This document shows positions 1-64,000 of a stretch of DNA of 64,000 nucleotides, piece after piece. The translations under genes and the position numbers were made by a program. Each line of letters begins with the position of its first letter. Position 1 is the stretch's first letter. The notes beneath the pieces are model-generated. The model made no database searches and was not told where the DNA came from. It saw only the letters and a program-made list of their open reading frames with translations. Origin of the DNA: Acidobacteriota bacterium (GTDB lineage: Bacteria > Acidobacteriota > Terriglobia > Acidiferrales > UBA7541). The stretch lies in assembly GCA_003223325.1 (NCBI GenBank), contig QHYS01000166.1, forward strand, positions 1 to 64,000, given 5' to 3'.

Positions 1-223
1 GGAGTTCTTCGGGAACATACACGGCGAACCGTCGCTTCTTCAGCCGGCCGTACAGGACGTAACTGGCATGTTGCTCGCCGGACGCACAAGCGGGGCAGTG
101 CGGTCGAATACAACGCGTGCGTCGCAAGCTGCGGGAGCCCAGCAGAGCGGGCTCGAGGTTTTTGGCTTGATTCTGAAACCAGTTCCAGACCTCGGCAGGG
201 GACTCCGCTGAGTGAGTTTTCAT
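1..223 (-). CDS. DUF6788-like protein, 3' end outside window (partial)
   Basis: The minus strand reads from an ATG at 223 to the window edge with no stop, giving 74 residues beginning MKTHSAESPAEVWNWF. A middle stretch reads LLGSRSLRRTRCIRPHCPAC followed by ASGEQHASYVLYGR and a basic RFAVYVPEEL segment. This layout (basic helix, Cys-x4-Cys-x2-Cys, GE-H-Y, then a YV motif) resembles the DUF6788 family, small proteins often found beside transposases. The family assignment is from memory of the pattern. No function is known. An imperfect AT-rich palindrome overlaps the start codon. Its position in a zone of tRNA and transposase scars fits an accessory gene. Confidence 0.55.
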   Translation of the reverse strand, partial: MKTHSAESPAEVWNWFQNQAKNLEPALLGSRSLRRTRCIRPHCPACASGEQHASYVLYGRLKKRRFAVYVPEEL

Positions 224-256
224 GTGGATATATGTGCCATAACACACATATACATG
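221..256. promoter_or_regulatory. AT-rich imperfect palindrome at the start of the DUF6788-like gene
   Basis: CATGTGGATATATGTG at 221-236 is mirrored by CACACATATACATG at 243-256 around a 6-base centre. It overlaps the start codon and upstream region of the leftward gene, where an operator would sit. The operator role is inferred; no binding protein is identified. Confidence 0.3.
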
Positions 257-825
257 TCAAGGGGAAAATGCAAAAATCCGAAAAAATTTGCACAAACGCC
301 TGATTTGACGGGCTATTCTGCGTTTTGCGACAGAAACTAGCTAGGGAGCCGTTCGACGGTTGGCAGAGCGATCCACTGAAAAGTGATCCGGTGATAGCGG
401 ACGCCCCTTGTGCAAAGCACAGGATATTTAATCCATTCAGGCCGAAGAAACCCGAAACCGGGAAGGATCGTTTCCCGGTTGACGAGAAGGACGCGGGCGA
501 GGGGCTATGAAGTTCTAATTCCGCGCGGTCTTCGCGCTCTTATACGCGAGCCAACCAAGCGGAATACCGCCAGCGTTAGAAGCCAGTTGACCGGCCGCTT
601 GACACGGCAATTTGCGACCGTTACAGTGGCCCACAGGGCGAGGAATCGAGGGAAGCTCGTGAGACCCGAATCGCACATTTACGGCTGTCAGGTCTTGACT
701 TTCCCGCCCTCGTTCGGTTCGCGCCGCCGATTTTTTTCGTTAGTGAGAAGAGTTTGATAAACTTTGACGCCAGTAGCTCTTCCAGAATACTCGCCAGCAT
801 AGTAAATCTAGTGCCTGCCTAGAGT
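257..825. other. Gene-free stretch
   Basis: Reading frames here are short, lack ribosome-binding sites and do not resemble any family I know. I see no RNA gene or repeat up to the tRNA fragment at 826. Confidence 0.5.
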
Positions 826-863
826 TGGGAGGTCGTACAATCGGTAGTACATCAGACTTTGGA
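826..863 (+). pseudogene. 5' part of a tRNA-Gln(UUG) gene
   Basis: These 38 bases match positions 1-38 of the intact tRNA-Gln at 3648 with a single difference: the anticodon wobble base, T here and C there, so the anticodon reads TTG. The acceptor 5' strand, D arm, anticodon 5' stem and loop are present. Immediately after the loop the sequence diverges and there is no T arm or acceptor 3' strand, so this cannot make a tRNA. A break at the anticodon loop is typical of a tRNA gene used as an integration site whose other half was later lost. Confidence 0.75.
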
Positions 864-975
864 ATCGAGTTGAATTAAATCTAAACCGTTGAATCGGCGT
901 CAGTTCGACTAGATAACCAGAACTTAAATTTCCCCTGCGATTGCCCACAGTTCTCAAGAATAGTAGAGCAAGGGA

Positions 976-1026
976 TGGTCGGGACGAGAGGATTTGAACC
1001 TCCGATCTGAGCTCCTGGTCCCGAAC
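976..1026 (-). pseudogene. 3' part of a tRNA-Pro(CGG) gene, att-like remnant
   Basis: On the minus strand this reads from an anticodon loop TTCGGGA (anticodon CGG) through the variable region and a good T arm (GGAGG TTCAAAT CCTCT) to the acceptor strand CGTCCCG, then ACCA. The sequence upstream on that strand does not form the 5' half: there is no D arm and no CGGGACG strand. Integrative elements that use tRNA genes carry exactly such 3' halves as attachment cores, so this probably marks an old element boundary. Confidence 0.7.
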
Positions 1027-1291
1027 CGAGGAATCGGAGATTACTAAGTCGTTTCGGTGGTGTCGCATCGGGACCAAAACCAGTTTTCCTCGAACCTCTT
1101 AATCGAACCTAATTTGAACCTCACCTCAACGAGAACCAGAGCAGCGGAAGTGAAGATACCGGCGTGATAGCAGGGGTTATCCGCCTACCTGCCGATTTTT
1201 CTTGGCCACCGTCTATTTTGGTACGACCGAACCCCCTAGCTGCACGGACTTTACACAATTTAGTAGCGAGGATCAGTGGTAGACTGCCCGC

Positions 1292-1708
1292 ATGCCAAAC
1301 AAGAACAAGCAGATGACACGGAAGAAATCCGCTAAGAAGACGACACCGAAGAGAAAGGATGCTCGGAAAAGAGCAGCTTCGAAGCGGTCCTCTCTCGCCA
1401 GAAGAAAGAAGTTCTCAACGAAGAGGAAGAGGGTAACGGGTATGGGCTTGGTTGTGGAGACGGTACCCTTCCCGTCCGGGGAACGGCGAGAACATCGGGA
1501 CGGACAGACGGGTGACTTGCAGGGCTTATCCAGCCGCCCAACGGCTAATTCGGAGAGTGTGGAGGAACTGCTAGAGGAAGGGAACGCTTTGGAAGCTGAG
1601 GCGATACAGGGCGTAGAAAATGCTCTTGATGCCGATGAAGGCGAGGTACAGACTCACGAAGTGCCGGAAGATGATGTGCCGCAGGAATATCTGGATAAAG
1701 ATCGGTGA
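1292..1708 (+). CDS. Hypothetical protein, Lys/Arg-rich N-terminus, acidic conserved C-terminus
   Basis: 138 residues. The first 50 are almost all Lys, Arg, Ser and Thr (KKSAKKTTPKRKDARKRAAS), like a histone-H1-type or other nucleic-acid-binding tail. The last 50 are strongly acidic, with ELLEEGNALEAEAIQGVENA followed by DADEGEV and a VPEDDVPQEYLDKDR ending. I have seen this acidic C-terminal pattern in uncharacterised proteins of several soil bacteria, so I take the gene as real. Function is unknown; the opposite charges suggest a DNA- or RNA-associated role. A small reading frame with a good ribosome-binding site follows after 33 bases. Confidence 0.65.
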   Translation: MPNKNKQMTRKKSAKKTTPKRKDARKRAASKRSSLARRKKFSTKRKRVTGMGLVVETVPFPSGERREHRDGQTGDLQGLSSRPTANSESVEELLEEGNALEAEAIQGVENALDADEGEVQTHEVPEDDVPQEYLDKDR

Positions 1709-1741
1709 TCGATTCCCATATCCGCCGCACCGGAGGCACCT

Positions 1742-1930
1742 ATGAATGCCGACGGCTTCGATGATCTATGGGATAGGGTCCGACCGCAATTCAAACTATA
1801 TTCGGGGATTGCGCTTTCATCCAGAAATCAGCAGCAGGTAAAGATTTGGTTTCAGCGGTTAGCCGTTTGTTTTCCTCAGAAAAACAAGCTGTATAGACAC
1901 ATGCCTGGTTCTGCCCCCACAAAACAATAG
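1742..1930 (+). CDS. Small hypothetical protein, 62 residues
   Basis: The ATG at 1742 is preceded by a clear ribosome-binding site (GGAGG, six bases upstream), the main reason to list it. The product (MNADGFDDLWDRVRPQFKLY...) has a mixed composition, no membrane segment and no family I recognise. It lies 33 bases after the preceding gene on the same strand and may be co-transcribed with it. It could be a truncated gene: the region is full of rearrangement scars. Confidence 0.35.
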   Translation: MNADGFDDLWDRVRPQFKLYSGIALSSRNQQQVKIWFQRLAVCFPQKNKLYRHMPGSAPTKQ

Positions 1931-2013
1931 CTGATGAATAAGGCACGCCGCGTGAGCCCGGCGCTGGCGATGCGCCGATCCGCTGCCGAAAATGGAATCA
2001 GGAGACGGGGATC

Positions 2014-2655
2014 ATGGCGAGTAAAACGATGAAGAAAAGGGTTCGATGGTTCAGGGGAAGCGATGCCGAAGCCTGTGAGCACGTACACATGAACCCTTCA
2101 ATCCATAAAAACGATTTTGCTGATTTCAATTTGCTGAAACCTTTTGATTGGCATGAAGGCGCGTTTGAATTTCCAGAGGAAAGCGTAACCGCGCACCTAT
2201 GTGATGATTGCGTGGCTGGCTTGAAAAAGCAAACCATAGAATTCGTGCTTGTGAAGATAGTGGATACGTTGATTGCGGGCGTAATCGGCACCGAGCATTG
2301 GGGCATGGACGAACTTGGGTACGTATATGCGCTAGACGAAAATGGATATCCGGGCCACGAAGCCTCCGAACCAACCGCTGCGAAAGTGCGAGACGCGATC
2401 CAAAAGAGCAAGGCGGCGAAGGCGCGTGACGGGTCATTCAGGAGGAAGTCGGATCGGCTGGCAGCGGCCCACCGAAAGCTAGATTGGTTTGTCACAACTG
2501 GCGGCGATTTGAAAGCTGCCGAAGCGGTTCCTATACGACAGGAATTCGAGAACGCCTTCAAGGCACTTTGCGATGAGTTTGGACCCCCAACTGGCGGCGT
2601 TGTGAACTGCCCCAAATGCGGAAACCCGGTTTCGGTTGCTGTACCGACTCTCTAG
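2014..2655 (+). CDS. Hypothetical protein with C-terminal zinc-ribbon-like motif
   Basis: 213 residues with a ribosome-binding site (AGGAGA) ten bases before the ATG. The N-terminal half has HVHMNPSIHKNDF and an LCDDC Cys pair. The central part is helical and charged (KVRDAIQKSKAAKARDGSFR). The C-terminus ends CPKCGNPVSV, half of a zinc ribbon; with the earlier CDDC pair a four-Cys zinc site is possible. I do not recognise the family. Composition is like the neighbouring accessory genes. Confidence 0.6.
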   Translation: MASKTMKKRVRWFRGSDAEACEHVHMNPSIHKNDFADFNLLKPFDWHEGAFEFPEESVTAHLCDDCVAGLKKQTIEFVLVKIVDTLIAGVIGTEHWGMDELGYVYALDENGYPGHEASEPTAAKVRDAIQKSKAAKARDGSFRRKSDRLAAAHRKLDWFVTTGGDLKAAEAVPIRQEFENAFKALCDEFGPPTGGVVNCPKCGNPVSVAVPTL

Positions 2656-3151
2656 AAGGATGCGAATAGCAACGCCTCATCTACCGTCGCTTACCCTGTT
2701 CAGGGATACGATGTTTGCTATTTCATCTGATCCGTTCGCACTCAAATGGCTGCCGGAGGACTACGCCGTCACACTCGGTAGGCTCTCAACGAGAAGGGAA
2801 TTCAATTCCTTGCGAATCCCTGCACTGCGGCGACGTGGTAACTCGCCTCGGCGGGCAGTGCGGTTATATATGGCGCGTCATCTCTGGCCATAGAAGGAGG
2901 GAAGCCGGAGCGAGGAGGCAGTCAAGGACGCGGAGCGAGGTACGAGCGGAGCGCGTACGTTGAACACGAATGATCGATTGAGGGTGCAAGTCCCTTACAG
3001 AGTCTGTTGGAGACCTCGATAATGGCGGAAATCGTACTTCCAAGCCCGTATTGCAGAAGAAAGGGGGAGTTCGGAGACAGAATCATGGTCTGAAGTTGAA
3101 GATCGCATAGCATACATGGTTGGTGGAGTTCGTTAAACTCCCCGTAGGATT
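2656..3151. other. Gene-free stretch with a possible group II intron fragment
   Basis: No convincing gene. Around 2985-2999 the sequence GAGGGTGCAAGTCCCTT resembles the GGTGCAAGTCC stem-loop near the 5' end of bacterial group II introns, also present in the better preserved intron at 10990. The later domains are not recognisable here, so it is at most a 5' fragment. A small hairpin (GGAGTT/AACTCC) lies at about 3126-3141. Confidence 0.3.
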
Positions 3152-3611
3152 CTAGTCTCCTGTCCGGCAATTCTTTGCAATGGCTTCCTTGCAGCGGCGC
3201 ACCTTGTCGAGGATGACGTCGGCCGTGGCTTTCCAGACGAAGGGTTGAGGTTCATTGTTCCAGTCCGACAGCCACTGATAAATCGCTCGCTCCCATTCTG
3301 TCGGTGATGAGAGCGAAAAAGCGTTCCACCTGATTGAGCCAGGAACTACTGGTCGAAGTGAAGTGAAAATGGAAGCGCCGCCGCTTTTTCGGCTGGAGCC
3401 ATCGCTGAACGACCTCGCTTTTATGGGTGGAATAGTTGTCCATGACCAGATGCACCTCCTGGTCCGGTGGCACCTCTTTCTCCAACTGGTGGAGAAATTT
3501 GACGAACTCCTTGGCGCGCTGGCGCGGCTGGCAACTGCCCATCACCCTCCCATTCAGGATGTTGAAGGCCGCGAATAAGGTGGTTGCCCCAGTTGCCCCA
3601 CTTTTCCACAA
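3152..3611 (-). pseudogene. IS630-family transposase, truncated and frameshifted
   Basis: The minus strand encodes the second half of a DDE transposase of the IS630/Tc1 type: GATTLFAAFNILNGRVMG, then HLVMDNYSTHKS with the middle Asp of the triad, and HFTSTSSSWLNQVERFFALI. After ITDR the frame shifts; the proper C-terminus (WERAIYQWLSDWNN... KVRRCKEAIAKN) continues in another frame to a TAG at 3152. The N-terminal domain is missing. The element is dead, and I find no terminal inverted repeats. It sits 37 bases before the tRNA-Gln gene. Confidence 0.85.
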
Positions 3612-3647
3612 GGAGAAAATAGCCTAAACTACTGAAAACCTTCCTGC

Positions 3648-3722
3648 TGGGAGGTCGTACAATCGGTAGTACATCAGACTCTGGATCTGATTATCCTGGT
3701 TCGAGTCCAGGCCTCCCAGCCA
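3648..3722 (+). tRNA. tRNA-Gln(CUG)
   Basis: Complete cloverleaf: acceptor TGGGAGG/CCTCCCA, D arm with AATCGGTAGT, anticodon stem TCAGA/TCTGA around loop CTCTGGA (anticodon CTG), T arm CCTGG TTCGAGT CCAGG, discriminator G and encoded CCA. The gene is the integration site of the island to its right: the island integrase fragments begin six bases after the CCA, and the 3' half is repeated at 10813. The element has restored the tRNA on this side, so it should remain functional. Confidence 0.95.
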
Positions 3723-3723
3723 A
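3680..3723 (+). repeat. Left attachment site of the island (44-bp direct repeat inside tRNA-Gln)
   Basis: Bases 3680-3723, from the anticodon loop to one base past CCA, are identical to 10813-10856. Allowing one mismatch the match extends to 49 bases. A direct repeat of a tRNA 3' half beside an integrase is the hallmark of site-specific integration. Confidence 0.9.
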
Positions 3724-3728
3724 TCTTT

Positions 3729-5176
3729 TCAGTTGATTAGCTCTTCTGAGTTCGCGGATTTGGGAACAGTTGGGAACAACAACTCCTTGAGTTTGCTCAG
3801 CGCATCGCGCTGAGACTTTTCTTCGGTCTGGGTATAGAAGGCTAGAGTAATCGTCGGTGACGAATGCCCGAGAACCTGCTGGGCGGTTCTTACAGGCTCG
3901 TGCAACTCGCTCAACGCAGTGGCGACTGACCGCCGAAATGCCCTCCATCCCGCGTTCGGCAAGCCTAAGGTTTTCAGTACCGGACTCAGAACACGGCGAG
4001 CCAGGTTCCCTGCATCGTGTGGCTTACAGGCAGCGTCGCAGAAGACCAGTCCAGAATCGTTTGGCCGCGCAAGCCGCTGATGCTCTCGGAGTGCATCGGC
4101 CAGGAATGGACCCATAGGGACCGCCCGCTCGCTAGAGGCAGTCTTGGGTGGTCCGAATTGTCCTCGGTAGAAAGTACGTCGCACGAAAATCAATGCGCGC
4201 TCGAAGTCTACATCCGCCCAGGTAAGAGCGAAAAACTCCGATGCGCGCATTCCCGTTAGCGCGGCCATTATCACCATGCTCCGGTATGGTTGTGCGAGAT
4301 GGCTAAGAATTCGTTGCACGTCGTTTGGTTTGAAAGTTGTTTTTGGCCGAATGCTTCGCTTGCTCGGAAGCTCAACGCCGTCGGCCGGATTCGCATCCAC
4401 GTATTTCCACTTCGCCGCGGCGGCGAAAATCCTGCTCAGGGTAGCCCGAATGTGGTGCAGCCAGAATCAAACGGCCGAAAGACGAAACCAGCGGTCCTGT
4501 CGCGCAGAAGCGCGGGCAATGCCGTTTCCGCTGGTTGTCCAAAGTAGACGACGCGCTCTTTGCTGCCCTTGCCAAAAACGCGGATTCGGCGCTCAGCCCA
4601 GTCGATATCCTCAATGCGAATCCGGGCCAGTTCCGAGATCCGGCAGGCTGTAGCGAAGGCCAGTTCCAGTAGGGCGCCGTTCCGAGGGCGTTTCTGCGGC
4701 CGCAATCAGCTTTTCGATTTCCTTCATGGTGTGCGAATCGCCGATCCGCTTCGGTACTTTTCGCGTTCTGAGTCGGGCCAAGGCGCCGGAGTTGGGAAGC
4801 TCGAGCAGCGAGATAAAGCGGCCAAACGATTTCAGCGCTTGGATGTAGAGGAATATCGCGGTACCGCTCGGCTTTGTGGGTTAGGAAGATCTGGACATCC
4901 AGCGGCTGGATATCGCAGAGTCGGGGTTTGGCAAACTGCGGTAGCAGATGCCGATGCAGCGTGTTGTTATCAAAGCAGTCGGGTTGCGAACCCGGTGGTT
5001 GCACGGCGTCCAACGCGCTTCGAGAACTCGGAAACTGGCCCGATTACAACGGTTCTTTGTATACGGCCCAGCGTTCCATCCTCGCGGATCACGTCTTCTC
5101 TCCAGCGCGCAACCCATTGTTTCTTGCGCTTGCCACGGATCTGCAGATGACCTTCCTGGTATCGGCGGCGAGCCAT
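3729..5176 (-). pseudogene. Tyrosine-recombinase integrase of the island, broken
   Basis: Pieces of one integrase lie in order on the minus strand. The N-terminal arm-binding part (MARRRYQEGHLQIRGKRKKQ...) runs 5176-4970. A core-binding part (NTLHRHLLPQFAKPRLCDIQ...FLTHKAERY) lies at about 4953-4861. The catalytic domain (LHHIRATLSRIF... to the stop at 3729) starts at about 4460. About 50 residues are missing between the first two pieces, and a 400-bp foreign recombinase fragment separates the last two. In the catalytic domain the first Arg (TGMRASE), the RRS Arg, LGHSS and the Tyr of FYTQ are present. The usual His of box II is Arg (GWRAFRRS, where relatives have GWHAFRR), so even the intact part may be inactive. 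Confidence 0.85.
4461..4860 (-). pseudogene. XerC/XerD-like recombinase fragment inside the integrase gene
   Basis: Between the Tyr of HKAERY and LHHIRATLSRIF of the island integrase lies a different tyrosine recombinase. It has the end of a SAM-like domain (YIQALKSFGRFISLLELP), a linker (RTRKVPKRIGDSHTMKEIEK), then LLELAFATACRISELARIRI with the first catalytic Arg, and IRVFGKGSKERVVYFG with the beta-hairpin Lys. The piece is split over at least two frames and stops before box II. It resembles XerC/D or integron-type integrases rather than the host gene. The joints fall almost exactly where the host protein would otherwise continue, so it looks like an insertion. Confidence 0.7.
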
Positions 5177-5247
5177 CTCATCCTTTCCGTTGGCTCGTCC
5201 GATTCTTCCTGCGTCGGGGGGGCATTGTAGTCATCGCGGCTAGGGCG

Positions 5248-5433
5248 TCAAGCATTCGCTCGCTCTCCACTCCGTTGCCGCTCAATCCACGCGAGCACAT
5301 CCGCCTCGCGAAAGCGCCAATATTTCCCGAGCCCGAAACCAGGAATGGCGCGCACAGTGGACCGAGTACGATCAGGACGGGACTGCACATAAGAGATATT
5401 GCTCGCTCGGAGACCGTGAATTGCTGGCAGAGG
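5248..5433 (-). pseudogene. Excisionase/MerR-type helix-turn-helix remnant
   Basis: The end reads IPGFGLGKYWRFREADVLAWIERQRS, the typical second half of excisionase-family DNA-binding domains (wing plus W-R-F and the AWIE helix). The expected first helix, FTVSERAI, is found upstream but in another frame, so the gene appears frameshifted. It lies directly upstream of the broken integrase on the same strand, the usual place for xis. It would have regulated or directed excision of the island. Confidence 0.55.
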
Positions 5434-5533
5434 CCATCCCCGAGCCGCAGCCCGGACCTCGTACCCAGCCGCAAAAAAGGCTGGGAGGGGCAAAGCCTGT
5501 ACTTGGGCCATTGACGACAGAAGGCGACAGGTC

Positions 5534-6217
5534 ATGAGAGCCGCCATATACGCGCGAGTCAGCAAGACTGAAAACGGCCAATCACCCGAAATGCAGTTGC
5601 GTGATTTCACCGAGTACGCCAAGCGACGCAGCTGGACCGCGGCCGGCGAATATGTGGACGTCGGGATTTCCGGCGCCAAGGACGAGCGCCCGGAGCTGGA
5701 TCGTCTAATGGCCGACGCGCACCGTCGCCGCTTCGATGTCGTCGTAGTCTGGAAGTTCGACCGCTTCGCCCGTTCCGTCTCGCATCTTCTGCGCGCTCTC
5801 GAGACGTTCGATGCGCTTGGAATCGCCTTCGTCAGCTTGAGTGAACAGATGGACACCACGACGCCGGCTGGCAGGATGGTGTTCACTGTCCTCGGCTCCG
5901 TCGCGGAACTCGAGCGGTCGCTGATTGTTGAGCGCGTGAAGGCCGGTTTGCGGAATGCCCGCGCCAAGGGAAAAACTTTAGGACGTCCGAAAGTCATCCT
6001 GGACGCTTCCAAGATTGCCAAGCTGCGCGCGCAAGGTCTCGGCTGGAAAAAGATTTCGAGGGAGCTGAAGGTTGGAGTCGGTACTGTGCTCCGAATCGCC
6101 CACGAAGCCCGGGAAAGTGGTTTGGAAAACCCTAGCGCTAAAACTTTCCGAACCATTGCCCGGAAGCATCGTCTCGATTTGGCCGGTGGAAGTACGGTCG
6201 CAGCGGCGTTTCGGTGA
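5534..6217 (+). CDS. Serine recombinase (resolvase/invertase family)
   Basis: 227 residues, an intact small serine recombinase. The N-terminal catalytic domain begins MRAAIYARVSKTENGQSPEM with nucleophile Ser10 and Arg8. VVVVWKFDRFARSVSHLLRAL follows, and the second active-site Arg group lies in FDRFARS. Then come SLSEQMDTTTPAGRMVFTVLGS and the long E helix VAELERSLIVERVKAGLRNARAKG. A Hin-like helix-turn-helix (GRPKVILDASKIAKLRAQGLGWKKISRELKV split over the linker) closes the DNA-binding part, with a 40-residue tail. It could resolve or invert DNA within the island; no res or inversion site was found nearby. It is transcribed away from the int/xis remnants. Confidence 0.93.
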   Translation: MRAAIYARVSKTENGQSPEMQLRDFTEYAKRRSWTAAGEYVDVGISGAKDERPELDRLMADAHRRRFDVVVVWKFDRFARSVSHLLRALETFDALGIAFVSLSEQMDTTTPAGRMVFTVLGSVAELERSLIVERVKAGLRNARAKGKTLGRPKVILDASKIAKLRAQGLGWKKISRELKVGVGTVLRIAHEARESGLENPSAKTFRTIARKHRLDLAGGSTVAAAFR

Positions 6218-6380
6218 TAGCAGTTTCATGGCACTGGCTTACGACCTTAGCTAGAACTTTGTAAATTCTTGCAACTTTAAGTGCGTTCCTGTGTGGCTAC
6301 AGGCTGAGGTCAATCCTGCGCCGCGATGCTAGCGGTTGGCGAGGAAGGGTGTGAATGCCGTGAACGCATCGGAAAATATA

Positions 6381-8174
6381 ATGCCAGGCGCCAAGAGACG
6401 GCCCTTGAAGTTGGGTTTTCTGCTCGTTACGGTGAGCCTCGTCGCAGGTTGCGTGGGTGGCAGTGGGGTGCCGGTGATCACTCCATCGGCAGCGCTCGTT
6501 TCGCCTGGCCAAGCATTAAAGTTCAGGGCCAGAGGCGCCAGGGGGCATCGAGTGTGGTTCGTTAACGGGATGCTCGAAGGAAGTTTGACTACTGGCACAA
6601 TTACGAACCACGGCCTCTTTACGGCGCCTTCCGTGGTCGACCCGGCATCCTTCCATTCCCCCCTGCATGTGAGCGTCGTCGTAAACGGTGCGCCCTCATT
6701 GTCGGTTCCAGTTTCCGTGTTCGTGCCCGGCAACTTTATGCCTGGTACCGTCTCCTCGACTGCTAATCCGCTTGTGGCCTCGTATACCATCGCAGTGCCG
6801 GAGGGAGCATCGGTACAAGTGCAGTGTGGTCCAGACACCAATTACGGCCGCACGACCTGGTCCCAACCGGCCCCCGATGCAGGGGGCGCCGTAACCATTC
6901 TCGTCGCCGGAATGCGTTCCAGTTCGATTTATCACATGCGCGCCGTTGTTCAACTCGAAGATGGGACCCAAGCCCTTGATGCCGATCATGTTTTTACCAC
7001 GGGAGCAGTGCCGGCGAACCGCCTCCCCGCGATTACAGTGAGCCAATTCGCTGATCTGGCGCCGCATTCTGGCATTGAATTGTTTTCCTTGGTATATCCG
7101 GGAACAGGAAATCAGCTCACAGCAGTGGCCACAGACTTGTCGGGAAATGTCATCTGGTACTACGACATGGGGCCGGGCGAGTGGCCCTTTCCAATTAAGC
7201 TGCTGCCGAATGGCGACATGCTCTTGGTGGCCACCGGAAACGGCTCAAACGAAGTGCGCGAGATCGACCTCGCGGGGACAGTCATAAATAGAACTTCCCC
7301 GAATGATCTCAACTCAGAACTCAGTCGGATCGGGGTTTCGTTTCAGGCCAGCGCCTTTCACCACGACATTTTGCAACTGCCCAACGGCCATCTCATTTTT
7401 CTCGTCCAGTACACAAAGCCTTTCAATATCCCTGGACTCGCACCAGGCACTCAGATCATCGGGGATGCCATTGTGGACTGGGACAATAGAGGACGGGTTC
7501 CGGTGTGGACGTGGTCGACTTTCGACCACATCGACATCAGTCATGCCCCTTTTGGATATCCGGACTGGACTCATGCAAATGCGCTCGTTTACTCGCACGA
7601 TGATGGGAATCTGATCCTGTCAATGCGCAATCAAAATTGGATCATCAAAATTAATTACCGCGACGGCCTGGGTGACGGCAGCATTTTGTGGCGGCTTGGA
7701 CCAGGCGGCGACTTCATCTTGCCCAGCGGCGAGGCGCCTATCGAATGGAATTACGGCCAACACTACCCAACTTTATTGGGGCCAAATAGCGCCGGAATCT
7801 TTTCTTTGATGTTCTTCAATAATGGCAATAACCGGTTGGTGGATGGGAACAATACGATCTGCGGCTCTGCCGGCGCCATTGACTGCTATAGCAGTGTGCC
7901 CATCCTGCAACTCAACGAATACACAAAAACGGCGCAGATTCTTTTTGAAGGCAGGTTGACCGCATATTCCACTTGCTGCGGGAACGCGTCCCTGCTTCCG
8001 AACGGAGATGTGGAGTTCGACGTAGCGTTCGATCAACACACTCCCGGAGTCTCCTATATCCAGGAAGTGACCCAAGAACAGAATCCTCAACTGTTATGGC
8101 AGATGAACATTGCCGGACAGGTGGCCTATCGAGGGTTCCGCGTTCCCAGCCTCTATCCGGGCGTCCAATGGTGA
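6381..8174 (+). CDS. Arylsulfotransferase (ASST)-type lipoprotein
   Basis: About 597 residues. I chose the ATG at 6381 because it gives a clean lipoprotein signal (MPGAKRRPLKLGFLLVTVSL then lipobox VAGC) and has GGAA six bases upstream. An Ig-like N-terminal half (ALVSPGQALKFRAR...) precedes a beta-propeller typical of ASST (GNVIWYYDMGPGEWPFPIKLLPNGDML split). Two conserved His motifs, FHHDI and DWTHANALVY, match the active-site positions of AssT enzymes, which transfer sulfate between phenolic donors and acceptors in the periplasm. It should be anchored in a membrane facing the periplasm. It is the largest intact cargo gene of the island. The exact substrate is unknown, and some ASST homologues have no proven activity. 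Confidence 0.85.
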   Translation: MPGAKRRPLKLGFLLVTVSLVAGCVGGSGVPVITPSAALVSPGQALKFRARGARGHRVWFVNGMLEGSLTTGTITNHGLFTAPSVVDPASFHSPLHVSVVVNGAPSLSVPVSVFVPGNFMPGTVSSTANPLVASYTIAVPEGASVQVQCGPDTNYGRTTWSQPAPDAGGAVTILVAGMRSSSIYHMRAVVQLEDGTQALDADHVFTTGAVPANRLPAITVSQFADLAPHSGIELFSLVYPGTGNQLTAVATDLSGNVIWYYDMGPGEWPFPIKLLPNGDMLLVATGNGSNEVREIDLAGTVINRTSPNDLNSELSRIGVSFQASAFHHDILQLPNGHLIFLVQYTKPFNIPGLAPGTQIIGDAIVDWDNRGRVPVWTWSTFDHIDISHAPFGYPDWTHANALVYSHDDGNLILSMRNQNWIIKINYRDGLGDGSILWRLGPGGDFILPSGEAPIEWNYGQHYPTLLGPNSAGIFSLMFFNNGNNRLVDGNNTICGSAGAIDCYSSVPILQLNEYTKTAQILFEGRLTAYSTCCGNASLLPNGDVEFDVAFDQHTPGVSYIQEVTQEQNPQLLWQMNIAGQVAYRGFRVPSLYPGVQW

Positions 8175-8394
8175 GGTGGTCACCCAACTGCAACGAGAGA
8201 ATCGACGGCGGCGGGAGCGCCAAATTCTCCTCGGAAAATGGCCCGCCCCCGCTGTTCGGAAAACCTCTCTCCTTCGGGGCCACGCAACTGATTGAATCCA
8301 CGCCGTCGAAATTTGCCGTTTTCGGGGGTCAGCAAACAGTTGATTTTCGGAGTGATCTTTTTTTCACCGAAACTTCTATCGGGACTCGGGGTTT

Positions 8395-8646
8395 ATGCGA
8401 TGCGATGGGATTGCACAACACTACCGCTATGGTCTTCGGCGCGTGGGTTTTCCTGTGGCTTTGCTTCTTCACTACGCGATACCGCAGGGCTGGTACTTTG
8501 ACGGCACGATTCATAATTGGGCACCCATTTGGATTCCGATGACCCTCGGCCTGAGTATCTTGCTCGTTGGCCTCATTGGCCTCCTCAAGCAGATGGCTCA
8601 TCGTCGTGCCTTACCACAGGTGGCCGCCAGGCTGCCACGCGCGTAA
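8395..8646 (+). CDS. Possible small membrane protein, perhaps a frameshift remnant
   Basis: Frame of 83 residues containing one clear hydrophobic segment (IWIPMTLGLSILLVGLIGLL) followed by KQMAHRR. A neighbouring frame upstream encodes another hydrophobic stretch (TAMVFGAWVFLWLCFFTTRY). This suggests one two-helix membrane protein broken by a frameshift rather than two genes. No ribosome-binding site and no family recognised. Confidence 0.2.
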   Translation: MRCDGIAQHYRYGLRRVGFPVALLLHYAIPQGWYFDGTIHNWAPIWIPMTLGLSILLVGLIGLLKQMAHRRALPQVAARLPRA

Positions 8647-8821
8647 TCACGATCTTCCCGCCAACAACCTTCACCGTGCGCAGTACCAAGTCACATGCCC
8701 TAATGCCATTCAAGCCGTTATATATCTTGCGGGCCTCTTCGGTCAGGTCGCCTTCAGGCTCGAGAACGATCCTCTCTCGCCGTTCTTGAGCTTCGCCACG
8801 CGCTCGCCGAGACTTCTCCAT
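8585..8821 (-). CDS. Small hypothetical protein downstream of the PilZ gene
   Basis: 78 residues starting MEKSRRARGEAQERRERIVL and containing LRTVKVVGGKIVITRVAAW, which has the look of a small alpha/beta or BON-like fold. It begins 19 bases after the PilZ gene ends on the same strand, so the two could be one transcript. No clear ribosome-binding site and no family recognised; it may be chance. Confidence 0.3.
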   Translation of the reverse strand: MEKSRRARGEAQERRERIVLEPEGDLTEEARKIYNGLNGIRACDLVLRTVKVVGGKIVITRVAAWRPPVVRHDDEPSA

Positions 8822-8840
8822 TTCGTGGTGCGTTTCACGG

Positions 8841-9230
8841 TTACTCCCTCTGCGTTAGGTCGCTCTGATTCCCTCTTTTCGCCAGGATTTTAGAAACTTT
8901 GGAGCCAGTCTTCTCACCTTTACGCAAGAACTGGTAACGTTCAATCCCGGCTACCACTCCTACACGGTCCATATCCTCGATTTCCGTCCGCCGCACGCGT
9001 CCCTGACAGCGGACGCGAACACGTTCCGCTAAGGCTATTGGTGGCATAACAATGACCAACTCGACCGACGAACCGTTCTCGATTTCTGCCGGCAAGAAGA
9101 AGTAAACGCCTCGAGACGTGATGTTCTCGGATTCCGCATGAGCTTCCCAGTTTCCCAATAGGTTCGTCCAGCGGACCGTCATCGGCAGCTTTATTCGGAA
9201 GCGGCGGGTTGCGCGACGTTCCATGGCCAT
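8841..9230 (-). CDS. PilZ-domain protein
   Basis: 129 residues with a single PilZ domain. The RxxxR motif is in RRATRRFRI and the second c-di-GMP motif is NITSRG, a slight variant of D/N-x-S-x-x-G with Thr for Ser. It then follows the expected beta-barrel pattern (VYFFLPAEIENGSSVELVIV...). PilZ proteins of this size bind cyclic di-GMP and act on partners, often in surface behaviour; many Acidobacteria have dozens. The C-terminal tail (KTGSKVSKILAKRGNQ) is basic. Two starts (9230 and 9224) are possible. It lies inside the island. Confidence 0.85.
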   Translation of the reverse strand: MAMERRATRRFRIKLPMTVRWTNLLGNWEAHAESENITSRGVYFFLPAEIENGSSVELVIVMPPIALAERVRVRCQGRVRRTEIEDMDRVGVVAGIERYQFLRKGEKTGSKVSKILAKRGNQSDLTQRE

Positions 9231-9643
9231 GGACTGAATGCCGACGCTACCCGCCGGCGTTTGAAGCGCATGGTATGGAAAGCGCGCAAGAAGAGTTCCT
9301 TGTCCAAGAGCAACATGGGGGCTCGAGCGGTGGCGGGGGAAGATGCCTTTTCGGCAGTGCGTGCAGCAGTTAGGCGCGCGAATCGCCGCGCGCGCACTTC
9401 AGCTATGGCGTAGCTGACGGACCCGGAGGGGCCCAGACTTTCACTGAAGGGACCGGTCGACCCGCCGGCGCTAACACGTTTTTGCGATTTCGCTACGATT
9501 GCTAGACGGATTCTTTGGAATGCCGGTTCATGTGAATCTGACGCTTCGCGGGATTGCGGTGCTTGGTTCAGTGCCTCCAAATATCGGAAAACGCGTGTGA
9601 GCTTGTCCCGGGCGATGCGCAGTTTTTCGGCATCCGTGGTCAC
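9191..9643 (-). CDS. Hypothetical protein, possibly a degraded gene
   Basis: 150 residues. Only the first 27 (MTTDAEKLRIARDKLTRVFR then YLEALNQ) look like real protein: a charged amphipathic helix I associate with longer acidobacterial proteins. The rest is rich in Ala, Arg and Ser without structure and overlaps the PilZ start by 40 bases. I suspect the stump of a truncated gene and do not assign a function. Confidence 0.3.
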   Translation of the reverse strand: MTTDAEKLRIARDKLTRVFRYLEALNQAPQSREASDSHEPAFQRIRLAIVAKSQKRVSAGGSTGPFSESLGPSGSVSYAIAEVRARRFARLTAARTAEKASSPATARAPMLLLDKELFLRAFHTMRFKRRRVASAFSPWPWNVAQPAASE

Positions 9644-9827
9644 GACCTTTTAGGGGACAGATCTGGGTCCTGAGGGTGAGTAGTGGAGGCTTCAGAATCT
9701 GCTCCCGCTATCAACGACAATGTTGTTGACCTGGCCACAACCTAGGTGAAATGTGCGCGTAGAGCGCATTCTGCTGTGGTAGTTTTGCAAATTTGGCAGT
9801 CGGCGTGTGTAGGAGATAAGGCTTTCT

Positions 9828-10589
9828 ATGGTGACTCAAGAACGCCGGTGCCCTTCCCCTGTTCTGGCCCTTCTTACGTTGATCGTGCTTTCACCGGTCA
9901 GGGTCGTAGCACAGGATTCCGTGCGGGATCCAGTCGCACCCCTGTCTTTGTCCGAGATCGTGGACAATATGACCGAGAAGAACGCCGAACGCGCTAAAGC
10001 TTTGCAACATTATCGGAGTAGGCGGATCTACCAACTCGACTACAAGGGTTTTCCGAGCGACATGCACGCTGAAATGGTTGTAGAGGTGAGCTACGACGCG
10101 CCGGCCACGGAAGGATTCACAATTATTTCGCAGAGCGGTCCCAGGTGGATGATCGATCGCGTTTTCAAGCGATTGCTGGGGACCGAACGGGAATCTATCG
10201 AGAGTGGGAATCGCGAGCGTGTCCAGATTACCGGAGAAAACTACAAGTTCACTCTGCTCGAATCGCAAAATGCCGACGGCAACTGCCCCTACGTTCTTGG
10301 TGTCCAGCCGAAGGTGCCGACTAAGTTTCTCTTTCGCGGGCGAATCTGGGTGGATGCTAAGGATTTCGCTGTGTGCCGAATCGAAGCGGAGCCGGCCAAG
10401 AACCCTTCGCTATGGATTAAGAGGACCGCGATTCATCATTCGTTCCTGAAAGTTGGAGGTTTTTGGCTTCCTGCAGAAAACAAATCTGTCTCCAACATAC
10501 GACTCAACGGTCGCGCCACCCTGACAATCAAGTATGACGAGTACGACGTTCAGGCGGCACCAGGACTCTTTGTAACCGAAATTCAATGA
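9828..10589 (+). CDS. Secreted protein, outer-membrane lipoprotein-sorting-like fold
   Basis: 253 residues with a ribosome-binding site (GGAGATAAGG) upstream. A signal peptide runs to about VVAQ. The mature part starts with a helix typical of this acidobacterial family (LSLSEIVDNMTEKNAERAKA then LQHYRSRRIYQLDY) followed by antiparallel strands including GENYKFTLLESQNADGNCPY, KFLFRGRIWVDAKDFAVCRI and GFWLPAENKSVSNIRL. The curved-sheet pattern resembles LolA/LolB and YjgN-like lipid-binding proteins, hence the usual name. No lipobox is seen. It is the last gene before the right end of the island; role unknown. Confidence 0.75.
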   Translation: MVTQERRCPSPVLALLTLIVLSPVRVVAQDSVRDPVAPLSLSEIVDNMTEKNAERAKALQHYRSRRIYQLDYKGFPSDMHAEMVVEVSYDAPATEGFTIISQSGPRWMIDRVFKRLLGTERESIESGNRERVQITGENYKFTLLESQNADGNCPYVLGVQPKVPTKFLFRGRIWVDAKDFAVCRIEAEPAKNPSLWIKRTAIHHSFLKVGGFWLPAENKSVSNIRLNGRATLTIKYDEYDVQAAPGLFVTEIQ

Positions 10590-10812
10590 ATAGTTTCCCT
10601 CTCATCCACGCATAAGACGCGTAAGAAACTTGACGGTCGCTCCTCTCGAATGAAAGCTGCAAGTGTGCCCAACAATTTGTCTTACTGTACGGGTTCATGC
10701 CAAAAGTTGGGAACAAGTTGGGAACATTACCCTCCGAACACCGTGCTAAACCGTGACGCTGGACGCAGGAAAAAGCTAGACGGCTCAACACTATGCTATT
10801 TCGGCGGCAGAT

Positions 10813-10856
10813 TCTGGATCTGATTATCCTGGTTCGAGTCCAGGCCTCCCAGCCAA
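10813..10856 (+). repeat. Right attachment site of the island (tRNA-Gln 3' half)
   Basis: 44 bases identical to 3680-3723, from the anticodon loop through the T arm to CCA plus one base. No 5' half precedes it, so it is not a tRNA gene but the duplicated att core at the distal end of the island. Confidence 0.9.
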
Positions 10857-10963
10857 ATTTCCAGGGGAAGTTTGTCCTTCATCAAAGACATGGCGGCTCT
10901 GGAATGCCATACTATGAAACAATCATACTTCTCATACTTCCCTCAGCAGTTGTGGAGTGCGAA

Positions 10964-10989
10964 GGGGCGTCTTAGGACGCCCCTTTTTT
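10964..10989 (+). terminator. Intrinsic terminator directly before the group II intron
   Basis: GGGGCGTC (10964-10971), loop TTAG, GACGCCCC (10976-10983), then six T. This perfect 8-bp stem with a T tract is a strong Rho-independent terminator. The next base begins the intron, which fits the insertion habit of class C group II introns. Confidence 0.8.
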
Positions 10990-11556
10990 GTGTACCGTTT
11001 GTCAGCTAGGAGGTGCAAGTCCTCTTCACAACGTGATGGACGTGAAGTGATAGCGAAGCGCAAGGGCGTCACCGTGAGGTGGGGTCTGAAGGAAGCGCGG
11101 AGCAAAAGCGCGAACCGATGTACAAAAACCGGATCTGAGGCATACGGTGCCGGACGAGCGGGCAAGTGACCACGAAGTCCGTATCCATCAAAGGCACTGG
11201 TTGTAAATCCGGCGGTTGCGCGTCGAAGGCGGGCAAACTTACCTCGGGAGATTTGCCGTGGTCTCGAATACGAGACTGAGGGTCGAGTGATCGGCCCTGA
11301 CCGGACGGCAGAAGTCAGCATAGGGCAAAGTGGTCGCGGAAGCGACGAAGCCCGAACGGTCTCCGCAAGGGGTTAATGGGAGTGGTGAGTAAGTAGCGCG
11401 ACTCACGATATCGGGCTGCCCAACGCTTACTTTGTCTCACTCGGGATTCCGCCTTTGGCTAGGCGCCGTAGCTTAACCTACCGAATCGCCGTATACGGAC
11501 CCGTACGTACGGTGATGTGACAGGGACAGCGGGTGACCGCTTACCTATGTCGATTG
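10990..11556 (+). mobile_element. Group II intron lacking its reverse transcriptase ORF
   Basis: About 570 bases carry landmarks of bacterial group II introns in order: a GTG start, the GGAGGTGCAAGTCCTC stem-loop at about 11010, ACCGTGAGGTGGGGTCTGAAG, then GATCTGAGGCATACGGTGCC and CACGAAGTCCGT. TTGTAAATCCGGC and CGGACGGCAGAAGTCAGCAT follow; the latter normally precedes the maturase start. Domain V is at 11486-11515 (CGCCGTATACGG/CCGTACGTACGGTG) with catalytic triad CGC. A domain VI hairpin (AGCGG/CCGCT) then runs into TTACCTATGTCGAT. No maturase/RT gene remains: the space between domains I-III and V is about 150 bases. It could still splice if a protein is supplied in trans. The ends are approximate. 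Its place after a terminator points to class C. Confidence 0.75.
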
Positions 11557-12348
11557 TGTTTAAGAGCCTTTGAGGCGCTGTTTTTACCCGTGGCTCCTCA
11601 GCTAACGCGCTGTCGTGCGGCGGTCGGCTCGGTATTCGAGCGGTGAGGTCCGGCTGGCAATGGGATGACCGCCTTTACTAGGGTTCTTAGTCGGAACTGA
11701 AGTCCAGCGTGCCCGCGAGTTCCTTGATTCGTTCCCGCATTCCACTGGTCCGGGCGCCCGGGCGAAAGGCTGGCCGGCCGTCTTTTTAAGGCATACCTTT
11801 GCCGCGATCACGTACCTCTAGCCACACGTGATGCGCATCGGTGCCGATTGACATCCGAATTCTATTCTTGCTCGAAAATGGCAGGAGAAAAAGTCGCGGC
11901 GCTATTCATTCCTGAGACCGGTCGAGGCAGTTTGCGCTGCATGGCCACCACAGGGAAGCAGAGTGGCCGAATGGCTTGTACGCGCCATCCGGCCCCGAAT
12001 GGCTAGCACGTGCTGATACTCTACTCCCAGCGTCCTGAGTACGTCCGAATTTCTCTGTGCTCTATGCCCACACGGAACCGGCGCAAACTCAACTCCTGCT
12101 GATCTCTCAGCCAGGATCTTCTCCCCAAAACGCTTTCGAGCCTCCAGGCCTATCGGCAAGGAAGGCAGGAATGGCGCGCGGCGAGCGCACTGAATTCATA
12201 AGCAAGCATTGTGTAGCTGGTGTAGGATGTCGCCAGTTTTGCGCGGTCAAATCGGAAATGTTGACAATTAAGACGGCCGCGAAACTGCACAACAACTTTA
12301 TCGTCAGCGCGACGCACTTGCCAAAACCATGCCGTGGAGAAAATGCCA
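11557..12348. other. Gene-free stretch upstream of the PQQ dehydrogenase
   Basis: Nearly 800 bases without a convincing gene on either strand; frames are short, overlap one another and lack ribosome-binding sites. The last 100 bases probably hold the promoter of the dehydrogenase, but I cannot fix its position. Confidence 0.4.
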
Positions 12349-14064
12349 ATGATCAGAAAGCATCGACTTGCTTCTCAGCTTCGTTCAGTCGGCGTTTTTT
12401 CAGCTCTTCTGGGCATCAGCTTTTGGGGTGCCAGCTCACTTCTCGCCCAGGAGCCTACTGCGAAGCGCATTGAACAGGCGGATAAGGAGCCGCAGAACTG
12501 GCTCACTTTTTTCGGAAATTACCGCGCATGGAGTTACAGCCCGCTTGATCAGATCAAGCGCGAGAACGTCAAGCAACTCGTGCCGGTGTGGGCCTTCCCG
12601 ACGGGTGGGCAGAATGGGCTGCAGGCCGCGCCGCTTGTCGTGGACGGGGTCCTTTATCTCGAAAATCATCAGAATCACGTTTTCGCGATCGAGGCGGCTA
12701 CCGGCAGGCCTCTTTGGACTTACGTCTATGGATCCTCAAAGGGAAGCGCATCGCAGCCGATCCTTGGCTCGCGCGGCCTGGCAATCGGGTACGGCATGGT
12801 GTACATGGGAACGCATGACAATCACATGGTCGCAATAGATGCCAAGACAGGCCAGGAGGTCTGGGACGTTCAAGTGCCAGACACGGTCCAATGTTGCGGG
12901 ATAACGGGGGCTCCGCTGCTGGTGAAGGATAAGGTGATCACGGGCGTAACCGGCGGAGAAGTGGCCCATCGCGGTTACCTAACGGCTTTCGACGCAAAAA
13001 CTGGGAAGGTGGTTTGGCGCTGGTACACGATCCCCGCACCTGGCGAACCCGGTTCTGAAACGTGGCCCGGAGACTCCTGGAAGATTGGCGGCGGCTCGAC
13101 TTGGTTTACCGGGTCGTACGATCCGGAGCTGAACTTGATCTACTGGGGCATTGGCAATCCTTCATCCGACTTTTTCGGGGACCGTCGCAAGGGGCTCAAT
13201 CTTTACACGGATTCGCTGGTCGCTGTGGATGCCGATACCGGACAACTGAGGTGGCACTTCCAGGAGATTCCACACGACCTCTGGGATTTCGACGCGAACG
13301 CAGAACCGGTGTTGATTGACGTCGACCAAAATGGTCAGCGCCGCAAATTGGTGATCCATTCCAATAAAGGCGGCTATGCCTATGTGTTCGACCGGGAAAC
13401 AGGCAAACTCGTGAAGGTCTTCCCGTACGCACAGACGCTGAACTGGTCCGGAGGATTGGATGTCGATGGCAAGCCCCTGAAGCCTGTGGTTCCAGCTAAG
13501 GGAAGCGATTATCTTTTCTGCCCCGGAACGATCGGCGCGCGCAATTTTAATCACTCGGCTTACAGCCCCCGCACAGGTTTGTGGTACAGCAACAATTTTG
13601 AGATCTGCTCGCGGCTAGAGCCGGAGGAGCTGGATGTGAAGGAAGGCGAGCGGTACTTCGGCGGTACCTTCACCGGTCAGTTGAGCCCGAGCGGGAAGCC
13701 CAATATCAGCTCCTTTGATCCTCTGACCGGGGAGAGAAGGTGGACATTCGGCACGAATTACCCTAACGCCTCATCTCTATTGGCGACGGCAGGCGATTTG
13801 ATTTTTGCCGGAGACCTCGCGGGCTACGCGTTTGCTCTGGATGCAAAAAGCGGCGAGAAACTTTGGTCCTTCAATACCGGTGCAAAGATTGCCTCTCCTC
13901 CCGTCAGCTTCTCGGTTAATGGCCGCCAATATATCGCAATAAGCACAGGAGGCGGGTCGATCGTTGAACGTACCCTAACCGACCTCTACCCTGAAGCGAA
14001 AGGCCACGTGCCGGCGGAGGCGTCGACGCTTTTCGTGTTCGCGTTGCCTGCAAGTGTCAGGTGA
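12349..14064 (+). CDS. PQQ-dependent alcohol dehydrogenase (quinoprotein), exported
   Basis: 571 residues with a signal peptide ending near LLAQ. I chose the ATG at 12349, nine bases after GGAG; 12343 is possible. It is an eight-bladed quinoprotein propeller: opening NWLTFFGNYRAWSYSPLDQI, tryptophan-docking repeats (TGRPLWTY, TGQEVWDV, TGKVVWRW, SGEKLWSF) and the vicinal disulfide Cys pair of TVQCCGITGAPL (about 182-183). The catalytic Asp lies in HDLWDFDANAEPVL (Asp313). Asp two residues later (315) is the extra ligand of lanthanide-type enzymes such as XoxF/PedH; calcium types have Ala or Ser. It oxidises alcohols or aldehydes in the periplasm. No cytochrome domain or cytochrome gene lies beside it. 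Confidence 0.92.
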   Translation: MIRKHRLASQLRSVGVFSALLGISFWGASSLLAQEPTAKRIEQADKEPQNWLTFFGNYRAWSYSPLDQIKRENVKQLVPVWAFPTGGQNGLQAAPLVVDGVLYLENHQNHVFAIEAATGRPLWTYVYGSSKGSASQPILGSRGLAIGYGMVYMGTHDNHMVAIDAKTGQEVWDVQVPDTVQCCGITGAPLLVKDKVITGVTGGEVAHRGYLTAFDAKTGKVVWRWYTIPAPGEPGSETWPGDSWKIGGGSTWFTGSYDPELNLIYWGIGNPSSDFFGDRRKGLNLYTDSLVAVDADTGQLRWHFQEIPHDLWDFDANAEPVLIDVDQNGQRRKLVIHSNKGGYAYVFDRETGKLVKVFPYAQTLNWSGGLDVDGKPLKPVVPAKGSDYLFCPGTIGARNFNHSAYSPRTGLWYSNNFEICSRLEPEELDVKEGERYFGGTFTGQLSPSGKPNISSFDPLTGERRWTFGTNYPNASSLLATAGDLIFAGDLAGYAFALDAKSGEKLWSFNTGAKIASPPVSFSVNGRQYIAISTGGGSIVERTLTDLYPEAKGHVPAEASTLFVFALPASVR

Positions 14065-14234
14065 AGAAACTCGAGAACCTTCATTTCTGCGTCACGCTAG
14101 AGAGTGCCAGTGACGCCTCCGGTCCCGCCGGTTTATCCGCGGGCGAAGGCAGGAGTGCGGGCGCTCGCTCCTCCGGCATTTGAGAAACGAAATGTGAACG
14201 AATGCCACCAAGGATTCAGAACGACCACCGCGTA

Positions 14235-16238
14235 TCAGTTCGCAGAGCGGCTCGCAAGCGTCGACATCGTCCAATCCCAATGTCTTCCGGCCTCGTCCAC
14301 GACACGATTAACGTCCTCCTGCAACAGGTAGCGGTCCTTCGCCAGCGCATTGGCGGCTGTTCGGACCCGACGCAGGTAATTGTCGCGGCCGCTGTAACGC
14401 TCCTCGATAGAGAAGCGCGGATCGTGATTCTTCTCCCGTTCCGCGCGTGTCCTGGCGAACGGTACATAGGATCCCGCCATCGAGACGAGCGTGTCCGGCT
14501 GGCCCTGAGCTTGGCTTCGGAAAGCCCAGCCACCGTAGGTGCCGAGCGGCACGGCTTGCTCGGGCAGGCGAATCCCGCTGGTGACGTTGCCATCCTTATC
14601 GACCTGCGGCACAAGGAACGGCAGAACCGAAACCGGCCCGGCGGGCAAATCGTTGCGGTATCCTCCGGGCACGTGATAGGGCCACTGCACGCCCGGCACG
14701 TCGGGAAACTTAATCGTGCTTTGCTCGATTGCCGTGCGGTCCGAAAGCATCGGATGGCGGCTCGGCGCCGGGTCAACGCCTTGCCTCACCCATTTATCCA
14801 AGCTCGCCAGTAGAGCCCGCTGAGCCCAGCGATAATCGAGCGGATCGATTCGGAGCTGTTGCGATTCGTTCTCGGCGGGAGGCCAAGTTCCGGAACCGTG
14901 TTTGGCGCCCGCGAGGAGATAAATTCTCAGGTTCGGCGGGTCCGGCAAATCCTGACGGCCGTCGAGGGAGATGGCTCGCAGAGAAGAAACTCGACCCCTA
15001 TCGTAGTACTCCGATTCAGTGTCCACGAGAAATATCTTCGGCTCCAGGCCAGCGGGGATACGCGCGCCCAGGCCGTCGTGCCTGCCGGTTACCGGGTCGG
15101 TGGTGGTCTCATAACGGATCGGGAATTTCGTTTGCGTGTACGACCCGAGTTCGTCAGCCTGCGCCCAACGTTCGTTGAAGCTGCCCACCGATGTGGCGCC
15201 CGTCTGAATGAATAGCGCATCCACGGCTTTGCGGCCCCGCTCATCGATGGTGAATCCCTCATAAATCATTTGACGCTGCCAGCGGCCAACTTGAGAAGCT
15301 CCATACGTATATACGTACTTCCCTCGCACAATCGCCTCTGGGTTGTATTTCACTGCAGATGCGAAATCGCGAACCGCTGCGAAGCCCACGCCCGCGACAG
15401 GGGGAGCTTTGGATTCGTAGGTGACTTGATACACCATACCGGGTTTGAAGCCACCCTTCATCGTGACCCAATTCGCATCGGAAACGATCCGGCCATTTTC
15501 CATCCGGCCGAATTGCCAATCTCCGCGAGGGACGAGCCTCGGCGCAGACACCAGCGCGGGACGTTCCGTGAGCCGGTAGGCCGGATCATTCAGGGCGAGC
15601 GGCGGATAAATCGGTGTGAAGTACTCGGCCGCGTAGTTGTAGGAGTCAGCCATTTTGTCCGGGATGAACCACGGGCCTGGCGTAACCCAGCCGGTGATGG
15701 GCTTACCATTTGCGCTGGCCACCGGGGCGTCGATGAGGACGAGGCCTCGCTTCTTAGGAACATCAAACTCCCAGCCGACCGAAACCAGTGTGTAGCCTTC
15801 GCGCATGAGCAGGCCATCGCCGAATTCCTCTTCGGTTGCGGGATCTTGCGATCCTTTGGCATGGTTGAAGGTGCTTAGCAACGCCTTTCCGCCACGGTTC
15901 GGGATATCCAAAAAGATCACGCCGTTTCCTCTGGATGGATCTTTGGGCCGCAGGATAAAGAGATCAGCGGTAAATTCCACTCGGCCTTGCGCGTCTTTGG
16001 GCGCTTTGTCGAGGTCCGCGACGATCTTGTTGTGGGGGTTCTTCGGGTCAATAGCGAAGTAAACCCTGCCGGAAAGCTTTTCGTATGGGCCAACGCTTCC
16101 GAAGCTTTTTCCGCCGAGCACATCCTGTCGGCTGGAGATTTCCACCCGGGTGACTTCGGCCCGTGCCGCGCATGCCGCAATCACAAAGGCGAAGGTCACC
16201 ACAAGCAGCTCCAGAATCCTGCGAATGTCAGGTTTCAT
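14235..16238 (-). CDS. Large secreted alpha/beta-hydrolase-domain protein
   Basis: 667 residues. The frame is open further upstream, but the ATG at 16238 has AAAGGAG at the right distance and starts a good signal peptide (MKPDIRRILELLVVTFAFVI ... AARAEV). The mature protein begins TRVEISSRQDVLGGKSFGSV and contains a GASQVGRWQRQMIYEGF nucleophile elbow (Ser in G-A-S-Q). Conserved GLEPKIFLVDTESEYYDRGR and LAGAKHGSGTWPP, with a likely catalytic His, follow. This matches the Abhydrolase_10-type domain found in large uncharacterised secreted proteins. It probably hydrolyses an ester or lactone. It is the last gene of a leftward run with another hydrolase. Confidence 0.85.
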   Translation of the reverse strand: MKPDIRRILELLVVTFAFVIAACAARAEVTRVEISSRQDVLGGKSFGSVGPYEKLSGRVYFAIDPKNPHNKIVADLDKAPKDAQGRVEFTADLFILRPKDPSRGNGVIFLDIPNRGGKALLSTFNHAKGSQDPATEEEFGDGLLMREGYTLVSVGWEFDVPKKRGLVLIDAPVASANGKPITGWVTPGPWFIPDKMADSYNYAAEYFTPIYPPLALNDPAYRLTERPALVSAPRLVPRGDWQFGRMENGRIVSDANWVTMKGGFKPGMVYQVTYESKAPPVAGVGFAAVRDFASAVKYNPEAIVRGKYVYTYGASQVGRWQRQMIYEGFTIDERGRKAVDALFIQTGATSVGSFNERWAQADELGSYTQTKFPIRYETTTDPVTGRHDGLGARIPAGLEPKIFLVDTESEYYDRGRVSSLRAISLDGRQDLPDPPNLRIYLLAGAKHGSGTWPPAENESQQLRIDPLDYRWAQRALLASLDKWVRQGVDPAPSRHPMLSDRTAIEQSTIKFPDVPGVQWPYHVPGGYRNDLPAGPVSVLPFLVPQVDKDGNVTSGIRLPEQAVPLGTYGGWAFRSQAQGQPDTLVSMAGSYVPFARTRAEREKNHDPRFSIEERYSGRDNYLRRVRTAANALAKDRYLLQEDVNRVVDEAGRHWDWTMSTLASRSAN

Positions 16239-16450
16239 CGGCGCTCCTTTATAGTGGTGTCGAGATCCGATCGAGCCGAGCTGATTGTGCTCCTTGTACT
16301 CCCGCGCGTTTCGATGGTCCGATAGGTTTTCGGCAAAGAATTGGTGGGTTGGACTTGGGCCTCGACATACAGCTTCGCTGTAGACATCGCTAGAACAACG
16401 ACCAGAGCGGCGATCAGCCTGAGGTACACTCGGCCGGCATTTGTAATCAC
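16235..16450 (-). CDS. Small exported protein, perhaps a truncated NHL-propeller gene
   Basis: 71 residues from a GTG at 16450 with an excellent ribosome-binding site (AAAGGAGGT, five bases upstream). A signal-like segment (LRLIAALVVVLAMSTAKLY) is followed by QVQPTNSLPKTYRTIE, which resembles the first residues of secreted NHL-repeat/gluconolactonase-like proteins (PTNxLPNPYRTIE). The sequence then becomes low-complexity (TRGSTRSTISSARSD) and ends by overlapping the start of the next gene by four bases. I read it as the translated stump of an NHL protein whose body was deleted; a genuine short gene is the alternative. Confidence 0.4.
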   Translation of the reverse strand: MITNAGRVYLRLIAALVVVLAMSTAKLYVEAQVQPTNSLPKTYRTIETRGSTRSTISSARSDLDTTIKERR

Positions 16451-16461
16451 AGGACCTCCTT

Positions 16462-17463
16462 TCAGCCGAGAAAAGCGCCAAGCTCGGACAGAAGCATTTC
16501 CGGTATTTCTTCCGCGATGAAATGGCTGCTCGGAAGCGGTTTGCCGGAGACGTTGGAGGCCCGCTCTCGCCACGCCTCGAGGACGTTGAATTGTCGATGC
16601 ATTGCGCCTTTTTCCGCCCACAGCGCCAGGACCGGACAACTGATTTTGCGTTGCAGGTCCGCATCATCGTGAGTCAGGTCGATCGAAGCGCCCGCGCGGT
16701 AATCCTCGCAGGTCGCGTGAATCATCGCAGGAGTGCGGAATGAGCGCAGATATTCGGCAAAAGCGTCTTTGTTGATCGCATCTGGAGGAAGCGCAGTGAA
16801 CCGCGATTTGAGCCAGAACTCGGCACTATTGCCGATCATTGTCTCTGGCAGCGGTTCCGGTTGGATTAGAAAGAACCAGTGAAAGTTAGAAGTAGCCAAT
16901 TCCTTCGTGACGCTATGGAACATCTTGTAGGTGGGCACAATGTCGAGGACCACGAGCTTTTGCACGCTGTCCGGATGGTCGATCGCCATCCGATGCGCCA
17001 CTCGTCCCCCGCGATCGTGACCGACGACTGAGAATCTCTGGAATCCGAGGCTGTTCATGACCTCGACCTGATCCTGGGCCATGGTGCGTTTTGAATAAGC
17101 GGCATGATCTCCGCCTCCCGCCGGTTTGCCGCTATCCCCATACCCGCGAAGATCAGCTGCCACGACCGTGAATTTTCGCGCCAATTGAGGCGCGACCTTG
17201 CGCCACATGATGTGCGTTTCCGGATAACCGTGGAGAAGCAAAAGCGGCGGGCCACTCCCGCCGGTAACAAAGTTGATGGTGGCGCCTGAGGTCTTCTTTG
17301 TGTGTTGCTTAAACCCGGGAAAAAATTCAGATGCAGCACTGTTTCGATCCGTTTGTTCCGAGAACCGGTCCACACGGGCTAGCGCATCCCCTGTCGAAAG
17401 AAAGCTGCCCAGGCCCACGGCTGCTGCCTTCTTGAGGAGATCGCGACGGGTACCGTCACGCAT
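16462..17463 (-). CDS. Tat-exported haloacetate-dehalogenase-like alpha/beta hydrolase
   Basis: 333 residues. The N-terminus has a Tat signal (GTRRDLLKKAAAVGLGSFLS). The hydrolase core has LLLLHGYPETHIMWRKVAP (oxyanion-hole HGYPE), VAADLRGYGDS, the nucleophile elbow VVGHDRGGRVAHRMAIDHP with Asp as nucleophile, and the acid region with NFHWFFLIQPEPLPE. CEDYRAGASIDL and the catalytic His of SSHFIAEEIPE complete it. The Asp nucleophile, the HDRGGR arginines and the His-Trp pair are those of fluoroacetate/haloacetate dehalogenases, so hydrolysis of a short haloacid is possible, though epoxide hydrolases share much of this. It is upstream of the stump and the large hydrolase in a leftward operon. 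Confidence 0.85.
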   Translation of the reverse strand: MRDGTRRDLLKKAAAVGLGSFLSTGDALARVDRFSEQTDRNSAASEFFPGFKQHTKKTSGATINFVTGGSGPPLLLLHGYPETHIMWRKVAPQLARKFTVVAADLRGYGDSGKPAGGGDHAAYSKRTMAQDQVEVMNSLGFQRFSVVGHDRGGRVAHRMAIDHPDSVQKLVVLDIVPTYKMFHSVTKELATSNFHWFFLIQPEPLPETMIGNSAEFWLKSRFTALPPDAINKDAFAEYLRSFRTPAMIHATCEDYRAGASIDLTHDDADLQRKISCPVLALWAEKGAMHRQFNVLEAWRERASNVSGKPLPSSHFIAEEIPEMLLSELGAFLG

Positions 17464-17493
17464 AAACGACCTTCCTGCCCGGGTGCAAGGCGA

Positions 17494-19356
17494 TTATGGG
17501 AGACGCTTGGTTAGCGTGCTCTTCTGTGCTGTCGGCGGCACGATTGCCGGCATGGAATCTTCCCAGCGGCTATACGTGAGCGCGTGCTGGTCGGAACCAT
17601 CCGCCTTCATGATGAAGATCTGCGCGAAGGGCTGGAAGGAATTGTCGTATAGCGGCGCTTCATCCTTGAAGCCATAGCGGCCGCCGGACCAGAGAATATA
17701 CTTCCCGTCTGGGGACCACGAAGAGTGGCTGTCGTTCCCCAGCGTTGTGGTTAGTCGTTGAACGTTGGTGCCGTCCGGGCGCATGGTGAAGATGTCGTAG
17801 TCCAGTGTTTTCGCGTCGCGTCGCGTGAAGGTGATGAGGTCGCCGCTGGGCGAATAGGCAGGGAAATTATCTAGTTCCCTGGTCAGCGTTTTGATCGAGC
17901 CATCGGCGAGATCCAACACTCGCAGGCCGTACTCGCCGGCTCCCCAAACGCGGTAGATGATCTGCTTTCCATCCGGCGACCAAGTGGGGAATCCGCTATT
18001 GGGCAGGCCGTTGGTGAGATCCTTGGATTGTTGCGAGCCATCCGCACGCACCATCATCAATTTGGCGGGGGTTGTCTCCCGCGCACCGAAAAATCCGCCG
18101 AATCCGAAGGCGATCCACTGCCCGTCAGGAGACCAAGTGGGCACGAAGGCCGCTCCATTCTTGTCCGAGAAAACCACCTTCTTGTCGGAACCGTCTGCGT
18201 TCATGACCGAGATCGATGCCGCCGCCGTCGTGGCCAGGTTCCTGATGTCGCTGATGGCCAACTTCCCGTCACGAGAAAACCGGGGGAAGACATCGGTATA
18301 TTGGACCTCCATGTCCGGATCCCAGCTATAGAGGGGCTGATTCTGCGGTCGTGCCGTGAAATCCACCTTCTGATAAACCACCTGGTTGCCATCCGGCGAC
18401 CAGGCCGGATTGCGTAACATTCCCTTCACTCCCGCCCCGCCGGACGTGAAAGCTAGCCCCGCGTTCGGGCCCGCTTTGATGAGATACGCGATTTTATCCG
18501 CGCTCAAGTACTGTGGTGAGACTTTCAGGCCGGGTCCTGATGTCAGCTCGACCCTCGCGCCGGTGGACAAGTCCACGGAGACGATCTGCGAGGTCACCAT
18601 GCCCTGTGCATAAATGCGGGCCGCGAACGTATGCGCCGTGGGCAATTCATAAAACCCCACGCGCTTGCTATCGGGCGACCACTTCGGCGATCCGGTGGAA
18701 ACGCCCGCCCGCGTAGTCAATCTGCGGAACCCGTGCCCGTCCGGGTGAATGATGTAGATACTCAACTCCTGCGGATGCTCCCATCCCGGCTGGGGAACTT
18801 CGTGCGGCTTGAAGTCGAAATTTCGGTCCGAGGAGAACGCGATCCATTGGCCGTCGGGCGACCACGAAGGCCGGAAAAAGCCGTCCAACTTGCCCGCCGC
18901 CGCTTGCAAGGCCGGTGCGCCCGTCAAATTGCGCAGCTTGCGCGTCCTGAGATCCATTATCCAGATGTTGGCCGTATGCGCGCCGCGGGTCGAAACGAAC
19001 GCCACTTGATTCCCGTCTGGAGAAAATGCCGCCTGATCGTCAAGCGCTGGGTCGTCGGTGAGGCGCTCCAGCCCCGACCCATCCACGCGTACGCGATAGA
19101 GATCGGCTTCGCCGGAGCCGTTGCGTTCGGAGGTAAACACGATCCATTTGCCATCCGGCGAAAAGGATGCGTTATAGTCGAATCCGGAGGAGGAAAACAG
19201 CGGATGTTCGCCGGAGCCATCGACGTTGGCGACGTAGAGCGTCATCTGCGAAGGACCTAGGCGGTTCATTAGCATGGTCTGCTTGGGGCCGGCAGATAAC
19301 GATAGGACGGCTGCGAATGCCAAGCCGACAGAAAGGGCCGCGACTCTCATTTTCAT
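17494..19356 (-). CDS. TolB-like WD40/PD40 beta-propeller protein, secreted
   Basis: 620 residues with a signal peptide (MKMRVAALSVGLAFAAVLSL) and GGGAGG seven bases before the ATG. At least seven PD40 repeats are visible, each with the F/W-S-P-D-G core: FSPDGKWIVFTSERNG, FSPDGNQVAFVSTRGA, WSPDGQWIAFSSDRNF, WSPDSKRVGFYELP, WSPDGNQVVYQKVD, WSPDGQWIAFGFGG and WSPDGKQIIYRVWG. Such proteins resemble the TolB propeller and lie in the periplasm or outside the cell, usually binding proteins or sugars. No protease domain follows, unlike S9 peptidases with the same propeller. It starts the leftward gene run. Confidence 0.88.
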   Translation of the reverse strand: MKMRVAALSVGLAFAAVLSLSAGPKQTMLMNRLGPSQMTLYVANVDGSGEHPLFSSSGFDYNASFSPDGKWIVFTSERNGSGEADLYRVRVDGSGLERLTDDPALDDQAAFSPDGNQVAFVSTRGAHTANIWIMDLRTRKLRNLTGAPALQAAAGKLDGFFRPSWSPDGQWIAFSSDRNFDFKPHEVPQPGWEHPQELSIYIIHPDGHGFRRLTTRAGVSTGSPKWSPDSKRVGFYELPTAHTFAARIYAQGMVTSQIVSVDLSTGARVELTSGPGLKVSPQYLSADKIAYLIKAGPNAGLAFTSGGAGVKGMLRNPAWSPDGNQVVYQKVDFTARPQNQPLYSWDPDMEVQYTDVFPRFSRDGKLAISDIRNLATTAAASISVMNADGSDKKVVFSDKNGAAFVPTWSPDGQWIAFGFGGFFGARETTPAKLMMVRADGSQQSKDLTNGLPNSGFPTWSPDGKQIIYRVWGAGEYGLRVLDLADGSIKTLTRELDNFPAYSPSGDLITFTRRDAKTLDYDIFTMRPDGTNVQRLTTTLGNDSHSSWSPDGKYILWSGGRYGFKDEAPLYDNSFQPFAQIFIMKADGSDQHALTYSRWEDSMPAIVPPTAQKSTLTKRLP

Positions 19357-19679
19357 CTTAGGCCTCCCGGATACAGAGAGACGGTGTTACTCCTGGCGGA
19401 ATGTTTACATTGTACCGCAATCTGGCTCGAGAGGAACGCACGTGGCGGACGAAGATGCGCTTGGAAGTTGCCCGCGAGCTGGGACGAGCTGGGAGGCTGC
19501 GATTGACAATCGATGGATGCAATCCCTAGACTCTTCCCTAGTTACCTGCCGTGGCTGCCGTGGAGGATCGCTCGACGCCAAGTCCGCTTGAGATGTACTA
19601 TCGGATTTCTAGCCGCTGAGGGAGCCGCCTATTGTCGGATATGATGACCGATCGCGAAGCAAGTCGGGGAGGAAGCCAC
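19357..19679. other. Divergent intergenic region
   Basis: Separates the leftward PD40 gene from the rightward WEG-family gene and should hold promoters for both. I see no RNA gene or repeat, and no promoter clear enough to place. Confidence 0.4.
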
Positions 19680-20795
19680 ATGTACATTAGTTCTGGCCTT
19701 CCACGGGCTGGTTTAGGGATCGCGTTGGCTATGATTTTGTTCACGCCAACATTCGTTGGGGCGCAGTCGTCAGGTGGTGTCAGGAACGCTGATACGAAAA
19801 CCTCCAAGAAGAACGCAGCGACCGCCGCAAGGACGAAGGCCGGGACACTGCCTCGTACGCCGGACGGCCAGCCAGACCTGCAGGGATATTGGACGAGCCT
19901 GAGCTTCACGCCCATGGAACGTCCGGCGAAATACGGTGGCAGAGAGTTTTTGACCGACGAAGAACAGGCTCAGATTTACAAAGAGGGCGTGCAGCACAGT
20001 TACGAGTTCACGTTTGACGATCTTGCGGAGACTCCGGTTTATGACTCCACCGTGTACGCGCTGAGCGCTTGGCAACACGGCGTCGCTCCAAACCGCCGGT
20101 CGTCACTCGTAGTGGATCCGCCAGATGGCAGAATTCCTCCCCTGACGCCCGAGGCGGCCAAGGCCAGGGCGGCTGCGCGGAAAGCCGGCCCCAACCAGGA
20201 CTACGCGAATCCGAACGCACCAGTGAAAGCCGATGTCGCCGAAGACTTAAATTTGGGCGAGCGCTGCCTCTTCTTTGGCAACCCGCCAATTCTTCCCGGC
20301 GGGTACGACAGTGATTTTCACATCGTCCAGAGTCCAGGATCTGTGTTGATTGAGTACGATCGGGACAGCGAGACGCGGATCATTCCCTTGGACGGAAGCC
20401 CACACGTATCGTCAAATATTCGCCCATGGCATGGCGATTCCCGCGGCCATTGGGAGGGCAATACGCTGGTCGTCGAAACCACTAATTTTCGGCCCGGCGC
20501 CACATTTCAAAACGCCAACCCCAAGACCTTGAAAATTACCGAGTACTTTACGCGCACAGATCAAAATACCATCGAGTACAAGTTCACGATCGACGACCCG
20601 GCCACGTGGACGAGGCCCTGGTCAGCCATCGTTCCCCTTGGCGCGATGAAGGGACCGATGTTCGAGTACGCTTGCACTGAAGGGAACAATGATATCGTGA
20701 ACATCCTGGCGGGAGCTCGCGCAGCCGAAAAAGCTGCAGCCGAGAAGGCCAAGAGCACTTCGGGAGTCCCCATCTCGCAAAGAAAAGATAGGTAA
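19680..20795 (+). CDS. Secreted acidobacterial WEG/TLVVD-family protein, DLQG type
   Basis: 371 residues. I start at the ATG at 19680 because GGAGG lies nine bases upstream; an earlier ATG at 19632 would give a poor signal peptide. After the signal (ending FVGAQ) comes TLPRTPDGQPDLQGYWTSLS and ERPAKYGGREFLTDEEQ, the N-terminal mark of the DLQG subtype. The core motif is GDSRGHWEGNTLVVETTNF, then LKITEYFTRTDQNTIEYKFT and DPATWTRPWSA. This is one of eight related genes in the window. Members are exported and common in Acidobacteria; no biochemical role is established. A DUF6152 gene follows after 81 bases, as repeatedly in this region. Confidence 0.85.
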   Translation: MYISSGLPRAGLGIALAMILFTPTFVGAQSSGGVRNADTKTSKKNAATAARTKAGTLPRTPDGQPDLQGYWTSLSFTPMERPAKYGGREFLTDEEQAQIYKEGVQHSYEFTFDDLAETPVYDSTVYALSAWQHGVAPNRRSSLVVDPPDGRIPPLTPEAAKARAAARKAGPNQDYANPNAPVKADVAEDLNLGERCLFFGNPPILPGGYDSDFHIVQSPGSVLIEYDRDSETRIIPLDGSPHVSSNIRPWHGDSRGHWEGNTLVVETTNFRPGATFQNANPKTLKITEYFTRTDQNTIEYKFTIDDPATWTRPWSAIVPLGAMKGPMFEYACTEGNNDIVNILAGARAAEKAAAEKAKSTSGVPISQRKDR

Positions 20796-20876
20796 GCACC
20801 AGTCGCCGGGGCAGGGTGTCCCGGGCAAGCAGGCCCGCAGTCAGAACTTGAGATGGAATGGATGGAGGAAATCGCC

Positions 20877-21305
20877 ATGCGAAATCGATATATTCCTATG
20901 CTGCTTCTGATTGTAGGCCTTCTGGTCTCGGTGACTCCTCTATTCGCGCATCACGCAAACGCGGTCTTCGATACCGAGAAGAAAGTTACGGTGAAGGGGA
21001 CAGTCGTGGTCTGGTTGTGGGCCAATCCTCATTGCCTCCTGAGGTTTGACGTAACCGATGATAAGGGTGAAGTGGCGCATTGGGTTGGGGAGACGCAAGC
21101 TCCCATCAACATGATCGGCAACGGATGGAGAAGCGACTCGTTTAAGCCAGGGGACGAAGTCACCGTCACTCTCGAACCGCTGCGGAACGGCAAACCCGGC
21201 GGAAGTATGCTTTCTGTCGTCCTCGCTGATGGTAAGGTATTAAATACGCGATCGTCAGGCATCTACAAACCCGATGCCTCCAAACCCGAAGAAGATCCCA
21301 AGTGA
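20877..21305 (+). CDS. DUF6152 protein, exported
   Basis: 142 residues from the ATG at 20877 (GGAGGA seven bases upstream). The signal peptide ends just before a His-His pair (TPLFA then HHANAVFDTEKKVTV). The DUF6152 core continues VKGTVVVWLWANPHCLLRFDV with the invariant NPH, then GEVAHWVGETQAP and a strand-rich end (FKPGDEVTVTLEPLRNGKPGG). It is a small periplasmic beta-barrel-like protein of unknown function. If signal peptidase cuts at the A-H bond, the mature protein begins with His, which with the NPH His could bind a metal. First of four paralogues here. Confidence 0.85.
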   Translation: MRNRYIPMLLLIVGLLVSVTPLFAHHANAVFDTEKKVTVKGTVVVWLWANPHCLLRFDVTDDKGEVAHWVGETQAPINMIGNGWRSDSFKPGDEVTVTLEPLRNGKPGGSMLSVVLADGKVLNTRSSGIYKPDASKPEEDPK

Positions 21306-21388
21306 GAAGTTGCCTCGGGCGGAAAGGGCCTGAGGCGCGGAGACAGCGGGGAATCTAAAGCTGCTTTAAATCTGAAAGGCATTTTTCG

Positions 21389-22283
21389 ATGTCAAGGCGT
21401 TCCGGATTTTTCACCGTCGCAGCGGTATCGGCAGTCATAATTGCGGCATTGACGTTCCCACCTCTTGCACATGGGCAAACCGTCGTAATACCGTTTAATA
21501 GGGAACCAGGAGCGGTATACGATCCCGATGTCCCCAATGAGAAGCCAGGACCTGCTCCACGCCGTGACTTGTCGGGCATTTGGGAGCCCGCCCGTTCATT
21601 AGGGGACGACGTCGGCGCAGATGGTGCGAAAGCGGTGCCGGCGGATGGGAAGCCCGGGCATGAGCCGCCTTTTACCCCTGAGGGGCAGAAAGCATATATG
21701 GCCAATAACCAACGATCCCATGCCGGGATGTGATCCCCAAGGATTTCCTCGCATCGCCCTTCACAATTTCAGAACCAGCTGGATTATGCAGAATCCCGAT
21801 AATGTGGTGATCTTGTATGAATTTAACAAGAAATGGCGGGTGATCTGGACCGACGGACGAGCACTGCCCAAGAATGCCGAGGAACCCAGTTGGAGTTATC
21901 TACCTGACCTTCCAGAATCGAGGTGGTGGGGATACTCGGTAGGCAAATGGATCGACGATTACACGTTCGAAGCAGAATCGAACGGATTTAACGACAAGAC
22001 TTGGCTCGATAATGCGGGTCGTCCCCACAGCACCGCCCTTCACGTAATCGAACGCTATCACCGCGTGGACGCCAAACACCTGGAAATGACCATCATCCTT
22101 GAAGATCCGAAATATTACACAAAGCCCTGGGTGGCCCTCGACCGATTGTCCTTGAGGTTGCAATCACCCGGCTTCGATTTTTTTGAGCAGGAGTGCTCGC
22201 CGTCCCAGACAAAGGAATACAACGAATTCTATGGCGGACCCGCCTCCGAGGGCTTAGACAAGACTTCTGACAAAGCGAAGTAG
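21389..22283 (+). pseudogene. WEG/TLVVD-family protein, FNDxxW type, one frameshift
   Basis: Two overlapping frames make one protein. The first (from 21389) has a signal peptide (FFTVAAVSAVIIAALTFPPL ... HGQ), then RRDLSGIWEPARS and PPFTPEGQKAYMANN. From about 21710 the sense continues one frame over as NDPMPGCDPQGFPRIALHNF, then VVILYEFNKKWRVIWTDGRA, GYSVGKWIDDYTFEAESNGF and NDKTWLDNAGRPHSTALHVI. It ends ERYHRVDAKHLEMTIILEDP and PSQTKEYNEFYGG. One inserted base or two lost ones near AACCAACGATCC explain it. The core motif is weakened (KWIDDYTFEAES instead of WEGxTLVVDxT). It is a pseudogene or a sequencing error. Confidence 0.75.
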
Positions 22284-22290
22284 GCTTAGA

Positions 22291-22318
22291 GCTGTCCCCT
22301 AAGAATGAGCGGGGCAGC
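22291..22318. terminator. Hairpin between convergent genes
   Basis: GCTGTCCCC and GGGGCAGC pair across an 11-base loop with one bulged T. It lies between the rightward family gene and the leftward VOC gene. There is no T tract, so its strength as a terminator is doubtful. Confidence 0.4.
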
Positions 22319-22322
22319 GAAT

Positions 22323-22808
22323 TTACTGTCGCAATCCGCCGAGTTGCACTTCAAAGCCGTCCGGATCCTCGACGTGGAAACTCGTCTTAGTGTCTCCCCG
22401 GAGAATCTTCACACCACGGCGCTTCAGTTCCGCTTCCACTTGCGCTTTGCTCGTGTCCCAGTTTGCATGTACGCAATGTGATCGACCTTCGGCGTCCCTG
22501 AAGGCCGCGTCCGCGCAATGAGGATGTTGTAGCCAAACGTCAGCCGGCACTGTTTTCCGTCATCTTCGGTAACCTTCATGCCGAAGAGGTTCGCATAGAA
22601 GTCGTGTGTCTTCGCATAATCGGCCACCTGATAGGAAACGTGATTAATGTAGGTCGCCTTGAGCAATTGACTATCGGCCGCGGCCGCCGCCGGAGCCGCT
22701 CCGGCTGCCGACACTGCCGTCGCCGCGAGCGCCAGGCTGAATCAGTTGCCGCCGAGTCATTTTCCCTTGGTCGAAGTCCCGAAGTAAGTTTACGATGATA
22801 TGTTCCAC
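22323..22808 (-). pseudogene. VOC/glyoxalase-family protein with two frameshifts
   Basis: From a GTG at 22808 (GAGGAG upstream) the minus strand reads VEHIIVNLLRDFDQGKMTRR and QLIQ. After one frame change it reads SLALAATAVSAAGAAPAAAA, a Tat-like or ordinary signal. The VOC domain follows: YINHVSYQVADYAKTHDFYA, NLFGMKVTEDDGKQCRLTFG and TPKVDHIAYM. After a second change the end is ANWDTSKAQVEAELKRRGVK and SFHVEDPDGFEVQLGG. Metal-ligand positions His (INHVSY), His (KVDHIAY) and Glu (FEVQL) are present. Such proteins are metal-dependent lyases, dioxygenases or isomerases. As it stands the gene cannot make the full protein. Confidence 0.8.
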
Positions 22809-23150
22809 GGCGTCTCCTCCTCGAAGTCTGCGGGGAACCTCCCCCGGGGGGCACCTAGTATATGCTTGCTAGCCGCTCGCGGCGCAACGGCCTGTCCTTG
22901 GCGCCTTGGCGCGCAAAGTTAACGTGCTCGGACTTCTGCCGCCGGGTCCCAAAGATCGAAACGTAGCGCCACGGCCTTCAGCGCTCGTGTTCCCTCAAAA
23001 TTGCGGCTGTAACACGGTGAGTTAGTCGCCCTATTCGGTGAACTGGCGTGTGCAGCCTGGGACAGCGCGTGAAGTAAAATCAGACTCTCTTGACCTAAAG
23101 GGAGGGGTCGCAGTAGCATCCAGCGAGGTTCGGCTGACGAGGTTCAACCA
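22809..23150. other. Divergent intergenic region with a dispersed repeat
   Basis: Contains the repeat copy at 22951-22984 and presumably the promoters of the VOC gene and the rightward family gene. No gene is seen on either strand. Confidence 0.4.
22951..22984 (+). repeat. Dispersed repeat, copy 1
   Basis: 34 bases (AAAGAT..AAACGTAGCGCC..GGCCTT.AGCGC) match 59641-59674 with four differences. The core can fold into a hairpin; this copy has lost part of the right stem. It is likely a REP-like intergenic repeat of this genome. Confidence 0.6.
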
Positions 23151-23999
23151 GTGTTACGCAAGAGTGTACAGGGGCCCTCTTCTTCTCCCGTGCGGATTAT
23201 CGGAGCGATCGGCGTCTTGGCGATGACGCTCGTCGTTCCGATGTCTATGTGCTCTCAGGCGGCTGCCTCGCCGAAAACAGCAAATGCAGGAGCAGCGAAG
23301 ACAGAAGCTGCCTTGACGCCCCGTGACCTTTCCGGTCTGTGGTTCGGAGGTGTTGGAGGAGGGCTGCGTGTGAGGGGAGCCGTTTCCCCGATGACGCCGG
23401 AGGCGCAGGCAAGGTTCAATGCCAACACCGCGGAACTCAAGAGCGATCGTACCATCAGTGCCGATCCCACTTTTCGGTGCGAGCCTCCCGGCGTGCCGCA
23501 TATCTACGGAATCGGAGGTTATTCAGTCGAATTTATCCAGACTCCGCAGCGAATTGTCCTGTTCTATGAGTCGATACACACGTTCCGTACCATCTGGATG
23601 GACGGCCGGAAGCCGCCGCAAGATGCCGATCCGTTGTGGCTGGGGTTTTCCGTCGGGCACTGGGACGGCAACGATCTGGTCGTGGATACCACCGGATTCA
23701 ACGACAAGACCTGGCTGAATGGCGCCGGTTATCCTCACAGCGAGGCGCTTCACCTCATCGAGCGTTTCCATCGTGTTGACGCGAAGCACATGCAGCTCGA
23801 AATCACCATCGAGGATCCAAAATCTTATACACAACCCTGGAAGATGGGGGTCAATTTCACGCTTCAGCCGACCTGGGAGTTTGGTGAATCCTTCTGCATT
23901 CCGACGAATCAGGAGAGTTTCAAGTCGCAAATCATTGAGGAAAACGACAAGGACAAGCCAGCCCCCCAGCCGAATCTTAAGACCAAACCTAAGAATTGA
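23151..23999 (+). CDS. WEG/TLVVD-family protein, FNDxxW type
   Basis: 282 residues from a GTG at 23151 (GAGG eight bases upstream). A signal segment (IIGAIGVLAMTLVVPMSMCS) ends near AAAS. The mature protein has TPRDLSGLWFGGVGGGLRVR, MTPEAQARFNAN, CEPPGVPHIYGIGGYSVEFI, LGFSVGHWDGNDLVVDTTGF, NDKTWLNGAGYPHSEALHLI and ERFHRVDAKHMQLEITIEDP. It is the intact relative of the frameshifted gene at 21389. Two DUF6152 genes follow on the same strand within 600 bases, so a three-gene transcript is likely. The export signal is clear; the function is not known for any member. Confidence 0.85.
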   Translation: MLRKSVQGPSSSPVRIIGAIGVLAMTLVVPMSMCSQAAASPKTANAGAAKTEAALTPRDLSGLWFGGVGGGLRVRGAVSPMTPEAQARFNANTAELKSDRTISADPTFRCEPPGVPHIYGIGGYSVEFIQTPQRIVLFYESIHTFRTIWMDGRKPPQDADPLWLGFSVGHWDGNDLVVDTTGFNDKTWLNGAGYPHSEALHLIERFHRVDAKHMQLEITIEDPKSYTQPWKMGVNFTLQPTWEFGESFCIPTNQESFKSQIIEENDKDKPAPQPNLKTKPKN

Positions 24000-24026
24000 T
24001 TACTCCGCGTGAGGAGGGTTCTGGCA

Positions 24027-24494
24027 ATGAACATTACAATGGCAATGAACATCACAATGAGGACTGCAATGAAGGCCACAAAGACTACAGTTATAGCAGG
24101 TTGTACCCTAGCGGCGCTGCTTGCGATCGCCCCCAGGGTGATGTTCGCCCATCACGGCTCGGCTGCATACGATATGTCCAAATCGATCACGCTCGACGGT
24201 ACGGTAACGAGCCTGGACTGGAACAATCCGCATTGCCTCCTGCATTTCGACGCCAAGAATGACAAGGGCGAAGTGCTGCACTGGACGATCGAATTGTACA
24301 ATCCCTTGTGGATGACGCGGGCCGGGTGGACGCGAACCAGCCTGAGGGCCGGCGACCCGATTACCATCACCTTCCACGGGACCAAGAGCGGTGCACCGAA
24401 CGGCTATATTCGTGACGGCGATGGCAAACTCACCTTCAACGGCAAGGAACTCGGTTTCCATCAGGCCGGCGACGAGCGCACAACCGAACGCTAA
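24027..24494 (+). CDS. DUF6152 protein, exported
   Basis: 155 residues from the ATG at 24027 (GAGGAGG nine bases before); a GTG at 24009 is also in frame. The region just after the start is an 18-base tandem duplication (24024-24041 and 24042-24059) that adds MNITMA in frame. The signal peptide (VIAGCTLAALLAIAPRVMFA) ends before HHGSAAYDMSKSITLDGTVT. The NPH motif is in SLDWNNPHCLLHFDA, then GEVLHWTIELYNPLWMTRAG. Strong similarity to the next gene shows recent duplication. Unknown function; possible metal binding through His1 and NPH. Confidence 0.85.
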   Translation: MNITMAMNITMRTAMKATKTTVIAGCTLAALLAIAPRVMFAHHGSAAYDMSKSITLDGTVTSLDWNNPHCLLHFDAKNDKGEVLHWTIELYNPLWMTRAGWTRTSLRAGDPITITFHGTKSGAPNGYIRDGDGKLTFNGKELGFHQAGDERTTER

Positions 24495-24577
24495 CGCCGT
24501 TCGCCTCCGCCAACGACATTTGAACTGTTGATCCGCAGTTCGCAGCGCAGTGGTTTGCACGCGCCGCACCACTCACA

Positions 24578-24997
24578 ATGAAGCTCACAAAAATGACCGT
24601 TGTCGCCGGTTGCGCCGTAGGGGCGCTGCTTACCACCGCCCCCCAGCCGATGTCCGCGCATCATGGCGCGGCGGCTTACGAGTTGCAGAAATCCATCACG
24701 CTAGAGGGTACGGTAACGAGTTTGGATTGGAGCAATCCGCACTGCCTCCTGCATTTCGACGCCAAGAATGACAGGGGCGAGGTCCAGCACTGGACAATTG
24801 AATTGTACAATCCACTGTGGCTGGCGCGGGTCGGTTGGAAGCAGACAAGCCTGAAGCCTGGCGACCCGATCACCATCACTTTTCATGCCAGCAAGAATGG
24901 CGCGCCGAACGGCTATATTCGCGACGGCGACGGGAAACTCACCTCCAACGGCAAGGAGCTCAGGTTCCATCTGCCCGGTGACGAGCGCATCAAATGA
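24578..24997 (+). CDS. DUF6152 protein, exported (tandem duplicate)
   Basis: 139 residues, close to the preceding gene along its whole length (shared FDAKNDxGEVxHWTIELYNP and SGAPNGYIRDGDGKLT-like end). The signal (VAGCAVGALLTTAPQPMSA) is followed by HHGAAAYELQKSITLEGTVT and SLDWSNPHCLLHFDAKNDRG. Coding begins 83 bases after the first copy. Both keep the His-His start and NPH, so the duplicates are probably both functional. I see no separate promoter. Confidence 0.85.
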   Translation: MKLTKMTVVAGCAVGALLTTAPQPMSAHHGAAAYELQKSITLEGTVTSLDWSNPHCLLHFDAKNDRGEVQHWTIELYNPLWLARVGWKQTSLKPGDPITITFHASKNGAPNGYIRDGDGKLTSNGKELRFHLPGDERIK

Positions 24998-25005
24998 TGT
25001 TTGCG

Positions 25006-25402
25006 TTAGGGTTGCAGGTTCATACGGCGGACCAGGTACGCGAAGGGCGGATCTGAGCCCAACGCATCGAGCCTCAGGCAAACCTTGAGGTACACAAGCA
25101 TGTCGGAGCGTTCGTGAAACGCCTTTTCCAGCCATTCCAAGGCCCGGTCTTTCTGACCGTGACCCATATAAATTAAAGCAATTACATAAGGATTGATGAA
25201 CGTATGCGCGCACTCCTGTTTCAGCTCCGCAATCAACCTCTCAGCTTCGATTTTGTTGCCGGATAGCGCATGGACGCGCCCGATATCGGACTCCACGACG
25301 TGGGTTCCCTGGAGCAGATCTTGGCGTTTCAGACACCACACCCATCCCCCCGCCGCCAAACTTTTCCACGATTTTATAGTGCGAGATGGTCTGCCCGATC
25401 AT
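25006..25402 (-). pseudogene. Remnant of a Ser/Thr kinase-TPR gene: both ends fused, middle deleted
   Basis: From the ATG at 25402 the minus strand reads MIGQTISHYKIVEKFGGGGM then GVV, the exact N-terminus and glycine-rich loop of acidobacterial PknB-like kinases. Directly after, in another frame, come the last TPR-like repeats of the same protein type: HALSGNKIEAERLIAELKQE, INPYVIALIYMGHGQKDRAL, EWLEKAFHERSDMLVYLKVC and LRRMNLQP-like ending VRRMNLQP. A normal gene of this type is about 2.5 kb; more than 2 kb has been lost. No kinase catalytic residues remain. Confidence 0.8.
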
Positions 25403-25539
25403 CGGTTGAAAGCCGTCATTGGCGACGAATGTTAGGCTCTGTTCCAAACCAACTCAGTGCTAGGGCCACTTGTCGTAGATACCCGCTATCTACTACCCTA
25501 TGGGGCTGGCGATTGAGAATCCTTGAAGGCGAGAGTCTG

Positions 25540-26643
25540 ATGCGCAAACCCGATAACAAGCTTTTCACGGGCCTCGCGAAGTCTGACACGAAGCAACACT
25601 TGCACCTCCGTCCTTCGCGCCGCGAATTTATGGGGTCGATTCTCCTCGCTGGTGCCGGTGCAGTGCTCTCCTCATCACCATTGATTGCGCAGAGCGCGCC
25701 GGCGGCCAGCGCAGCAAAGGCGGGACGCATTGATGTCCACTACCACCTCGTTCCTCCGAGCTTGATTCAGGCATTTGGCGCTCAGCGGTTCGCAAACGCC
25801 GCTTCAAACTGGACACTCGATCAGAGGCTGATGGACATGGAGCGCAACGGAGTGGCTACAGTCGTTTGCTCCATAGCTCCCCAGGGCGATCCCTTCGCGG
25901 ATGCGTCAAAGGCGGTCCAACTGACGCGCGAATGCAATGAATACTTCGCTCGCGTTGCGACGGATTACCCGGGCCGATTCGGCGTCTTCGCGTCCGCACC
26001 CCTGCCCAATGTGGATGCCGCCCTCCGCGAAATAGACTACGCCTTGGATACCCTGAAGGCCGACGGTATCGCTCTCTTTACAAGCTACGGAGATAAGTGG
26101 CTCGGCGATCCGGCGTTCAACCCCATCTTTGAGGAACTCAACCGGCGCAAGGCGGTTCTTTTCACCCACCCAAATACCGCAATTTGCTGCAAGAATCTCT
26201 TGCCCAATATCGGTGACGGGACGATCGAGTGGGGCACGGACACCACTCGCGCCATTACGAACCTGCTGTTCAGCGGGACCGCCGCGCGCTGCCCCAATGT
26301 TCGTATGACCTTTTCGCACGGGGGCGGCACGATGCCGTATCTGGTCGAGCGGCTCGAGGCGCTGGCCCATTCGCCCAAGTTTGCATCACAATTTCCCGCA
26401 GGATTTGCGGCTGCTGCCGGCAAGTTCTACTACGACACCGCCTGGACCACGAACCCCGAAGCCATGTCGGCGCTAAGCAAGCTGGTCCCCATTTCACAGA
26501 TTTTGTTCGGAACGGATTTCCCATACCTGACTGCGGCGGACCAGCTTAAGGACTTGAAAGACTGTGGTGTGTTCAGCGGCGCTGATCTCGCAAAAATAGA
26601 TAGCCAGAACGCTCTCCCCCTCTTGCCGCGCTTCAGGGCTTAG
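25540..26643 (+). CDS. Tat-exported amidohydrolase (ACMSD/resorcylate-decarboxylase-like)
   Basis: 367 residues from the ATG at 25540; the frame is open further upstream but that part overlaps the kinase remnant. A Tat signal (RPSRREFMGSILLAGAGAVL) precedes the TIM-barrel. Metal ligands of the amidohydrolase_2 family are visible: HxH in GRIDVHYHLVPPSL, His in VLFTHPNTAICC, His in MTFSHGGGTMPYLVERLEAL, and Asp in ILFGTDFPYLTAADQL. Relatives decarboxylate or hydrolyse aromatic or ring-cleaved acids with zinc. Export is unusual for that class and fits the secreted character of the region. It is followed by an NHL propeller gene 78 bases on. Confidence 0.88.
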   Translation: MRKPDNKLFTGLAKSDTKQHLHLRPSRREFMGSILLAGAGAVLSSSPLIAQSAPAASAAKAGRIDVHYHLVPPSLIQAFGAQRFANAASNWTLDQRLMDMERNGVATVVCSIAPQGDPFADASKAVQLTRECNEYFARVATDYPGRFGVFASAPLPNVDAALREIDYALDTLKADGIALFTSYGDKWLGDPAFNPIFEELNRRKAVLFTHPNTAICCKNLLPNIGDGTIEWGTDTTRAITNLLFSGTAARCPNVRMTFSHGGGTMPYLVERLEALAHSPKFASQFPAGFAAAAGKFYYDTAWTTNPEAMSALSKLVPISQILFGTDFPYLTAADQLKDLKDCGVFSGADLAKIDSQNALPLLPRFRA

Positions 26644-26721
26644 GGTACGGGCAGTTGGATTCTGGTATCTGATGTGCTACTTTCTCCCTAAAATCGCCAA
26701 GAGTTTGGAAGGAAGGTTGCC

Positions 26722-27828
26722 ATGCGCCGATCGCTCCCCTCTCTAGTCCTAGTAATCGGCTTGTCGTTCTTCTGTGGGCCCACCTTCGCCCAGGAGAAAG
26801 GCGGCGACGACCGCACGGGTCCCTACGATGGAGTGCAAGGTTGGCCGCAGCCACTACCCGATAAGGGATATATTTGGGGATCGACCGGTGGAATTTTCGC
26901 TGAAACGCCCAACAAAATCTTTATCGGCAACCGCGGCGAACTGAAGCTGCCGGATAAACTGCCGCGCAGTTTCAATGGCTTCTGGGGTTCTTTCGGTGAG
27001 CAGGCCACAGGTGTGACGCCCGTGTTTAAGAACTGTAGCGCTATCGTGGATGCCAGCGGCAAGCTGATCGAAGCATGGACGCAGTGGGATCATCTCTTCG
27101 AGGATGGCCGTGGACCTCACTCCGTCTTGATCAGCCCGTACGATCCCGAGCACAACGTCTGGGTGGTTGACGACATTCATCATCAAATTTTCAAATTCAC
27201 CAATGATGGCAAGAAGCTGCTGATGACCCTTGGAGTGAGGGATGAGCCCGGCAACGACGACAAACATTTCAAGCGGCCCACCGACATCGCCTGGCTGCCG
27301 GATGGCACGTTTTTTGTAAGCGACGGATATGGCAATACGCGTGTCGTAAAGTTCGACAAGAACGGAAAGTTCCTGCTGACCTGGGGGACACCCGGCACCG
27401 GAAACGGCCAGTTCAACACGCCACATTCGATTACCGTCGACCGAAACCGCCGCGTGTATGTCTCCGATCGGGCCAACAATCGCATTCAGGTCTTCGATGA
27501 GAACGGCAAGTACCTCGACCAGTTTCCCAACGTCACCCAGCCATACCACATTCGTGTTAGCGAGGATGGTTATCTCTGGGCGTTCTCCGGCCCGCTCGAT
27601 AAATTTCTGAAATACGATCTCCAAGGACATCTGTTGTATGCCTGGGGGACACACGGCACGGCACCGGGTCTGTTCTGGGCGGTGCATCAATTCTCGGCCG
27701 ATAGCGACGGCAGTCTCTTTACCGCCGAAGTTTTCGGCGGGCGGCCGCAGAAGTTCCGGCCGCGACAGGGGGCCGACCCGTCCCATTTTTATAAGCCAGT
27801 ACCGCTCATGCCCAAGAAATCGAGTTGA
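26722..27828 (+). CDS. Secreted NHL-repeat six-bladed beta-propeller protein
   Basis: 368 residues, GGAAGG before the ATG and a signal peptide ending TFAQE. Repeats with the NHL signature are seen: NVWVVDDIHHQIFKFTNDGK, DGTFFVSDGYGNTRVVKFDK, GNGQFNTPHSITVDRNRRVY and VSDRANNRIQVFDENGKYLD. Such proteins resemble the peptidyl-hydroxyglycine amidating lyase domain and gluconolactonases, but the lyase activity cannot be assumed. The two His of DIHHQI and the His of PHSITV are where the lyase has metal ligands. The gene belongs to a rightward run with the amidohydrolase and the small secreted protein after it. Confidence 0.85.
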   Translation: MRRSLPSLVLVIGLSFFCGPTFAQEKGGDDRTGPYDGVQGWPQPLPDKGYIWGSTGGIFAETPNKIFIGNRGELKLPDKLPRSFNGFWGSFGEQATGVTPVFKNCSAIVDASGKLIEAWTQWDHLFEDGRGPHSVLISPYDPEHNVWVVDDIHHQIFKFTNDGKKLLMTLGVRDEPGNDDKHFKRPTDIAWLPDGTFFVSDGYGNTRVVKFDKNGKFLLTWGTPGTGNGQFNTPHSITVDRNRRVYVSDRANNRIQVFDENGKYLDQFPNVTQPYHIRVSEDGYLWAFSGPLDKFLKYDLQGHLLYAWGTHGTAPGLFWAVHQFSADSDGSLFTAEVFGGRPQKFRPRQGADPSHFYKPVPLMPKKSS

Positions 27829-27867
27829 GCGGCCCTGTCAATGGCTGAAGAAAGGACTGTGAAGCAC

Positions 27868-28389
27868 ATGGCAAAGCGAATTTCCTTGTTACTGCTGCTC
27901 CTGACTCTGTTGCTGCCAGCGGTCATGCGTGCCCAGGGAAACGCCAACTTCTCCGGTACCTGGAAGCTCGCCCAGATCGATCCGCCGGTGGATCCCCGAA
28001 ACGGCCACCCACCGGGGCCGGGTGGGGGACTCGGTGGAGGTGGAGATGCGGACAATGCCTATGGGGCGAGCATCCGCGAAATTTTTGCTCAAGCACCCCA
28101 GATGATGACCATCACCCAGACGGCAAATCAAATTACCGTTCAGCTGGGTTCGGAAAAAGAGGCGTATACGATGGATGACAAGCCGACCGTTACTCCAGCT
28201 GGTGATCCCAACGCCTTGAAGACTTGGGGGCACTGGGATGGAACGAAGCTGCACCTGCACTTCAAAAAAGGGATGAACTGGGGAAGGGACATTCTGAGCT
28301 TGAGCGAAGGGAAGCTGGCGGTCCTGCGGGATATTGAGTCGGGTGGCGGATCGACTACGTATGCCCTGACATATTCCAAGGCACAGTAA
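27868..28389 (+). CDS. Small secreted lipocalin-like hypothetical protein
   Basis: About 173 residues. Starts at 27841, 27859 (GTG) and 27868 are possible; I prefer 27868 because it opens directly with the signal peptide (MAKRISLLLLLLTLLLPAVM then RAQ). The mature part starts NANFSGTWKLAQIDPPVD, followed by a glycine-rich loop (GPGGGLGGGGDADN). Strands with MTITQTANQITVQLGSEKEA and KTWGHWDGTKLHLHFKKGMN follow. The F-S-G-T-W-K-L start is common in small secreted acidobacterial proteins thought to be beta-barrels. No function known. Confidence 0.7.
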   Translation: MAKRISLLLLLLTLLLPAVMRAQGNANFSGTWKLAQIDPPVDPRNGHPPGPGGGLGGGGDADNAYGASIREIFAQAPQMMTITQTANQITVQLGSEKEAYTMDDKPTVTPAGDPNALKTWGHWDGTKLHLHFKKGMNWGRDILSLSEGKLAVLRDIESGGGSTTYALTYSKAQ

Positions 28390-28454
28390 GCAATTCCCCG
28401 CTCATCACTCCAAAAGAAATCCAGACTGAGCGATTTGAACTTGGGTTTCCGTAG

Positions 28455-29300
28455 ATGGATAAGTCAACCCTCTTATTACTAGCGATAATACTGGCTGTTT
28501 TTGGCGGCTCTGTTGCAGCCGGTCATCCTGCATGGGGCACACTCACGGGGATTGCTATCATCCTGCTCGCTGCAGGACTAGCCGTGGGAACGCTACCGCT
28601 TCAGTCCCAAGATTACTTTGAGGAGCGCATAGGGCCCAGCAAGAGGACCTCGAACAGCCTGGTTACGTTGAGTTCTGCTGCCATCGTTGCCATCTATGCC
28701 GCGGGCTACCACCGAACCAGTTCTGCGGCCCATAAGTTTGATTCGCAGACACCCCAGCAGAGAACGTCCGCTACGATCGCCATCGTGACGCGGCCGGCGG
28801 CCACCAGCCCGGCGATCGAAGCGACACCCTCGGGTTTGCGTTCTGAAACTCCTGCCATCAAGAAAAATGCCAAACGACCCTCAGCTCCAGCTCGAAAAGC
28901 GGTACCCAGCAAGTCGAGCGATTCAGCGTCACCTTCCGCGCCGTCGACATCACCAGCCCCTAATCCGCCAGCCAACGGGGCCGCACAACCGGCAACCGCC
29001 GCGCAAGCTCGATACAAAGATGGAGTCTACTTGGGTTGGGGTAGCTGCCGCCATGGCGATATCGAGGCGTCCGTTGTGATTCAGGACGGAAAGATCGCTT
29101 CGGTTGCGATCTCCCAATGCCTGACGCGCTATTCCTGTTCCTGGATCGCTCCAAAAACTCCAGGCGGTGGGTTTCCCGATTTGCCTGGACAGGTGGTCGA
29201 AAGGCAGAGTCCGAAAGTCGATTACGTGTCGGGAGCCACCGAGAGTAGCTATGCATTCGCCGATGCGGTTATCGCAGCCTTGTCCAAAGCGACGGAGTGA
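28455..29300 (+). CDS. Membrane-anchored FMN-binding-domain protein
   Basis: 281 residues. The first 95 hold three hydrophobic helices (LLLLAIILAVFGGSVAAGHP; WGTLTGIAIILLAAGLAVGT; LVTLSSAAIVAIYAAGY). A long Ala/Pro/Ser linker follows (about 100-190). The C-terminal 90 residues form an FMN-binding domain like those of NosR, NqrC and RnfG: RYKDGVYLGWGSCRHGDIEA, VVIQDGKIASVAISQ and the flavinylation motif VDYVSGATESSYAF. FMN is attached covalently to Thr/Ser in that motif by ApbE, which is the next gene. The linker suggests a flavin domain reaching into the periplasm to pass electrons. Confidence 0.88.
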   Translation: MDKSTLLLLAIILAVFGGSVAAGHPAWGTLTGIAIILLAAGLAVGTLPLQSQDYFEERIGPSKRTSNSLVTLSSAAIVAIYAAGYHRTSSAAHKFDSQTPQQRTSATIAIVTRPAATSPAIEATPSGLRSETPAIKKNAKRPSAPARKAVPSKSSDSASPSAPSTSPAPNPPANGAAQPATAAQARYKDGVYLGWGSCRHGDIEASVVIQDGKIASVAISQCLTRYSCSWIAPKTPGGGFPDLPGQVVERQSPKVDYVSGATESSYAFADAVIAALSKATE

Positions 29301-30225
29301 CGAGGTCCTCCGCACCGTCGCCCTGATGGGAACCTTCGTGACCATACATGTAGTGGGCCACGTGGTCGGTCACGAAGGGGATCCAGGGCCGGCCGAGCGG
29401 TCGGAGAAAGCGGTAGACCGTGCGTTTGAATGGTTTTGCCGCGTCGAGGAATGTTGCACGCGCTTTGAGGCCCAAAGCGAAGTGATGCAGCTCACAACCC
29501 GGGTGGGCGCACCCGTTCGAGTCAGCGCAATCCTCTATGAAGCTGTGCAATTTGCGTTGGCGGTAGCGGAGGAGAGCGACGGCGCATTCGATCCGACGGT
29601 CGGCTATGCCATGGAAGAGCGCGGCTTCAATCGCGAATATCGCACCGGAAAAACGATACGAACCGCTCTCGATTTCAGTGGCTCGGTCAATTATCGGGAC
29701 GTTCGCCTCGACGCGGACCGCAAGACCATCACTTTGCTTCGCCCGCTGATCCTTGACCTCGGAGCGGTTGCGAAGGGGCTCGCAGTCGATCTCGCCGCCC
29801 GTGAATTGCGACCCTGCAAGAATTTTGCGATCAATGCGGGCGGCGACCTTTTTCTCGGAGGATGCAACCCAGACGGCCAGCCGTGGTCCATCGGAATCCG
29901 CCATCCCCGCAGCGACGATGAATTGATCGATTCTGTCCGCATTTCCAACCGCGCGGTGTGCACCTCAGGTGATTACGAGAGGCGAAGCTCAAAGCATGAC
30001 GGCCATCACATTCTCGATCCGCGCACTGGATCGTCAGCGAATGCCGTCGCGAGCGTGACGGTTATAGCGCCTACTGCCATGTTGGCGGATGCGCTCGCAA
30101 CAGCAGCTTTCAGTCTGGGTCCGGCCGAGGGAATGCAACTGTTCGATCGCTTGGGTGTGGATGGGCTTATCATTTCTCCGGAGCTAGAGCAATATGCGAC
30201 TCGAGGGATGCGTGACTACCACTAG
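29263..30225 (+). CDS. apbE: FAD:protein FMN transferase
   Basis: About 320 residues. The start is uncertain: the ATG at 29263 overlaps the previous gene by 38 bases, while the first ATG beyond the overlap is inside the conserved MGT motif. ApbE motifs are present: ALMGTFVTIH, YEAVQFALAVAEESDGAFDP, LDLGAVAKGLAVDLAARELR, FAINAGGDLFLGG, AVCTSGDYERR and HHILDPRTGSS. The enzyme splits FAD and attaches FMN to Thr or Ser of a [ST]GA[ST]x[ST] site. The substrate is surely the adjacent FMN-binding protein. No signal peptide or lipobox is seen, so it may act from the cytoplasmic side or the true start is missed. Confidence 0.9.
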   Translation: MRLSQPCPKRRSDEVLRTVALMGTFVTIHVVGHVVGHEGDPGPAERSEKAVDRAFEWFCRVEECCTRFEAQSEVMQLTTRVGAPVRVSAILYEAVQFALAVAEESDGAFDPTVGYAMEERGFNREYRTGKTIRTALDFSGSVNYRDVRLDADRKTITLLRPLILDLGAVAKGLAVDLAARELRPCKNFAINAGGDLFLGGCNPDGQPWSIGIRHPRSDDELIDSVRISNRAVCTSGDYERRSSKHDGHHILDPRTGSSANAVASVTVIAPTAMLADALATAAFSLGPAEGMQLFDRLGVDGLIISPELEQYATRGMRDYH

Positions 30226-30249
30226 TGCCGTCCCACCGATTTCGACCCG

Positions 30250-31119
30250 ATGGCTAGAGGTGCCGTGCTTGGCTGGCTGAAAATCGCAGCAACAGGTTGG
30301 AACGTCACTAGCTCCCCGATTTGGCGATTTTTCCAGACGCCCAAGGGTCTGCTTATCATTGTCTTGGCGCTTCTGGTTACTTTTGCCGCGCCACGCGAGG
30401 GATTCGCATTAGTGGCCCCCGGCCTGGTGACTGCCGTTACTTTCGCTGGCGCGATCGACATGTTGATGCTCCGGAGAATACGAGGCGTCTGGGAATTTCC
30501 GAGCGCAGCGGTCCTCACTGGTTTGATTGTAGCCATGGTGTTGACCCCACACGAACCGTGGTACATCGCCGCTTGCACCTCGGCGGTCGCGATTGCCGGC
30601 AAGCACATCGCGAGGACTCGTTCGTCCAATATCTTTAATCCAGCAGCTCTGGCTTTGGTTACCACATTCTACATTTTCAATACGGGCCAGAGTTGGTGGG
30701 GCGCATTACCTGAGATAACGCCGTTCGCTTTCATGGTGCTCGTGGCGAGCGGCACGTTCATTGCGGATCGAGTGAACAAGATTCCTTTGGTGCTCGTGTT
30801 CTTAGGCACCTACTTCGGCCTGTTTACGCTCACGACTTTCCTTAGTGATCCGGGGAAAGTCGCCGAAATCTTTCGGCCGCCAGATCTACATGCCGTGATC
30901 TTTTTTGCGTTCTTTATCCTGACTGATCCGCCGACCTCGCCCGTGAGGTATCCCGATCAGATTGTGTGTGGTGTGCTTGTTGCGCTGGCCAGCTACGCAA
31001 TCTTTGAGTGGGTGGGTGCGGCCTACTATCTTCTCGCGGGCGTGCTCGTCGGCAACACTTGGGAAGCCTGGCATCGATGGTTACTTTCGCGCCAGCGCCT
31101 CCCCTCACCGGCCACGTAG
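30250..31119 (+). CDS. RnfD/NqrB-like membrane protein
   Basis: 289 residues with about eight to ten transmembrane helices. It matches the NqrB/RnfD superfamily: PKGLLIIVLALLVTFAAPRE, the SSNIFNPAALALVTTFYIFN segment, and FFAFFILTDPPTSPVRYPDQ, the conserved TDPxTSP region. In Rnf and Na+-NQR this subunit carries flavin and helps move ions across the membrane. Here it stands with only an FMN-binding protein and ApbE; subunits A, B, C and E are absent from the window. Spacing to apbE is 24 bases, so the three form an operon. A strong hairpin follows the stop codon. Confidence 0.85.
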   Translation: MARGAVLGWLKIAATGWNVTSSPIWRFFQTPKGLLIIVLALLVTFAAPREGFALVAPGLVTAVTFAGAIDMLMLRRIRGVWEFPSAAVLTGLIVAMVLTPHEPWYIAACTSAVAIAGKHIARTRSSNIFNPAALALVTTFYIFNTGQSWWGALPEITPFAFMVLVASGTFIADRVNKIPLVLVFLGTYFGLFTLTTFLSDPGKVAEIFRPPDLHAVIFFAFFILTDPPTSPVRYPDQIVCGVLVALASYAIFEWVGAAYYLLAGVLVGNTWEAWHRWLLSRQRLPSPAT

Positions 31120-31122
31120 CCG

Positions 31123-31152
31123 CGTAGCGAAGGAGGGAGCGCCTTCGCTACG
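31123..31152. terminator. Bidirectional hairpin between convergent genes
   Basis: CGTAGCGAAGG (31123-31133) and CCTTCGCTACG (31142-31152) form a perfect 11-bp stem with an 8-base loop, three bases after the RnfD-like stop. It lies across the 3' end of the leftward DUF6644 gene and probably stops transcription in both directions. Confidence 0.6.
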
Positions 31153-31624
31153 AAAACCCGATCCAGCGTCCGCCGATGCCCACCCCGGACCACAGAAGGA
31201 CCGAGACCAGGGCCACTACTTTGCCCCAAAGGGGCCTTACTCGAGTCTGATCAGCCATGGTCACTTTTCGCTGCACCGTAAAAGTAAAGACGATTGCCAG
31301 AAACAGCGACGTCATCTTCAGCCAAAAAGCGGGATGGTAATAACACTTTATCGCTTCGGATAAGAACAGCAGGCTGCCTGTGATGATCATCAACACAAGA
31401 CTGCCGATCAGCCAGGGCTGGGCATCGCGTGCAAGCTGCGCGACAGACTGGCGCCGCAACCCAAGACCTAACAGGCGCAGGTCGACGACCAGCACTGCTC
31501 CCCCAATCAATCCAAGGCCAAGGAGGTGTATCGCTTCGATTAGAGGGAAAAGCCAAGCCGATCTTCTTATGGCTTCGCCGATTCCCGACTGTTCGCACCA
31601 CTGAAAGAAACTCAGCAGTGACAT
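31148..31624 (-). CDS. DUF6644-type membrane protein
   Basis: 158 residues, four to five hydrophobic helices: WLFPLIEAIHLLGLGLIGGA, LIGSLVLMIITGSLLFLSEA, FWLKMTSLFLAIVFTFTVQ and VVALVSVLLWSGVGIGGRWI. Conserved points are IEAIHLLGLGL with a membrane His, DLRLLGLGLRR, TGSLLFLSEA and GRWIGF, shared with the neighbouring longer gene. This matches a family I know as DUF6644. The His residues in helices make a haem- or metal-binding role possible, but this is not shown. Its ATG overlaps the stop of the upstream gene by one base. Confidence 0.75.
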   Translation of the reverse strand: MSLLSFFQWCEQSGIGEAIRRSAWLFPLIEAIHLLGLGLIGGAVLVVDLRLLGLGLRRQSVAQLARDAQPWLIGSLVLMIITGSLLFLSEAIKCYYHPAFWLKMTSLFLAIVFTFTVQRKVTMADQTRVRPLWGKVVALVSVLLWSGVGIGGRWIGFS

Positions 31625-32424
31625 CAGTGCTCCGCTTCAGTCGGTACGCAGCTGGTGAGGAAATTAATGATTGCCGGTTGCGGCTGTCTGTCGCAGTCGA
31701 ACCAGTTATACGCAATCATCCTTCCGGAAAGAACGATAGCGACCCAGAGGACGAGAGAGAGGGCGCCAGCAACTCTGGCGGCCCTGGGCGGTGTCAGGTC
31801 CAGATCCCACGAGATGACCCGCCGATAAACACCCGAGTGAAAGATCAACACGTTAATACCTGCCACCATCAACAGAATCATTTTGGTCCTGAAAAAAATA
31901 TTCTGAAAGGACCGAAGGGGTATAGCAGAAAACAGAAGTGCTCCGCTGATGACCATCACAACGAACCCAACCGCGGTCCACGGCAACAGGCGCCGGGCAA
32001 CTTCGGATACGGGCACACTCCGCATGGTCCAACCGAGGAGACGCAGGTCGAACATAACCGCCAAGCCGAAGAAAAGACACAACGCCCAGACGTGAATCGA
32101 TTCTATTAGGTCATAAGCATACCGCGATTCGTGAAGGCCGACGCTCCAGGATGAATCCGCCATCCGTCTGAAGAAATTGAGAAGAGCGCTTCCGGTTCCT
32201 TGGTTACTATTGCCCTCCAAGAGCGTTGCCCTGAATGGTGCGGCTCTCCGAAAAATGACAAAGCGCGCCAATGCCGAAGCAAATTGCGAAGGGGGTACGG
32301 GGACATTGCGCCGCACTTCACTCGTCCACTGCGCCATGTATGCTGGAGCTTGGTCAGGTGCCGTCATCAAATAACAGAGCACCAAGACCAAAGCAGGAAG
32401 CAAAGTTATCAAACGACCCGACAC
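31624..32424 (-). CDS. DUF6644-type membrane protein with N-terminal extension
   Basis: 266 residues. An N-terminal hydrophobic segment (LITLLPALVLVLCYLMTAP) and a periplasmic stretch of about 80 residues precede a four-helix part like the next gene: YDLIESIHVWALCLFFGLAV, MFDLRLLGWTMRSVPVSEVA, WTAVGFVVMVISGALLFSAI and LSLVLWVAIVLSGRMIAYNW. The IESIHV His and the SGxLLF and GRxIxY motifs are common to both. The coupled stop/start (TGATG) shows co-translation, and the two probably form a complex. Function unknown. Confidence 0.75.
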   Translation of the reverse strand: MSGRLITLLPALVLVLCYLMTAPDQAPAYMAQWTSEVRRNVPVPPSQFASALARFVIFRRAAPFRATLLEGNSNQGTGSALLNFFRRMADSSWSVGLHESRYAYDLIESIHVWALCLFFGLAVMFDLRLLGWTMRSVPVSEVARRLLPWTAVGFVVMVISGALLFSAIPLRSFQNIFFRTKMILLMVAGINVLIFHSGVYRRVISWDLDLTPPRAARVAGALSLVLWVAIVLSGRMIAYNWFDCDRQPQPAIINFLTSCVPTEAEH

Positions 32425-32554
32425 TTGGAACCCACTTCTATTGATCTCAAGCTTTCGGGATCAATTTTCTACCTCGTCCCGAACGTCATCGACCGCGGTG
32501 ATTCCCACGAGTCGAGGTACGATCGTGCGCAACTAATATCGAGCGCCGCTTCGG

Positions 32555-32992
32555 CTACTTTTTGTCCTGGCTGCCCGGCGTCAACTCGTAGGGAGCGCCG
32601 GTTCCGGACGAGCCGAGAAACAACTTGCGTCCGTCAGGCAGCGTAAGATCCCTGCCGTTGGCTCGGTGCGACCCATCCTTTGCCTGGTAACCATCGATTA
32701 CGATCTCGGTGCCAGGCAACAGAGATTCTTTCGTGAAGCCGCGCCGGAACAGAACATTCGGCGTACCCGCTTCGATGGCCCAGTTTTCAATCGTGCCGTC
32801 GGGCTTCTTCACATCCACGTGCAACCAGGTGTGGGGATTTACCCATTCCATTTTCGTGATCGTCCCCTTGAAACTCACCGGTTTATTCGCGTCGAACTCC
32901 GCTGCAAAGGCGTGGTGCGCCAACATCGACGTCGCGCCTCCGCACATTACCAGACCCACGACGTAGACTACTGTGGCAAGCTTCGCTCGCAT
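32555..32992 (-). CDS. DUF6152 protein, exported
   Basis: 145 residues from the ATG at 32992 (AGGAGG ten bases upstream; a TTG nine bases earlier is too close to it). The signal peptide (VYVVGLVMCGGATSMLA) is followed by HHAFAAEFDANKPVSFKGTI, then TKMEWVNPHTWLHVDVKKPD with NPH, and ENWAIEAGTPNVLFRRGFTK. It is the most divergent of the four copies but keeps His-His and NPH. It reads away from the DUF6644 pair's promoter side and lies downstream of a leftward run of three WEG-family genes, repeating the pairing seen at 20-25 kb. Confidence 0.85.
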   Translation of the reverse strand: MRAKLATVVYVVGLVMCGGATSMLAHHAFAAEFDANKPVSFKGTITKMEWVNPHTWLHVDVKKPDGTIENWAIEAGTPNVLFRRGFTKESLLPGTEIVIDGYQAKDGSHRANGRDLTLPDGRKLFLGSSGTGAPYELTPGSQDKK

Positions 32993-33086
32993 CGACTTCA
33001 ATCCTCCTGCCGCGTGTAAATCAAGATGGACGCCGTGGCCCGCGGCGGCTCGATATCCCTATTCAGGATATTTGGCGCCCTCCATG

Positions 33087-34076
33087 TCATTTACCGCCGT
33101 CTCCGCCGTACCACTCATAGAATTTGTCGCCGGCCGGCACTTTGCGCGTGATGTCGACCGCTATGGTGTCGCCCTCCCAGTGCTTCACCAGTTGTTTCTT
33201 GCGCAGACCTCCATACATGAACTCCTCGACGAATTCGTTGCAGCGAAACTCGAGTAGCTGCATGTTGGGTTCGACCCGGCGGTAGAGCGGCATGGCAATC
33301 CGCCACGGCCGCGTAAAAACCTTCGGATCCTCCATCGTCACTTCGTAGCGAATGATATCAGGCGACATCAGCGAGAAGCGCTCCACCAGGTGCAGCGCGT
33401 CGCTATGGAAATTCCCGGCGCGGTCGAACCAGCTCCGGTCGTTGAAATTAGTGACGTCGACGACAAGCGTGTCTCCGTCCCACCGCCCGACGGAATGACC
33501 CATCCAGGTATCGTCCGGCGGCCCTGCGACCTTGTCCAGATGGATGGTCCGCGCGGTATTCGAGAATTCGTAGGCCATGTGAATCTTGTCCGTACTTTGC
33601 GTGATCTGGAAAGGATAGGGCATGTACATCGCGCGCGGAATGCCGGGCAAGTAACACTTCAGTTCCGGGTCGCGGTCGATCCAGTGCTCGGCATTCTCCT
33701 TTTTGATCAACAGGGCTTCCGGCTTGTAGGGGATCTGCCCGTCGCCCTGCACGACTCCGAGCGATCCGGGTACGGCGGCCGCGGCGCCAAGCGCGAGAAC
33801 CGGCGCTGCCGGCACCCGAGCGTAGTCATAAGGATAAATGCCTGGTTGCGTGACCGCGGCGGGTAGCGCCGCATGTGCCTGCAAATCCCAGTTGGCTTCG
33901 TTATTGGCTTGCCAGATGCCGCTGAAGTTGGGCTTTCCGCCGACGCGGGCCGGCCGCGCCGCCGGAGCGGCGGGAGCCTGGCCCGAGGTCCGTGTGATGG
34001 ACACCGAAGTGAGTGCGCTTACAGCGGCCGCGGCAATGGCGACCGTTGTCATCGAACGTGAGAATCGACCGCGCAT
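33087..34076 (-). CDS. WEG/TLVVD-family protein, FNDxxW type
   Basis: 329 residues from the ATG at 34076 (AAGGAGAC before it). A signal with a run of Ala (TTVAIAAAAVSALTSVSITR) is followed by PNFSGIWQANNEANWDLQAH. A conserved block DPELKCYLPGIPRAMYMPYP comes next, and the core VGRWDGDTLVVDVTNFNDRS with GNFHSDALHLVERFSLMSPD. It ends YEVTMEDPKVFTRPWRIAMP. Its nearest relative is the gene at 36716, which shares the RAMYMPYPFQI block. The C-terminus (GDTIAVDITRKVPAGDKFYE) contains a second W-E-G-D-T-I repeat of the core motif, hinting at an internal duplication in this subtype. Confidence 0.85.
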   Translation of the reverse strand: MRGRFSRSMTTVAIAAAAVSALTSVSITRTSGQAPAAPAARPARVGGKPNFSGIWQANNEANWDLQAHAALPAAVTQPGIYPYDYARVPAAPVLALGAAAAVPGSLGVVQGDGQIPYKPEALLIKKENAEHWIDRDPELKCYLPGIPRAMYMPYPFQITQSTDKIHMAYEFSNTARTIHLDKVAGPPDDTWMGHSVGRWDGDTLVVDVTNFNDRSWFDRAGNFHSDALHLVERFSLMSPDIIRYEVTMEDPKVFTRPWRIAMPLYRRVEPNMQLLEFRCNEFVEEFMYGGLRKKQLVKHWEGDTIAVDITRKVPAGDKFYEWYGGDGGK

Positions 34077-34102
34077 GATCGTCTCCTTTACCTTCATCGG
34101 CG

Positions 34103-35281
34103 TTACTGCAACGGATCCTCTTCGACACCCACAAAATCTGTAGCGTTGTCGCTTATCGCCGGGTCGGGACCTTCTCCCTTCGCAAAAGCGGCCTCTGCCA
34201 TGCGCTGTCCCCGCATCAACCCTGGCGAGGCATAGTTTCCTTCAATGCAGCGAGGCTCATAATAAATTCTGTTCTCCTCGTCGCTCTGCTTGGTGAACTC
34301 TTGTTTGACGGTCCAAGGCCGGGTCCACACCGTAGGATCTTCGATTGTGACGACGTATTCAAGTGTGTTCGGTCCGGTCCGCGTCCAGCGCTCGACTAAG
34401 TGCAAATTCTCACGCGAGCCCTGATAATCCGTTTTTGGGCTGAAGTTCGTCACGTCGATCACCAGTGTATTGCCGCGGATCCTGGCCGGCAGGTGCGGTC
34501 TTCCGTTCATGACAATGTTCCGCTGCCAGCCTTGCCCCTGGCCCACGTCGTAGAATATCGAGATGCAGCCAGGGGTCTGCACAATTCGCCGGAAGCTGCC
34601 GGTCGCGCCTCCACATTCGGGCAGCCCGCCCGTCAAGCAGCGGTCCGGCAACGCGCCATCTTCCGGACCGTCACGCCGATTCATGCGCGCCGTGTTGTAG
34701 CGAGGAGGAAGCTCTGCGAATCGCGGCGAGGGCGTCGCATCGTACTTCCCGCCGTTACACGCTATCGACTTTTTCTTGCAAGTCTCGGTCGATTGCAACA
34801 GGGCGAGGCGAAATTCCCGCTCGGTGGCAGCAGTCTTCTGAGCCTCCGGCGTGAGCGGCGGAATGCGGCCATTGGGCGGATCCACAATGAGCGAGGTGCG
34901 CGCGCCGGTGTGCTTGACGGACATAAACTGCGCGTTGTACGCGCCGGCGACATCGAGCTCGGTGCCGCGGTCCACGCGCCTGTCCCGGCCGAGCAGCGCC
35001 GCGCGCTCTTTATCCAGCTCGGCCCGCTGCGCCTCAGTAAAAAACTCCTGGTTCGCATACTTGGGCGAGCGCTGCAAGGGCGTATCCGATTCGTCTGTCC
35101 AAATGCCCTGCAGATCTGGTTCGCCCCACGGCGTTTTCAGCACTGCGGTTGGCGCGGAGGCTTTCAGGGAGGCCGCCGGAGCCTGAGCCGAAGTTCGTGT
35201 AATGGGCACCGAAAGGATGGCGCCGACCGCGGCCGCGGCAATGGCGACCGTGATCAACGAGCGTGAGAACCGGTCGCGCAT
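34103..35281 (-). CDS. WEG/TLVVD-family protein, DLQG type, core motif deleted
   Basis: 392 residues, AAAGGAGG before the ATG. The signal (LITVAIAAAAVGAILSVPIT) matches that of the next gene downstream, and the rest matches the upstream paralogue at 35309: TPWGEPDLQGIWTDESDTPL, QRSPKYANQEFFTEAQRAEL. Compared with that paralogue about 12 residues are missing where QWYGDSRGRWEGH should be: this copy reads HLPARIRGNTLVIDVTNF. The deletion keeps the frame but removes the W-E-G core. The protein should be made and exported, but may have lost whatever the core does. Confidence 0.85.
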   Translation of the reverse strand: MRDRFSRSLITVAIAAAAVGAILSVPITRTSAQAPAASLKASAPTAVLKTPWGEPDLQGIWTDESDTPLQRSPKYANQEFFTEAQRAELDKERAALLGRDRRVDRGTELDVAGAYNAQFMSVKHTGARTSLIVDPPNGRIPPLTPEAQKTAATEREFRLALLQSTETCKKKSIACNGGKYDATPSPRFAELPPRYNTARMNRRDGPEDGALPDRCLTGGLPECGGATGSFRRIVQTPGCISIFYDVGQGQGWQRNIVMNGRPHLPARIRGNTLVIDVTNFSPKTDYQGSRENLHLVERWTRTGPNTLEYVVTIEDPTVWTRPWTVKQEFTKQSDEENRIYYEPRCIEGNYASPGLMRGQRMAEAAFAKGEGPDPAISDNATDFVGVEEDPLQ

Positions 35282-35308
35282 GATGTCCTCCTTTTGCTTC
35301 TGCGGGCT

Positions 35309-36517
35309 CTACTGCAACGGATCTTCTTCGACGCCCACGAAATCTGTGGCGTTATCTTTTGTCGCCGGGTCGGGACCTCGTCCCTCCGCAAAGGCAAGAT
35401 CTTCCCGGCGCGCTGCCAGCATCATCGAAGGGAAGGCATAGTTTCCTTCAACGCAGCGGGGCTCGTAATACGTTTTGTTCTCCCTGTCGCTTTGCCTGGT
35501 GAACTCTTGTTTGACGGTCCAGGGCCGAGTCCACACCGTAGGATCTTCGATCGTGACGGAGTATTCGAGCGTGCTCGGCCCGGTACGCGTCCAGCGCTCG
35601 ACCAAGTGCAAGTTCTCGCGCGAGCCCAGAAAATCCGTCTTGGGACTGAAGTTCGTGACATCGATCACCAGGGTATGGCCCTCCCAGCGGCCGCGCGAGT
35701 CGCCATACCACTGGCGGATGCTGGCCGGCAAGTGTGGACTTCCGTTCATAACGATGTTCCGCTGCCAGCCTTGCCCCTGTCCCACGTCGTAGAACATCGA
35801 GATGCCGCCAGCGGTCTGTACAATTCGGCGGAAGCTCCCGCCGTACGCGGTTCCGAATTCGGGTAGTCCGCCTGTCAAGCAGCGGTCCCCCAACGCGCCA
35901 TCCTCCGGTCCATCATGGCGATTCATGCGCGCCGTGTTGTAGCGAGAAAGACGCTCGGCGCGTCGGGCAGAGGGAGTCGGATCGTACTTGCCGCCGCTGC
36001 ACGCTACCGACGTGTTCTTACAGGTCTCGGTCGATTGCAACAGAGCGAGACGAAATTCCCGATCGGCGGCGGCGATCTTCTGAGCCTCGGGCTTCCGTGG
36101 CGGAATCCGGCCATCGGGCGGATCCACAATCATTGACGTGCGCGCACCGGTGTGCTTCACGGAGAGGAAGACTGCGTTGTAAGCGCCGGCGACGTCGAGT
36201 TCGGTCCCGCGTTCCACGCGCTTGTCCCGGCCGAGCAGCGCCGCCCGCTCCTTATCCAATTCGGCGCGCTGCGCCTCGGTGAAAAACTCCTGGTTCGCAT
36301 ACTTGGGGGAGCGCTGCAAGGGCGTGTCGGATTCGTCGGTCCAAATGCCCTGCAGATCTGGTTCACCCCATGGCGTTTTCAGCGCTGGGGTTGGCGCCGG
36401 CTTCGCCGAAGGCGTCGGAGATTCTTGCGCGACCGTCACCTGCGACGGCTTAGAAAATACGAAGACCGAGATGATGACCGCCACTGCTCCGATGGACTTC
36501 AAAAGTCGAGTGCGCAT
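35309..36517 (-). CDS. WEG/TLVVD-family protein, DLQG type
   Basis: 402 residues from the ATG at 36517 (GGGAGG nine bases before). A signal (SIGAVAVIISVFVFSKPS) and a Pro-rich spacer precede TPWGEPDLQGIWTDESDTPL and QRSPKYANQEFFTEAQRAEL. The core reads WYGDSRGRWEGHTLVIDVTN, then LHLVERWTRTGPSTLEYSVT and IEDPTVWTRPWTVKQEFTRQ. It is highly similar to the downstream gene down to the DNA level, which shows a tandem duplication. It and the divergent gene at 36716 share an intergenic promoter region of 198 bases. Confidence 0.87.
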   Translation of the reverse strand: MRTRLLKSIGAVAVIISVFVFSKPSQVTVAQESPTPSAKPAPTPALKTPWGEPDLQGIWTDESDTPLQRSPKYANQEFFTEAQRAELDKERAALLGRDKRVERGTELDVAGAYNAVFLSVKHTGARTSMIVDPPDGRIPPRKPEAQKIAAADREFRLALLQSTETCKNTSVACSGGKYDPTPSARRAERLSRYNTARMNRHDGPEDGALGDRCLTGGLPEFGTAYGGSFRRIVQTAGGISMFYDVGQGQGWQRNIVMNGSPHLPASIRQWYGDSRGRWEGHTLVIDVTNFSPKTDFLGSRENLHLVERWTRTGPSTLEYSVTIEDPTVWTRPWTVKQEFTRQSDRENKTYYEPRCVEGNYAFPSMMLAARREDLAFAEGRGPDPATKDNATDFVGVEEDPLQ

Positions 36518-36715
36518 CTGATACCTCCCTGACTGCAACAACAACCAGAGGAAGGGCGTATCCCCGGCAACCAGGGCGGCTACCAACCGCCAGATCGCAT
36601 CATTATCGTCAAGGACCATGCTAGTGTCCAGAGGATTGAGTCACGGTTGGTTGACGGCGACGCTCTTACCTCGTTACCTTATGTCGCCATCACGAACGAA
36701 ATGGAGATAACCAAT

Positions 36716-37666
36716 ATGCGAAGCCAATTCAACGTCCCGGCTGCCTTAATTGCGAGCGCCACAATGGGCGCCGTGTTTTGTTTGGCCACAATCCGGATGA
36801 CCGGCCAGGCGACTCGGACAACGCGCAGCACAGAGGTACATCCCAACTTGAATGGCATCTGGCAGGCGACGAATACGGCGAATTGGGACCTGCTGGCCCA
36901 TGGGATGCGTCCGGCGGTCGCGCAGCCCGGCGTTTACCCGGACGTCCCCGTGCTGGCCGCTCCCGTTCTGGCGCTCGGCTCGGTTGGCGGGGTGCCCCCG
37001 GGGCCCGGCGTAGTCGAAGGTAATGACATCCCGTACAAGCTCGAAGACGCCGCGAAAAAGAAAGACAACGCCGAACACTGGCTGGATCGCGATCCCGAAG
37101 TGCGCTGCTACATGCCTGGGATTCCGCGCGCCATGTACATGCCCTATCCGTTTCAGATCACGCAGGGCACGAACAAGATTGAGATGGCGTTCGAGTTTGC
37201 GGGCGCCAGCCGAACCATCCACCTCGACCCAGTCGACCCGCCGCCGGCGGACACCTGGATGGGCCATTCGGTGGGTCACTGGGAAGGCAACACGCTGGTC
37301 GTGGACGTGAGCCATTTCAACGACCGGACCTGGTTCTCGCGCTCCGGCGATTTCCATAGCGACGCGCTGCACGTTGTCGAGCGCTTTACGCCGATCAACT
37401 CTTCGCTGCGGCCTGACGCGCTGCGGTACGAGGTGACCATCGAAGATCCGAATGTCTTTACCCGTCCGTGGAAGATGAATATGGTCCTGTACCGTCAGCT
37501 CGAAGCCAACGCGCAGTTGATGGAATACAAATGCGTTGAGCTGGTGGAGGAAACTTTCCTGGGCCATCTGCGCAAGAAACAACTGGTGAAGCACTGGGAG
37601 GGCGACACCATCGCGATCGACGTCACGCGCAAAATACCGGCGGGCGACAAACTCTACGAGCGATGA
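36716..37666 (+). CDS. WEG/TLVVD-family protein, FNDxxW type
   Basis: 316 residues from the ATG at 36716 (GGAGAT ten bases before; earlier ATGs at 36647 and 36701 are in frame). The signal (AALIASATMGAVFCLATIRM) is followed by HPNLNGIWQATNTANWDLLA, RAMYMPYPFQITQGTNKIEM and the core VGHWEGNTLVVDVSHFNDRT. The end is YEVTIEDPNVFTRPWKMNMV and HWEGDTIAIDVTRKIPAGDK. It is the divergent sister of the gene at 33087. It is the only member of the 33-39 kb group on the plus strand. Confidence 0.86.
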   Translation: MRSQFNVPAALIASATMGAVFCLATIRMTGQATRTTRSTEVHPNLNGIWQATNTANWDLLAHGMRPAVAQPGVYPDVPVLAAPVLALGSVGGVPPGPGVVEGNDIPYKLEDAAKKKDNAEHWLDRDPEVRCYMPGIPRAMYMPYPFQITQGTNKIEMAFEFAGASRTIHLDPVDPPPADTWMGHSVGHWEGNTLVVDVSHFNDRTWFSRSGDFHSDALHVVERFTPINSSLRPDALRYEVTIEDPNVFTRPWKMNMVLYRQLEANAQLMEYKCVELVEETFLGHLRKKQLVKHWEGDTIAIDVTRKIPAGDKLYER

Positions 37667-37693
37667 AAAGCTCGGACGATGTTTGCGTTACGA

Positions 37694-37776
37694 AGAAAGA
37701 TGCCGCCTTGAAGGGCGGCGCCAGGCGAGCGCGAATGCTGAGGGTCGACACGTTGTACCGGGCTTCAGCCCGGCAA
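37694..37776. repeat. Intergenic hairpin repeats
   Basis: Two palindromic units lie in this 213-base gap. The first, at about 37698-37722 (GATGCCGCC TTGAAG GGCGGC), is on the minus strand a relative of the repeats at 22951 and 59641. The second, at about 37758-37773, is CCGGGCTTCAGCCCGG, a perfect stem with a TTCA loop. Both are typical of short dispersed repeats or extragenic hairpins. Confidence 0.45.
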
Positions 37777-37879
37777 ATTCTACGTCGGGAAGGCAGGTGT
37801 CCAGAGGCTCTTAGCACACAGGTCACAGAGAAGTGAAGGCATACGGAAAGGGCGTGCCTGTCAAAGTAGAGAGAAAAGA

Positions 37880-39103
37880 CTATTGGTCTCCTCCGCCCGT
37901 CGCGTTGTCTTCAAGTGCCGGATCAGGACCCCTTCCATCGGCGAACGCCTTCTCCGCCGCGCGCGTATTCGCCAACATCCCGAGGAGTCCGTAGTTGCCC
38001 TCGTGGCATCCGCCTTCGTAGACCATGTTCGGCTTGTCGGCATTCTTCCGCAGTTCCTGTACGAAGGTGAACGGTTTGACCCAAGTGGTCGGGTCCTCGG
38101 CGGTCGTCGTGATCTGCAGCGTTGTCGGGTTGATGCGCTTGTAGCGCTCGATCAAGTGCAGGTTCTCGCGTGAGCCGCGGAACTCGGTCTCCTGGCTGAA
38201 ATTCATGACGTCGACCACCAAGGTATCGCCTTCCCAGCGGGCAATGGAATCACCCCAGTATTGGCGAATGTCCTTCGGCAGATGCGGCCGATTCTTGATG
38301 GGGATGGCGCGATTGAAGCCCGTGCCCTGGCCGATGTCGTAATAGATGTCTACCGAATCGGGGCTCTCCACGATGCGCATCACGCCGCCGAAATTGCCGA
38401 AGGGCCTTCCATCCGGCGTCAGTAGTCCTGCCGGGAGAATCACCGGAAGGCCATTCAGCAGGCAACGCTCGACGGAACTGCGGTCCTCAGGGCCGTCGGA
38501 GCGATTCATGCGATCGAGGTTGTAGTCGGGCGACGGCGCGTTACGGAGCGGCGAGATCGGTCCGGGCTTGCCGCCGGAGGTGCCTTGCAGGAGCGCCTGG
38601 AGGTATTCCCGTTTCTTGCTGATTCCCTCTTGCGCTTCCGGTGTGAAGGCCGGCATCCGGCCATCGGGCGGATCAATGATCATCGAGGTGCGGCGGCCTA
38701 CTTCCGTGGGTTTATCGCCGAACCAGTGCTCGTTGTAGGCGCGGGCGACGTCTTTTTCGGTGCCGCGAATGTCCTTCCCGTTGCTCTCGCGACTGTCGCG
38801 CCCGGGGAGCGCGTCGCGCTTAAGCAGCGCGTCCTCAGCTTTCTGGTGCTCAGCGTCGGTCATGAATTCGCGGTTGCCAAACTCCTTGGGGCGCTCGAAT
38901 GGGACTACCGTCGTGTTACTCCAGGTGCCTTGGAGGTCCGGGGCGCCCCACGGCGTCTTGGACCCCGCTTGAGCCTTCGATTGAGCTGTCGAACCACTCG
39001 AAGCGGTCTGGTCAGTAACTCTCGTGCCGGCCAAGGCGACGGCGAGCACGGTCGCGACCGTCAGTGCGATCAGAAACACATAGGAACGAACTCTGATTCT
39101 CAT
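37880..39103 (-). CDS. WEG/TLVVD-family protein, DLQG type
   Basis: 407 residues from the ATG at 39103 (AGGAGG nine bases upstream). The signal (YVFLIALTVATVLAVALAGT) is followed by a Ser/Ala/Gln-rich spacer and TPWGAPDLQGTWSNTTVVPF, ERPKEFGNREFMTDAEHQKA. The core is YWGDSIARWEGDTLVVDVMN, then LHLIERYKRINPTTLQITTT and EDPTTWVKPFTFVQELRKN. It has the usual C-terminal YEGGCHEGNYGLLGML segment, where relatives have YEPRCxEGNYA. It is more distant from the tandem pair than they are from each other. Confidence 0.86.
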   Translation of the reverse strand: MRIRVRSYVFLIALTVATVLAVALAGTRVTDQTASSGSTAQSKAQAGSKTPWGAPDLQGTWSNTTVVPFERPKEFGNREFMTDAEHQKAEDALLKRDALPGRDSRESNGKDIRGTEKDVARAYNEHWFGDKPTEVGRRTSMIIDPPDGRMPAFTPEAQEGISKKREYLQALLQGTSGGKPGPISPLRNAPSPDYNLDRMNRSDGPEDRSSVERCLLNGLPVILPAGLLTPDGRPFGNFGGVMRIVESPDSVDIYYDIGQGTGFNRAIPIKNRPHLPKDIRQYWGDSIARWEGDTLVVDVMNFSQETEFRGSRENLHLIERYKRINPTTLQITTTAEDPTTWVKPFTFVQELRKNADKPNMVYEGGCHEGNYGLLGMLANTRAAEKAFADGRGPDPALEDNATGGGDQ

Positions 39104-39253
39104 CTGAGACCCTCCTACACCTAGCGGAAGGCGATGGTAGCACCGGTTATCGTCGCGCGCCAACAGAGGCGATTCGAGCGCTGACGGCATCTATGCATCT
39201 AAGGGACTACAGTTATTTCTGCTAGATATGTCAGAGCAGGATAGAGGCCCGAC

Positions 39254-40384
39254 GTGGCTAATGCACCGCACGGATCGCGAGCTGCCAAAAAGCGCTGGGG
39301 AAAGTCTCCATGGACGATTGACTTTCTTCCCTTGCCGCGCTTGCTTCCCGGGCAAGTCGACTTCGCTGTAGTTGGCGGGGGATTCACGGGATTAGCGGCC
39401 GCGGCTTGGCTGAGTCACCTGGCTCCGGAGAACTGCGTCGCCGTCTTCGAAGCAGAAAGCATCGGCGCGGGTGCCAGCGGCAACACGGGCGGTATGGTTC
39501 TTGCGGAAAGCTCTGCCGGCGACCTTCCGGGACTGGGCGACGTCTTGGGCGGTTTTGGCCGGACGATCGCCGAACTTGGCGTGGATTGCGACTTCGACCT
39601 GCGAGGAGCCTGGGAAATTGGCCGAAAGGGCGGGCGCAAGGATTCGCCCATAGCGTGGTCTGATTCGGGCAAGCTGCGCGTCGTCGCCGAAGTGGCGGGA
39701 GGAACGGTCGATCCAGGGAAGTTGGTCAGCCAACTGGCTCGCACAGCCGATCGCTTGGGCGTGCACATCTATGAAGGGATGCGTATCGATGAGATCGGTT
39801 TTCAGAATCCGTTATGTCTTAAGCTCGGGGCGAAAGAAATCCGCGCCGAAAATGCGCTCATCGCCACGAATGCCCAGTCGCTCGAACTGAGCGGCCTCGC
39901 CGGGCGCGCCGAGCCGAAGTTTACGCTCGCGCTTGCGACAGAACCTCTGAAGCCCGCGCAACTGGAAGTGCTTGGGCTAGCTTCGGGAAAGCCATTTTAT
40001 ACCGTCGATCTTCCTTATCTTTGGGGACGCATGCTGCCCACTGGCGGAGTCATTTTCGGAAGCGGCCTGATCGACGTAGAGAATTGGCGCAAGCTTATCG
40101 ATCTAGATATCGATGCGGGCCGAGCGGCTGAACTCATCGCGCGAATCGAGCGACGAGTGCGCGGGCTGGATCCGGTTCTCAAATCGATCGGCTTCACGCA
40201 CTGGTGGGGTGGGCCGATCTTAATCGCTGAGGACTGGAGTCCTATCTTTATTCACCACGGCCGGAGCGACCGCGTGATTGTCCTGGGCGCATACGCCGGC
40301 CAAGGCGTAGCGCTCTCGGTTCATTTGGGCCGATGGGCCGCGGAAGCCATGCTTGGCCTCCGTAAATTGCCAGATTGGGGATGA
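39254..40384 (+). CDS. FAD-dependent oxidoreductase, DAO family
   Basis: 376 residues from a GTG at 39254. The Rossmann FAD motif is VDFAVVGGGFTGLAAAAWLS, then VFEAESIGAGASGNTGGMVL, which holds the second FAD contact typical of glycine/sarcosine oxidase-like enzymes. The C-terminal FAD site is ILGAYAGQGV-like (IVLGAYAGQGVALSVHLGRW). The family oxidises amino acids or secondary amines in the cytoplasm. The substrate is open. It carries no signal peptide, unlike most genes before it, and marks the change to ordinary core genes. A shared transcript with the SDR gene 250 bases on is doubtful. Confidence 0.85.
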   Translation: MANAPHGSRAAKKRWGKSPWTIDFLPLPRLLPGQVDFAVVGGGFTGLAAAAWLSHLAPENCVAVFEAESIGAGASGNTGGMVLAESSAGDLPGLGDVLGGFGRTIAELGVDCDFDLRGAWEIGRKGGRKDSPIAWSDSGKLRVVAEVAGGTVDPGKLVSQLARTADRLGVHIYEGMRIDEIGFQNPLCLKLGAKEIRAENALIATNAQSLELSGLAGRAEPKFTLALATEPLKPAQLEVLGLASGKPFYTVDLPYLWGRMLPTGGVIFGSGLIDVENWRKLIDLDIDAGRAAELIARIERRVRGLDPVLKSIGFTHWWGGPILIAEDWSPIFIHHGRSDRVIVLGAYAGQGVALSVHLGRWAAEAMLGLRKLPDWG

Positions 40385-40634
40385 GCTTGCTCGGAAGAGG
40401 TAGAATCTAGATCGCCCACGATGCCCACTGGAAGAACCCCAACCGTCGCCCTTCGCGAAATCCGCGCCGACAATAAATGACCCGCGAAGACCAAAGGGGC
40501 TTACGGCGAGACCAGCGCCGGGCTGGGCGCCGCGCACCAGACGGGATGGACCGCACTGATGGCCGAACTCCTCGAACAGAGTGGGGCGCACGCAAGCTAG
40601 TACAAAAATGCACGATCAGACTTGTAAGTGAGCA

Positions 40635-41360
40635 ATGATGCCGGAACTTCACTTTGAGGATAAGGTCGCGCTCATCGCTGGCGGTACCGGGGCGCTGGGG
40701 CGTGCCGTCTCGGCAGCTTTCGCACGTGAGGGCGCACGCGTAATTGTGACGTACAGGCGCCAGCCAGAATTCGACGGGTTCGCTTCGCAGTCCAAGGGTA
40801 GCGCGCACGGAGTGACAGGTGTAATGGTTGATGCGACCGATGCCGTCGGCGTCGCGCGGATGATCGAGAGCATCCTTGCGAACACCGGCGCGCTCGACAT
40901 TCTGGTGAACACCATCGGCGGCTACCATGGCGATAAGCGAATCTGGGAAGAGGATCTGGCGAGCTACGAGCAGATGATGTCACTCAATCTGAAAGCCGGA
41001 TTTGTGCTGGCCCGGGCCGTAATTCCGGTCATGATTCGGCAGAGCCGCGGCTGGATGGTTAACGTGGCCTCGCGGGCCGGATATGGCCAGTCTCCGGGAG
41101 CGGCTCTGTATGCCGCATCAAAGGCTGGGGCACTGGCGCTATTCGATTCGCTGGCCGCGGAACTTAAATCGTATCCGATTTGCGTCAATTCCGTCGTACC
41201 TAGCATCTTCGACACTCCTGCAAACCGACAGGCCATGCCTGCAGCAGATTACGCAAGCTGGCCCAAGCCGGAAGAGATTGCCGACGTAATCCTCTTTCTG
41301 TGCTCCCAGCAGGCCCGCATTATTCACGGCGCGGCCATTCCCGTCTATGGCAGGACGTGA
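40635..41360 (+). CDS. Short-chain dehydrogenase/reductase (SDR)
   Basis: 241 residues. The cofactor motif is ALIAGGTGALGRAVSAAFAR, a GGTGALG variant of TGxxxGxG. NTIGGYHG stands for NNAG. The catalytic tetrad has Ser in VNVASRAGYG and YAASK (Tyr and Lys). NSVVPSIFDTPANR follows as in classical SDRs, and HGAAIPVYGRT closes the protein. It should use NAD(P)H to reduce or oxidise a small carbonyl compound. The specific substrate is unknown. The stop codon is three bases before the TTG of the next gene, so both are probably translated together. Confidence 0.9.
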   Translation: MMPELHFEDKVALIAGGTGALGRAVSAAFAREGARVIVTYRRQPEFDGFASQSKGSAHGVTGVMVDATDAVGVARMIESILANTGALDILVNTIGGYHGDKRIWEEDLASYEQMMSLNLKAGFVLARAVIPVMIRQSRGWMVNVASRAGYGQSPGAALYAASKAGALALFDSLAAELKSYPICVNSVVPSIFDTPANRQAMPAADYASWPKPEEIADVILFLCSQQARIIHGAAIPVYGRT

Positions 41361-41363
41361 GGC

Positions 41364-43379
41364 TTGAGCGCGCCGATCGTCGTCAAAATGGGCCCAGAAA
41401 TCTGCGGCTCGTTGGATACGGGAAGCGAACGGGAGTGGCTGGTGACAAATGGGTTGGGCGGGTTTGGATGCGGCACGGTCAGTGGCCTAGTAACGCGACG
41501 CTACCACGGCCTATTGATAGCTGCCGTTCCCGAGCTAGGCCGAGTTCTCCTGGTTTCAAAAGCCGAAGAGGTCCTCCACTATGCGGGCCGCGATTACGCC
41601 CTAGGCGCTAATCGTTGGTCGAGCGGCGCCGTCCAGCCTCAGGGATTTCAACTGATTGAGCAATTTCATCTCGCGGGCTCTATGCCTGTGTGGAGATTCG
41701 CCTGCGCGGACGCGATATTTGAAAAGCGCGTTTGGATGGAGGACGGGGCAAACACAACTTTTATTCGTTACGAACTCGTTTATGGCTCGACCCAAGCCGG
41801 ATTGGAAATCAAGGTCCTGGTGAACTACCGGAATCTTCACGTGACGACGCGGGCGCCTGATTGGAAGACATCGGTCACATCGCTTCCCCGCGGCTTATGT
41901 GTAGTCGCTCGCGAGGGAGCGATGCCGGTTTATTTGCTCAGCGATATCGCGCAGGCAGAGGCGCGCACCGAATGGTATCAAAACTACGATTTGGCGGCGG
42001 AACGCGAGCGCGGGCTAGACGATTGCGAGGACCATTTGCTCGCAGGAGCTTTCAGAGCGCGATTGTCGCCCGGCTGTTCAGTTACGTTTGCGTTTAGCAC
42101 TGATCCGACGCCGCCGCTCGAGAAGCGCGTGGCCCTCGCCGTGCGCGAGGGCCTCGACCAGAGGCTACTCGAATATTGGATCGCTGCACATCCGCGAGCC
42201 GCCCTCGAAGCTCCGCATTGGATTTGGCAACTGGTACTGGGGGCTGCGCAATTTCCGATCCGCCGCAGGGCTTCTGACGGGCGGGAAAGATGGTCGATCG
42301 TGGCCGGTTATCCTTGGTTCGGCGAGTGGGGGCGCGATGCCATGATTGCGTTGCCCGGCCTGGCACTGGAGACCGGGCGGCCCGATTTGGCGCGGTCCGT
42401 GCTGCACGAGTTTCTGCAGTTCGCTCAACAGGGACTGCTGCCCAACACATTTTCGGAGAACGGCGAACCCGCGGCCTACAACAGCGTGGATTCGATGCTC
42501 TGGTACGTGCAGGCTCTCGAGCAGTACGTGACGCAGACCTCGGATCTGAGCCTCGTTCGAGACGTTTTCGACGTCCTTGCGTCCGTGGTCGCTTGGTACG
42601 TGCGCGGAACCCGATATGGCATTCGCGTGGATCCCGCCGATGGTTTGCTCCAGGCGGGGGAATCCGAAATGCAGCTGACATGGATGGATGCAAAGGTTGA
42701 CGGTCGCCCGATTACGGCGCGGATGGGCAAGCCTGTGGAGGTAAATGCGCTGTGGTTCAACGCCCTCCACGCAATAGCTCGACTTGCCGCGGAGATCGGG
42801 AGGCCGGCTGACGAGTACGCCCGTCTTGCCGAGCGCGTGAAAAAGGCTTTCGTGCGGTACTGGAATCACGATCTTCAATGCTGTTTTGACGTAATCGACG
42901 GCCCGAATGGGAACGATGGTTCGCTCCGGCCAAATCAGCTTTTTGCAGTGTCGCTTCCCGAGAGCCCGCTGAGCGCCCAACAGAGAAAACACGTGGTAGA
43001 TATCTGCGCGGTACATCTGGTGACGCCACATGGATTGCGGAGCCTGGATGCCGCCGACCCAAACTACTGCGGCCATTACGAAGGTCCGCAGTCCAAGCGT
43101 GACGCCGCTTACCATCAGGGAACAGTTTGGGCCTGGCTGCTCGGCCCTTTTGTCCTGGCCTACCTTCGCGTTTACGAAGACCCGCGCCGGGCCTTTGCGT
43201 TCCTCGAACCAATGGCCCACCATCTTTCGGCAGCTGGGCTGGGCAGCATTAGTGAGATTTTCGACGGCGAAGCGCCGTTTATCGCGCGCGGGGCATTTGC
43301 TCAGGCCTGGAGCGTGGCAGAAGTCCTGCGTGCTTGGCGAGCTTGTTACGATGCCGGCTTCAGGGTGGCAAAAAGCTGA
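41364..43379 (+). CDS. Glycogen-debranching-type amylo-alpha-1,6-glucosidase
   Basis: 671 residues from a TTG start three bases after the SDR stop. The N-terminal domain (EWLVTNGLGGFGCGTVSGLV, TRRYHGLLIAAVPELGRVLL) is the GDE_N type. The (alpha/alpha)6 C-terminal domain has the catalytic WFGEWGRDAMIALPGLAL and LLPNTFSENGEPAAYNSVDS then MLWYV. LTWMDAKVDGRPITARMGKP and DAAYHQGTVWAWLLGPF follow, as in archaeal and bacterial GDE. It removes alpha-1,6 branch stubs from glycogen or similar glucans in the cytoplasm. Length is normal for the family. No other glycogen genes are near. Confidence 0.9.
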   Translation: MSAPIVVKMGPEICGSLDTGSEREWLVTNGLGGFGCGTVSGLVTRRYHGLLIAAVPELGRVLLVSKAEEVLHYAGRDYALGANRWSSGAVQPQGFQLIEQFHLAGSMPVWRFACADAIFEKRVWMEDGANTTFIRYELVYGSTQAGLEIKVLVNYRNLHVTTRAPDWKTSVTSLPRGLCVVAREGAMPVYLLSDIAQAEARTEWYQNYDLAAERERGLDDCEDHLLAGAFRARLSPGCSVTFAFSTDPTPPLEKRVALAVREGLDQRLLEYWIAAHPRAALEAPHWIWQLVLGAAQFPIRRRASDGRERWSIVAGYPWFGEWGRDAMIALPGLALETGRPDLARSVLHEFLQFAQQGLLPNTFSENGEPAAYNSVDSMLWYVQALEQYVTQTSDLSLVRDVFDVLASVVAWYVRGTRYGIRVDPADGLLQAGESEMQLTWMDAKVDGRPITARMGKPVEVNALWFNALHAIARLAAEIGRPADEYARLAERVKKAFVRYWNHDLQCCFDVIDGPNGNDGSLRPNQLFAVSLPESPLSAQQRKHVVDICAVHLVTPHGLRSLDAADPNYCGHYEGPQSKRDAAYHQGTVWAWLLGPFVLAYLRVYEDPRRAFAFLEPMAHHLSAAGLGSISEIFDGEAPFIARGAFAQAWSVAEVLRAWRACYDAGFRVAKS

Positions 43380-43388
43380 CGCTTGCTC

Positions 43389-44003
43389 TCAGCGCTTCTT
43401 CGGTTTCGTCGGCGATTCCACGAGCTCGATCAGAAGCTTTCGATTCTTCGCGACAGGCACTAGAAAGAAGTTTACGCGCGTTTGATTCGCTCCCGCGCGG
43501 CTCTCGGGATAAACAGGCTCGATGCGAAAGCGCTGGCGTAGAATTTCCGTGGCTCGGGAGACTTCGCGTACATCGCACTCGACCTGCTGGATGCCCTCAC
43601 CAAAGCGCGCCAGAAATTTTACGATGGGCCCCTCTGTCGCTGGGGTGCGTGGTGTCATCACATCCAAGCGGACGCCATGAGCAAAATTCAATTCGAATTC
43701 GAGGGCGTCTTGATCCGGCGGGGTCTCGGCCAGTTGGGGCTGGCCGAAGCGCGCCCGAATAACCTCAAATGTCGCTGGCTGAACCGCCAGCCCCACCGTA
43801 AGCAGCGCAGTTCCACCAGCGGCCAAGGCGCGGAACTCTGGATCAGCGAACCATTTCCGCAGCACTGGTTCAGCACTGGCGCAGCCCAGCCGAAACAGCG
43901 CGTAGGCGGCCGCCTCTCGTTCCTTCGCATCGGCGCCAGCCAGCTTCCAAATAGAGGTAGCGGCACTTTCGGGAGATGGAGACATAGCTCTCGTGTGGGG
44001 CAA
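43389..44003 (-). CDS. VOC-fold protein, methylmalonyl-CoA-epimerase-like
   Basis: 204 residues (starts at 44003 or 43985). The first 60 form helices with ADAKEREAAAYALFRLGCAS. The rest has VOC strands: LEFELNFAHGVRLDVMTPRT, EGPIVKFLARFGEGIQQVEC, DVREVSRATEILRQRFRIEP and NFFLVPVAKNRKLLIELVES. These mirror methylmalonyl-CoA epimerase (...FLxKxGEGIHHIAFxVxD... LIELVE), but the metal His of GEGIHH is Gln here (GEGIQQ). Catalysis as in the epimerase is therefore doubtful. It is convergent with the debranching gene, nine bases apart. Confidence 0.7.
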   Translation of the reverse strand: MPHTRAMSPSPESAATSIWKLAGADAKEREAAAYALFRLGCASAEPVLRKWFADPEFRALAAGGTALLTVGLAVQPATFEVIRARFGQPQLAETPPDQDALEFELNFAHGVRLDVMTPRTPATEGPIVKFLARFGEGIQQVECDVREVSRATEILRQRFRIEPVYPESRAGANQTRVNFFLVPVAKNRKLLIELVESPTKPKKR

Positions 44004-44064
44004 ACTTCAGTGTACCGCCGATGTGTACACGTATGCGCGAGGACAGATCGACAGAGGTTTGCGG

Positions 44065-44934
44065 TCAGCGCGTGTTTTGCTCGGAATTCTCGAGGGCGTT
44101 TAAGTCAGACAGTTCAACACGCGCGGTTTTTGCCGGCGGAACTGCTATGCCTACGTCCCAGTGCAGCCGGAGGTCGCCGGCCAGCGCGGGGGTATCGAGA
44201 TTGGAAATCCAGTACTGTCCGGAAGCGAGGCCCTCGAAAGCAGCGCCACCACTGAGATTGGTCACCGCCGTGGCCATCAAATAGCGCGTTTGCGCTAGTT
44301 GCAGGACTCGCTGTCCGATATGCCGCTGCTGTTCACTTTGTACGTGGCCCCAATGCAGATTCGGATTTATTTCCCTAAGTTCGGCATCGAGCCCCTGAAG
44401 GGAATCGAGGTTCGCTTGAATGTAGTGGCGAAGCGCTTGGCGGTACTGCTCCCGGCGGAGCTTATATTTTTCCGGGTTCTTCTGTTCGTCCCCGCTCTTG
44501 TATTTGGGCTCCGGAATGACGGCATGTAGAGCTGCCCCATTCTGTTTCTTGTAGGCGCTCAGAAATTCCGGCACGTCGATAATATCGTCTGCCGTAAGTT
44601 CCTTGATGAAATCGTTTCCGGCCAGATCGACGCGGCGATGCTTTTTCATCCACACCTTCAGCTCCGCGGAGAGGTCAAGTTGGGCTACGAAATGATCAAG
44701 GTCCACCGGGCCGTCGGCATTTTCCACTTCTTTGCGTATATCGGAAAGGCTTCTCGATAACAGATAGAACGTCATTCCGCGCACCGGTTCTGCTTGGCCT
44801 TGCGATGGCCGCACGTACGCGGTGAACTCGATACTGGCGGCCGAGCCGGCTTGTGCGGCCCAGCATCGGGCGCCCGGAATCAACGACGCGCTAACGAGAA
44901 CGCATGCGATGGAGAGTACGCGGAAAATTCGCAC
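44065..44934 (-). CDS. Hypothetical secreted protein
   Basis: 289 residues with a signal peptide (MRIFRVLSIACVLVSASLIP ... CWAAQ). The mature part begins SIEFTAYVRPSQGQAEPVRG, a strand-rich opening like a carboxypeptidase-regulatory or PEGA-type domain. A long helical charged middle follows (NPEKYKLRREQYRQALRHYI, NLDSLQGLDAELREINPNLH). The end is again a small beta domain (LSGGAAFEGLASGQYWISNL, PAKTARVELSDLNA). The layout suggests one beta domain split by a helical insertion. I know similar uncharacterised acidobacterial proteins but no function. Confidence 0.65.
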   Translation of the reverse strand: MRIFRVLSIACVLVSASLIPGARCWAAQAGSAASIEFTAYVRPSQGQAEPVRGMTFYLLSRSLSDIRKEVENADGPVDLDHFVAQLDLSAELKVWMKKHRRVDLAGNDFIKELTADDIIDVPEFLSAYKKQNGAALHAVIPEPKYKSGDEQKNPEKYKLRREQYRQALRHYIQANLDSLQGLDAELREINPNLHWGHVQSEQQRHIGQRVLQLAQTRYLMATAVTNLSGGAAFEGLASGQYWISNLDTPALAGDLRLHWDVGIAVPPAKTARVELSDLNALENSEQNTR

Positions 44935-45032
44935 GCCGCCATGCTAACAGATCAGTGGAGACGCCACCGGGCTTAGAGGATCAGGAGTGCGCGTAAAGGG
45001 TACTGCCTGTTTTGCTGGGTCTCGCTAATGGT

Positions 45033-46235
45033 TCAGAGGAGGCGGAAATTGACTTCGATCGGCGTAATGGTTGCTACCGGCGTGCCGTTGGGACCAACCG
45101 CGGGCTTGAAGCGCCAGGTACGCACAGCTTCGATTGCTTTCTCATCCAGTCCTAGACCGGCGCCCTTTACAACCTGAATGTTGGTTGCGTGGCCGTCGGG
45201 CTGAATGATTACTTGCAGGACTACAATTCCCTGAAACTTAGCTTTGCGGGCATCTTCTGAATATTGCGGTTCGGGGCAATAGAGGCAGCTCGGGTAACCA
45301 ACTCCACCCGTCCCCGGACGAAAGGCGCCGCCGCCCGTACCGCCGCCATAACCTGGGCCTAAGCCGCCACCAATGCCGCTGCCGATTCCACCGCCTTCAC
45401 CTGTACCCATTCCCCCGCTTGCGCCTGCCCCAGCGGAGGCGCTCATCATGGCGGCCAGCGGGTCGCCGAAATTCGGATCATTCGGACTCGGGATCTTTAG
45501 CTCCGGCGGACCCAAAAGGGTCGGCTCGGAAGCCAGCTTCGGGTTCGGATGAGGCGTGAAAAGGGGCGGAGTAATGCGCGTCATACTCCACTTTGGAACC
45601 TTGCCCTGCGTCTCAGGCTGTGGCTTGTGCTCGCCGCCGCCGCCTCCCCCACCTGCGCGTTCTTTTGCAGGAGGCAACTTGGAGAGATAGGGTGAGACAT
45701 CGATCACCTGCATGGCCTGAACCGTGGGCTGCACGATCTTGCGCGCGAAGGGGGCAATGATCAACACGGCGATAAGCACATGCACGCCGGCAGAAATCAT
45801 CTGCGCCGTGCTGTATTCGCGGCGCTTCGCCCAAAGCGGGCGCACCGGCACAGGCCTGCTCGTAAGCTTCAATGGGGGCAGCTTGGGTGGCGCGATCAGA
45901 TCGCGCAAGTTACGCCAGAAGACGCGATACGTGGGCTCCAAATCCACGACCATGCCCGACGCGGCGGGCCCTTTAATCCGCGGAGCCCGACGGAAAAACG
46001 ACCTCAGGCTTTCGGAAAAACTGGTATCCACACCTGCGGTATAAAAAACTTGCTGCCGCGCGTTGCGGGGCACGCGGATCGAGCGTTCCGTCAAAAAGTC
46101 TTTAAGATTCGTCCAGAAGCTGGGTGACTGCAGACCACGGCCGGGGGCAAAAGAAGGTGTGGAGGAGCCGGGAGGAAGATTCACATGCGGCGACTCAGGA
46201 GTGCGCTTCGTTGGGTTCAGATCAAGCCGTTGCAT
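45033..46235 (-). CDS. TonB-family energy transducer with long cytoplasmic N-terminus
   Basis: 400 residues. About 150 basic residues precede the single membrane helix (MISAGVHVLIAVLIIAPFAR), whereas classical TonB has a short N-terminus. The periplasmic part has a poly-Gly stretch (ERAGGGGGGGEHKPQPE), a Pro-rich zone and a second Gly-rich zone (GIGGGLGPGYGGGTGGG). The C-terminal TonB domain is YPSCLYCPEPQYSEDARKAK, FQGIVVLQVIIQPDGHATNI and AIEAVRTWRFKPAVGPNGTP. TonB transmits membrane energy to outer-membrane transporters; in Acidobacteria such forms are common. No ExbB/ExbD genes lie nearby. Confidence 0.88.
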   Translation of the reverse strand: MQRLDLNPTKRTPESPHVNLPPGSSTPSFAPGRGLQSPSFWTNLKDFLTERSIRVPRNARQQVFYTAGVDTSFSESLRSFFRRAPRIKGPAASGMVVDLEPTYRVFWRNLRDLIAPPKLPPLKLTSRPVPVRPLWAKRREYSTAQMISAGVHVLIAVLIIAPFARKIVQPTVQAMQVIDVSPYLSKLPPAKERAGGGGGGGEHKPQPETQGKVPKWSMTRITPPLFTPHPNPKLASEPTLLGPPELKIPSPNDPNFGDPLAAMMSASAGAGASGGMGTGEGGGIGSGIGGGLGPGYGGGTGGGAFRPGTGGVGYPSCLYCPEPQYSEDARKAKFQGIVVLQVIIQPDGHATNIQVVKGAGLGLDEKAIEAVRTWRFKPAVGPNGTPVATITPIEVNFRLL

Positions 46236-46475
46236 ATATGACTGTACCTAGGCAGTCGAAGTCCCATAACTCCACCCAAGGACTTAGATTCATCCGCAGC
46301 CAAAAAGATGCCCTGGTCACGAGGCTGACTTGCTCGAAAATAAATTGTACCATATGACTTTTCACCTTGTGCGCGCAGTTCCATGTGGTGTTTATCTAAA
46401 AATACCTGACCTTGAAGGCCAGCCGCCTGGCAGCCGTGCCCCGAACCGCCGCCAAAGGACGGAGTTCTGAAACAG

Positions 46476-49346
46476 ATGTCCAAGCCCCTGAAAACAACTT
46501 TGAACCTCCCGCGGACGCATTTCCCGATGAAGGCCAATCTTCCGCAAAACGAACCGCGCATTCTCGCCCAATGGGAGGACGGAAGGCTTTACGAGCGGAT
46601 TCAACAAGCGCGAAATCAGAGTCCCACATACATCCTGCACGATGGTCCGCCTTATCCGACCGGCACGATTCATCTCGGCACCGCGCTCAACAAGATTCTC
46701 AAGGATATGGTCGTAAAGTCGAAGACCATGGCGGGTTTCCGAGCGCCCTATGTCCCTGGTTGGGATTGCCATGGTCTGCCCATCGAGACGCAAGTGGAAA
46801 AGGAGCTCGGCGGCAAAAAGGGCCGCGTCACTCCAGTGGAGTTTCGGCGTATCTGCCGGGAATTCGCTCTGCGCTACGTCGATCAGCATCGCCGCGATTT
46901 CAAGCGTTTGGGTGTCTTGGGTCGCTGGGGAGATCCATACCTTACGATGAGTAAAAGCTACGAAGCGTGCATCGCGGACGCATTTTTGACGTTCTTGGAG
47001 AAAGGTTACCTCTTTCGCGGACTGAAGCCGGTCTACTGGTGCATCCATGATCGTACGGCATTAGCCGAAGCCGAGGTGGAGTACGAAGACCACACCAGCC
47101 CGTCGATCTGGGTGCGCTATCGCGTGCTGGACTCGGCAAATCAGCCTGCAGGTCAGAAAGATCGGGTCTATGCCCTAGTTTGGACAACCACGCCATGGAC
47201 ATTACCGGCGAGTATGGCGCTGGCTTTTCATCCCCGATACAAATATGTGTTCGCTGCGGACCAGCGCGGAGATGCGTACCTTCTGGCCCACGATCTGTTG
47301 CGCAGCGTCGCAAAGGAAACAGGCCTGCACTTTGATTCGACGTCCAAAGCGTTTCACGGCGACAGCTTTGCCAGCGCCAAGTTCCAACATCCCTTTCTCG
47401 ATCGGGTGGTCCCCGGAGTATTGGGGGAGCACGTCACGCTGGAGCAAGGTAGCGGCATCGTGCATACGGCTCCGGGCCACGGTGCCGAGGACTTCGCGGT
47501 GGGCCAGGAATACGGCTTACAGACTTACGCGCCCTTGGATGATGAGGGACGTTTCACGGAAGCCTTGCCGGAATATAAGGGCAAAACCGTATTCGAGGCC
47601 AATCCCGCTATCATTGAATTGCTGAAGTCGCGCGGAGCGCTGATAGCCGAGAGCAAGCTTCGGCATAGCTATCCTCACTGCTGGCGCTGCCACAATCCGG
47701 TGATCTTCAGGGCCACCGAGCAGTGGTTCATCCAGCTCGATAGCGGAAGCGCCTCAGTTCCTGCTCCCAAAGCCAAGGCGCTGCGCCAGCTTGCCCTGGA
47801 GGAGATTCCTAAAGTGAAATGGACGCCCGAATGGGGCCGGGAACGTATTCACGAGATGATTGCGCATCGTCCCGACTGGTGTATTTCGCGGCAGCGCGTT
47901 TGGGGCGTGCCTCTGGTCATCTTCTATTGCGACAAATGTGGCAAGAGGCTTGATGATTTCGCCGCGCTCCGTCAGGTTATCCGCTGGTTCGAGCGGGAAG
48001 GCGCTGACGCCTGGTACACGCATTCGGCCGAGGAACTGCTTCCCAAAGGAACCGTTTGCGATTGCGGCTCCGCTAAATGGCGCAAAGAAACCGATATTCT
48101 CGATGTTTGGTTCGACTCTGGATCGTCACATCTCGCAGTGCTTGATCCTCCCGGGAAACCTAGTGCGGAATTGCCCTGGCCTGCCGACATGTATCTGGAA
48201 GGGCCGGATCAATACCGCGGCTGGTTCCACAGCTCTTTGTTGATCAGCGTGGGGATTCGAGAGCGCGCTCCTTATCGCCAGGTGTTGACGCATGGCTGGA
48301 CGCTCGACGAGCAGGGCCGGCCGATGTCGAAATCGTTAGGCAACGCGATATTACCGACGGAAATCTGTGAAAAATGGGGAGCTGATCTACTGAGACTGTG
48401 GGTCGCGTCGCAAGACTATCACAGCGACGTTCGCATGTCCACGAACGTGATGGTGCAGCTCTCCGAGGCTTACTTCAAGATCCGTAACACTTTCCGATTC
48501 GCGCTCGGCAATCTCTTTGATTTTGATCCCTCGCGCGATGCCGTAGCGGAGGATTCACTTGAGGAACTGGACCGCTGGATGCTGGGAAGGGCCGGTCATC
48601 TGGTAACCAAGTGTCTGGAATTCTATGAAAGCTTCGACTTTCATCGTGTTTATCACGCGCTGTATAACTTCTGCGTTGTAGACTTGAGCGCCTTTTATTT
48701 CGATATTCTCAAGGACCGGCTTTACACGTTTGCGCCCAGGGGTTGTCGACGGCGGTCTGCTCAAACAGCGATCTACCGCATCGCCAGCGCGCTGGTGCGG
48801 CTGCTGGCTCCGATTCTGGTGTTCACTACGGATGAGGTCTGGAAACATTTGCCGCGGGAGGCGACCGCGCCTGCGGAAGTTCATTTGACCCTGTTCCCGC
48901 GCCCGGGTGAATGCTGCAGTTTTCCCGACGAAGCGCTGGAAACCCGCTGGGCGCACTTGCTCGAAGTACGTGAGGCGGTGCTGAAATCCTTGGAACAGGC
49001 GCGCAATGCCAAGCAAATTAATAGCGGGCTCGAGGCTCGCGTCGAGCTTGCCGCCGATAGCCAACTGGGGCCGCTGCTGCGGGACTATGCAGCGTGGTTG
49101 CCCACCTTGTTCATTGTTTCGCAAGTCGACGTGGTGAATGGAAACTCTCCGGCGACGGCTCAATCACAGGTCCCGCTGGGTCTTGGCGTGACGGTCCATC
49201 GCGCGCGGGGCAAGAAATGTGAGCGCTGCTGGAATTACTCGCTCCGGGTCGGTGAGAGCGCAGATTACCCAACCGTCTGCGAGCGCTGCCTTCCGGTCCT
49301 GCGCGAGATCGACGGCGCCGCGGGAACGGCTGGCGCGAATTCTTGA
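46476..49346 (+). CDS. ileS: Isoleucyl-tRNA synthetase
   Basis: 956 residues, normal for bacterial IleRS. The class I signatures are YILHDGPPYPTGTIHLGTAL (HIGH motif as HLGT, about 66-69) and GRPMSKSLGN (KMSKS motif, about 616-622). Between them lies the editing domain (WTTTPWTLPASMALAFHPRY) and, at the end, a four-Cys zinc site (KCERCWNYS and CERCLPVL, about 915-938). DVWFDSGSSHLAVL and MYLEGPDQYRGWFHSSLL are characteristic of IleRS. It charges tRNA-Ile in the cytoplasm. It overlaps the lspA start (TGATG), an ileS-lspA order common in bacteria. No T-box leader is seen upstream. Confidence 0.97.
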   Translation: MSKPLKTTLNLPRTHFPMKANLPQNEPRILAQWEDGRLYERIQQARNQSPTYILHDGPPYPTGTIHLGTALNKILKDMVVKSKTMAGFRAPYVPGWDCHGLPIETQVEKELGGKKGRVTPVEFRRICREFALRYVDQHRRDFKRLGVLGRWGDPYLTMSKSYEACIADAFLTFLEKGYLFRGLKPVYWCIHDRTALAEAEVEYEDHTSPSIWVRYRVLDSANQPAGQKDRVYALVWTTTPWTLPASMALAFHPRYKYVFAADQRGDAYLLAHDLLRSVAKETGLHFDSTSKAFHGDSFASAKFQHPFLDRVVPGVLGEHVTLEQGSGIVHTAPGHGAEDFAVGQEYGLQTYAPLDDEGRFTEALPEYKGKTVFEANPAIIELLKSRGALIAESKLRHSYPHCWRCHNPVIFRATEQWFIQLDSGSASVPAPKAKALRQLALEEIPKVKWTPEWGRERIHEMIAHRPDWCISRQRVWGVPLVIFYCDKCGKRLDDFAALRQVIRWFEREGADAWYTHSAEELLPKGTVCDCGSAKWRKETDILDVWFDSGSSHLAVLDPPGKPSAELPWPADMYLEGPDQYRGWFHSSLLISVGIRERAPYRQVLTHGWTLDEQGRPMSKSLGNAILPTEICEKWGADLLRLWVASQDYHSDVRMSTNVMVQLSEAYFKIRNTFRFALGNLFDFDPSRDAVAEDSLEELDRWMLGRAGHLVTKCLEFYESFDFHRVYHALYNFCVVDLSAFYFDILKDRLYTFAPRGCRRRSAQTAIYRIASALVRLLAPILVFTTDEVWKHLPREATAPAEVHLTLFPRPGECCSFPDEALETRWAHLLEVREAVLKSLEQARNAKQINSGLEARVELAADSQLGPLLRDYAAWLPTLFIVSQVDVVNGNSPATAQSQVPLGLGVTVHRARGKKCERCWNYSLRVGESADYPTVCERCLPVLREIDGAAGTAGANS

Positions 49347-49843
49347 TGCCCGCTTCTAGCGCGCGTTGGCTTTGGCTTGCGCTGGCGGTACTGGCAGCCG
49401 ATCGCGCCAGCAAGTTTGCCATCGAGCAGCTCACAGCTGAAGGTTTTCGGCGGCCGCTGGTGCCTAATTTCGCAGACCTTGTCCACAGCGTAAATGCGGG
49501 AATCGCTTTCGGCCTGTTTTCAGGAACCACTTCCAACTGGATCTCTTTCCTGTTGGTCCTGAGCTCTGCGGCCGTGATCCTGCTGCTCTTTTGGTTGCTG
49601 TTTGCGGGCCACGCGGGCGGGATCGAAAGCCAGGCCGGCATCGCGTTGATCGCCGGCGGAGCGGCTGGAAATCTCATGGACCGGCTACTTCATGGCGGCG
49701 TCACGGATTTCCTGGAATTGCGCGCCGGCAATTTTCGCTGGCCGGCCTTCAATTTTGCGGACTCGGCAATTACCATCGGTGCGGCTCTGATTATTTTTGA
49801 GCTTTTGAGTGGCGAGAGCCATGCAACTAGAGCCCGGTCCTAG
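49346..49843 (+). CDS. lspA: Lipoprotein signal peptidase (signal peptidase II)
   Basis: 165 residues with four membrane helices (WLWLALAVLAADRASKFAIE; FLLVLSSAAVILLLFWLLFA; AGIALIAGGAAGNLMDRLLH; ITIGAALIIFELL). Conserved motifs are AADRASK, NAGIAFGLF, GGAAGNLMDRLLHGGVTDFL with the first catalytic Asp, and FNFADSAITIG with the second. It cleaves the signal of prolipoproteins at the inner membrane, so it would process the island arylsulfotransferase among others. Its ATG shares a base with the ileS stop. Confidence 0.95.
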   Translation: MPASSARWLWLALAVLAADRASKFAIEQLTAEGFRRPLVPNFADLVHSVNAGIAFGLFSGTTSNWISFLLVLSSAAVILLLFWLLFAGHAGGIESQAGIALIAGGAAGNLMDRLLHGGVTDFLELRAGNFRWPAFNFADSAITIGAALIIFELLSGESHATRARS

Positions 49844-50855
49844 CTCCAGCGAAACCTTGCCCGAAGCGCAAGTGGTCTTGCGCCGATTCACCGCATCCGC
49901 AGAAGACGCGGGCCGCCGGCTCGACCTCTACCTCGCCTCGCGCCTTCCCGATCTCAGCCGCACGCGCATTCAAGAGTTAATCGAGCAAGGGCGCGTTCGT
50001 ATCAGTGAACGGCTGGCGCGAAGCGCGCAGCGGGTCGTGCCCGGCGATGTCATCGACATCGAAATCCTTCCCCGTCCCCCGCTGCGGGCGACTCCAGAAG
50101 AGATCCCGCTTGACGTGCTCTACGAAGACGAAGATGTGATCGTGGTGAATAAGCCGGCGGGAATGGTTGTTCACGCAGGAGCCGGCGCCGCTGGAGGCAC
50201 CTTGGTGAACGCGCTGCTCCATCATTTCGGCACACTTTCGAGTCTGGGCGGAAACCTCCGCCCGGGAATTGTGCACCGTCTTGACCGCGGCACTTCCGGA
50301 GCCATGGTCGTGGCGCGCACAAACGCTGCCCATCGAGTCCTTGCGGAGCAGTTTCGGTCGCGCGTTGTCACCAAGACCTATGTCGCTTTGCTCCACGGCC
50401 GGATGGCTCCAGATAGCGGGACGATCGCGCGGCAGATCACACGCGATCCGCAACGCCGAACGCGCATGACCGCGCGACTCGCGCATGGCCGGGCCGCCCA
50501 GACCGACTGGCGCGTCTTGCTGCGTCTGCAAAATTTCACGCTCGTCGAAGCGACACCCCGTACGGGGCGCACGCACCAGATTCGGGCGCATTTTGCTGCT
50601 GCAGGGCATCCGTTGGTGGGAGACGCACTGTATGGCGCACCGCGTCAAGTTCGTGCTGGAAAAGCGGCTCTCAAGCCACTGGGGCGGGTGTTTTTGCATG
50701 CCGCTCGTTTGAGTTTCGCGCATCCGCGCACAGGCGCGACCATCGAAGTCCGGGCGCCGTTCGATGCCGGATTGCGCGAATATTTGAACGAATTGGCTCA
50801 AGTTTCCAATGTTGAGCCGCGAAGAGTTGACTCCGCTTTGTCCCGGTACCTATAA
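49821..50855 (+). CDS. rluD: 23S rRNA pseudouridine synthase, RluA/RluD family
   Basis: 344 residues from the ATG at 49821 (GTG at 49809 also possible); the start lies inside lspA, so translation is coupled. The N-terminal S4 RNA-binding domain is RRLDLYLASRLPDLSRTRIQ, ELIEQGRVRISERLARSAQR. The catalytic domain has EDEDVIVVNKPAGMVVHAGA and RPGIVHRLDRGTSGAMVVAR with the catalytic Asp of HRLDRGTSG. RTGRTHQIRAHFAAAGHPLV GD follows. It makes pseudouridine in 23S rRNA; S4 plus catalytic domain and the ileS-lspA context favour RluD, but RluC-type specificity cannot be excluded. Confidence 0.9.
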   Translation: MQLEPGPSSSETLPEAQVVLRRFTASAEDAGRRLDLYLASRLPDLSRTRIQELIEQGRVRISERLARSAQRVVPGDVIDIEILPRPPLRATPEEIPLDVLYEDEDVIVVNKPAGMVVHAGAGAAGGTLVNALLHHFGTLSSLGGNLRPGIVHRLDRGTSGAMVVARTNAAHRVLAEQFRSRVVTKTYVALLHGRMAPDSGTIARQITRDPQRRTRMTARLAHGRAAQTDWRVLLRLQNFTLVEATPRTGRTHQIRAHFAAAGHPLVGDALYGAPRQVRAGKAALKPLGRVFLHAARLSFAHPRTGATIEVRAPFDAGLREYLNELAQVSNVEPRRVDSALSRYL

Positions 50856-50863
50856 TTTCAGCA

Positions 50864-51916
50864 ATGCGTCGCATTACCTTCGCAATTTTCGCGGCCGCAA
50901 TATTGTGTTGTGTACACCTCCATGCGCAGCAGCCGCAGCAGCCGCAGCAGCCGTCTCCGCCTTCAGCTCCCCCCGAACCTCCCTTAACCTCCGGGCAATC
51001 CATTCGCCAAAATGTAAACCTCGTGGATGTTTTGTTTACCGTCCTCAACAGGCAGAACAAGATCGTGGCCGATCTAAACCGCGACAATTTTCGGGTCTTC
51101 GATGATGACGCGGAGCAACAAGTGCGCTTCTTCAACCGGCAGACGGACATGCCTTTGCGGGTAGGCTTGTTGCTCGATACTTCTAATAGCATCCGCGACC
51201 GGCTTAAGTTTGAGCAGCAGGCGGCAATCGATTTCCTTTATAACGTGATCCGGCGTGATAAGGATCAAGCTTTCCTCATGACCGTGGACGATGAGCCAGA
51301 AATGGTTCAGGGATTTACGGGTGACCTCGACACGCTGCGCGAGATCATCCTGAAGCAGCGCGCCGGAGGCGGGACGGCGCTTTATGATGCGATCTACCAG
51401 GCTTGCCAGCAACTGCTCAAGCTCCCCCCTTCGGTCGGCAATCCCGATCGGGATCTGCGTCCCGTGCTGGTCGTTATCAGCGATGGCGACGATAACTTGA
51501 GCCGCCACTCACGCGGAGAGGCGCTGGAGATCGCGCAGCGGGCCGGCATCGTTATTTACACCATCAGCACGAGCACGAATTGGATCGTTACCGACCAGGA
51601 GGCCGGGCGAGGCGATCTCTCCAACCGGAAATATATGAAAGACGAAGGGGACAAGGTTCTGCAACAGTTTTCCGATGAAAGCGGTGGCCGCGCCTTCTTC
51701 CCGTACCACGTCGACGATCTGGCCCAGTCATTTGCCTATATCGGAGATGAACTGCGCAGCCAGTATTCGCTCGCTTACGTGCCAATCCGCACGGGTGACG
51801 GCAAGTTCCACAGAATTCGCATTGAGGTGAACACGAAAGGCCTTCAGGTGCGCGCGCGCAAGGGTTACTACGCTATCCCTGCTGAAGGGGCAGCATCCTC
51901 CGCTTCGGCCCGCTGA
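50864..51916 (+). CDS. Secreted VWFA-domain protein (acidobacterial type), MIDAS intact
   Basis: 350 residues. A signal peptide leads to a Gln-Pro repeat (AQQPQQPQQPSPPSAPPEPP). NVNLVDVLFTVLNRQNKIVA, DLNRDNFRVFDDDAEQQVRF is the small N-terminal domain typical of this family. The VWA fold has the full MIDAS: DTSNS in RVGLLLDTSNSIRDRLK (about 105), Thr in GGGTALYDAIYQAC and Asp in VISDGDDNLSRHSR. The C-terminus (LRSQYSLAYVPIRTGDGKFH, RARKGYYAIP) is the family end. Probably periplasmic, with metal-dependent protein binding; partner unknown. First of three in a row. Confidence 0.9.
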   Translation: MRRITFAIFAAAILCCVHLHAQQPQQPQQPSPPSAPPEPPLTSGQSIRQNVNLVDVLFTVLNRQNKIVADLNRDNFRVFDDDAEQQVRFFNRQTDMPLRVGLLLDTSNSIRDRLKFEQQAAIDFLYNVIRRDKDQAFLMTVDDEPEMVQGFTGDLDTLREIILKQRAGGGTALYDAIYQACQQLLKLPPSVGNPDRDLRPVLVVISDGDDNLSRHSRGEALEIAQRAGIVIYTISTSTNWIVTDQEAGRGDLSNRKYMKDEGDKVLQQFSDESGGRAFFPYHVDDLAQSFAYIGDELRSQYSLAYVPIRTGDGKFHRIRIEVNTKGLQVRARKGYYAIPAEGAASSASAR

Positions 51917-51924
51917 ATCAAGTC

Positions 51925-52887
51925 TTAATTTTTCGAGGCATAGTAGCCGCGGCGGGTGAGGACGTCCAGATCTTTGCGCATCGTATCTACCTTGATCTTA
52001 CGGTAGCCTCCATCCCGCGCCGTGTTGGTCGAATAGTAGCCGAGGGTATACTGGCTGCGTAGCTCTTCGCTGATCTGATCGAAAGCTTCTTCCAACTTCT
52101 TCTCATTCCGGACGACGATCGTGCGGCCGCCGGTTTCGTCCGTCAGTTTCTTGGCGACACTCTCATTCCCGCCGCCGAAGTGAGGATCGGCGATGAGCAG
52201 GATGTGCACCACGGTATCGGTGCGCTGTGCAGCCTCGATGGCGTCCTGAAGCTTTAGGGTACTGCCTTCGTCCTGGGCGTCGGTGAGGATTACCAGCGCC
52301 TTGCGGCCGGCTTCTTCCGCAAGTCTGTCGTGACACGCGGCGTAGACCGCATCGTAGAAGACGGTTCCGGGAATCTGTTGTGCAAGAGGCCCCTGCGAGC
52401 TGGGCGCATTGATACGCGCGCGATTAATGGCGCGATCAAGTCTGCTTTGATCGTCGGTAAGATCGGCCAGCAGGTCTGAATCCGTGTCAAAGCTGACCAC
52501 CATGGCGAGATCGCCCTTGCGCAGCACGCGGGAGAGGAAGCGGACTGCGGCTTCCTGCTCGGCGCCGAGGGTATTTTGCTCGCTGCCGCTGGTGTCGATC
52601 AAAAGGCCGAGAGTGATCGGCAGGTTCGATTCACGCGAAAAAAAGGAGATCTTCTGCTCGGTACTGTCTTCGGTGATTTTGAAATCGTTCTGCTCCAGGT
52701 GGGAAATGATCTGCTTGGTTTTCTTGTCGCGCACCGTAGCGAACAGGTTGACGAGATTGACCTGCACGCGAATGCCCTGCTGCGAGCCTTCCGAATTCTG
52801 GCTTCCCCGGAGGGAGGACCCGGAGAAGAGCAGCAGAACACCCAGTGCTCCGGTGAAAAGTTTGAGGCTGAGACGTTCCGCCCTCAT
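51925..52887 (-). CDS. Secreted VWFA-domain protein (acidobacterial type), MIDAS intact
   Basis: 320 residues from the ATG at 52887 (GGAG eight bases before it). Signal: KLFTGALGVLLLFSGSSLRG. The N-terminal domain is RVQVNLVNLFATVRDKKTKQ, HLEQNDFKITEDSTEQKISF. The MIDAS is DTSGS in TLGLLIDTSGSEQNTLGAEQ, Thr in GTVFYDAVYAACHD and Asp in LVILTDAQDEGS. The end is LRSQYTLGYYSTNTARDGGY, LTRRGYYASKN. It is convergent with the first copy (eight bases between stops) and divergent from the third. Confidence 0.9.
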   Translation of the reverse strand: MRAERLSLKLFTGALGVLLLFSGSSLRGSQNSEGSQQGIRVQVNLVNLFATVRDKKTKQIISHLEQNDFKITEDSTEQKISFFSRESNLPITLGLLIDTSGSEQNTLGAEQEAAVRFLSRVLRKGDLAMVVSFDTDSDLLADLTDDQSRLDRAINRARINAPSSQGPLAQQIPGTVFYDAVYAACHDRLAEEAGRKALVILTDAQDEGSTLKLQDAIEAAQRTDTVVHILLIADPHFGGGNESVAKKLTDETGGRTIVVRNEKKLEEAFDQISEELRSQYTLGYYSTNTARDGGYRKIKVDTMRKDLDVLTRRGYYASKN

Positions 52888-52938
52888 CGTATAATCTCCA
52901 TTAGATGTGATGTTCCCCTTACGATGCGCCATCGCCCT

Positions 52939-54057
52939 ATGAAGGATGCGCGCCAGATTTCGTCCTCGTTTCGAAGACTGAGATCACCTTGGAATGGTCG
53001 GTCCGTGGGTCTTTCGCGTCAGCTCGCTGTGCGGGCGTTGCTCTTCGGTCTCGCCATTTTGCCTGGGAAAGCCGCGCAAACTAGCCCTTCCCCGATCCCG
53101 CAACAGCCTCAGGTGCAAGAACAACCGTATGACCCGCGCGCTAAGATTCGCTCGACCGTTGAACTGGTTGTCGCCCCGGTGACGGTAAAAGACTCAAAGG
53201 GCAATCTTGTCGACGATATTCGCAAAGATGAGTTCCGTATTTTCGAAGATGGCGTGGAACAACAGCTCTCACTGTTTTCGGCTGACGCCTTCCCGCTTTC
53301 CGCCGTGGTCCTGCTGGACGACGACCTGAAGCCCAAGGCCGCCGGGGAATTGCAGAAGAGCCTTCTCGCCATCGCCGGCGCCTTCAGCGAATCCGACGAA
53401 GTGGCATTGGCCAGATTTGCGTCGTTCTTTACACCCGTTATGGAGTTTACCCCAGACAATGATCGCTTAATGGCTGAACTCAAACGGCTCTTTTCAGGCG
53501 ACGAGTCCTTTCCCGATCCGGAATCGACCGCACCTCACCCTAAGGCCGGCGACCAGCCCATTCCCGGTGCGCCCACTGGCCCGCAGCAATCGGTGGCCGA
53601 CAAGACTACCAAGCACGTTGATGACGCCATCCACGCGGCGGCCGAAGCTTTGCGCGGGCGCGATCGCGAACGGCGCAAGGTAATCATCCTAGTTTCCGAC
53701 GGGGTGGATGCCAGGACCAACACCTATACCTACGATCAGACCTTGGCGCTGCTGCTCTCCTCCGATGTATCCGTCTACGCCATCGGCACCGAGGCTGCAC
53801 TGTTGCGTCGCGGCGCCAGTCCCCTTTCCCGTTACGCGCGCGCGACCGGGGGCGACACCTATTTCGTCAATAACGTGCCGGCCCTTTCGCGTGCTTACGC
53901 TCGGGTGGCCGAAGAAGCGCGCCACCAATACACGCTCGCCTATGTGCCCGCAGGCACCGATCGCACCCGAAATTATCACTCCATCGAGGTGCGCGTGCGG
54001 CGGCCCGGGCTCGAGGTGCTTTCACGCGACGGATACTACCTCGTTCGACTGCCCTGA
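52939..54057 (+). CDS. Secreted VWFA-domain protein with degenerate MIDAS
   Basis: 372 residues from the ATG at 52939; 52924 and a GTG at 53005 are alternatives, and the last would give the most ordinary signal peptide (LSRQLAVRALLFGLAILPGK). The family domain is STVELVVAPVTVKDSKGNLV, DDIRKDEFRIFEDGVEQQLS. The first MIDAS motif is changed: VVLLDDDLKPKAAGE replaces DxSxS, while SDGVDARTNTYTYD keeps the later Asp. An inserted loop (SFPDPESTAPHPKAGDQPIP) separates the halves. The end is ARHQYTLAYVPAGTDRTRNY and LSRDGYYLVRLP. Metal binding as in the other two is doubtful. Confidence 0.88.
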   Translation: MKDARQISSSFRRLRSPWNGRSVGLSRQLAVRALLFGLAILPGKAAQTSPSPIPQQPQVQEQPYDPRAKIRSTVELVVAPVTVKDSKGNLVDDIRKDEFRIFEDGVEQQLSLFSADAFPLSAVVLLDDDLKPKAAGELQKSLLAIAGAFSESDEVALARFASFFTPVMEFTPDNDRLMAELKRLFSGDESFPDPESTAPHPKAGDQPIPGAPTGPQQSVADKTTKHVDDAIHAAAEALRGRDRERRKVIILVSDGVDARTNTYTYDQTLALLLSSDVSVYAIGTEAALLRRGASPLSRYARATGGDTYFVNNVPALSRAYARVAEEARHQYTLAYVPAGTDRTRNYHSIEVRVRRPGLEVLSRDGYYLVRLP

Positions 54058-54084
54058 GGTCGGTACCGCGTGCAGAAGTTTCGC

Positions 54085-54113
54085 TTGACATCAAAAGCTG
54101 CGGACCGTATAGA
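54085..54113 (+). promoter_or_regulatory. Consensus sigma70-type promoter
   Basis: TTGACA at 54085-54090 and TATAGA at 54108-54113 are separated by exactly 17 bases, five of six matches in the -10 and all six in the -35. Transcription would start near 54120, in a gap with no protein gene downstream on this strand. Confidence 0.75.
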
Positions 54114-54119
54114 AAGAAT

Positions 54120-54280
54120 TGCGGCGCATTCTCGCGTGACGCGAAAATGCGCACAGATGCCCGAGGGGAGAAGCCTCTCGACGAGAGGCAATGCGCGGCA
54201 AGGCGGAAGAGATGGCCCGAGTTGACTTTCTCTTCCTGTTACTTCGAAGCGGGACGCGACGGGGCGTCCCGCTTTTTTTG
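54120..54280 (+). ncRNA. Candidate small RNA, about 160 nt, unknown family
   Basis: Follows the promoter and ends at a strong terminator. Three further hairpins with perfect or near-perfect stems are seen. The first is 54124-54152: GCGCATT/AATGCGC with inner TCGCG/CGCGA and loop TGA. The second is 54173-54189: GCCTCTC/GAGAGGC, loop GAC. The third is 54205-54236: GGAAGAGA/TCTCTTCC with a 16-base loop. No frame of useful length is present. The promoter, stems and terminator together make a stand-alone RNA gene likely. It is not a tRNA, and I could not match it to 6S, SRP or tmRNA. Confidence 0.6.
54248..54279 (+). terminator. Intrinsic terminator of the candidate small RNA
   Basis: AGCGGGACGC (54248-54257) pairs with GCGTCCCGCT (54264-54273) over a six-base loop, followed by seven T. 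It could also end transcription from the third VWFA gene; it lies 13 bases before the convergent helicase stop. Confidence 0.85.
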
Positions 54281-54291
54281 CATACCAGCCC

Positions 54292-57200
54292 CTAATCGCG
54301 CTTGAGGGATGAGTGGACGGCTCCGCGTTCTGCATCATCGTCCGCCTGACGTCGCGCCGGCCGGGATTCTTGGGTAGGACACAGAGAGCGGAATTCGCAG
54401 TTTTTGCAAATGAATCCTGGGCGGGCGGGAAACTCTCGCGCACGAATGTCTGCAGCCACTTCCTGGATCGTGCCGCGCACTTCCTGCAACTGCTTTTCCT
54501 CGCGTGAAGCGGAGACGCACTGGTTGTTTTGCAGGTTGTAATAGATCAGTCGGGCCGGCGTCACATCGAGCATCTCACGCGCCGCCAGGGCATAGATGCT
54601 CAATTGCAGGTCTTTTTGGGCGCGTGTCTCTGACTTTGGCTTCCCCGTCTTGTAATCGATAATTTCCACTTCTCCGGGAGCGACGCGGTTGATCTGGTCC
54701 ATCCGTCCGATTAACTCCACGCCATTGTCGCATTCGATCGCGAAGCGCTTTTCTTGCGCAAGGACGTGGGCCGGCGCGGCGAGGTTGCTGGCATAAAACG
54801 CCCGTAATTGCTCGATGCCGTCGCTCAGGTAAAGCTCTTCCTGGTGGCGATCTTCGAAACCGGCGGAAGTCCACTCACGCCGGAAGGTCATCACCACTTC
54901 CTCGAAGCTGAGCCGCAGGCCCTTGCGCAACGCCGCGATAAATTGGCGAATCGTTGTGTGGATCACGTTGCCGAAAGTAGTTGCCGCGCTCGGGCCGCTC
55001 CTTATGCCCCAGACGTGGCTAAAGAGATATTTCTGCGGGCACTTCTGGTAGGTCTCGATCGCTGAGGCGCTCAACTGCAAGGGTTCGAAAACTGGCGGAC
55101 GGTAGCGCTCCGCCCAGCGAGCGATACGCGAATAAACCCGGGCACGATTGCGAACTTCTGGAAAGAGCGGCAGGTCGGCAGCCGCCGGGACACCTCGCGC
55201 CGTTGTCGAATGCAGAACAGGCGCAGCCTGTTCCACGTTGTGCTTCGCAACATGAGGAGCGCTCAGGATATCTTCGAGGAAGACTGAGGGCCGGGAGTGC
55301 TTATGCACAACCGTTGTCAGCGTGAGTCGTTCGCGGGCTCGTGTGATGGCCACGTAGAATAAGCGCCGCTCCTCCTGAATATGGAAATCGCCGCGGGGCA
55401 ATTCTTCCTTCATGAGCGCTTCAGGAAACTCGAGCACGGCGGCCCTCGGCGCCATCGGAAATCCGCGGTGCGTCAGCCGCAAAACAAACACATGGTCGAA
55501 TTCCAGCCCTTTCGCTGCGTGCACCGTCATCAGTTGAACAGCATCGGCGGATTCCTGTTCCAGATTAATTTGGCCCCCAGCCTGTGCGAAGTAATCCAGA
55601 TATTCAACGAACTCCGACAGTTGGGACGTTTCGCTCTTGGACTGCCATTCGCGAATAAATTGCGCAAGCCGCCGGAGGTAGGGTTGGTCGGTGGACCGAA
55701 TACTGAGTGCGAGCTCCAGCCATTTTGCCAGCGCCTCATACAGATCAGCCGCATTCATGCTACCGCTTCGCACACGCAGTTCGGTCAAGCCGGCGATGAG
55801 ATCGTTTGTGGCGGGCGAACGGCCGCTGAAGGGCAGTTCCGCTTGCGGTGATTGAAGCGCATCCCAGAGCGAACTCCTGAATTTGGCGGCCCGCTCGCAA
55901 AGCCGCACCAAGTCCGCGGGCGCGAGTCCCCATGCCGGCGCGGCCAGCACGCGAGCGCAAGCAATGTTGTCCGCCGGATGCACGATCAGTCGCAGATAGG
56001 CCAGCAGATCGCGTACCAGCGGGTGATCGAGAATCGAAAGATTGCGAATCACGAAGGGGACGCCGCGTTCTTCGAGCGCGCTAACCAGTTCCGCGCGGTG
56101 TCCATGAATGCGATAGAGAGCGGCGAACTTCCGCCAGTTCAGGCCAGCCCCGTGCAGGCCCTCGATTTCGGCGGCAATCCAGCGCGCTTCATCCTGCGCG
56201 GATGCAAATTCCACAATACGAACTTTCTCGCCCTCGCGTTTGTGCGGCAGCAGTTCGTTCTTCGGTACGAGAGGCGAGTGATCGATGAAGGCGACTACCT
56301 GGGCGGCGGTGCGGAGGATGCGCGCCGTGGACCGGTAGTTATCGACCAGGGGCTGCACGAACCGCGAGGCGCCGGCACTGTCACCGCGAGGAACATAGGC
56401 GAAGCGCTCCAGGAAAATTGTAAAGCTGCCGAACGACGCGCCGCGAAAGCGGTATATCGCCTGCGCGTTATCGCCAACGGCGACTACATTGCGATGATCC
56501 CCCGTGAGTTCCCAGAGCAGCTCGATTTGGGCGATGTTCGTGTCCTGGAATTCGTCCACCAGGATGTAGTGATAACGCGCGCGAAGCGCGGCAGCAAAAA
56601 TCGGATCCCTACGCAATAAATGGACGGCGTCGAGCAGTTGCATGCCAAATGTAAGAAGGTTGCGTTCGCGAAGCAGGCGGTCGCTGGTTCGATAGGCTCG
56701 GGCGATCTCCCGCTGTTCGGCAATTCTCTCCTCGCGCGCGCTCTGTTTGTCCTCGGCAAGGCTGGGTTTCTCGCGCGCGTAGCTTTCGGCCAATGATTCG
56801 ATATAGCGCTCGTAATCATCCGGCGTAACCAATTCATCCTGGCAGCGCGAGAAAAATTTCACGAAATCGCCAAGGAATTGGCCCGGCTCCGCCAGCCGGC
56901 GATAGCGCTCCAGCGCCAGAACGGCAAGATTCCGGCGCAAGAGAATCCAATGATCGACAGCGTCTAGCGTTTGCAGCTTGGGATTGCGCTCGAGAAGCAG
57001 CGCGTTGCAGAACGCGTGAAACGTCCCCACGAAAACGGCGTGGCCGCGCTCGCCGGCGGCGCGAATCACGCGATTCTTCATCTCGCCCGCGGCCCTGTCT
57101 GTGAAGGTCAGCGCGAGAATGGATTCGCCCGAAAGCTCAGGATTGGACTCCAGCAGATACCGGATTCGCTCGGTGATAACACGGGTTTTGCCGGTGCCCG

Positions 57201-57315
57201 CGCCCGCGACGACCAGCAGCGGTCCTTCGCCGTGACGCACGGCGGCGCGTTGTCGGGGATTGAGTTCGTCTCCAAATTTCGCTGCCGGTGCCGTCAGCTC
57301 GAAAAGATTCCCCAC
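54292..57315 (-). CDS. UvrD/PcrA-type helicase fused to a PD-(D/E)XK Fe-S nuclease
   Basis: 1007 residues. The superfamily 1 helicase has Walker A (VVAGAGTGKTRVITERIRYL, about 37-44), SILALTFTDRAAGEMKNRVI, DEFQDTN (Walker B), VAVGDNAQAIYRFRGASFGS, QPLVDNYRST, MTVHAAKGLEFDHVFVL and VAITRARERLTL. The C-terminal 250 residues are a RecB/AddB-like nuclease: SASAIETYQKCPQKYLF, LIGRMDQINRV, EIIDYKTGKP (Asp-x-Lys active site), and a Cys cluster FICKNCEFRSLC. With the Cys of YQKCPQ it gives the four-Cys iron-sulfur staple of AddB and Cas4. It probably acts on DNA ends in repair. A single-chain form of the AddAB idea; no AddB partner is present. Confidence 0.9.
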   Translation of the reverse strand: MGNLFELTAPAAKFGDELNPRQRAAVRHGEGPLLVVAGAGTGKTRVITERIRYLLESNPELSGESILALTFTDRAAGEMKNRVIRAAGERGHAVFVGTFHAFCNALLLERNPKLQTLDAVDHWILLRRNLAVLALERYRRLAEPGQFLGDFVKFFSRCQDELVTPDDYERYIESLAESYAREKPSLAEDKQSAREERIAEQREIARAYRTSDRLLRERNLLTFGMQLLDAVHLLRRDPIFAAALRARYHYILVDEFQDTNIAQIELLWELTGDHRNVVAVGDNAQAIYRFRGASFGSFTIFLERFAYVPRGDSAGASRFVQPLVDNYRSTARILRTAAQVVAFIDHSPLVPKNELLPHKREGEKVRIVEFASAQDEARWIAAEIEGLHGAGLNWRKFAALYRIHGHRAELVSALEERGVPFVIRNLSILDHPLVRDLLAYLRLIVHPADNIACARVLAAPAWGLAPADLVRLCERAAKFRSSLWDALQSPQAELPFSGRSPATNDLIAGLTELRVRSGSMNAADLYEALAKWLELALSIRSTDQPYLRRLAQFIREWQSKSETSQLSEFVEYLDYFAQAGGQINLEQESADAVQLMTVHAAKGLEFDHVFVLRLTHRGFPMAPRAAVLEFPEALMKEELPRGDFHIQEERRLFYVAITRARERLTLTTVVHKHSRPSVFLEDILSAPHVAKHNVEQAAPVLHSTTARGVPAAADLPLFPEVRNRARVYSRIARWAERYRPPVFEPLQLSASAIETYQKCPQKYLFSHVWGIRSGPSAATTFGNVIHTTIRQFIAALRKGLRLSFEEVVMTFRREWTSAGFEDRHQEELYLSDGIEQLRAFYASNLAAPAHVLAQEKRFAIECDNGVELIGRMDQINRVAPGEVEIIDYKTGKPKSETRAQKDLQLSIYALAAREMLDVTPARLIYYNLQNNQCVSASREEKQLQEVRGTIQEVAADIRAREFPARPGFICKNCEFRSLCPTQESRPARRQADDDAERGAVHSSLKRD

Positions 57316-57447
57316 GCGGCCATCCTAGCTGATTTATGCCCAGTGCGCACGAGACCGCGGAGCCAAAATTGACCCCGTTGCGGACCGCGCTATACTGGAC
57401 CGTGAGAGCCACCCGAGTGGACGCGGGAACCCGCTAGGAGTCGCGTT

Positions 57448-58644
57448 ATGCAACAGCCAAACCTCCGCCAGCCCGTGATCTTGAGTGCCGTACGTACTGC
57501 TGTCGGCAAATTTCAAGGTGCGCTCTCGTCGTTTTCGGCCACGGAACTTGGCGCCCGAGTTGTTGCTGAAGTCGCGCACCGCGCAGGCATTGAGCCGGAC
57601 GCAGTGGACGAAGTCATCATGGGCAACGTCGTGCAGGCGGGACTGGGCCAGAATCCGGCGCGGCAGGCGGCACTGCGCGGAGGGCTGCATCCGCGTGTCG
57701 CCGCCATGACCATCAACAAAGTCTGTGGCTCGGGACTCAAGGCAGTCGCGCTCGCTGCACAGAACGTGATGCTTGGCGAAAGCGACGTCATCGTCGCTGG
57801 CGGAATGGAATCGATGTCCAATTGCCCCTATTTGCTGCCGGGGGCACGCGGTGGCTATCGCATTGGCGATGGCAAAATCATTGATTCCATGATTCACGAT
57901 GGCCTTTGGGACGTTTACGAAGATTTCCATATGGGCATGACGGCGGAGCTGGTTGCCGAGAAATATAGAATTTCGCGTGAAGAGCAGGACAAGTTTGCTC
58001 TCCAAAGCCATCAGCGAGCCGTGGAGGCGATGAATTCCTGCTTCGTAGAACCTCAAATTCTGCCTATCGACGTACCGCAAAAAAAGGGCGAGCCGATCGT
58101 GTTAAGGCGCGATGAATCGCCGCGCCCCGACTCATCGCTCGAGGCGCTCGCCAAATTGCGGCCCGCATTCAAAAAAGACGGCACAGTCACGGCCGGCAAT
58201 GCACCAGGAACCAATGACGGCGCGGCCGCTGTGGTTGTCACCAGCGATGATACTGCGGCTCGGCTCGGAAAAACGCCGATGGCGCACATTGTGGCCCAAG
58301 CCGTTTCCGGAGTCGAACCGAAGTGGGTGATGATGGCGCCAGTGCAAGCCGTGGAGAAAGTTTTGCGCAAGACGGGATGGGATCGCGATCGCGACGTGGA
58401 CCTTTACGAGCTGAACGAAGCCTTTGCCGTGCAGGCCATTGCCGTGATGCGCGAATTGCGCCTCGATCCGGCCAAGGTCAATGTAAACGGCGGCGCCGTG
58501 GCCATAGGGCATCCCATCGGAGCCTCTGGCGCCCGAATTCTCGTTACCTTGCTTTATGAAATGCAGCGGCGCGGCGTGCATCGAGGAATTGCCGCTCTCT
58601 GCTTGGGTGGAGGCAACGCCGCGGCGCTGGCCGTGGAACGCTAG
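57448..58644 (+). CDS. Acetyl-CoA acetyltransferase (thiolase)
   Basis: 398 residues with AGGAG eight bases before the ATG. Catalytic Cys in [20 protein letters not shown] (about 91), [31 protein letters not shown] with the catalytic His, and the second Cys in [14 protein letters not shown]. It condenses two acetyl-CoA or cleaves acetoacetyl-CoA and longer 3-ketoacyl-CoA; length and motifs suit a biosynthetic or degradative thiolase (atoB/phaA/fadA type). The 3-hydroxyacyl-CoA dehydrogenase follows 85 bases on, so both belong to one fatty-acid or butyrate-type pathway. Confidence 0.94.
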
Positions 58645-58729
58645 TATTCTCCTAATCGCTGCAAGTCGGCTTGATTTTTCCAGACCTTCCGTGATTCTGT
58701 TGAACCTTTACTCCTAGATGGAGTAGCCT

Positions 58730-59596
58730 TTGAATCCTGATGCGGTTCGTACCCTGGCGGTTCTCGGTGCTGGTACGATGGGCAACGGTATCGCCCACGT
58801 CTTCGCGCGCTGCGGCTATCGAGTGATCCTGCGCGACGTTGAGGAGCGCTTTCTCAACCGTGCTCTGGAAACGATCTCGAAGAATCTCGATCGCGAAGTT
58901 CGAAAAGGCAAGATAGCCGAGGGCGAAAAGCCTTCGATTTTGTCCCGCATCGACGCGGCGACAAAAATGGAAGCAATTTCTCCCGCCGATCTTGTGATTG
59001 AAGCACTCCCCGAACAATTCGAGCTCAAGCGCGAGGTCCTGGGCGAGGCGGATCGGTTGTTGCGGCCGGAAACGATTCTCGCCACAAATACTTCTTCCAT
59101 TTCTGTGACTGCGCTTGCAGCGGCCACGCAAAGGCCGGACCGCTTCATCGGTATGCATTTTATGAATCCTGTGCCGGCGATGCCATTGGTGGAAGTGATT
59201 CGCGCATTGCAAACGAGCAACGCGACCTTCGAGACGACGATGAAATTGTGCGAGAAGCTGGAAAAGAAACCCGTAGCCGTCGCGGATTCACCCGGCTTCG
59301 TCTCCAATCGCGTCCTCATGCCGCTCATCAATGAAGCTGCTTTTTGCGTTATGGAAGGCGTCGCCGCCCCTGAAGCGGTGGATTCGGTGGTGAAGCTGGG
59401 GATGAATCATCCCATGGGCCCGCTGGAACTGGCCGATTTCATCGGGTTGGATGTGTGCCTGGATATCATGGAAGTTCTCTTCGAAGGCTTTGGCGATCCG
59501 AAGTTCCGGCCTTGCCCGCTACTGAGGAAGATGGTGGCGGCAGGCTGGCTGGGCAAGAAATCCGGCCGCGGCTTCTATATTTATGCCGGGAAGTGA
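58730..59596 (+). CDS. 3-hydroxybutyryl-CoA (3-hydroxyacyl-CoA) dehydrogenase
   Basis: 288 residues from a TTG start (GGAG nine bases before). NAD-binding AVLGAGTMGNGIAHVFARCG, EALPEQFELKREVLGEADRL, ATNTSSISVTALAAATQRPD, and FIGMHFMNPVPAMPLVEVIR with the catalytic His-Glu pair region. DSPGFVSNRVLMPLINEAAF and LGMNHPMGPLELADFIGLDV follow. It matches PaaH/Hbd, which converts 3-hydroxyacyl-CoA to 3-ketoacyl-CoA with NAD+, the step before the upstream thiolase. Length is standard for the stand-alone enzyme. No enoyl-CoA hydratase domain is fused. Confidence 0.94.
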   Translation: MNPDAVRTLAVLGAGTMGNGIAHVFARCGYRVILRDVEERFLNRALETISKNLDREVRKGKIAEGEKPSILSRIDAATKMEAISPADLVIEALPEQFELKREVLGEADRLLRPETILATNTSSISVTALAAATQRPDRFIGMHFMNPVPAMPLVEVIRALQTSNATFETTMKLCEKLEKKPVAVADSPGFVSNRVLMPLINEAAFCVMEGVAAPEAVDSVVKLGMNHPMGPLELADFIGLDVCLDIMEVLFEGFGDPKFRPCPLLRKMVAAGWLGKKSGRGFYIYAGK

Positions 59597-59640
59597 GCTG
59601 GGATGTCGGTCCTTCAGCGTGCCATCGTGCCCAAGATCGG

Positions 59641-59674
59641 AAAGATGTAAACGTAGCGCCGCGGCCTTTAGCGC
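59641..59674 (+). repeat. Dispersed repeat, copy 2
   Basis: Matches 22951-22984 with four differences over 34 bases, and a minus-strand unit near 37698. Its hairpin plus T tract acts as a terminator here. Confidence 0.6.
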
Positions 59675-59686
59675 GGCATCTTTTTT
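59658..59686 (+). terminator. Terminator hairpin formed by the dispersed repeat
   Basis: GCCGCG (59658-59663) pairs with CGCGGC (59672-59677) around an eight-base loop; ATC and six T follow. It lies 60 bases after the dehydrogenase stop. Confidence 0.6.
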
Positions 59687-59882
59687 CGGTTTCCGACGGT
59701 CGTTGCGGGGCACAAAACGCGGTGTAGCCGATACAGCCGATACGGATTGTATTTGCTTTTTGTTCGCCTAGGGATTAGCATGGGTGGCTGTTGAAAAGCG
59801 ATTTACGACGGTTAGTAACGAAAGACGTGATCTGATAGACTCCGCGCCTCCGCCGGCGGGGAAATCTCTCTCGAGGTGCACC

Positions 59883-60983
59883 ATGGCAGACGATCGCAAT
59901 AAGGTTCTGGAATCGGCCATTGCGCAGATCGAAAAGCAGTATGGCAAGGGCGCGATCATGCGCCTGGGCAATCGGGATGTGCTCGTGCCGGTGAGTGTGA
60001 TCCCCAGCGGATCGCTCAGCCTAGATGCTGCGCTTGGCGTGGGGGGATTTCCGCGCGGACGCGTGGTGGAAATTTTCGGGCCGGAGTCCGGCGGGAAGAC
60101 GACCATGACGCTGCACGCCATCGCGCAGGCACAAAAAATGGGCGGCCAGGCGGCTTTTATCGACGCCGAACACGCCCTGGATCCTGCTTATGCGCGCAAG
60201 CTTGGTGTAGATATAGATAATCTGCTCGTGTCACAGCCGGACAACGGCGAGCAGGCGCTGGAAATTGCCGAGACGCTGATTCGCTCGGGTGCATTGGACG
60301 TTGTTGTGGTGGACTCCGTGGCCGCGTTGGTGCCCCGCGCGGAATTGGAAGGCGAAATGGGCGAGCCGCAAATGGGCCTGCAGGCGCGGCTTATGTCGCA
60401 GGCGCTCAGAAAACTTACGGGCATAGTTTCGAAATCACGCACCTGCTTAATCTTCATTAACCAAATCCGCGAAAAAATCGGTGTGATGTTTGGCAATCCA
60501 GAAACAACCACCGGCGGGCGAGCCCTGAAATTCTATGCTTCCATTCGCCTGGACATCCGCCGCATTCAGTCCATCAAAGAAGGCGATCGCGTCGTGGGCT
60601 CGCGCACGCGAGGAAAAGTGGTGAAGAACAAAGTGGCGGCGCCGTTCCGCGAAGCGGAATTCGATATTCTCTACGGCGAAGGTATCTCGCTCGAAGGCGA
60701 TCTGCTCGATCTCGGCGTGACGCACAATCTGGTCGAAAAGAGCGGCACATGGCTCAGTTTTGGTGGCGAGAGGATCGGCCAGGGCCGCGAAAATGCGCGC
60801 CTTTTCCTAAAGGAGCATACCGAAATCCGAGCGAAGCTGGAATCCGCCCTGCGCAAAAAGCTCGGTTTGCCGAATCCGGCCGCTCAGGCCGAAGTTTCGT
60901 CAAGCAGTCCTGAACGACAACACGAGAAGGCCTCTGCGGCTTCCGCGGCGGCTGCGGCCGCCCGAGGCAAGAACGGCCGTTAG
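59883..60983 (+). CDS. recA: Recombinase A
   Basis: 366 residues from the ATG at 59883; the frame is open upstream to 59784, but family alignments begin [29 protein letters not shown]. Walker A is [20 protein letters not shown], followed by [60 protein letters not shown] and [20 protein letters not shown] (loop 2). An Ala/Ser-rich tail ends the protein. It forms filaments on single-stranded DNA for recombination and triggers LexA cleavage. I could not recognise an SOS box in the 200 bases before the start. Confidence 0.97.
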
Positions 60984-61140
60984 CCCCTAGTGGGAACTCC
61001 CCAATATCGCCAAGGGCAAAATAGTGCCGATTGCCTATTGCATAGGACATCTCAGTTCTCTAGAATCCGCCTTGCTAGGATCCGGAGTTCAGTGCTAGTT
61101 CGGGCTGACCATTGCTTAGAATCTGACGTCTAATCGACAC

Positions 61141-62235
61141 ATGGAACCCAGTCCTATGTATCGTCTCAATCACGCTGTTCTTGGAGCTTTGCTCCTCTCG
61201 ATTTTTGCTTTTGCCCCACCCGCGACGTCGGCGGTGGCAAGAACTACCACGCACCGACCGCGGGTGCGCGGCGTTCCGACCTTCGTTGATTCCACGTTGG
61301 GTGATATTGCGACTTTTGACGATCCGGTCGTGCGTCAGGCAGCCATAGCCGGGCTCGGACGTTATAACGGCTCGGTCGTGGCTGTCGACCCGAATACGGG
61401 CCGTATTCTGAGCATCGTGAATCAAAAACTCGCCTTTTCCTCCGGATTCATCCCCTGTTCCACGATCAAGCCGGTGATCGCGGTGGCTGCGCTCGAAGAG
61501 AACGTCATCACGCGAGACACCATGATCAAGGTGGCGCCCCGGCTCTACTTGAATCTCGTCGAAGCCTTGGCGCACTCCAATAATGCTTTCTTCGAGGAAC
61601 TAGGCCGGCGGATGGGGTTTGAAACTGTCTCGCACTATGCGCGCCTGCTTGGATTGGGAGAGTTGGCCGGCTACGACCTTGCTGAAGAGCAGCCCGGAGC
61701 TTTCCCCTCCGAACCGCCTAAGAATGGCGGGGTAGCGCGGATGTCCAGCTTTGGTGAAGGGATTCAAATCACGCCTCTTCAGTTGGCCTCGCTTGTTTCC
61801 ACGCTGGCCAATGGCGGTACGATTTACTACCTGCAATACCCCCGTTCGGAGGCGGAAATCGCGAATTTCCAGCCGCGAATCAAGCGCAGGCTGGACATCG
61901 AATCGCTCCTGCCTGATGTCCGCGACGGTATGCTTGCGGCAGTCCTTTATGGCACCGCGCGCCTGAGCTATCTCGACGATGAACAAGCGCTGGGGAAGAC
62001 GGGAACTTGCTCCGATTCAGCTTCTCGGGTTGGGTGGTTCGTTTCCTACGCCGACCAGGTGCACCCGAAGATCGTAATTGCCGTTTTGATGAGGGGGCAC
62101 GGCCGAGTTGTCACGGGATCGATGGCCGCGCAGATTGCGGGTCGAATCTATCGCCGTCTCGATGGCGAGAATTATTTCGTAGACAAATTCGCGCCGAAAT
62201 CAAATTTCAGCGCGGATACAGCTACCGCGCACTAA
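61141..62235 (+). CDS. Penicillin-binding transpeptidase-domain protein, exported
   Basis: 364 residues (61156 is another possible start). A signal segment (AVLGALLLSIFAFAPPATSA) precedes a transpeptidase domain with SxxK in GFIPCSTIKPVIAVAALEEN (Ser-Thr-Ile-Lys), SxN in ALAHSNNAFFEELGRRMGF and KTG in QALGKTGTCSDSASRVGWFV. FGEGIQITPLQLASLVSTLA NGG is typical of class B PBPs. There is no transglycosylase or long N-terminal dimerisation domain, so it is shorter than PBP2/PBP3. Probably a peptidoglycan transpeptidase or a beta-lactamase-like sensor in the periplasm. Confidence 0.88.
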   Translation: MEPSPMYRLNHAVLGALLLSIFAFAPPATSAVARTTTHRPRVRGVPTFVDSTLGDIATFDDPVVRQAAIAGLGRYNGSVVAVDPNTGRILSIVNQKLAFSSGFIPCSTIKPVIAVAALEENVITRDTMIKVAPRLYLNLVEALAHSNNAFFEELGRRMGFETVSHYARLLGLGELAGYDLAEEQPGAFPSEPPKNGGVARMSSFGEGIQITPLQLASLVSTLANGGTIYYLQYPRSEAEIANFQPRIKRRLDIESLLPDVRDGMLAAVLYGTARLSYLDDEQALGKTGTCSDSASRVGWFVSYADQVHPKIVIAVLMRGHGRVVTGSMAAQIAGRIYRRLDGENYFVDKFAPKSNFSADTATAH

Positions 62236-62273
62236 TTTCCCTAAATTTCTTTGGTTTTTGAGCCAGCCTGGAT

Positions 62274-63296
62274 TTATCGGACTTCCCAGGTGTCGCCCGA
62301 ACGCAGCAGCTTATCGATATCACCGGCGCCACGCTTCGTCACCACATCCTTAATCTGATTGGCCATGATGTCTTCGTAGCGCGGAAAGTCGTTCCAGGAA
62401 CGAAACACGCCAACGGGAGTCGGGAAGCCCGGCATCTCTTCCATTTTTGCCAGCAAAAACGCATATGCCGGATTGCGATACTGTTCGTCGTGGATGAGCA
62501 GGTCGTGCTCGGAAACGCCGTTGCCTAACTGAACTACTTCGAGATCGAGCCCGTTCAGGCGTATGCCCTTGTCACGGTTTTTGCCGAAGATCAAGGGCTT
62601 GCCGTGTTCGAGCTGCACGAGGTGCTCGCTGCGGGAATCTTTCTCGGTCAAGTATTGCCAGGCGCCGTCGTTGAAGATGTTGCAGTTCTGCAGAATTTCG
62701 ATATACGCCGCGCCTTTGTGCGCCGCAGCCTTCTTCAAAGTCTCCTTCAAATGTTGCTGCATGACGTCGATCGATCGAGCCACAAATGTGGTCTCGGCTC
62801 CGATGGCCAGGGCCAGCGGATTGAAGGGGCGGGCGGCCGAACCGAACGGAGTCGACTTGGTCTTCTTCCCGAATTCCGAAGTCGGCGAATATTGCCCTTT
62901 GGTCAGGCCGTAGATGCGGTTGTTGAACATCAAAACCTTGATGCCTACGTTGCGGCGGAGCATATGGATGGTGTGATTGCCGCCGATAGAAAGCGAGTCG
63001 CCATCTCCGGTAGCCACCCAGACTTCGAGTTCCGGATGGGCGACCTTGATCCCTGTAGCCACAGCAGGTGCGCGCCCGTGAATCGAGTGGAATCCAAACG
63101 TGTTCATGTAATATGGAAAGCGGCTTGAGCAGCCGATGCCCGAGACAACCACAAATTTCTCGCGCGGAATACCCAGATCGGGAAAAACGGCCTGCACCGC
63201 TGACAAAATGGCGTAATCTCCGCAGCCGGGACACCAGCGGACTTCCTGGTCAGTTTGAAAATCCTTCTTCGTCAGAACTGGAACTGTGGCGTTCAT
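62274..63296 (-). CDS. korB: 2-oxoglutarate:ferredoxin oxidoreductase, beta subunit
   Basis: 340 residues. The thiamine-diphosphate site is visible: VRWCPGCGDYAILSAVQAVF, VVSGIGCSSRFPYYMNTFGF HSIHGRAPAVATG, then the metal-binding VWVATGDGDSLSIGGNHTIH with GDGD and NNRIYGLTKGQYSPTSEFGK. The Cys of the CPGCG motif may belong to a cluster site. With KorA it oxidises 2-oxoglutarate to succinyl-CoA and reduces ferredoxin, replacing or supplementing the dehydrogenase complex. It follows korA with a nine-base gap. Confidence 0.92.
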   Translation of the reverse strand: MNATVPVLTKKDFQTDQEVRWCPGCGDYAILSAVQAVFPDLGIPREKFVVVSGIGCSSRFPYYMNTFGFHSIHGRAPAVATGIKVAHPELEVWVATGDGDSLSIGGNHTIHMLRRNVGIKVLMFNNRIYGLTKGQYSPTSEFGKKTKSTPFGSAARPFNPLALAIGAETTFVARSIDVMQQHLKETLKKAAAHKGAAYIEILQNCNIFNDGAWQYLTEKDSRSEHLVQLEHGKPLIFGKNRDKGIRLNGLDLEVVQLGNGVSEHDLLIHDEQYRNPAYAFLLAKMEEMPGFPTPVGVFRSWNDFPRYEDIMANQIKDVVTKRGAGDIDKLLRSGDTWEVR

Positions 63297-63305
63297 GGTC
63301 TTCCC

Positions 63306-64000
63306 TTATCTCCCGTTTTTCCAGGCCCCGACTGCTCCGCAGCTGAGCACTTCTTCAATCTTGCCTTCCAGCTCAGCCTGTTTGAAGGGCTGGCCCTGGA
63401 TCTTGTTGTAGCCCTCCACGTCCACCAGATATTTTGCGCGCAGAATCATGGAGAGTTGGCCCATATTCATCTCCGGGACCAGCACTTTGCCATACCGCTC
63501 CATCACCTGCCCGAGATTGCGCGGAAGTGGGTTCAGGTAGCGCAGGTGAACGTGCCCAATGCGGCGTCCGGCCGCGCGCTGTGCTTTTACGGCAGCTGTA
63601 ATCGAGCCATAAGTTGAACCCCAACCCACGATCAGCAGATTGCCTTCGGCATCCCCGGCAGGCTCCACGTCCGGGACATCTTGCCCAATGGCCTCTACTT
63701 TCGCGGCTCTCAAACGAACCATCTTCTCGTGGTTCAACGGTTCGTAGTTTACGTTGCCGGTTACATCCTGCTTTTCGAGTCCCCCGATGCGGTGTTCCAA
63801 CCCCGGTGTTCCCGGAATCGCCCAGGGGCGGGCGAGAGTCTGCGGGTTGCGCTTATAAGGCAGAAATCCCTGCGGATCAGTGACGAAATGTACCGGGATC
63901 TGTGGAATCTCGCTGAGGCTCGGAATACGCCAGGGCTCCGCGCCATTCGCCAGGTATCCGTCGGAGAGCAGGATTACCGGGACCATATACTTCAGCGCTA
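63306..64000 (-). CDS. korA: 2-oxoglutarate:ferredoxin oxidoreductase, alpha subunit (5' end outside window)
   Basis: The last 231 residues are in the window; the frame is open at the right edge, and the ATG at 63986 is internal. Family marks are VPVILLSDGYLANGAEPWRI, a linker with DPQGFLPYKRNPQTLARPWA IPGTPG, GLEHRIGGLEKQDVTGNVNY, LLIVGWGSTYGSITAAVKAQ and VLVPEMNMGQLSMILRAKYL. These are the C-terminal part of the alpha (or fused gamma-alpha) chain, including the domain that closes over the cofactor. It lies directly upstream of korB in one operon. Confidence 0.9.
   Translation of the reverse strand, partial: ALKYMVPVILLSDGYLANGAEPWRIPSLSEIPQIPVHFVTDPQGFLPYKRNPQTLARPWAIPGTPGLEHRIGGLEKQDVTGNVNYEPLNHEKMVRLRAAKVEAIGQDVPDVEPAGDAEGNLLIVGWGSTYGSITAAVKAQRAAGRRIGHVHLRYLNPLPRNLGQVMERYGKVLVPEMNMGQLSMILRAKYLVDVEGYNKIQGQPFKQAELEGKIEEVLSCGAVGAWKNGR

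What the first reader, a model, noticed from the sequence alone, without database searches (positions are those of the whole stretch)
54060..54291. Unassigned small RNA gene with textbook promoter, three hairpins and terminator
Seen: TTGACA, a 17-base gap, TATAGA; then hairpins at 54124-54152, 54173-54189 and 54205-54236, and a 10-bp terminator stem with seven T, all within 200 bases and without a reading frame. Known: stand-alone bacterial sRNAs have this architecture. Inference: an expressed structured RNA of about 160 nt between the VWFA and helicase genes. I cannot match it to 6S, SRP RNA or tmRNA; known acidobacterial motifs such as Acido-1 or Acido-Lenti-1 should be tested.
Basis: partly seen in the sequence, partly recalled or inferred. 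Interest (0 to 1): 0.65.

Follow-up and report, generated by a model that had tools for sequence, protein, structure and literature searches.

The report
Acidobacterial small RNA, formerly peptide-coding?
The window holds a real, self-contained small RNA gene that matches no catalogued RNA family, and in related soil bacteria the same little transcription unit also encodes a tiny lysine-rich peptide, so here it looks like a transcript that kept its RNA role after losing its peptide.

Summary
TTGACA (54085-54090), a 17-nt spacer and TATAGA (54108-54113) are followed by three hairpins and a strong intrinsic terminator with seven T, predicting a transcript of about 160 nt (~54120-54279). No Rfam family matches, Acido-1 and Acido-Lenti-1 included; the genome's 6S RNA lies elsewhere. 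Two of three sampled congeners carry the element at the same place with an invariant promoter and core, while flanking fourfold sites are only 62-69% identical to the more distant one. Hairpin 1 and an outer helix show three compensatory double changes. Indels rule out a conserved reading frame. The unexpected part: the same convergent gap, between an acidobacterial VWFA gene (TIGR03436) and a UvrD/PD-(D/E)XK helicase, holds a promoter-to-terminator unit in about 25 of 38 acidobacterial loci examined. In 11 it encodes a 13-18-aa lysine-rich peptide with a Shine-Dalgarno and codon-like divergence. In the window's genus and two other lineages the peptide ORF is absent but the GGGAGA...AUGCGCG core remains; two loci have both. 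Best reading: an sRNA gene related to a dual-function transcript that lost its ORF more than once. Expression and target are untested. One congener lacks it, so it is not essential.

The parts
54085..54113 (+). sigma-70-type promoter TTGACA-17-TATAGA; predicted start about 54119-54121
   Evidence: 1 found vs 0.09 expected; both hexamers invariant in three species while the 28 nt before them are 64-75% identical; TTGAC-type promoters at the same place in the relatives' gaps
54119..54201 (+). outer helix TTGC (54119-54122) with GCAA (54198-54201), enclosing hairpins 1 and 2; G-C to A-U compensation in G001. The 5' strand can extend it into an 11-bp alternative to hairpin 1
54124..54152 (+). hairpin 1 (P1)
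   Evidence: two compensatory double changes in three sequences, loop grows by 7 nt with the stem kept; P1 region mean z -1.9 over 17 ORF-less elements
54163..54171 (+). conserved purine stretch GAGGGGAGA
   Evidence: shared with L032, L058 and L068 and, as GGGAGA, with g3/g4 elements
54173..54189 (+). hairpin 2 (P2)
   Evidence: paired in all three species but no informative covariation
54190..54203 (+). conserved AATGCGCGGCAAGG; AUGCGCG is the most widely shared motif of the family
   Evidence: GGGAGA-N14-26-ATGCGCG once in 64 kb vs 0.08 expected
54205..54236 (+). hairpin 3 (P3); takes the place that the Lys-rich ORF has in L067 and L068
   Evidence: both arms (almost) invariant in genus; P3 regions of g4 elements mostly negative z
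54247..54279 (+). intrinsic terminator, stem 54249-54257/54264-54272, T7 54273-54279
52930..54057 (+). VWFA gene upstream (approximate start), TIGR03436 acidobact_VWFA; synteny marker
   Evidence: 162.8 bits, cut-off 81.25
54292..57315 (-). UvrD-type helicase with PD-(D/E)XK nuclease domain, convergent; synteny marker
   Evidence: PF00580, PF13361, PF12705

Best explanation
A stand-alone gene for a structured small RNA of about 160 nt. SHOWN by sequence: its own conserved promoter, three hairpins plus an outer helix, an intrinsic terminator, purifying selection in the genus, no conserved reading frame, and a homologous unit at the same locus in other Acidobacteriota, where some versions encode a 13-18-aa Lys-rich peptide. 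INFERRED: the RNA is transcribed from the TTGACA promoter and stopped at the U-tract. It acts as RNA, most likely in trans, through its invariant GGGGAGA and AAUGCGCGGCAAGG segments as pairing or protein-binding sites, the hairpins and U-tail serving stability or chaperone binding. The ancestral unit was probably a dual-function transcript (peptide plus RNA) whose peptide ORF was lost in the window's genus.
For: Promoter and terminator; fold z -3.2 to -3.8 for the window and G003. Homologues in G003 (89%) and G001 (78%) at the same synteny. Core and promoter nearly invariant vs fourfold-site identity 0.62-0.69 (win-G001) and 0.76-0.84 (win-G003). 3 double compensations, 96.6% of cells paired vs 37-55% when slid. 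Frame-breaking indels after the AUG in window genus, L032/L058 and g4. No Rfam match in window or 11 relatives. Same-locus units in relatives, with Lys-rich ORFs carrying SD and third-position-biased divergence (0.40 vs 0.08/0.16). L067 and L068 carry both features; L068 is the nearest relative of the window genus in the helicase tree (95/84).
Against: No transcript data. Only three sequences in the genus, so covariation is thin (20 of 500 shuffles reach it) and hairpins 2 and 3 do not vary. The window copy folds in silico preferably into the alternative to hairpin 1. The congener G002 lacks the element although the locus is intact. No target found. Hfq-like proteins match only at about the family cut-off. 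A covariance model of the genus form finds no other clear relative in the family, so homology to other forms rests on synteny, layout and short motifs.
Confidence: 0.72

Rival explanations
1. It is still a tiny-protein mRNA: AUG 54191 (in AAUGCGCGG) starts a short peptide (MRGKAEE...), with GGGGAGA as Shine-Dalgarno brought near by hairpin 2.
For: The AUG is conserved; GGGAGA resembles an SD; relatives at this locus do encode a peptide. The reading is MRG-like in many ORF-less forms.
Against: Frame lost after about 10 codons by 1-5-nt indels in the genus and within g4 and between L032 and L058; most frames run through the terminator without a stop. In L067 and L068 the real ORF lies in another frame. 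In g4 the differences are 0.30/0.39/0.49 by codon position.
Confidence: 0.12
2. It is only the 3' untranslated region and terminator of the VWFA mRNA; the hairpins protect its 3' end.
For: The promoter lies 28 nt after the VWFA stop codon and the terminator would end that mRNA too.
Against: A near-consensus promoter inside the segment is invariant in three species and repeated at the same place in most relatives; conservation begins at the -35 box. VWFA genes occur without the element (G002; several loci), and in L054 the element lies after the helicase with no VWFA gene found adjacent.
Confidence: 0.08
3. A decaying relic: in the window genus the unit lost its peptide and its RNA has no function any more.
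For: The peptide ORF is gone, G002 has lost the whole element, many loci lack it.
Against: Promoter, core, hairpin 3 arms and terminator are far better conserved than fourfold sites and than the adjacent 28 nt; compensatory changes.
Confidence: 0.08

Closest known systems
SgrS/SgrT-type dual-function sRNAs
   Same: Small intergenic transcript with own promoter and terminator; homologues with and without the small ORF. In Yersinia SgrS lacks the sgrT ORF and in E. coli O157:H7 the sgrT start is mutated (PMC4021124).
   Different: No sequence relation claimed; peptide here is 13-18 aa and Lys-rich, not ~40 aa; no pairing target, regulator or chaperone dependence known.
Acido-1 and Acido-Lenti-1 RNAs (RF01686, RF01687)
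   Same: Candidate structured noncoding RNAs of Acidobacteria (PMC2864571).
   Different: Neither appears in cmscan of 54050-54300 even at E<=10.
6S RNA (RF00013)
   Same: Stand-alone RNA of similar size.
   Different: A separate 6S gene scoring 53.6 bits lies on another contig; this element is a chain of hairpins and does not match the model.
suhB/mmgR sRNA (RF00519)
   Same: Best sub-threshold match (21.8 bits, E 0.016), mainly to the terminator half.
   Different: Gathering score is 41; match driven by a GC-rich terminator.

Membership tests
Stand-alone intergenic sRNA gene | own promoter | tested here: met
   TTGACA-17-TATAGA, invariant hexamers in three species; in silico only
Stand-alone intergenic sRNA gene | own intrinsic terminator | tested here: met
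Stand-alone intergenic sRNA gene | no conserved reading frame | tested here: met
   frame-breaking indels
Stand-alone intergenic sRNA gene | conserved secondary structure | tested here: met
   3 double compensations, though on only 3 sequences
Stand-alone intergenic sRNA gene | a discrete transcript is made | not testable with these tools
   no RNA-seq available
Dual-function (peptide-encoding) sRNA | small translated ORF in the same transcript | tested here: not met
   absent in the window genus; present in 11 relatives by sequence
Dual-function (peptide-encoding) sRNA | RNA-level base-pairing function | not testable with these tools
   no target established
6S RNA (RF00013) | match to covariance model | tested here: not met
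   true 6S elsewhere
Acido-1 / Acido-Lenti-1 | match to covariance model | tested here: not met
CsrB/RsmZ-type CsrA sponge | CsrA in the genome and several unpaired GGA motifs | tested here: not met
   no CsrA match in 4 genus genomes; three GGA in the element, two of them in stems

The most novel reading that the evidence does not exclude
An RNA family that matches no Rfam model, sitting in one conserved convergent gap of Acidobacteriota, in which a transcript for a tiny Lys-rich peptide has become a purely regulatory RNA at least three times: a natural series (peptide only, both, RNA only) for the change from mRNA to sRNA.
Probability: 0.4. Interest if true: 0.7.

Novelty: new member of a known kind. 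Interest (0 to 1): 0.55.

Why it matters
Few small RNAs are described in Acidobacteriota (from the papers seen here: Acido-1 and Acido-Lenti-1 among 104 motifs of PMC2864571). This locus gives one that can be found by synteny alone, with peptide-coding, mixed and ORF-less versions in related genera, so the passage between mRNA and sRNA can be traced. It also flags a tiny Lys-rich peptide in these bacteria for which I found no description.

Tried and rejected
Rfam at gathering and at E<=10: nothing credible. 6S: present elsewhere. Covariance model of the genus form over 89 family genomes: only the three known copies; next best 24 bits, E 0.001 per genome, not followed up. Pattern of the g4 core over 299 class genomes: convincing hits (0-1 mismatch) only in genus g4, plus G005 of g3 (same element as L066); the other 2-3-mismatch hits were not followed up and look like chance. 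MAFFT cannot align the variable hairpins of g4, so I used per-sequence fold statistics instead of an alignment-based covariation score for them. CsrA sponge: no CsrA. Targets: complement of the AUGCGCGGCAAGG segment; the apparent excess of sites in the genus (12 vs 1 for the reversed pattern in the own genome, the element itself included) was not tested against codon usage, and the one orthologous set of sites lies within a coding frame in the same sense as the sRNA.

Full report
OBSERVATION. Promoter: TTGACA 54085-54090, 17 nt, TATAGA 54108-54113; such a promoter (TTGACA-N16-18-TATA) occurs once in the 64 kb against 0.09 expected. Hairpins: 54124-54152, 54173-54189, 54205-54236. Terminator: 54247-54279 with T7. 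The 167-nt unit folds at z -3.6, no shuffle of 200 as stable. The generic consensus scan gives no support by itself.

SURROUNDINGS. Upstream on the same strand is a VWFA gene of the acidobacterial family TIGR03436, stop at 54057; downstream, convergent, a UvrD-type helicase with a PD-(D/E)XK nuclease domain, stop at 54292. So the RNA cannot be a leader of the next gene.

RELATIVES IN THE GENUS. Three other genomes of the genus are held. Two carry the element at 89% and 78% identity in the same gap. The third, G002, has the helicase and VWFA genes (69% and 56% identical) but a short gap without the element. Identity by part: hexamers 100%, AAUGCGCGG... core 94-100%, hairpin 3 arms 88-100%, terminator stem-loop 96-100%; 28 nt before the promoter 64-75%, loop of hairpin 3 52-71%. 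(The part boundaries in that script are one base off at the hexamers; the result is the same on the alignment.) Fourfold sites of the two flanking genes: 62-69% (window to G001), 76-84% (window to G003). Structure counts on the model-fitted alignment: 29 pairs, 96.6% of cells paired (37-55% when slid), three double compensations, two in hairpin 1 and one in the outer helix. This is suggestive but thin: 20 of 500 shuffles reach it. Indels of 1-5 nt after the only conserved AUG break the frame, so the RNA is not coding in this genus.

NOT A LISTED FAMILY. No Rfam match at gathering score in the window part or in 11 relatives; the best at E<=10 is suhB/mmgR at half its gathering score. 6S RNA is elsewhere in all four genus genomes. 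CsrA was not found. Hfq-like proteins match at about the family cut-off.

THE SAME LOCUS ELSEWHERE. One scan of genome contigs with the helicase gave about 38 acidobacterial loci, most with the same VWFA gene convergent to it. Their gaps often hold a TTGAC-17/18-TATA promoter soon after the VWFA stop and an intrinsic terminator about 200 nt on. Three versions occur. (i) ORF-less: window genus, L032/L058, and a clade of genera g3/g4 (L034, L037, L038, L041, L044, L047, L051, L054, L057, L066, plus L141, L145, L148 and L155), all with GGGAGA or nearly so, 15-26 nt, AUGCGCG. In g4 the hairpin stems vary in sequence yet stay paired; the P1 region has mean z -1.9 over 17 ORF-less elements and P3 mean z -1.1. 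(ii) Peptide form: nine loci (L036, L039, L042, L045, L046, L050, L052, L053, L055) with an SD and MKKKAKKDEKKAPKKGK-like ORFs of 14-18 codons; differences by codon position 0.08, 0.16, 0.40. (iii) Both: L067 (16 aa) and L068 (13 aa), with GGGAGA...AAUGCGCG directly followed by AUGAAGAAGG.... A strict pattern for the peptide form hits only genus g6 in 299 class genomes.

HISTORY. In the helicase tree the window genus is sister to L068 (both features, support 95/84), L032/L058 fall beside the peptide clade, and L067 is at the base of the g3/g4 side. ORF presence needs three losses, or three independent gains of nearly the same peptide at the same site; losses are more plausible, but the root is only the midpoint and L067 sits on a long branch. 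13 of the 38 loci have neither version, so the unit is dispensable.

MECHANISM. Shown: conserved transcription signals, conserved structure, no conserved frame. Inferred: a trans-acting RNA using GAGGGGAGA and AAUGCGCGGCAAGG. A quick search for complementary sites gave no usable target. The 5' arm of hairpin 1 can also pair with 54190-54201 and hide the AUGCGCG motif; folding favours this in the window but hairpin 1 in the relatives. I mention it as a possible switch, without support beyond one compensated pair, which both states share.

PRECEDENT. ORF-bearing and ORF-less homologues of one sRNA are known for SgrS: Yersinia SgrS lacks sgrT and O157:H7 has a mutated start (PMC4021124). Peptide-coding sRNAs are common: at least about 10% of sRNAs in the 14 species of PMC5521070. 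Hence a new member of a known kind, with an unusually readable history.

Noticed in passing
L036, L039, L042, L045, L046, L050, L052, L053, L055, L067, L068; L158-L165: Tiny Lys-rich peptide genes (13-18 aa, e.g. MKKKAKKDEKKAPKKGK) with own promoter, SD and terminator; no description found here.
   Followed up: partly
window 50864-54057: Three TIGR03436 VWFA genes in a row (+, -, +); the same triple arrangement recurs in many relatives.
   Followed up: no
window 11068-11554: Group II intron parts (RF02001 at 124.8 bits and Intron_gpII domain).
   Followed up: no
L156 (G002): Congener with intact VWFA-helicase locus but no small RNA element: a clean loss.
   Followed up: yes
window 54119-54130 with 54190-54201: An 11-bp pairing that excludes hairpin 1 and sequesters the AUGCGCG motif; a possible two-state fold.
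   Followed up: partly
G000:C216:18727-18867: Hfq-like domain in a 122-aa frame, just under the Pfam cut-off; similar matches in all four genus genomes.
   Followed up: no
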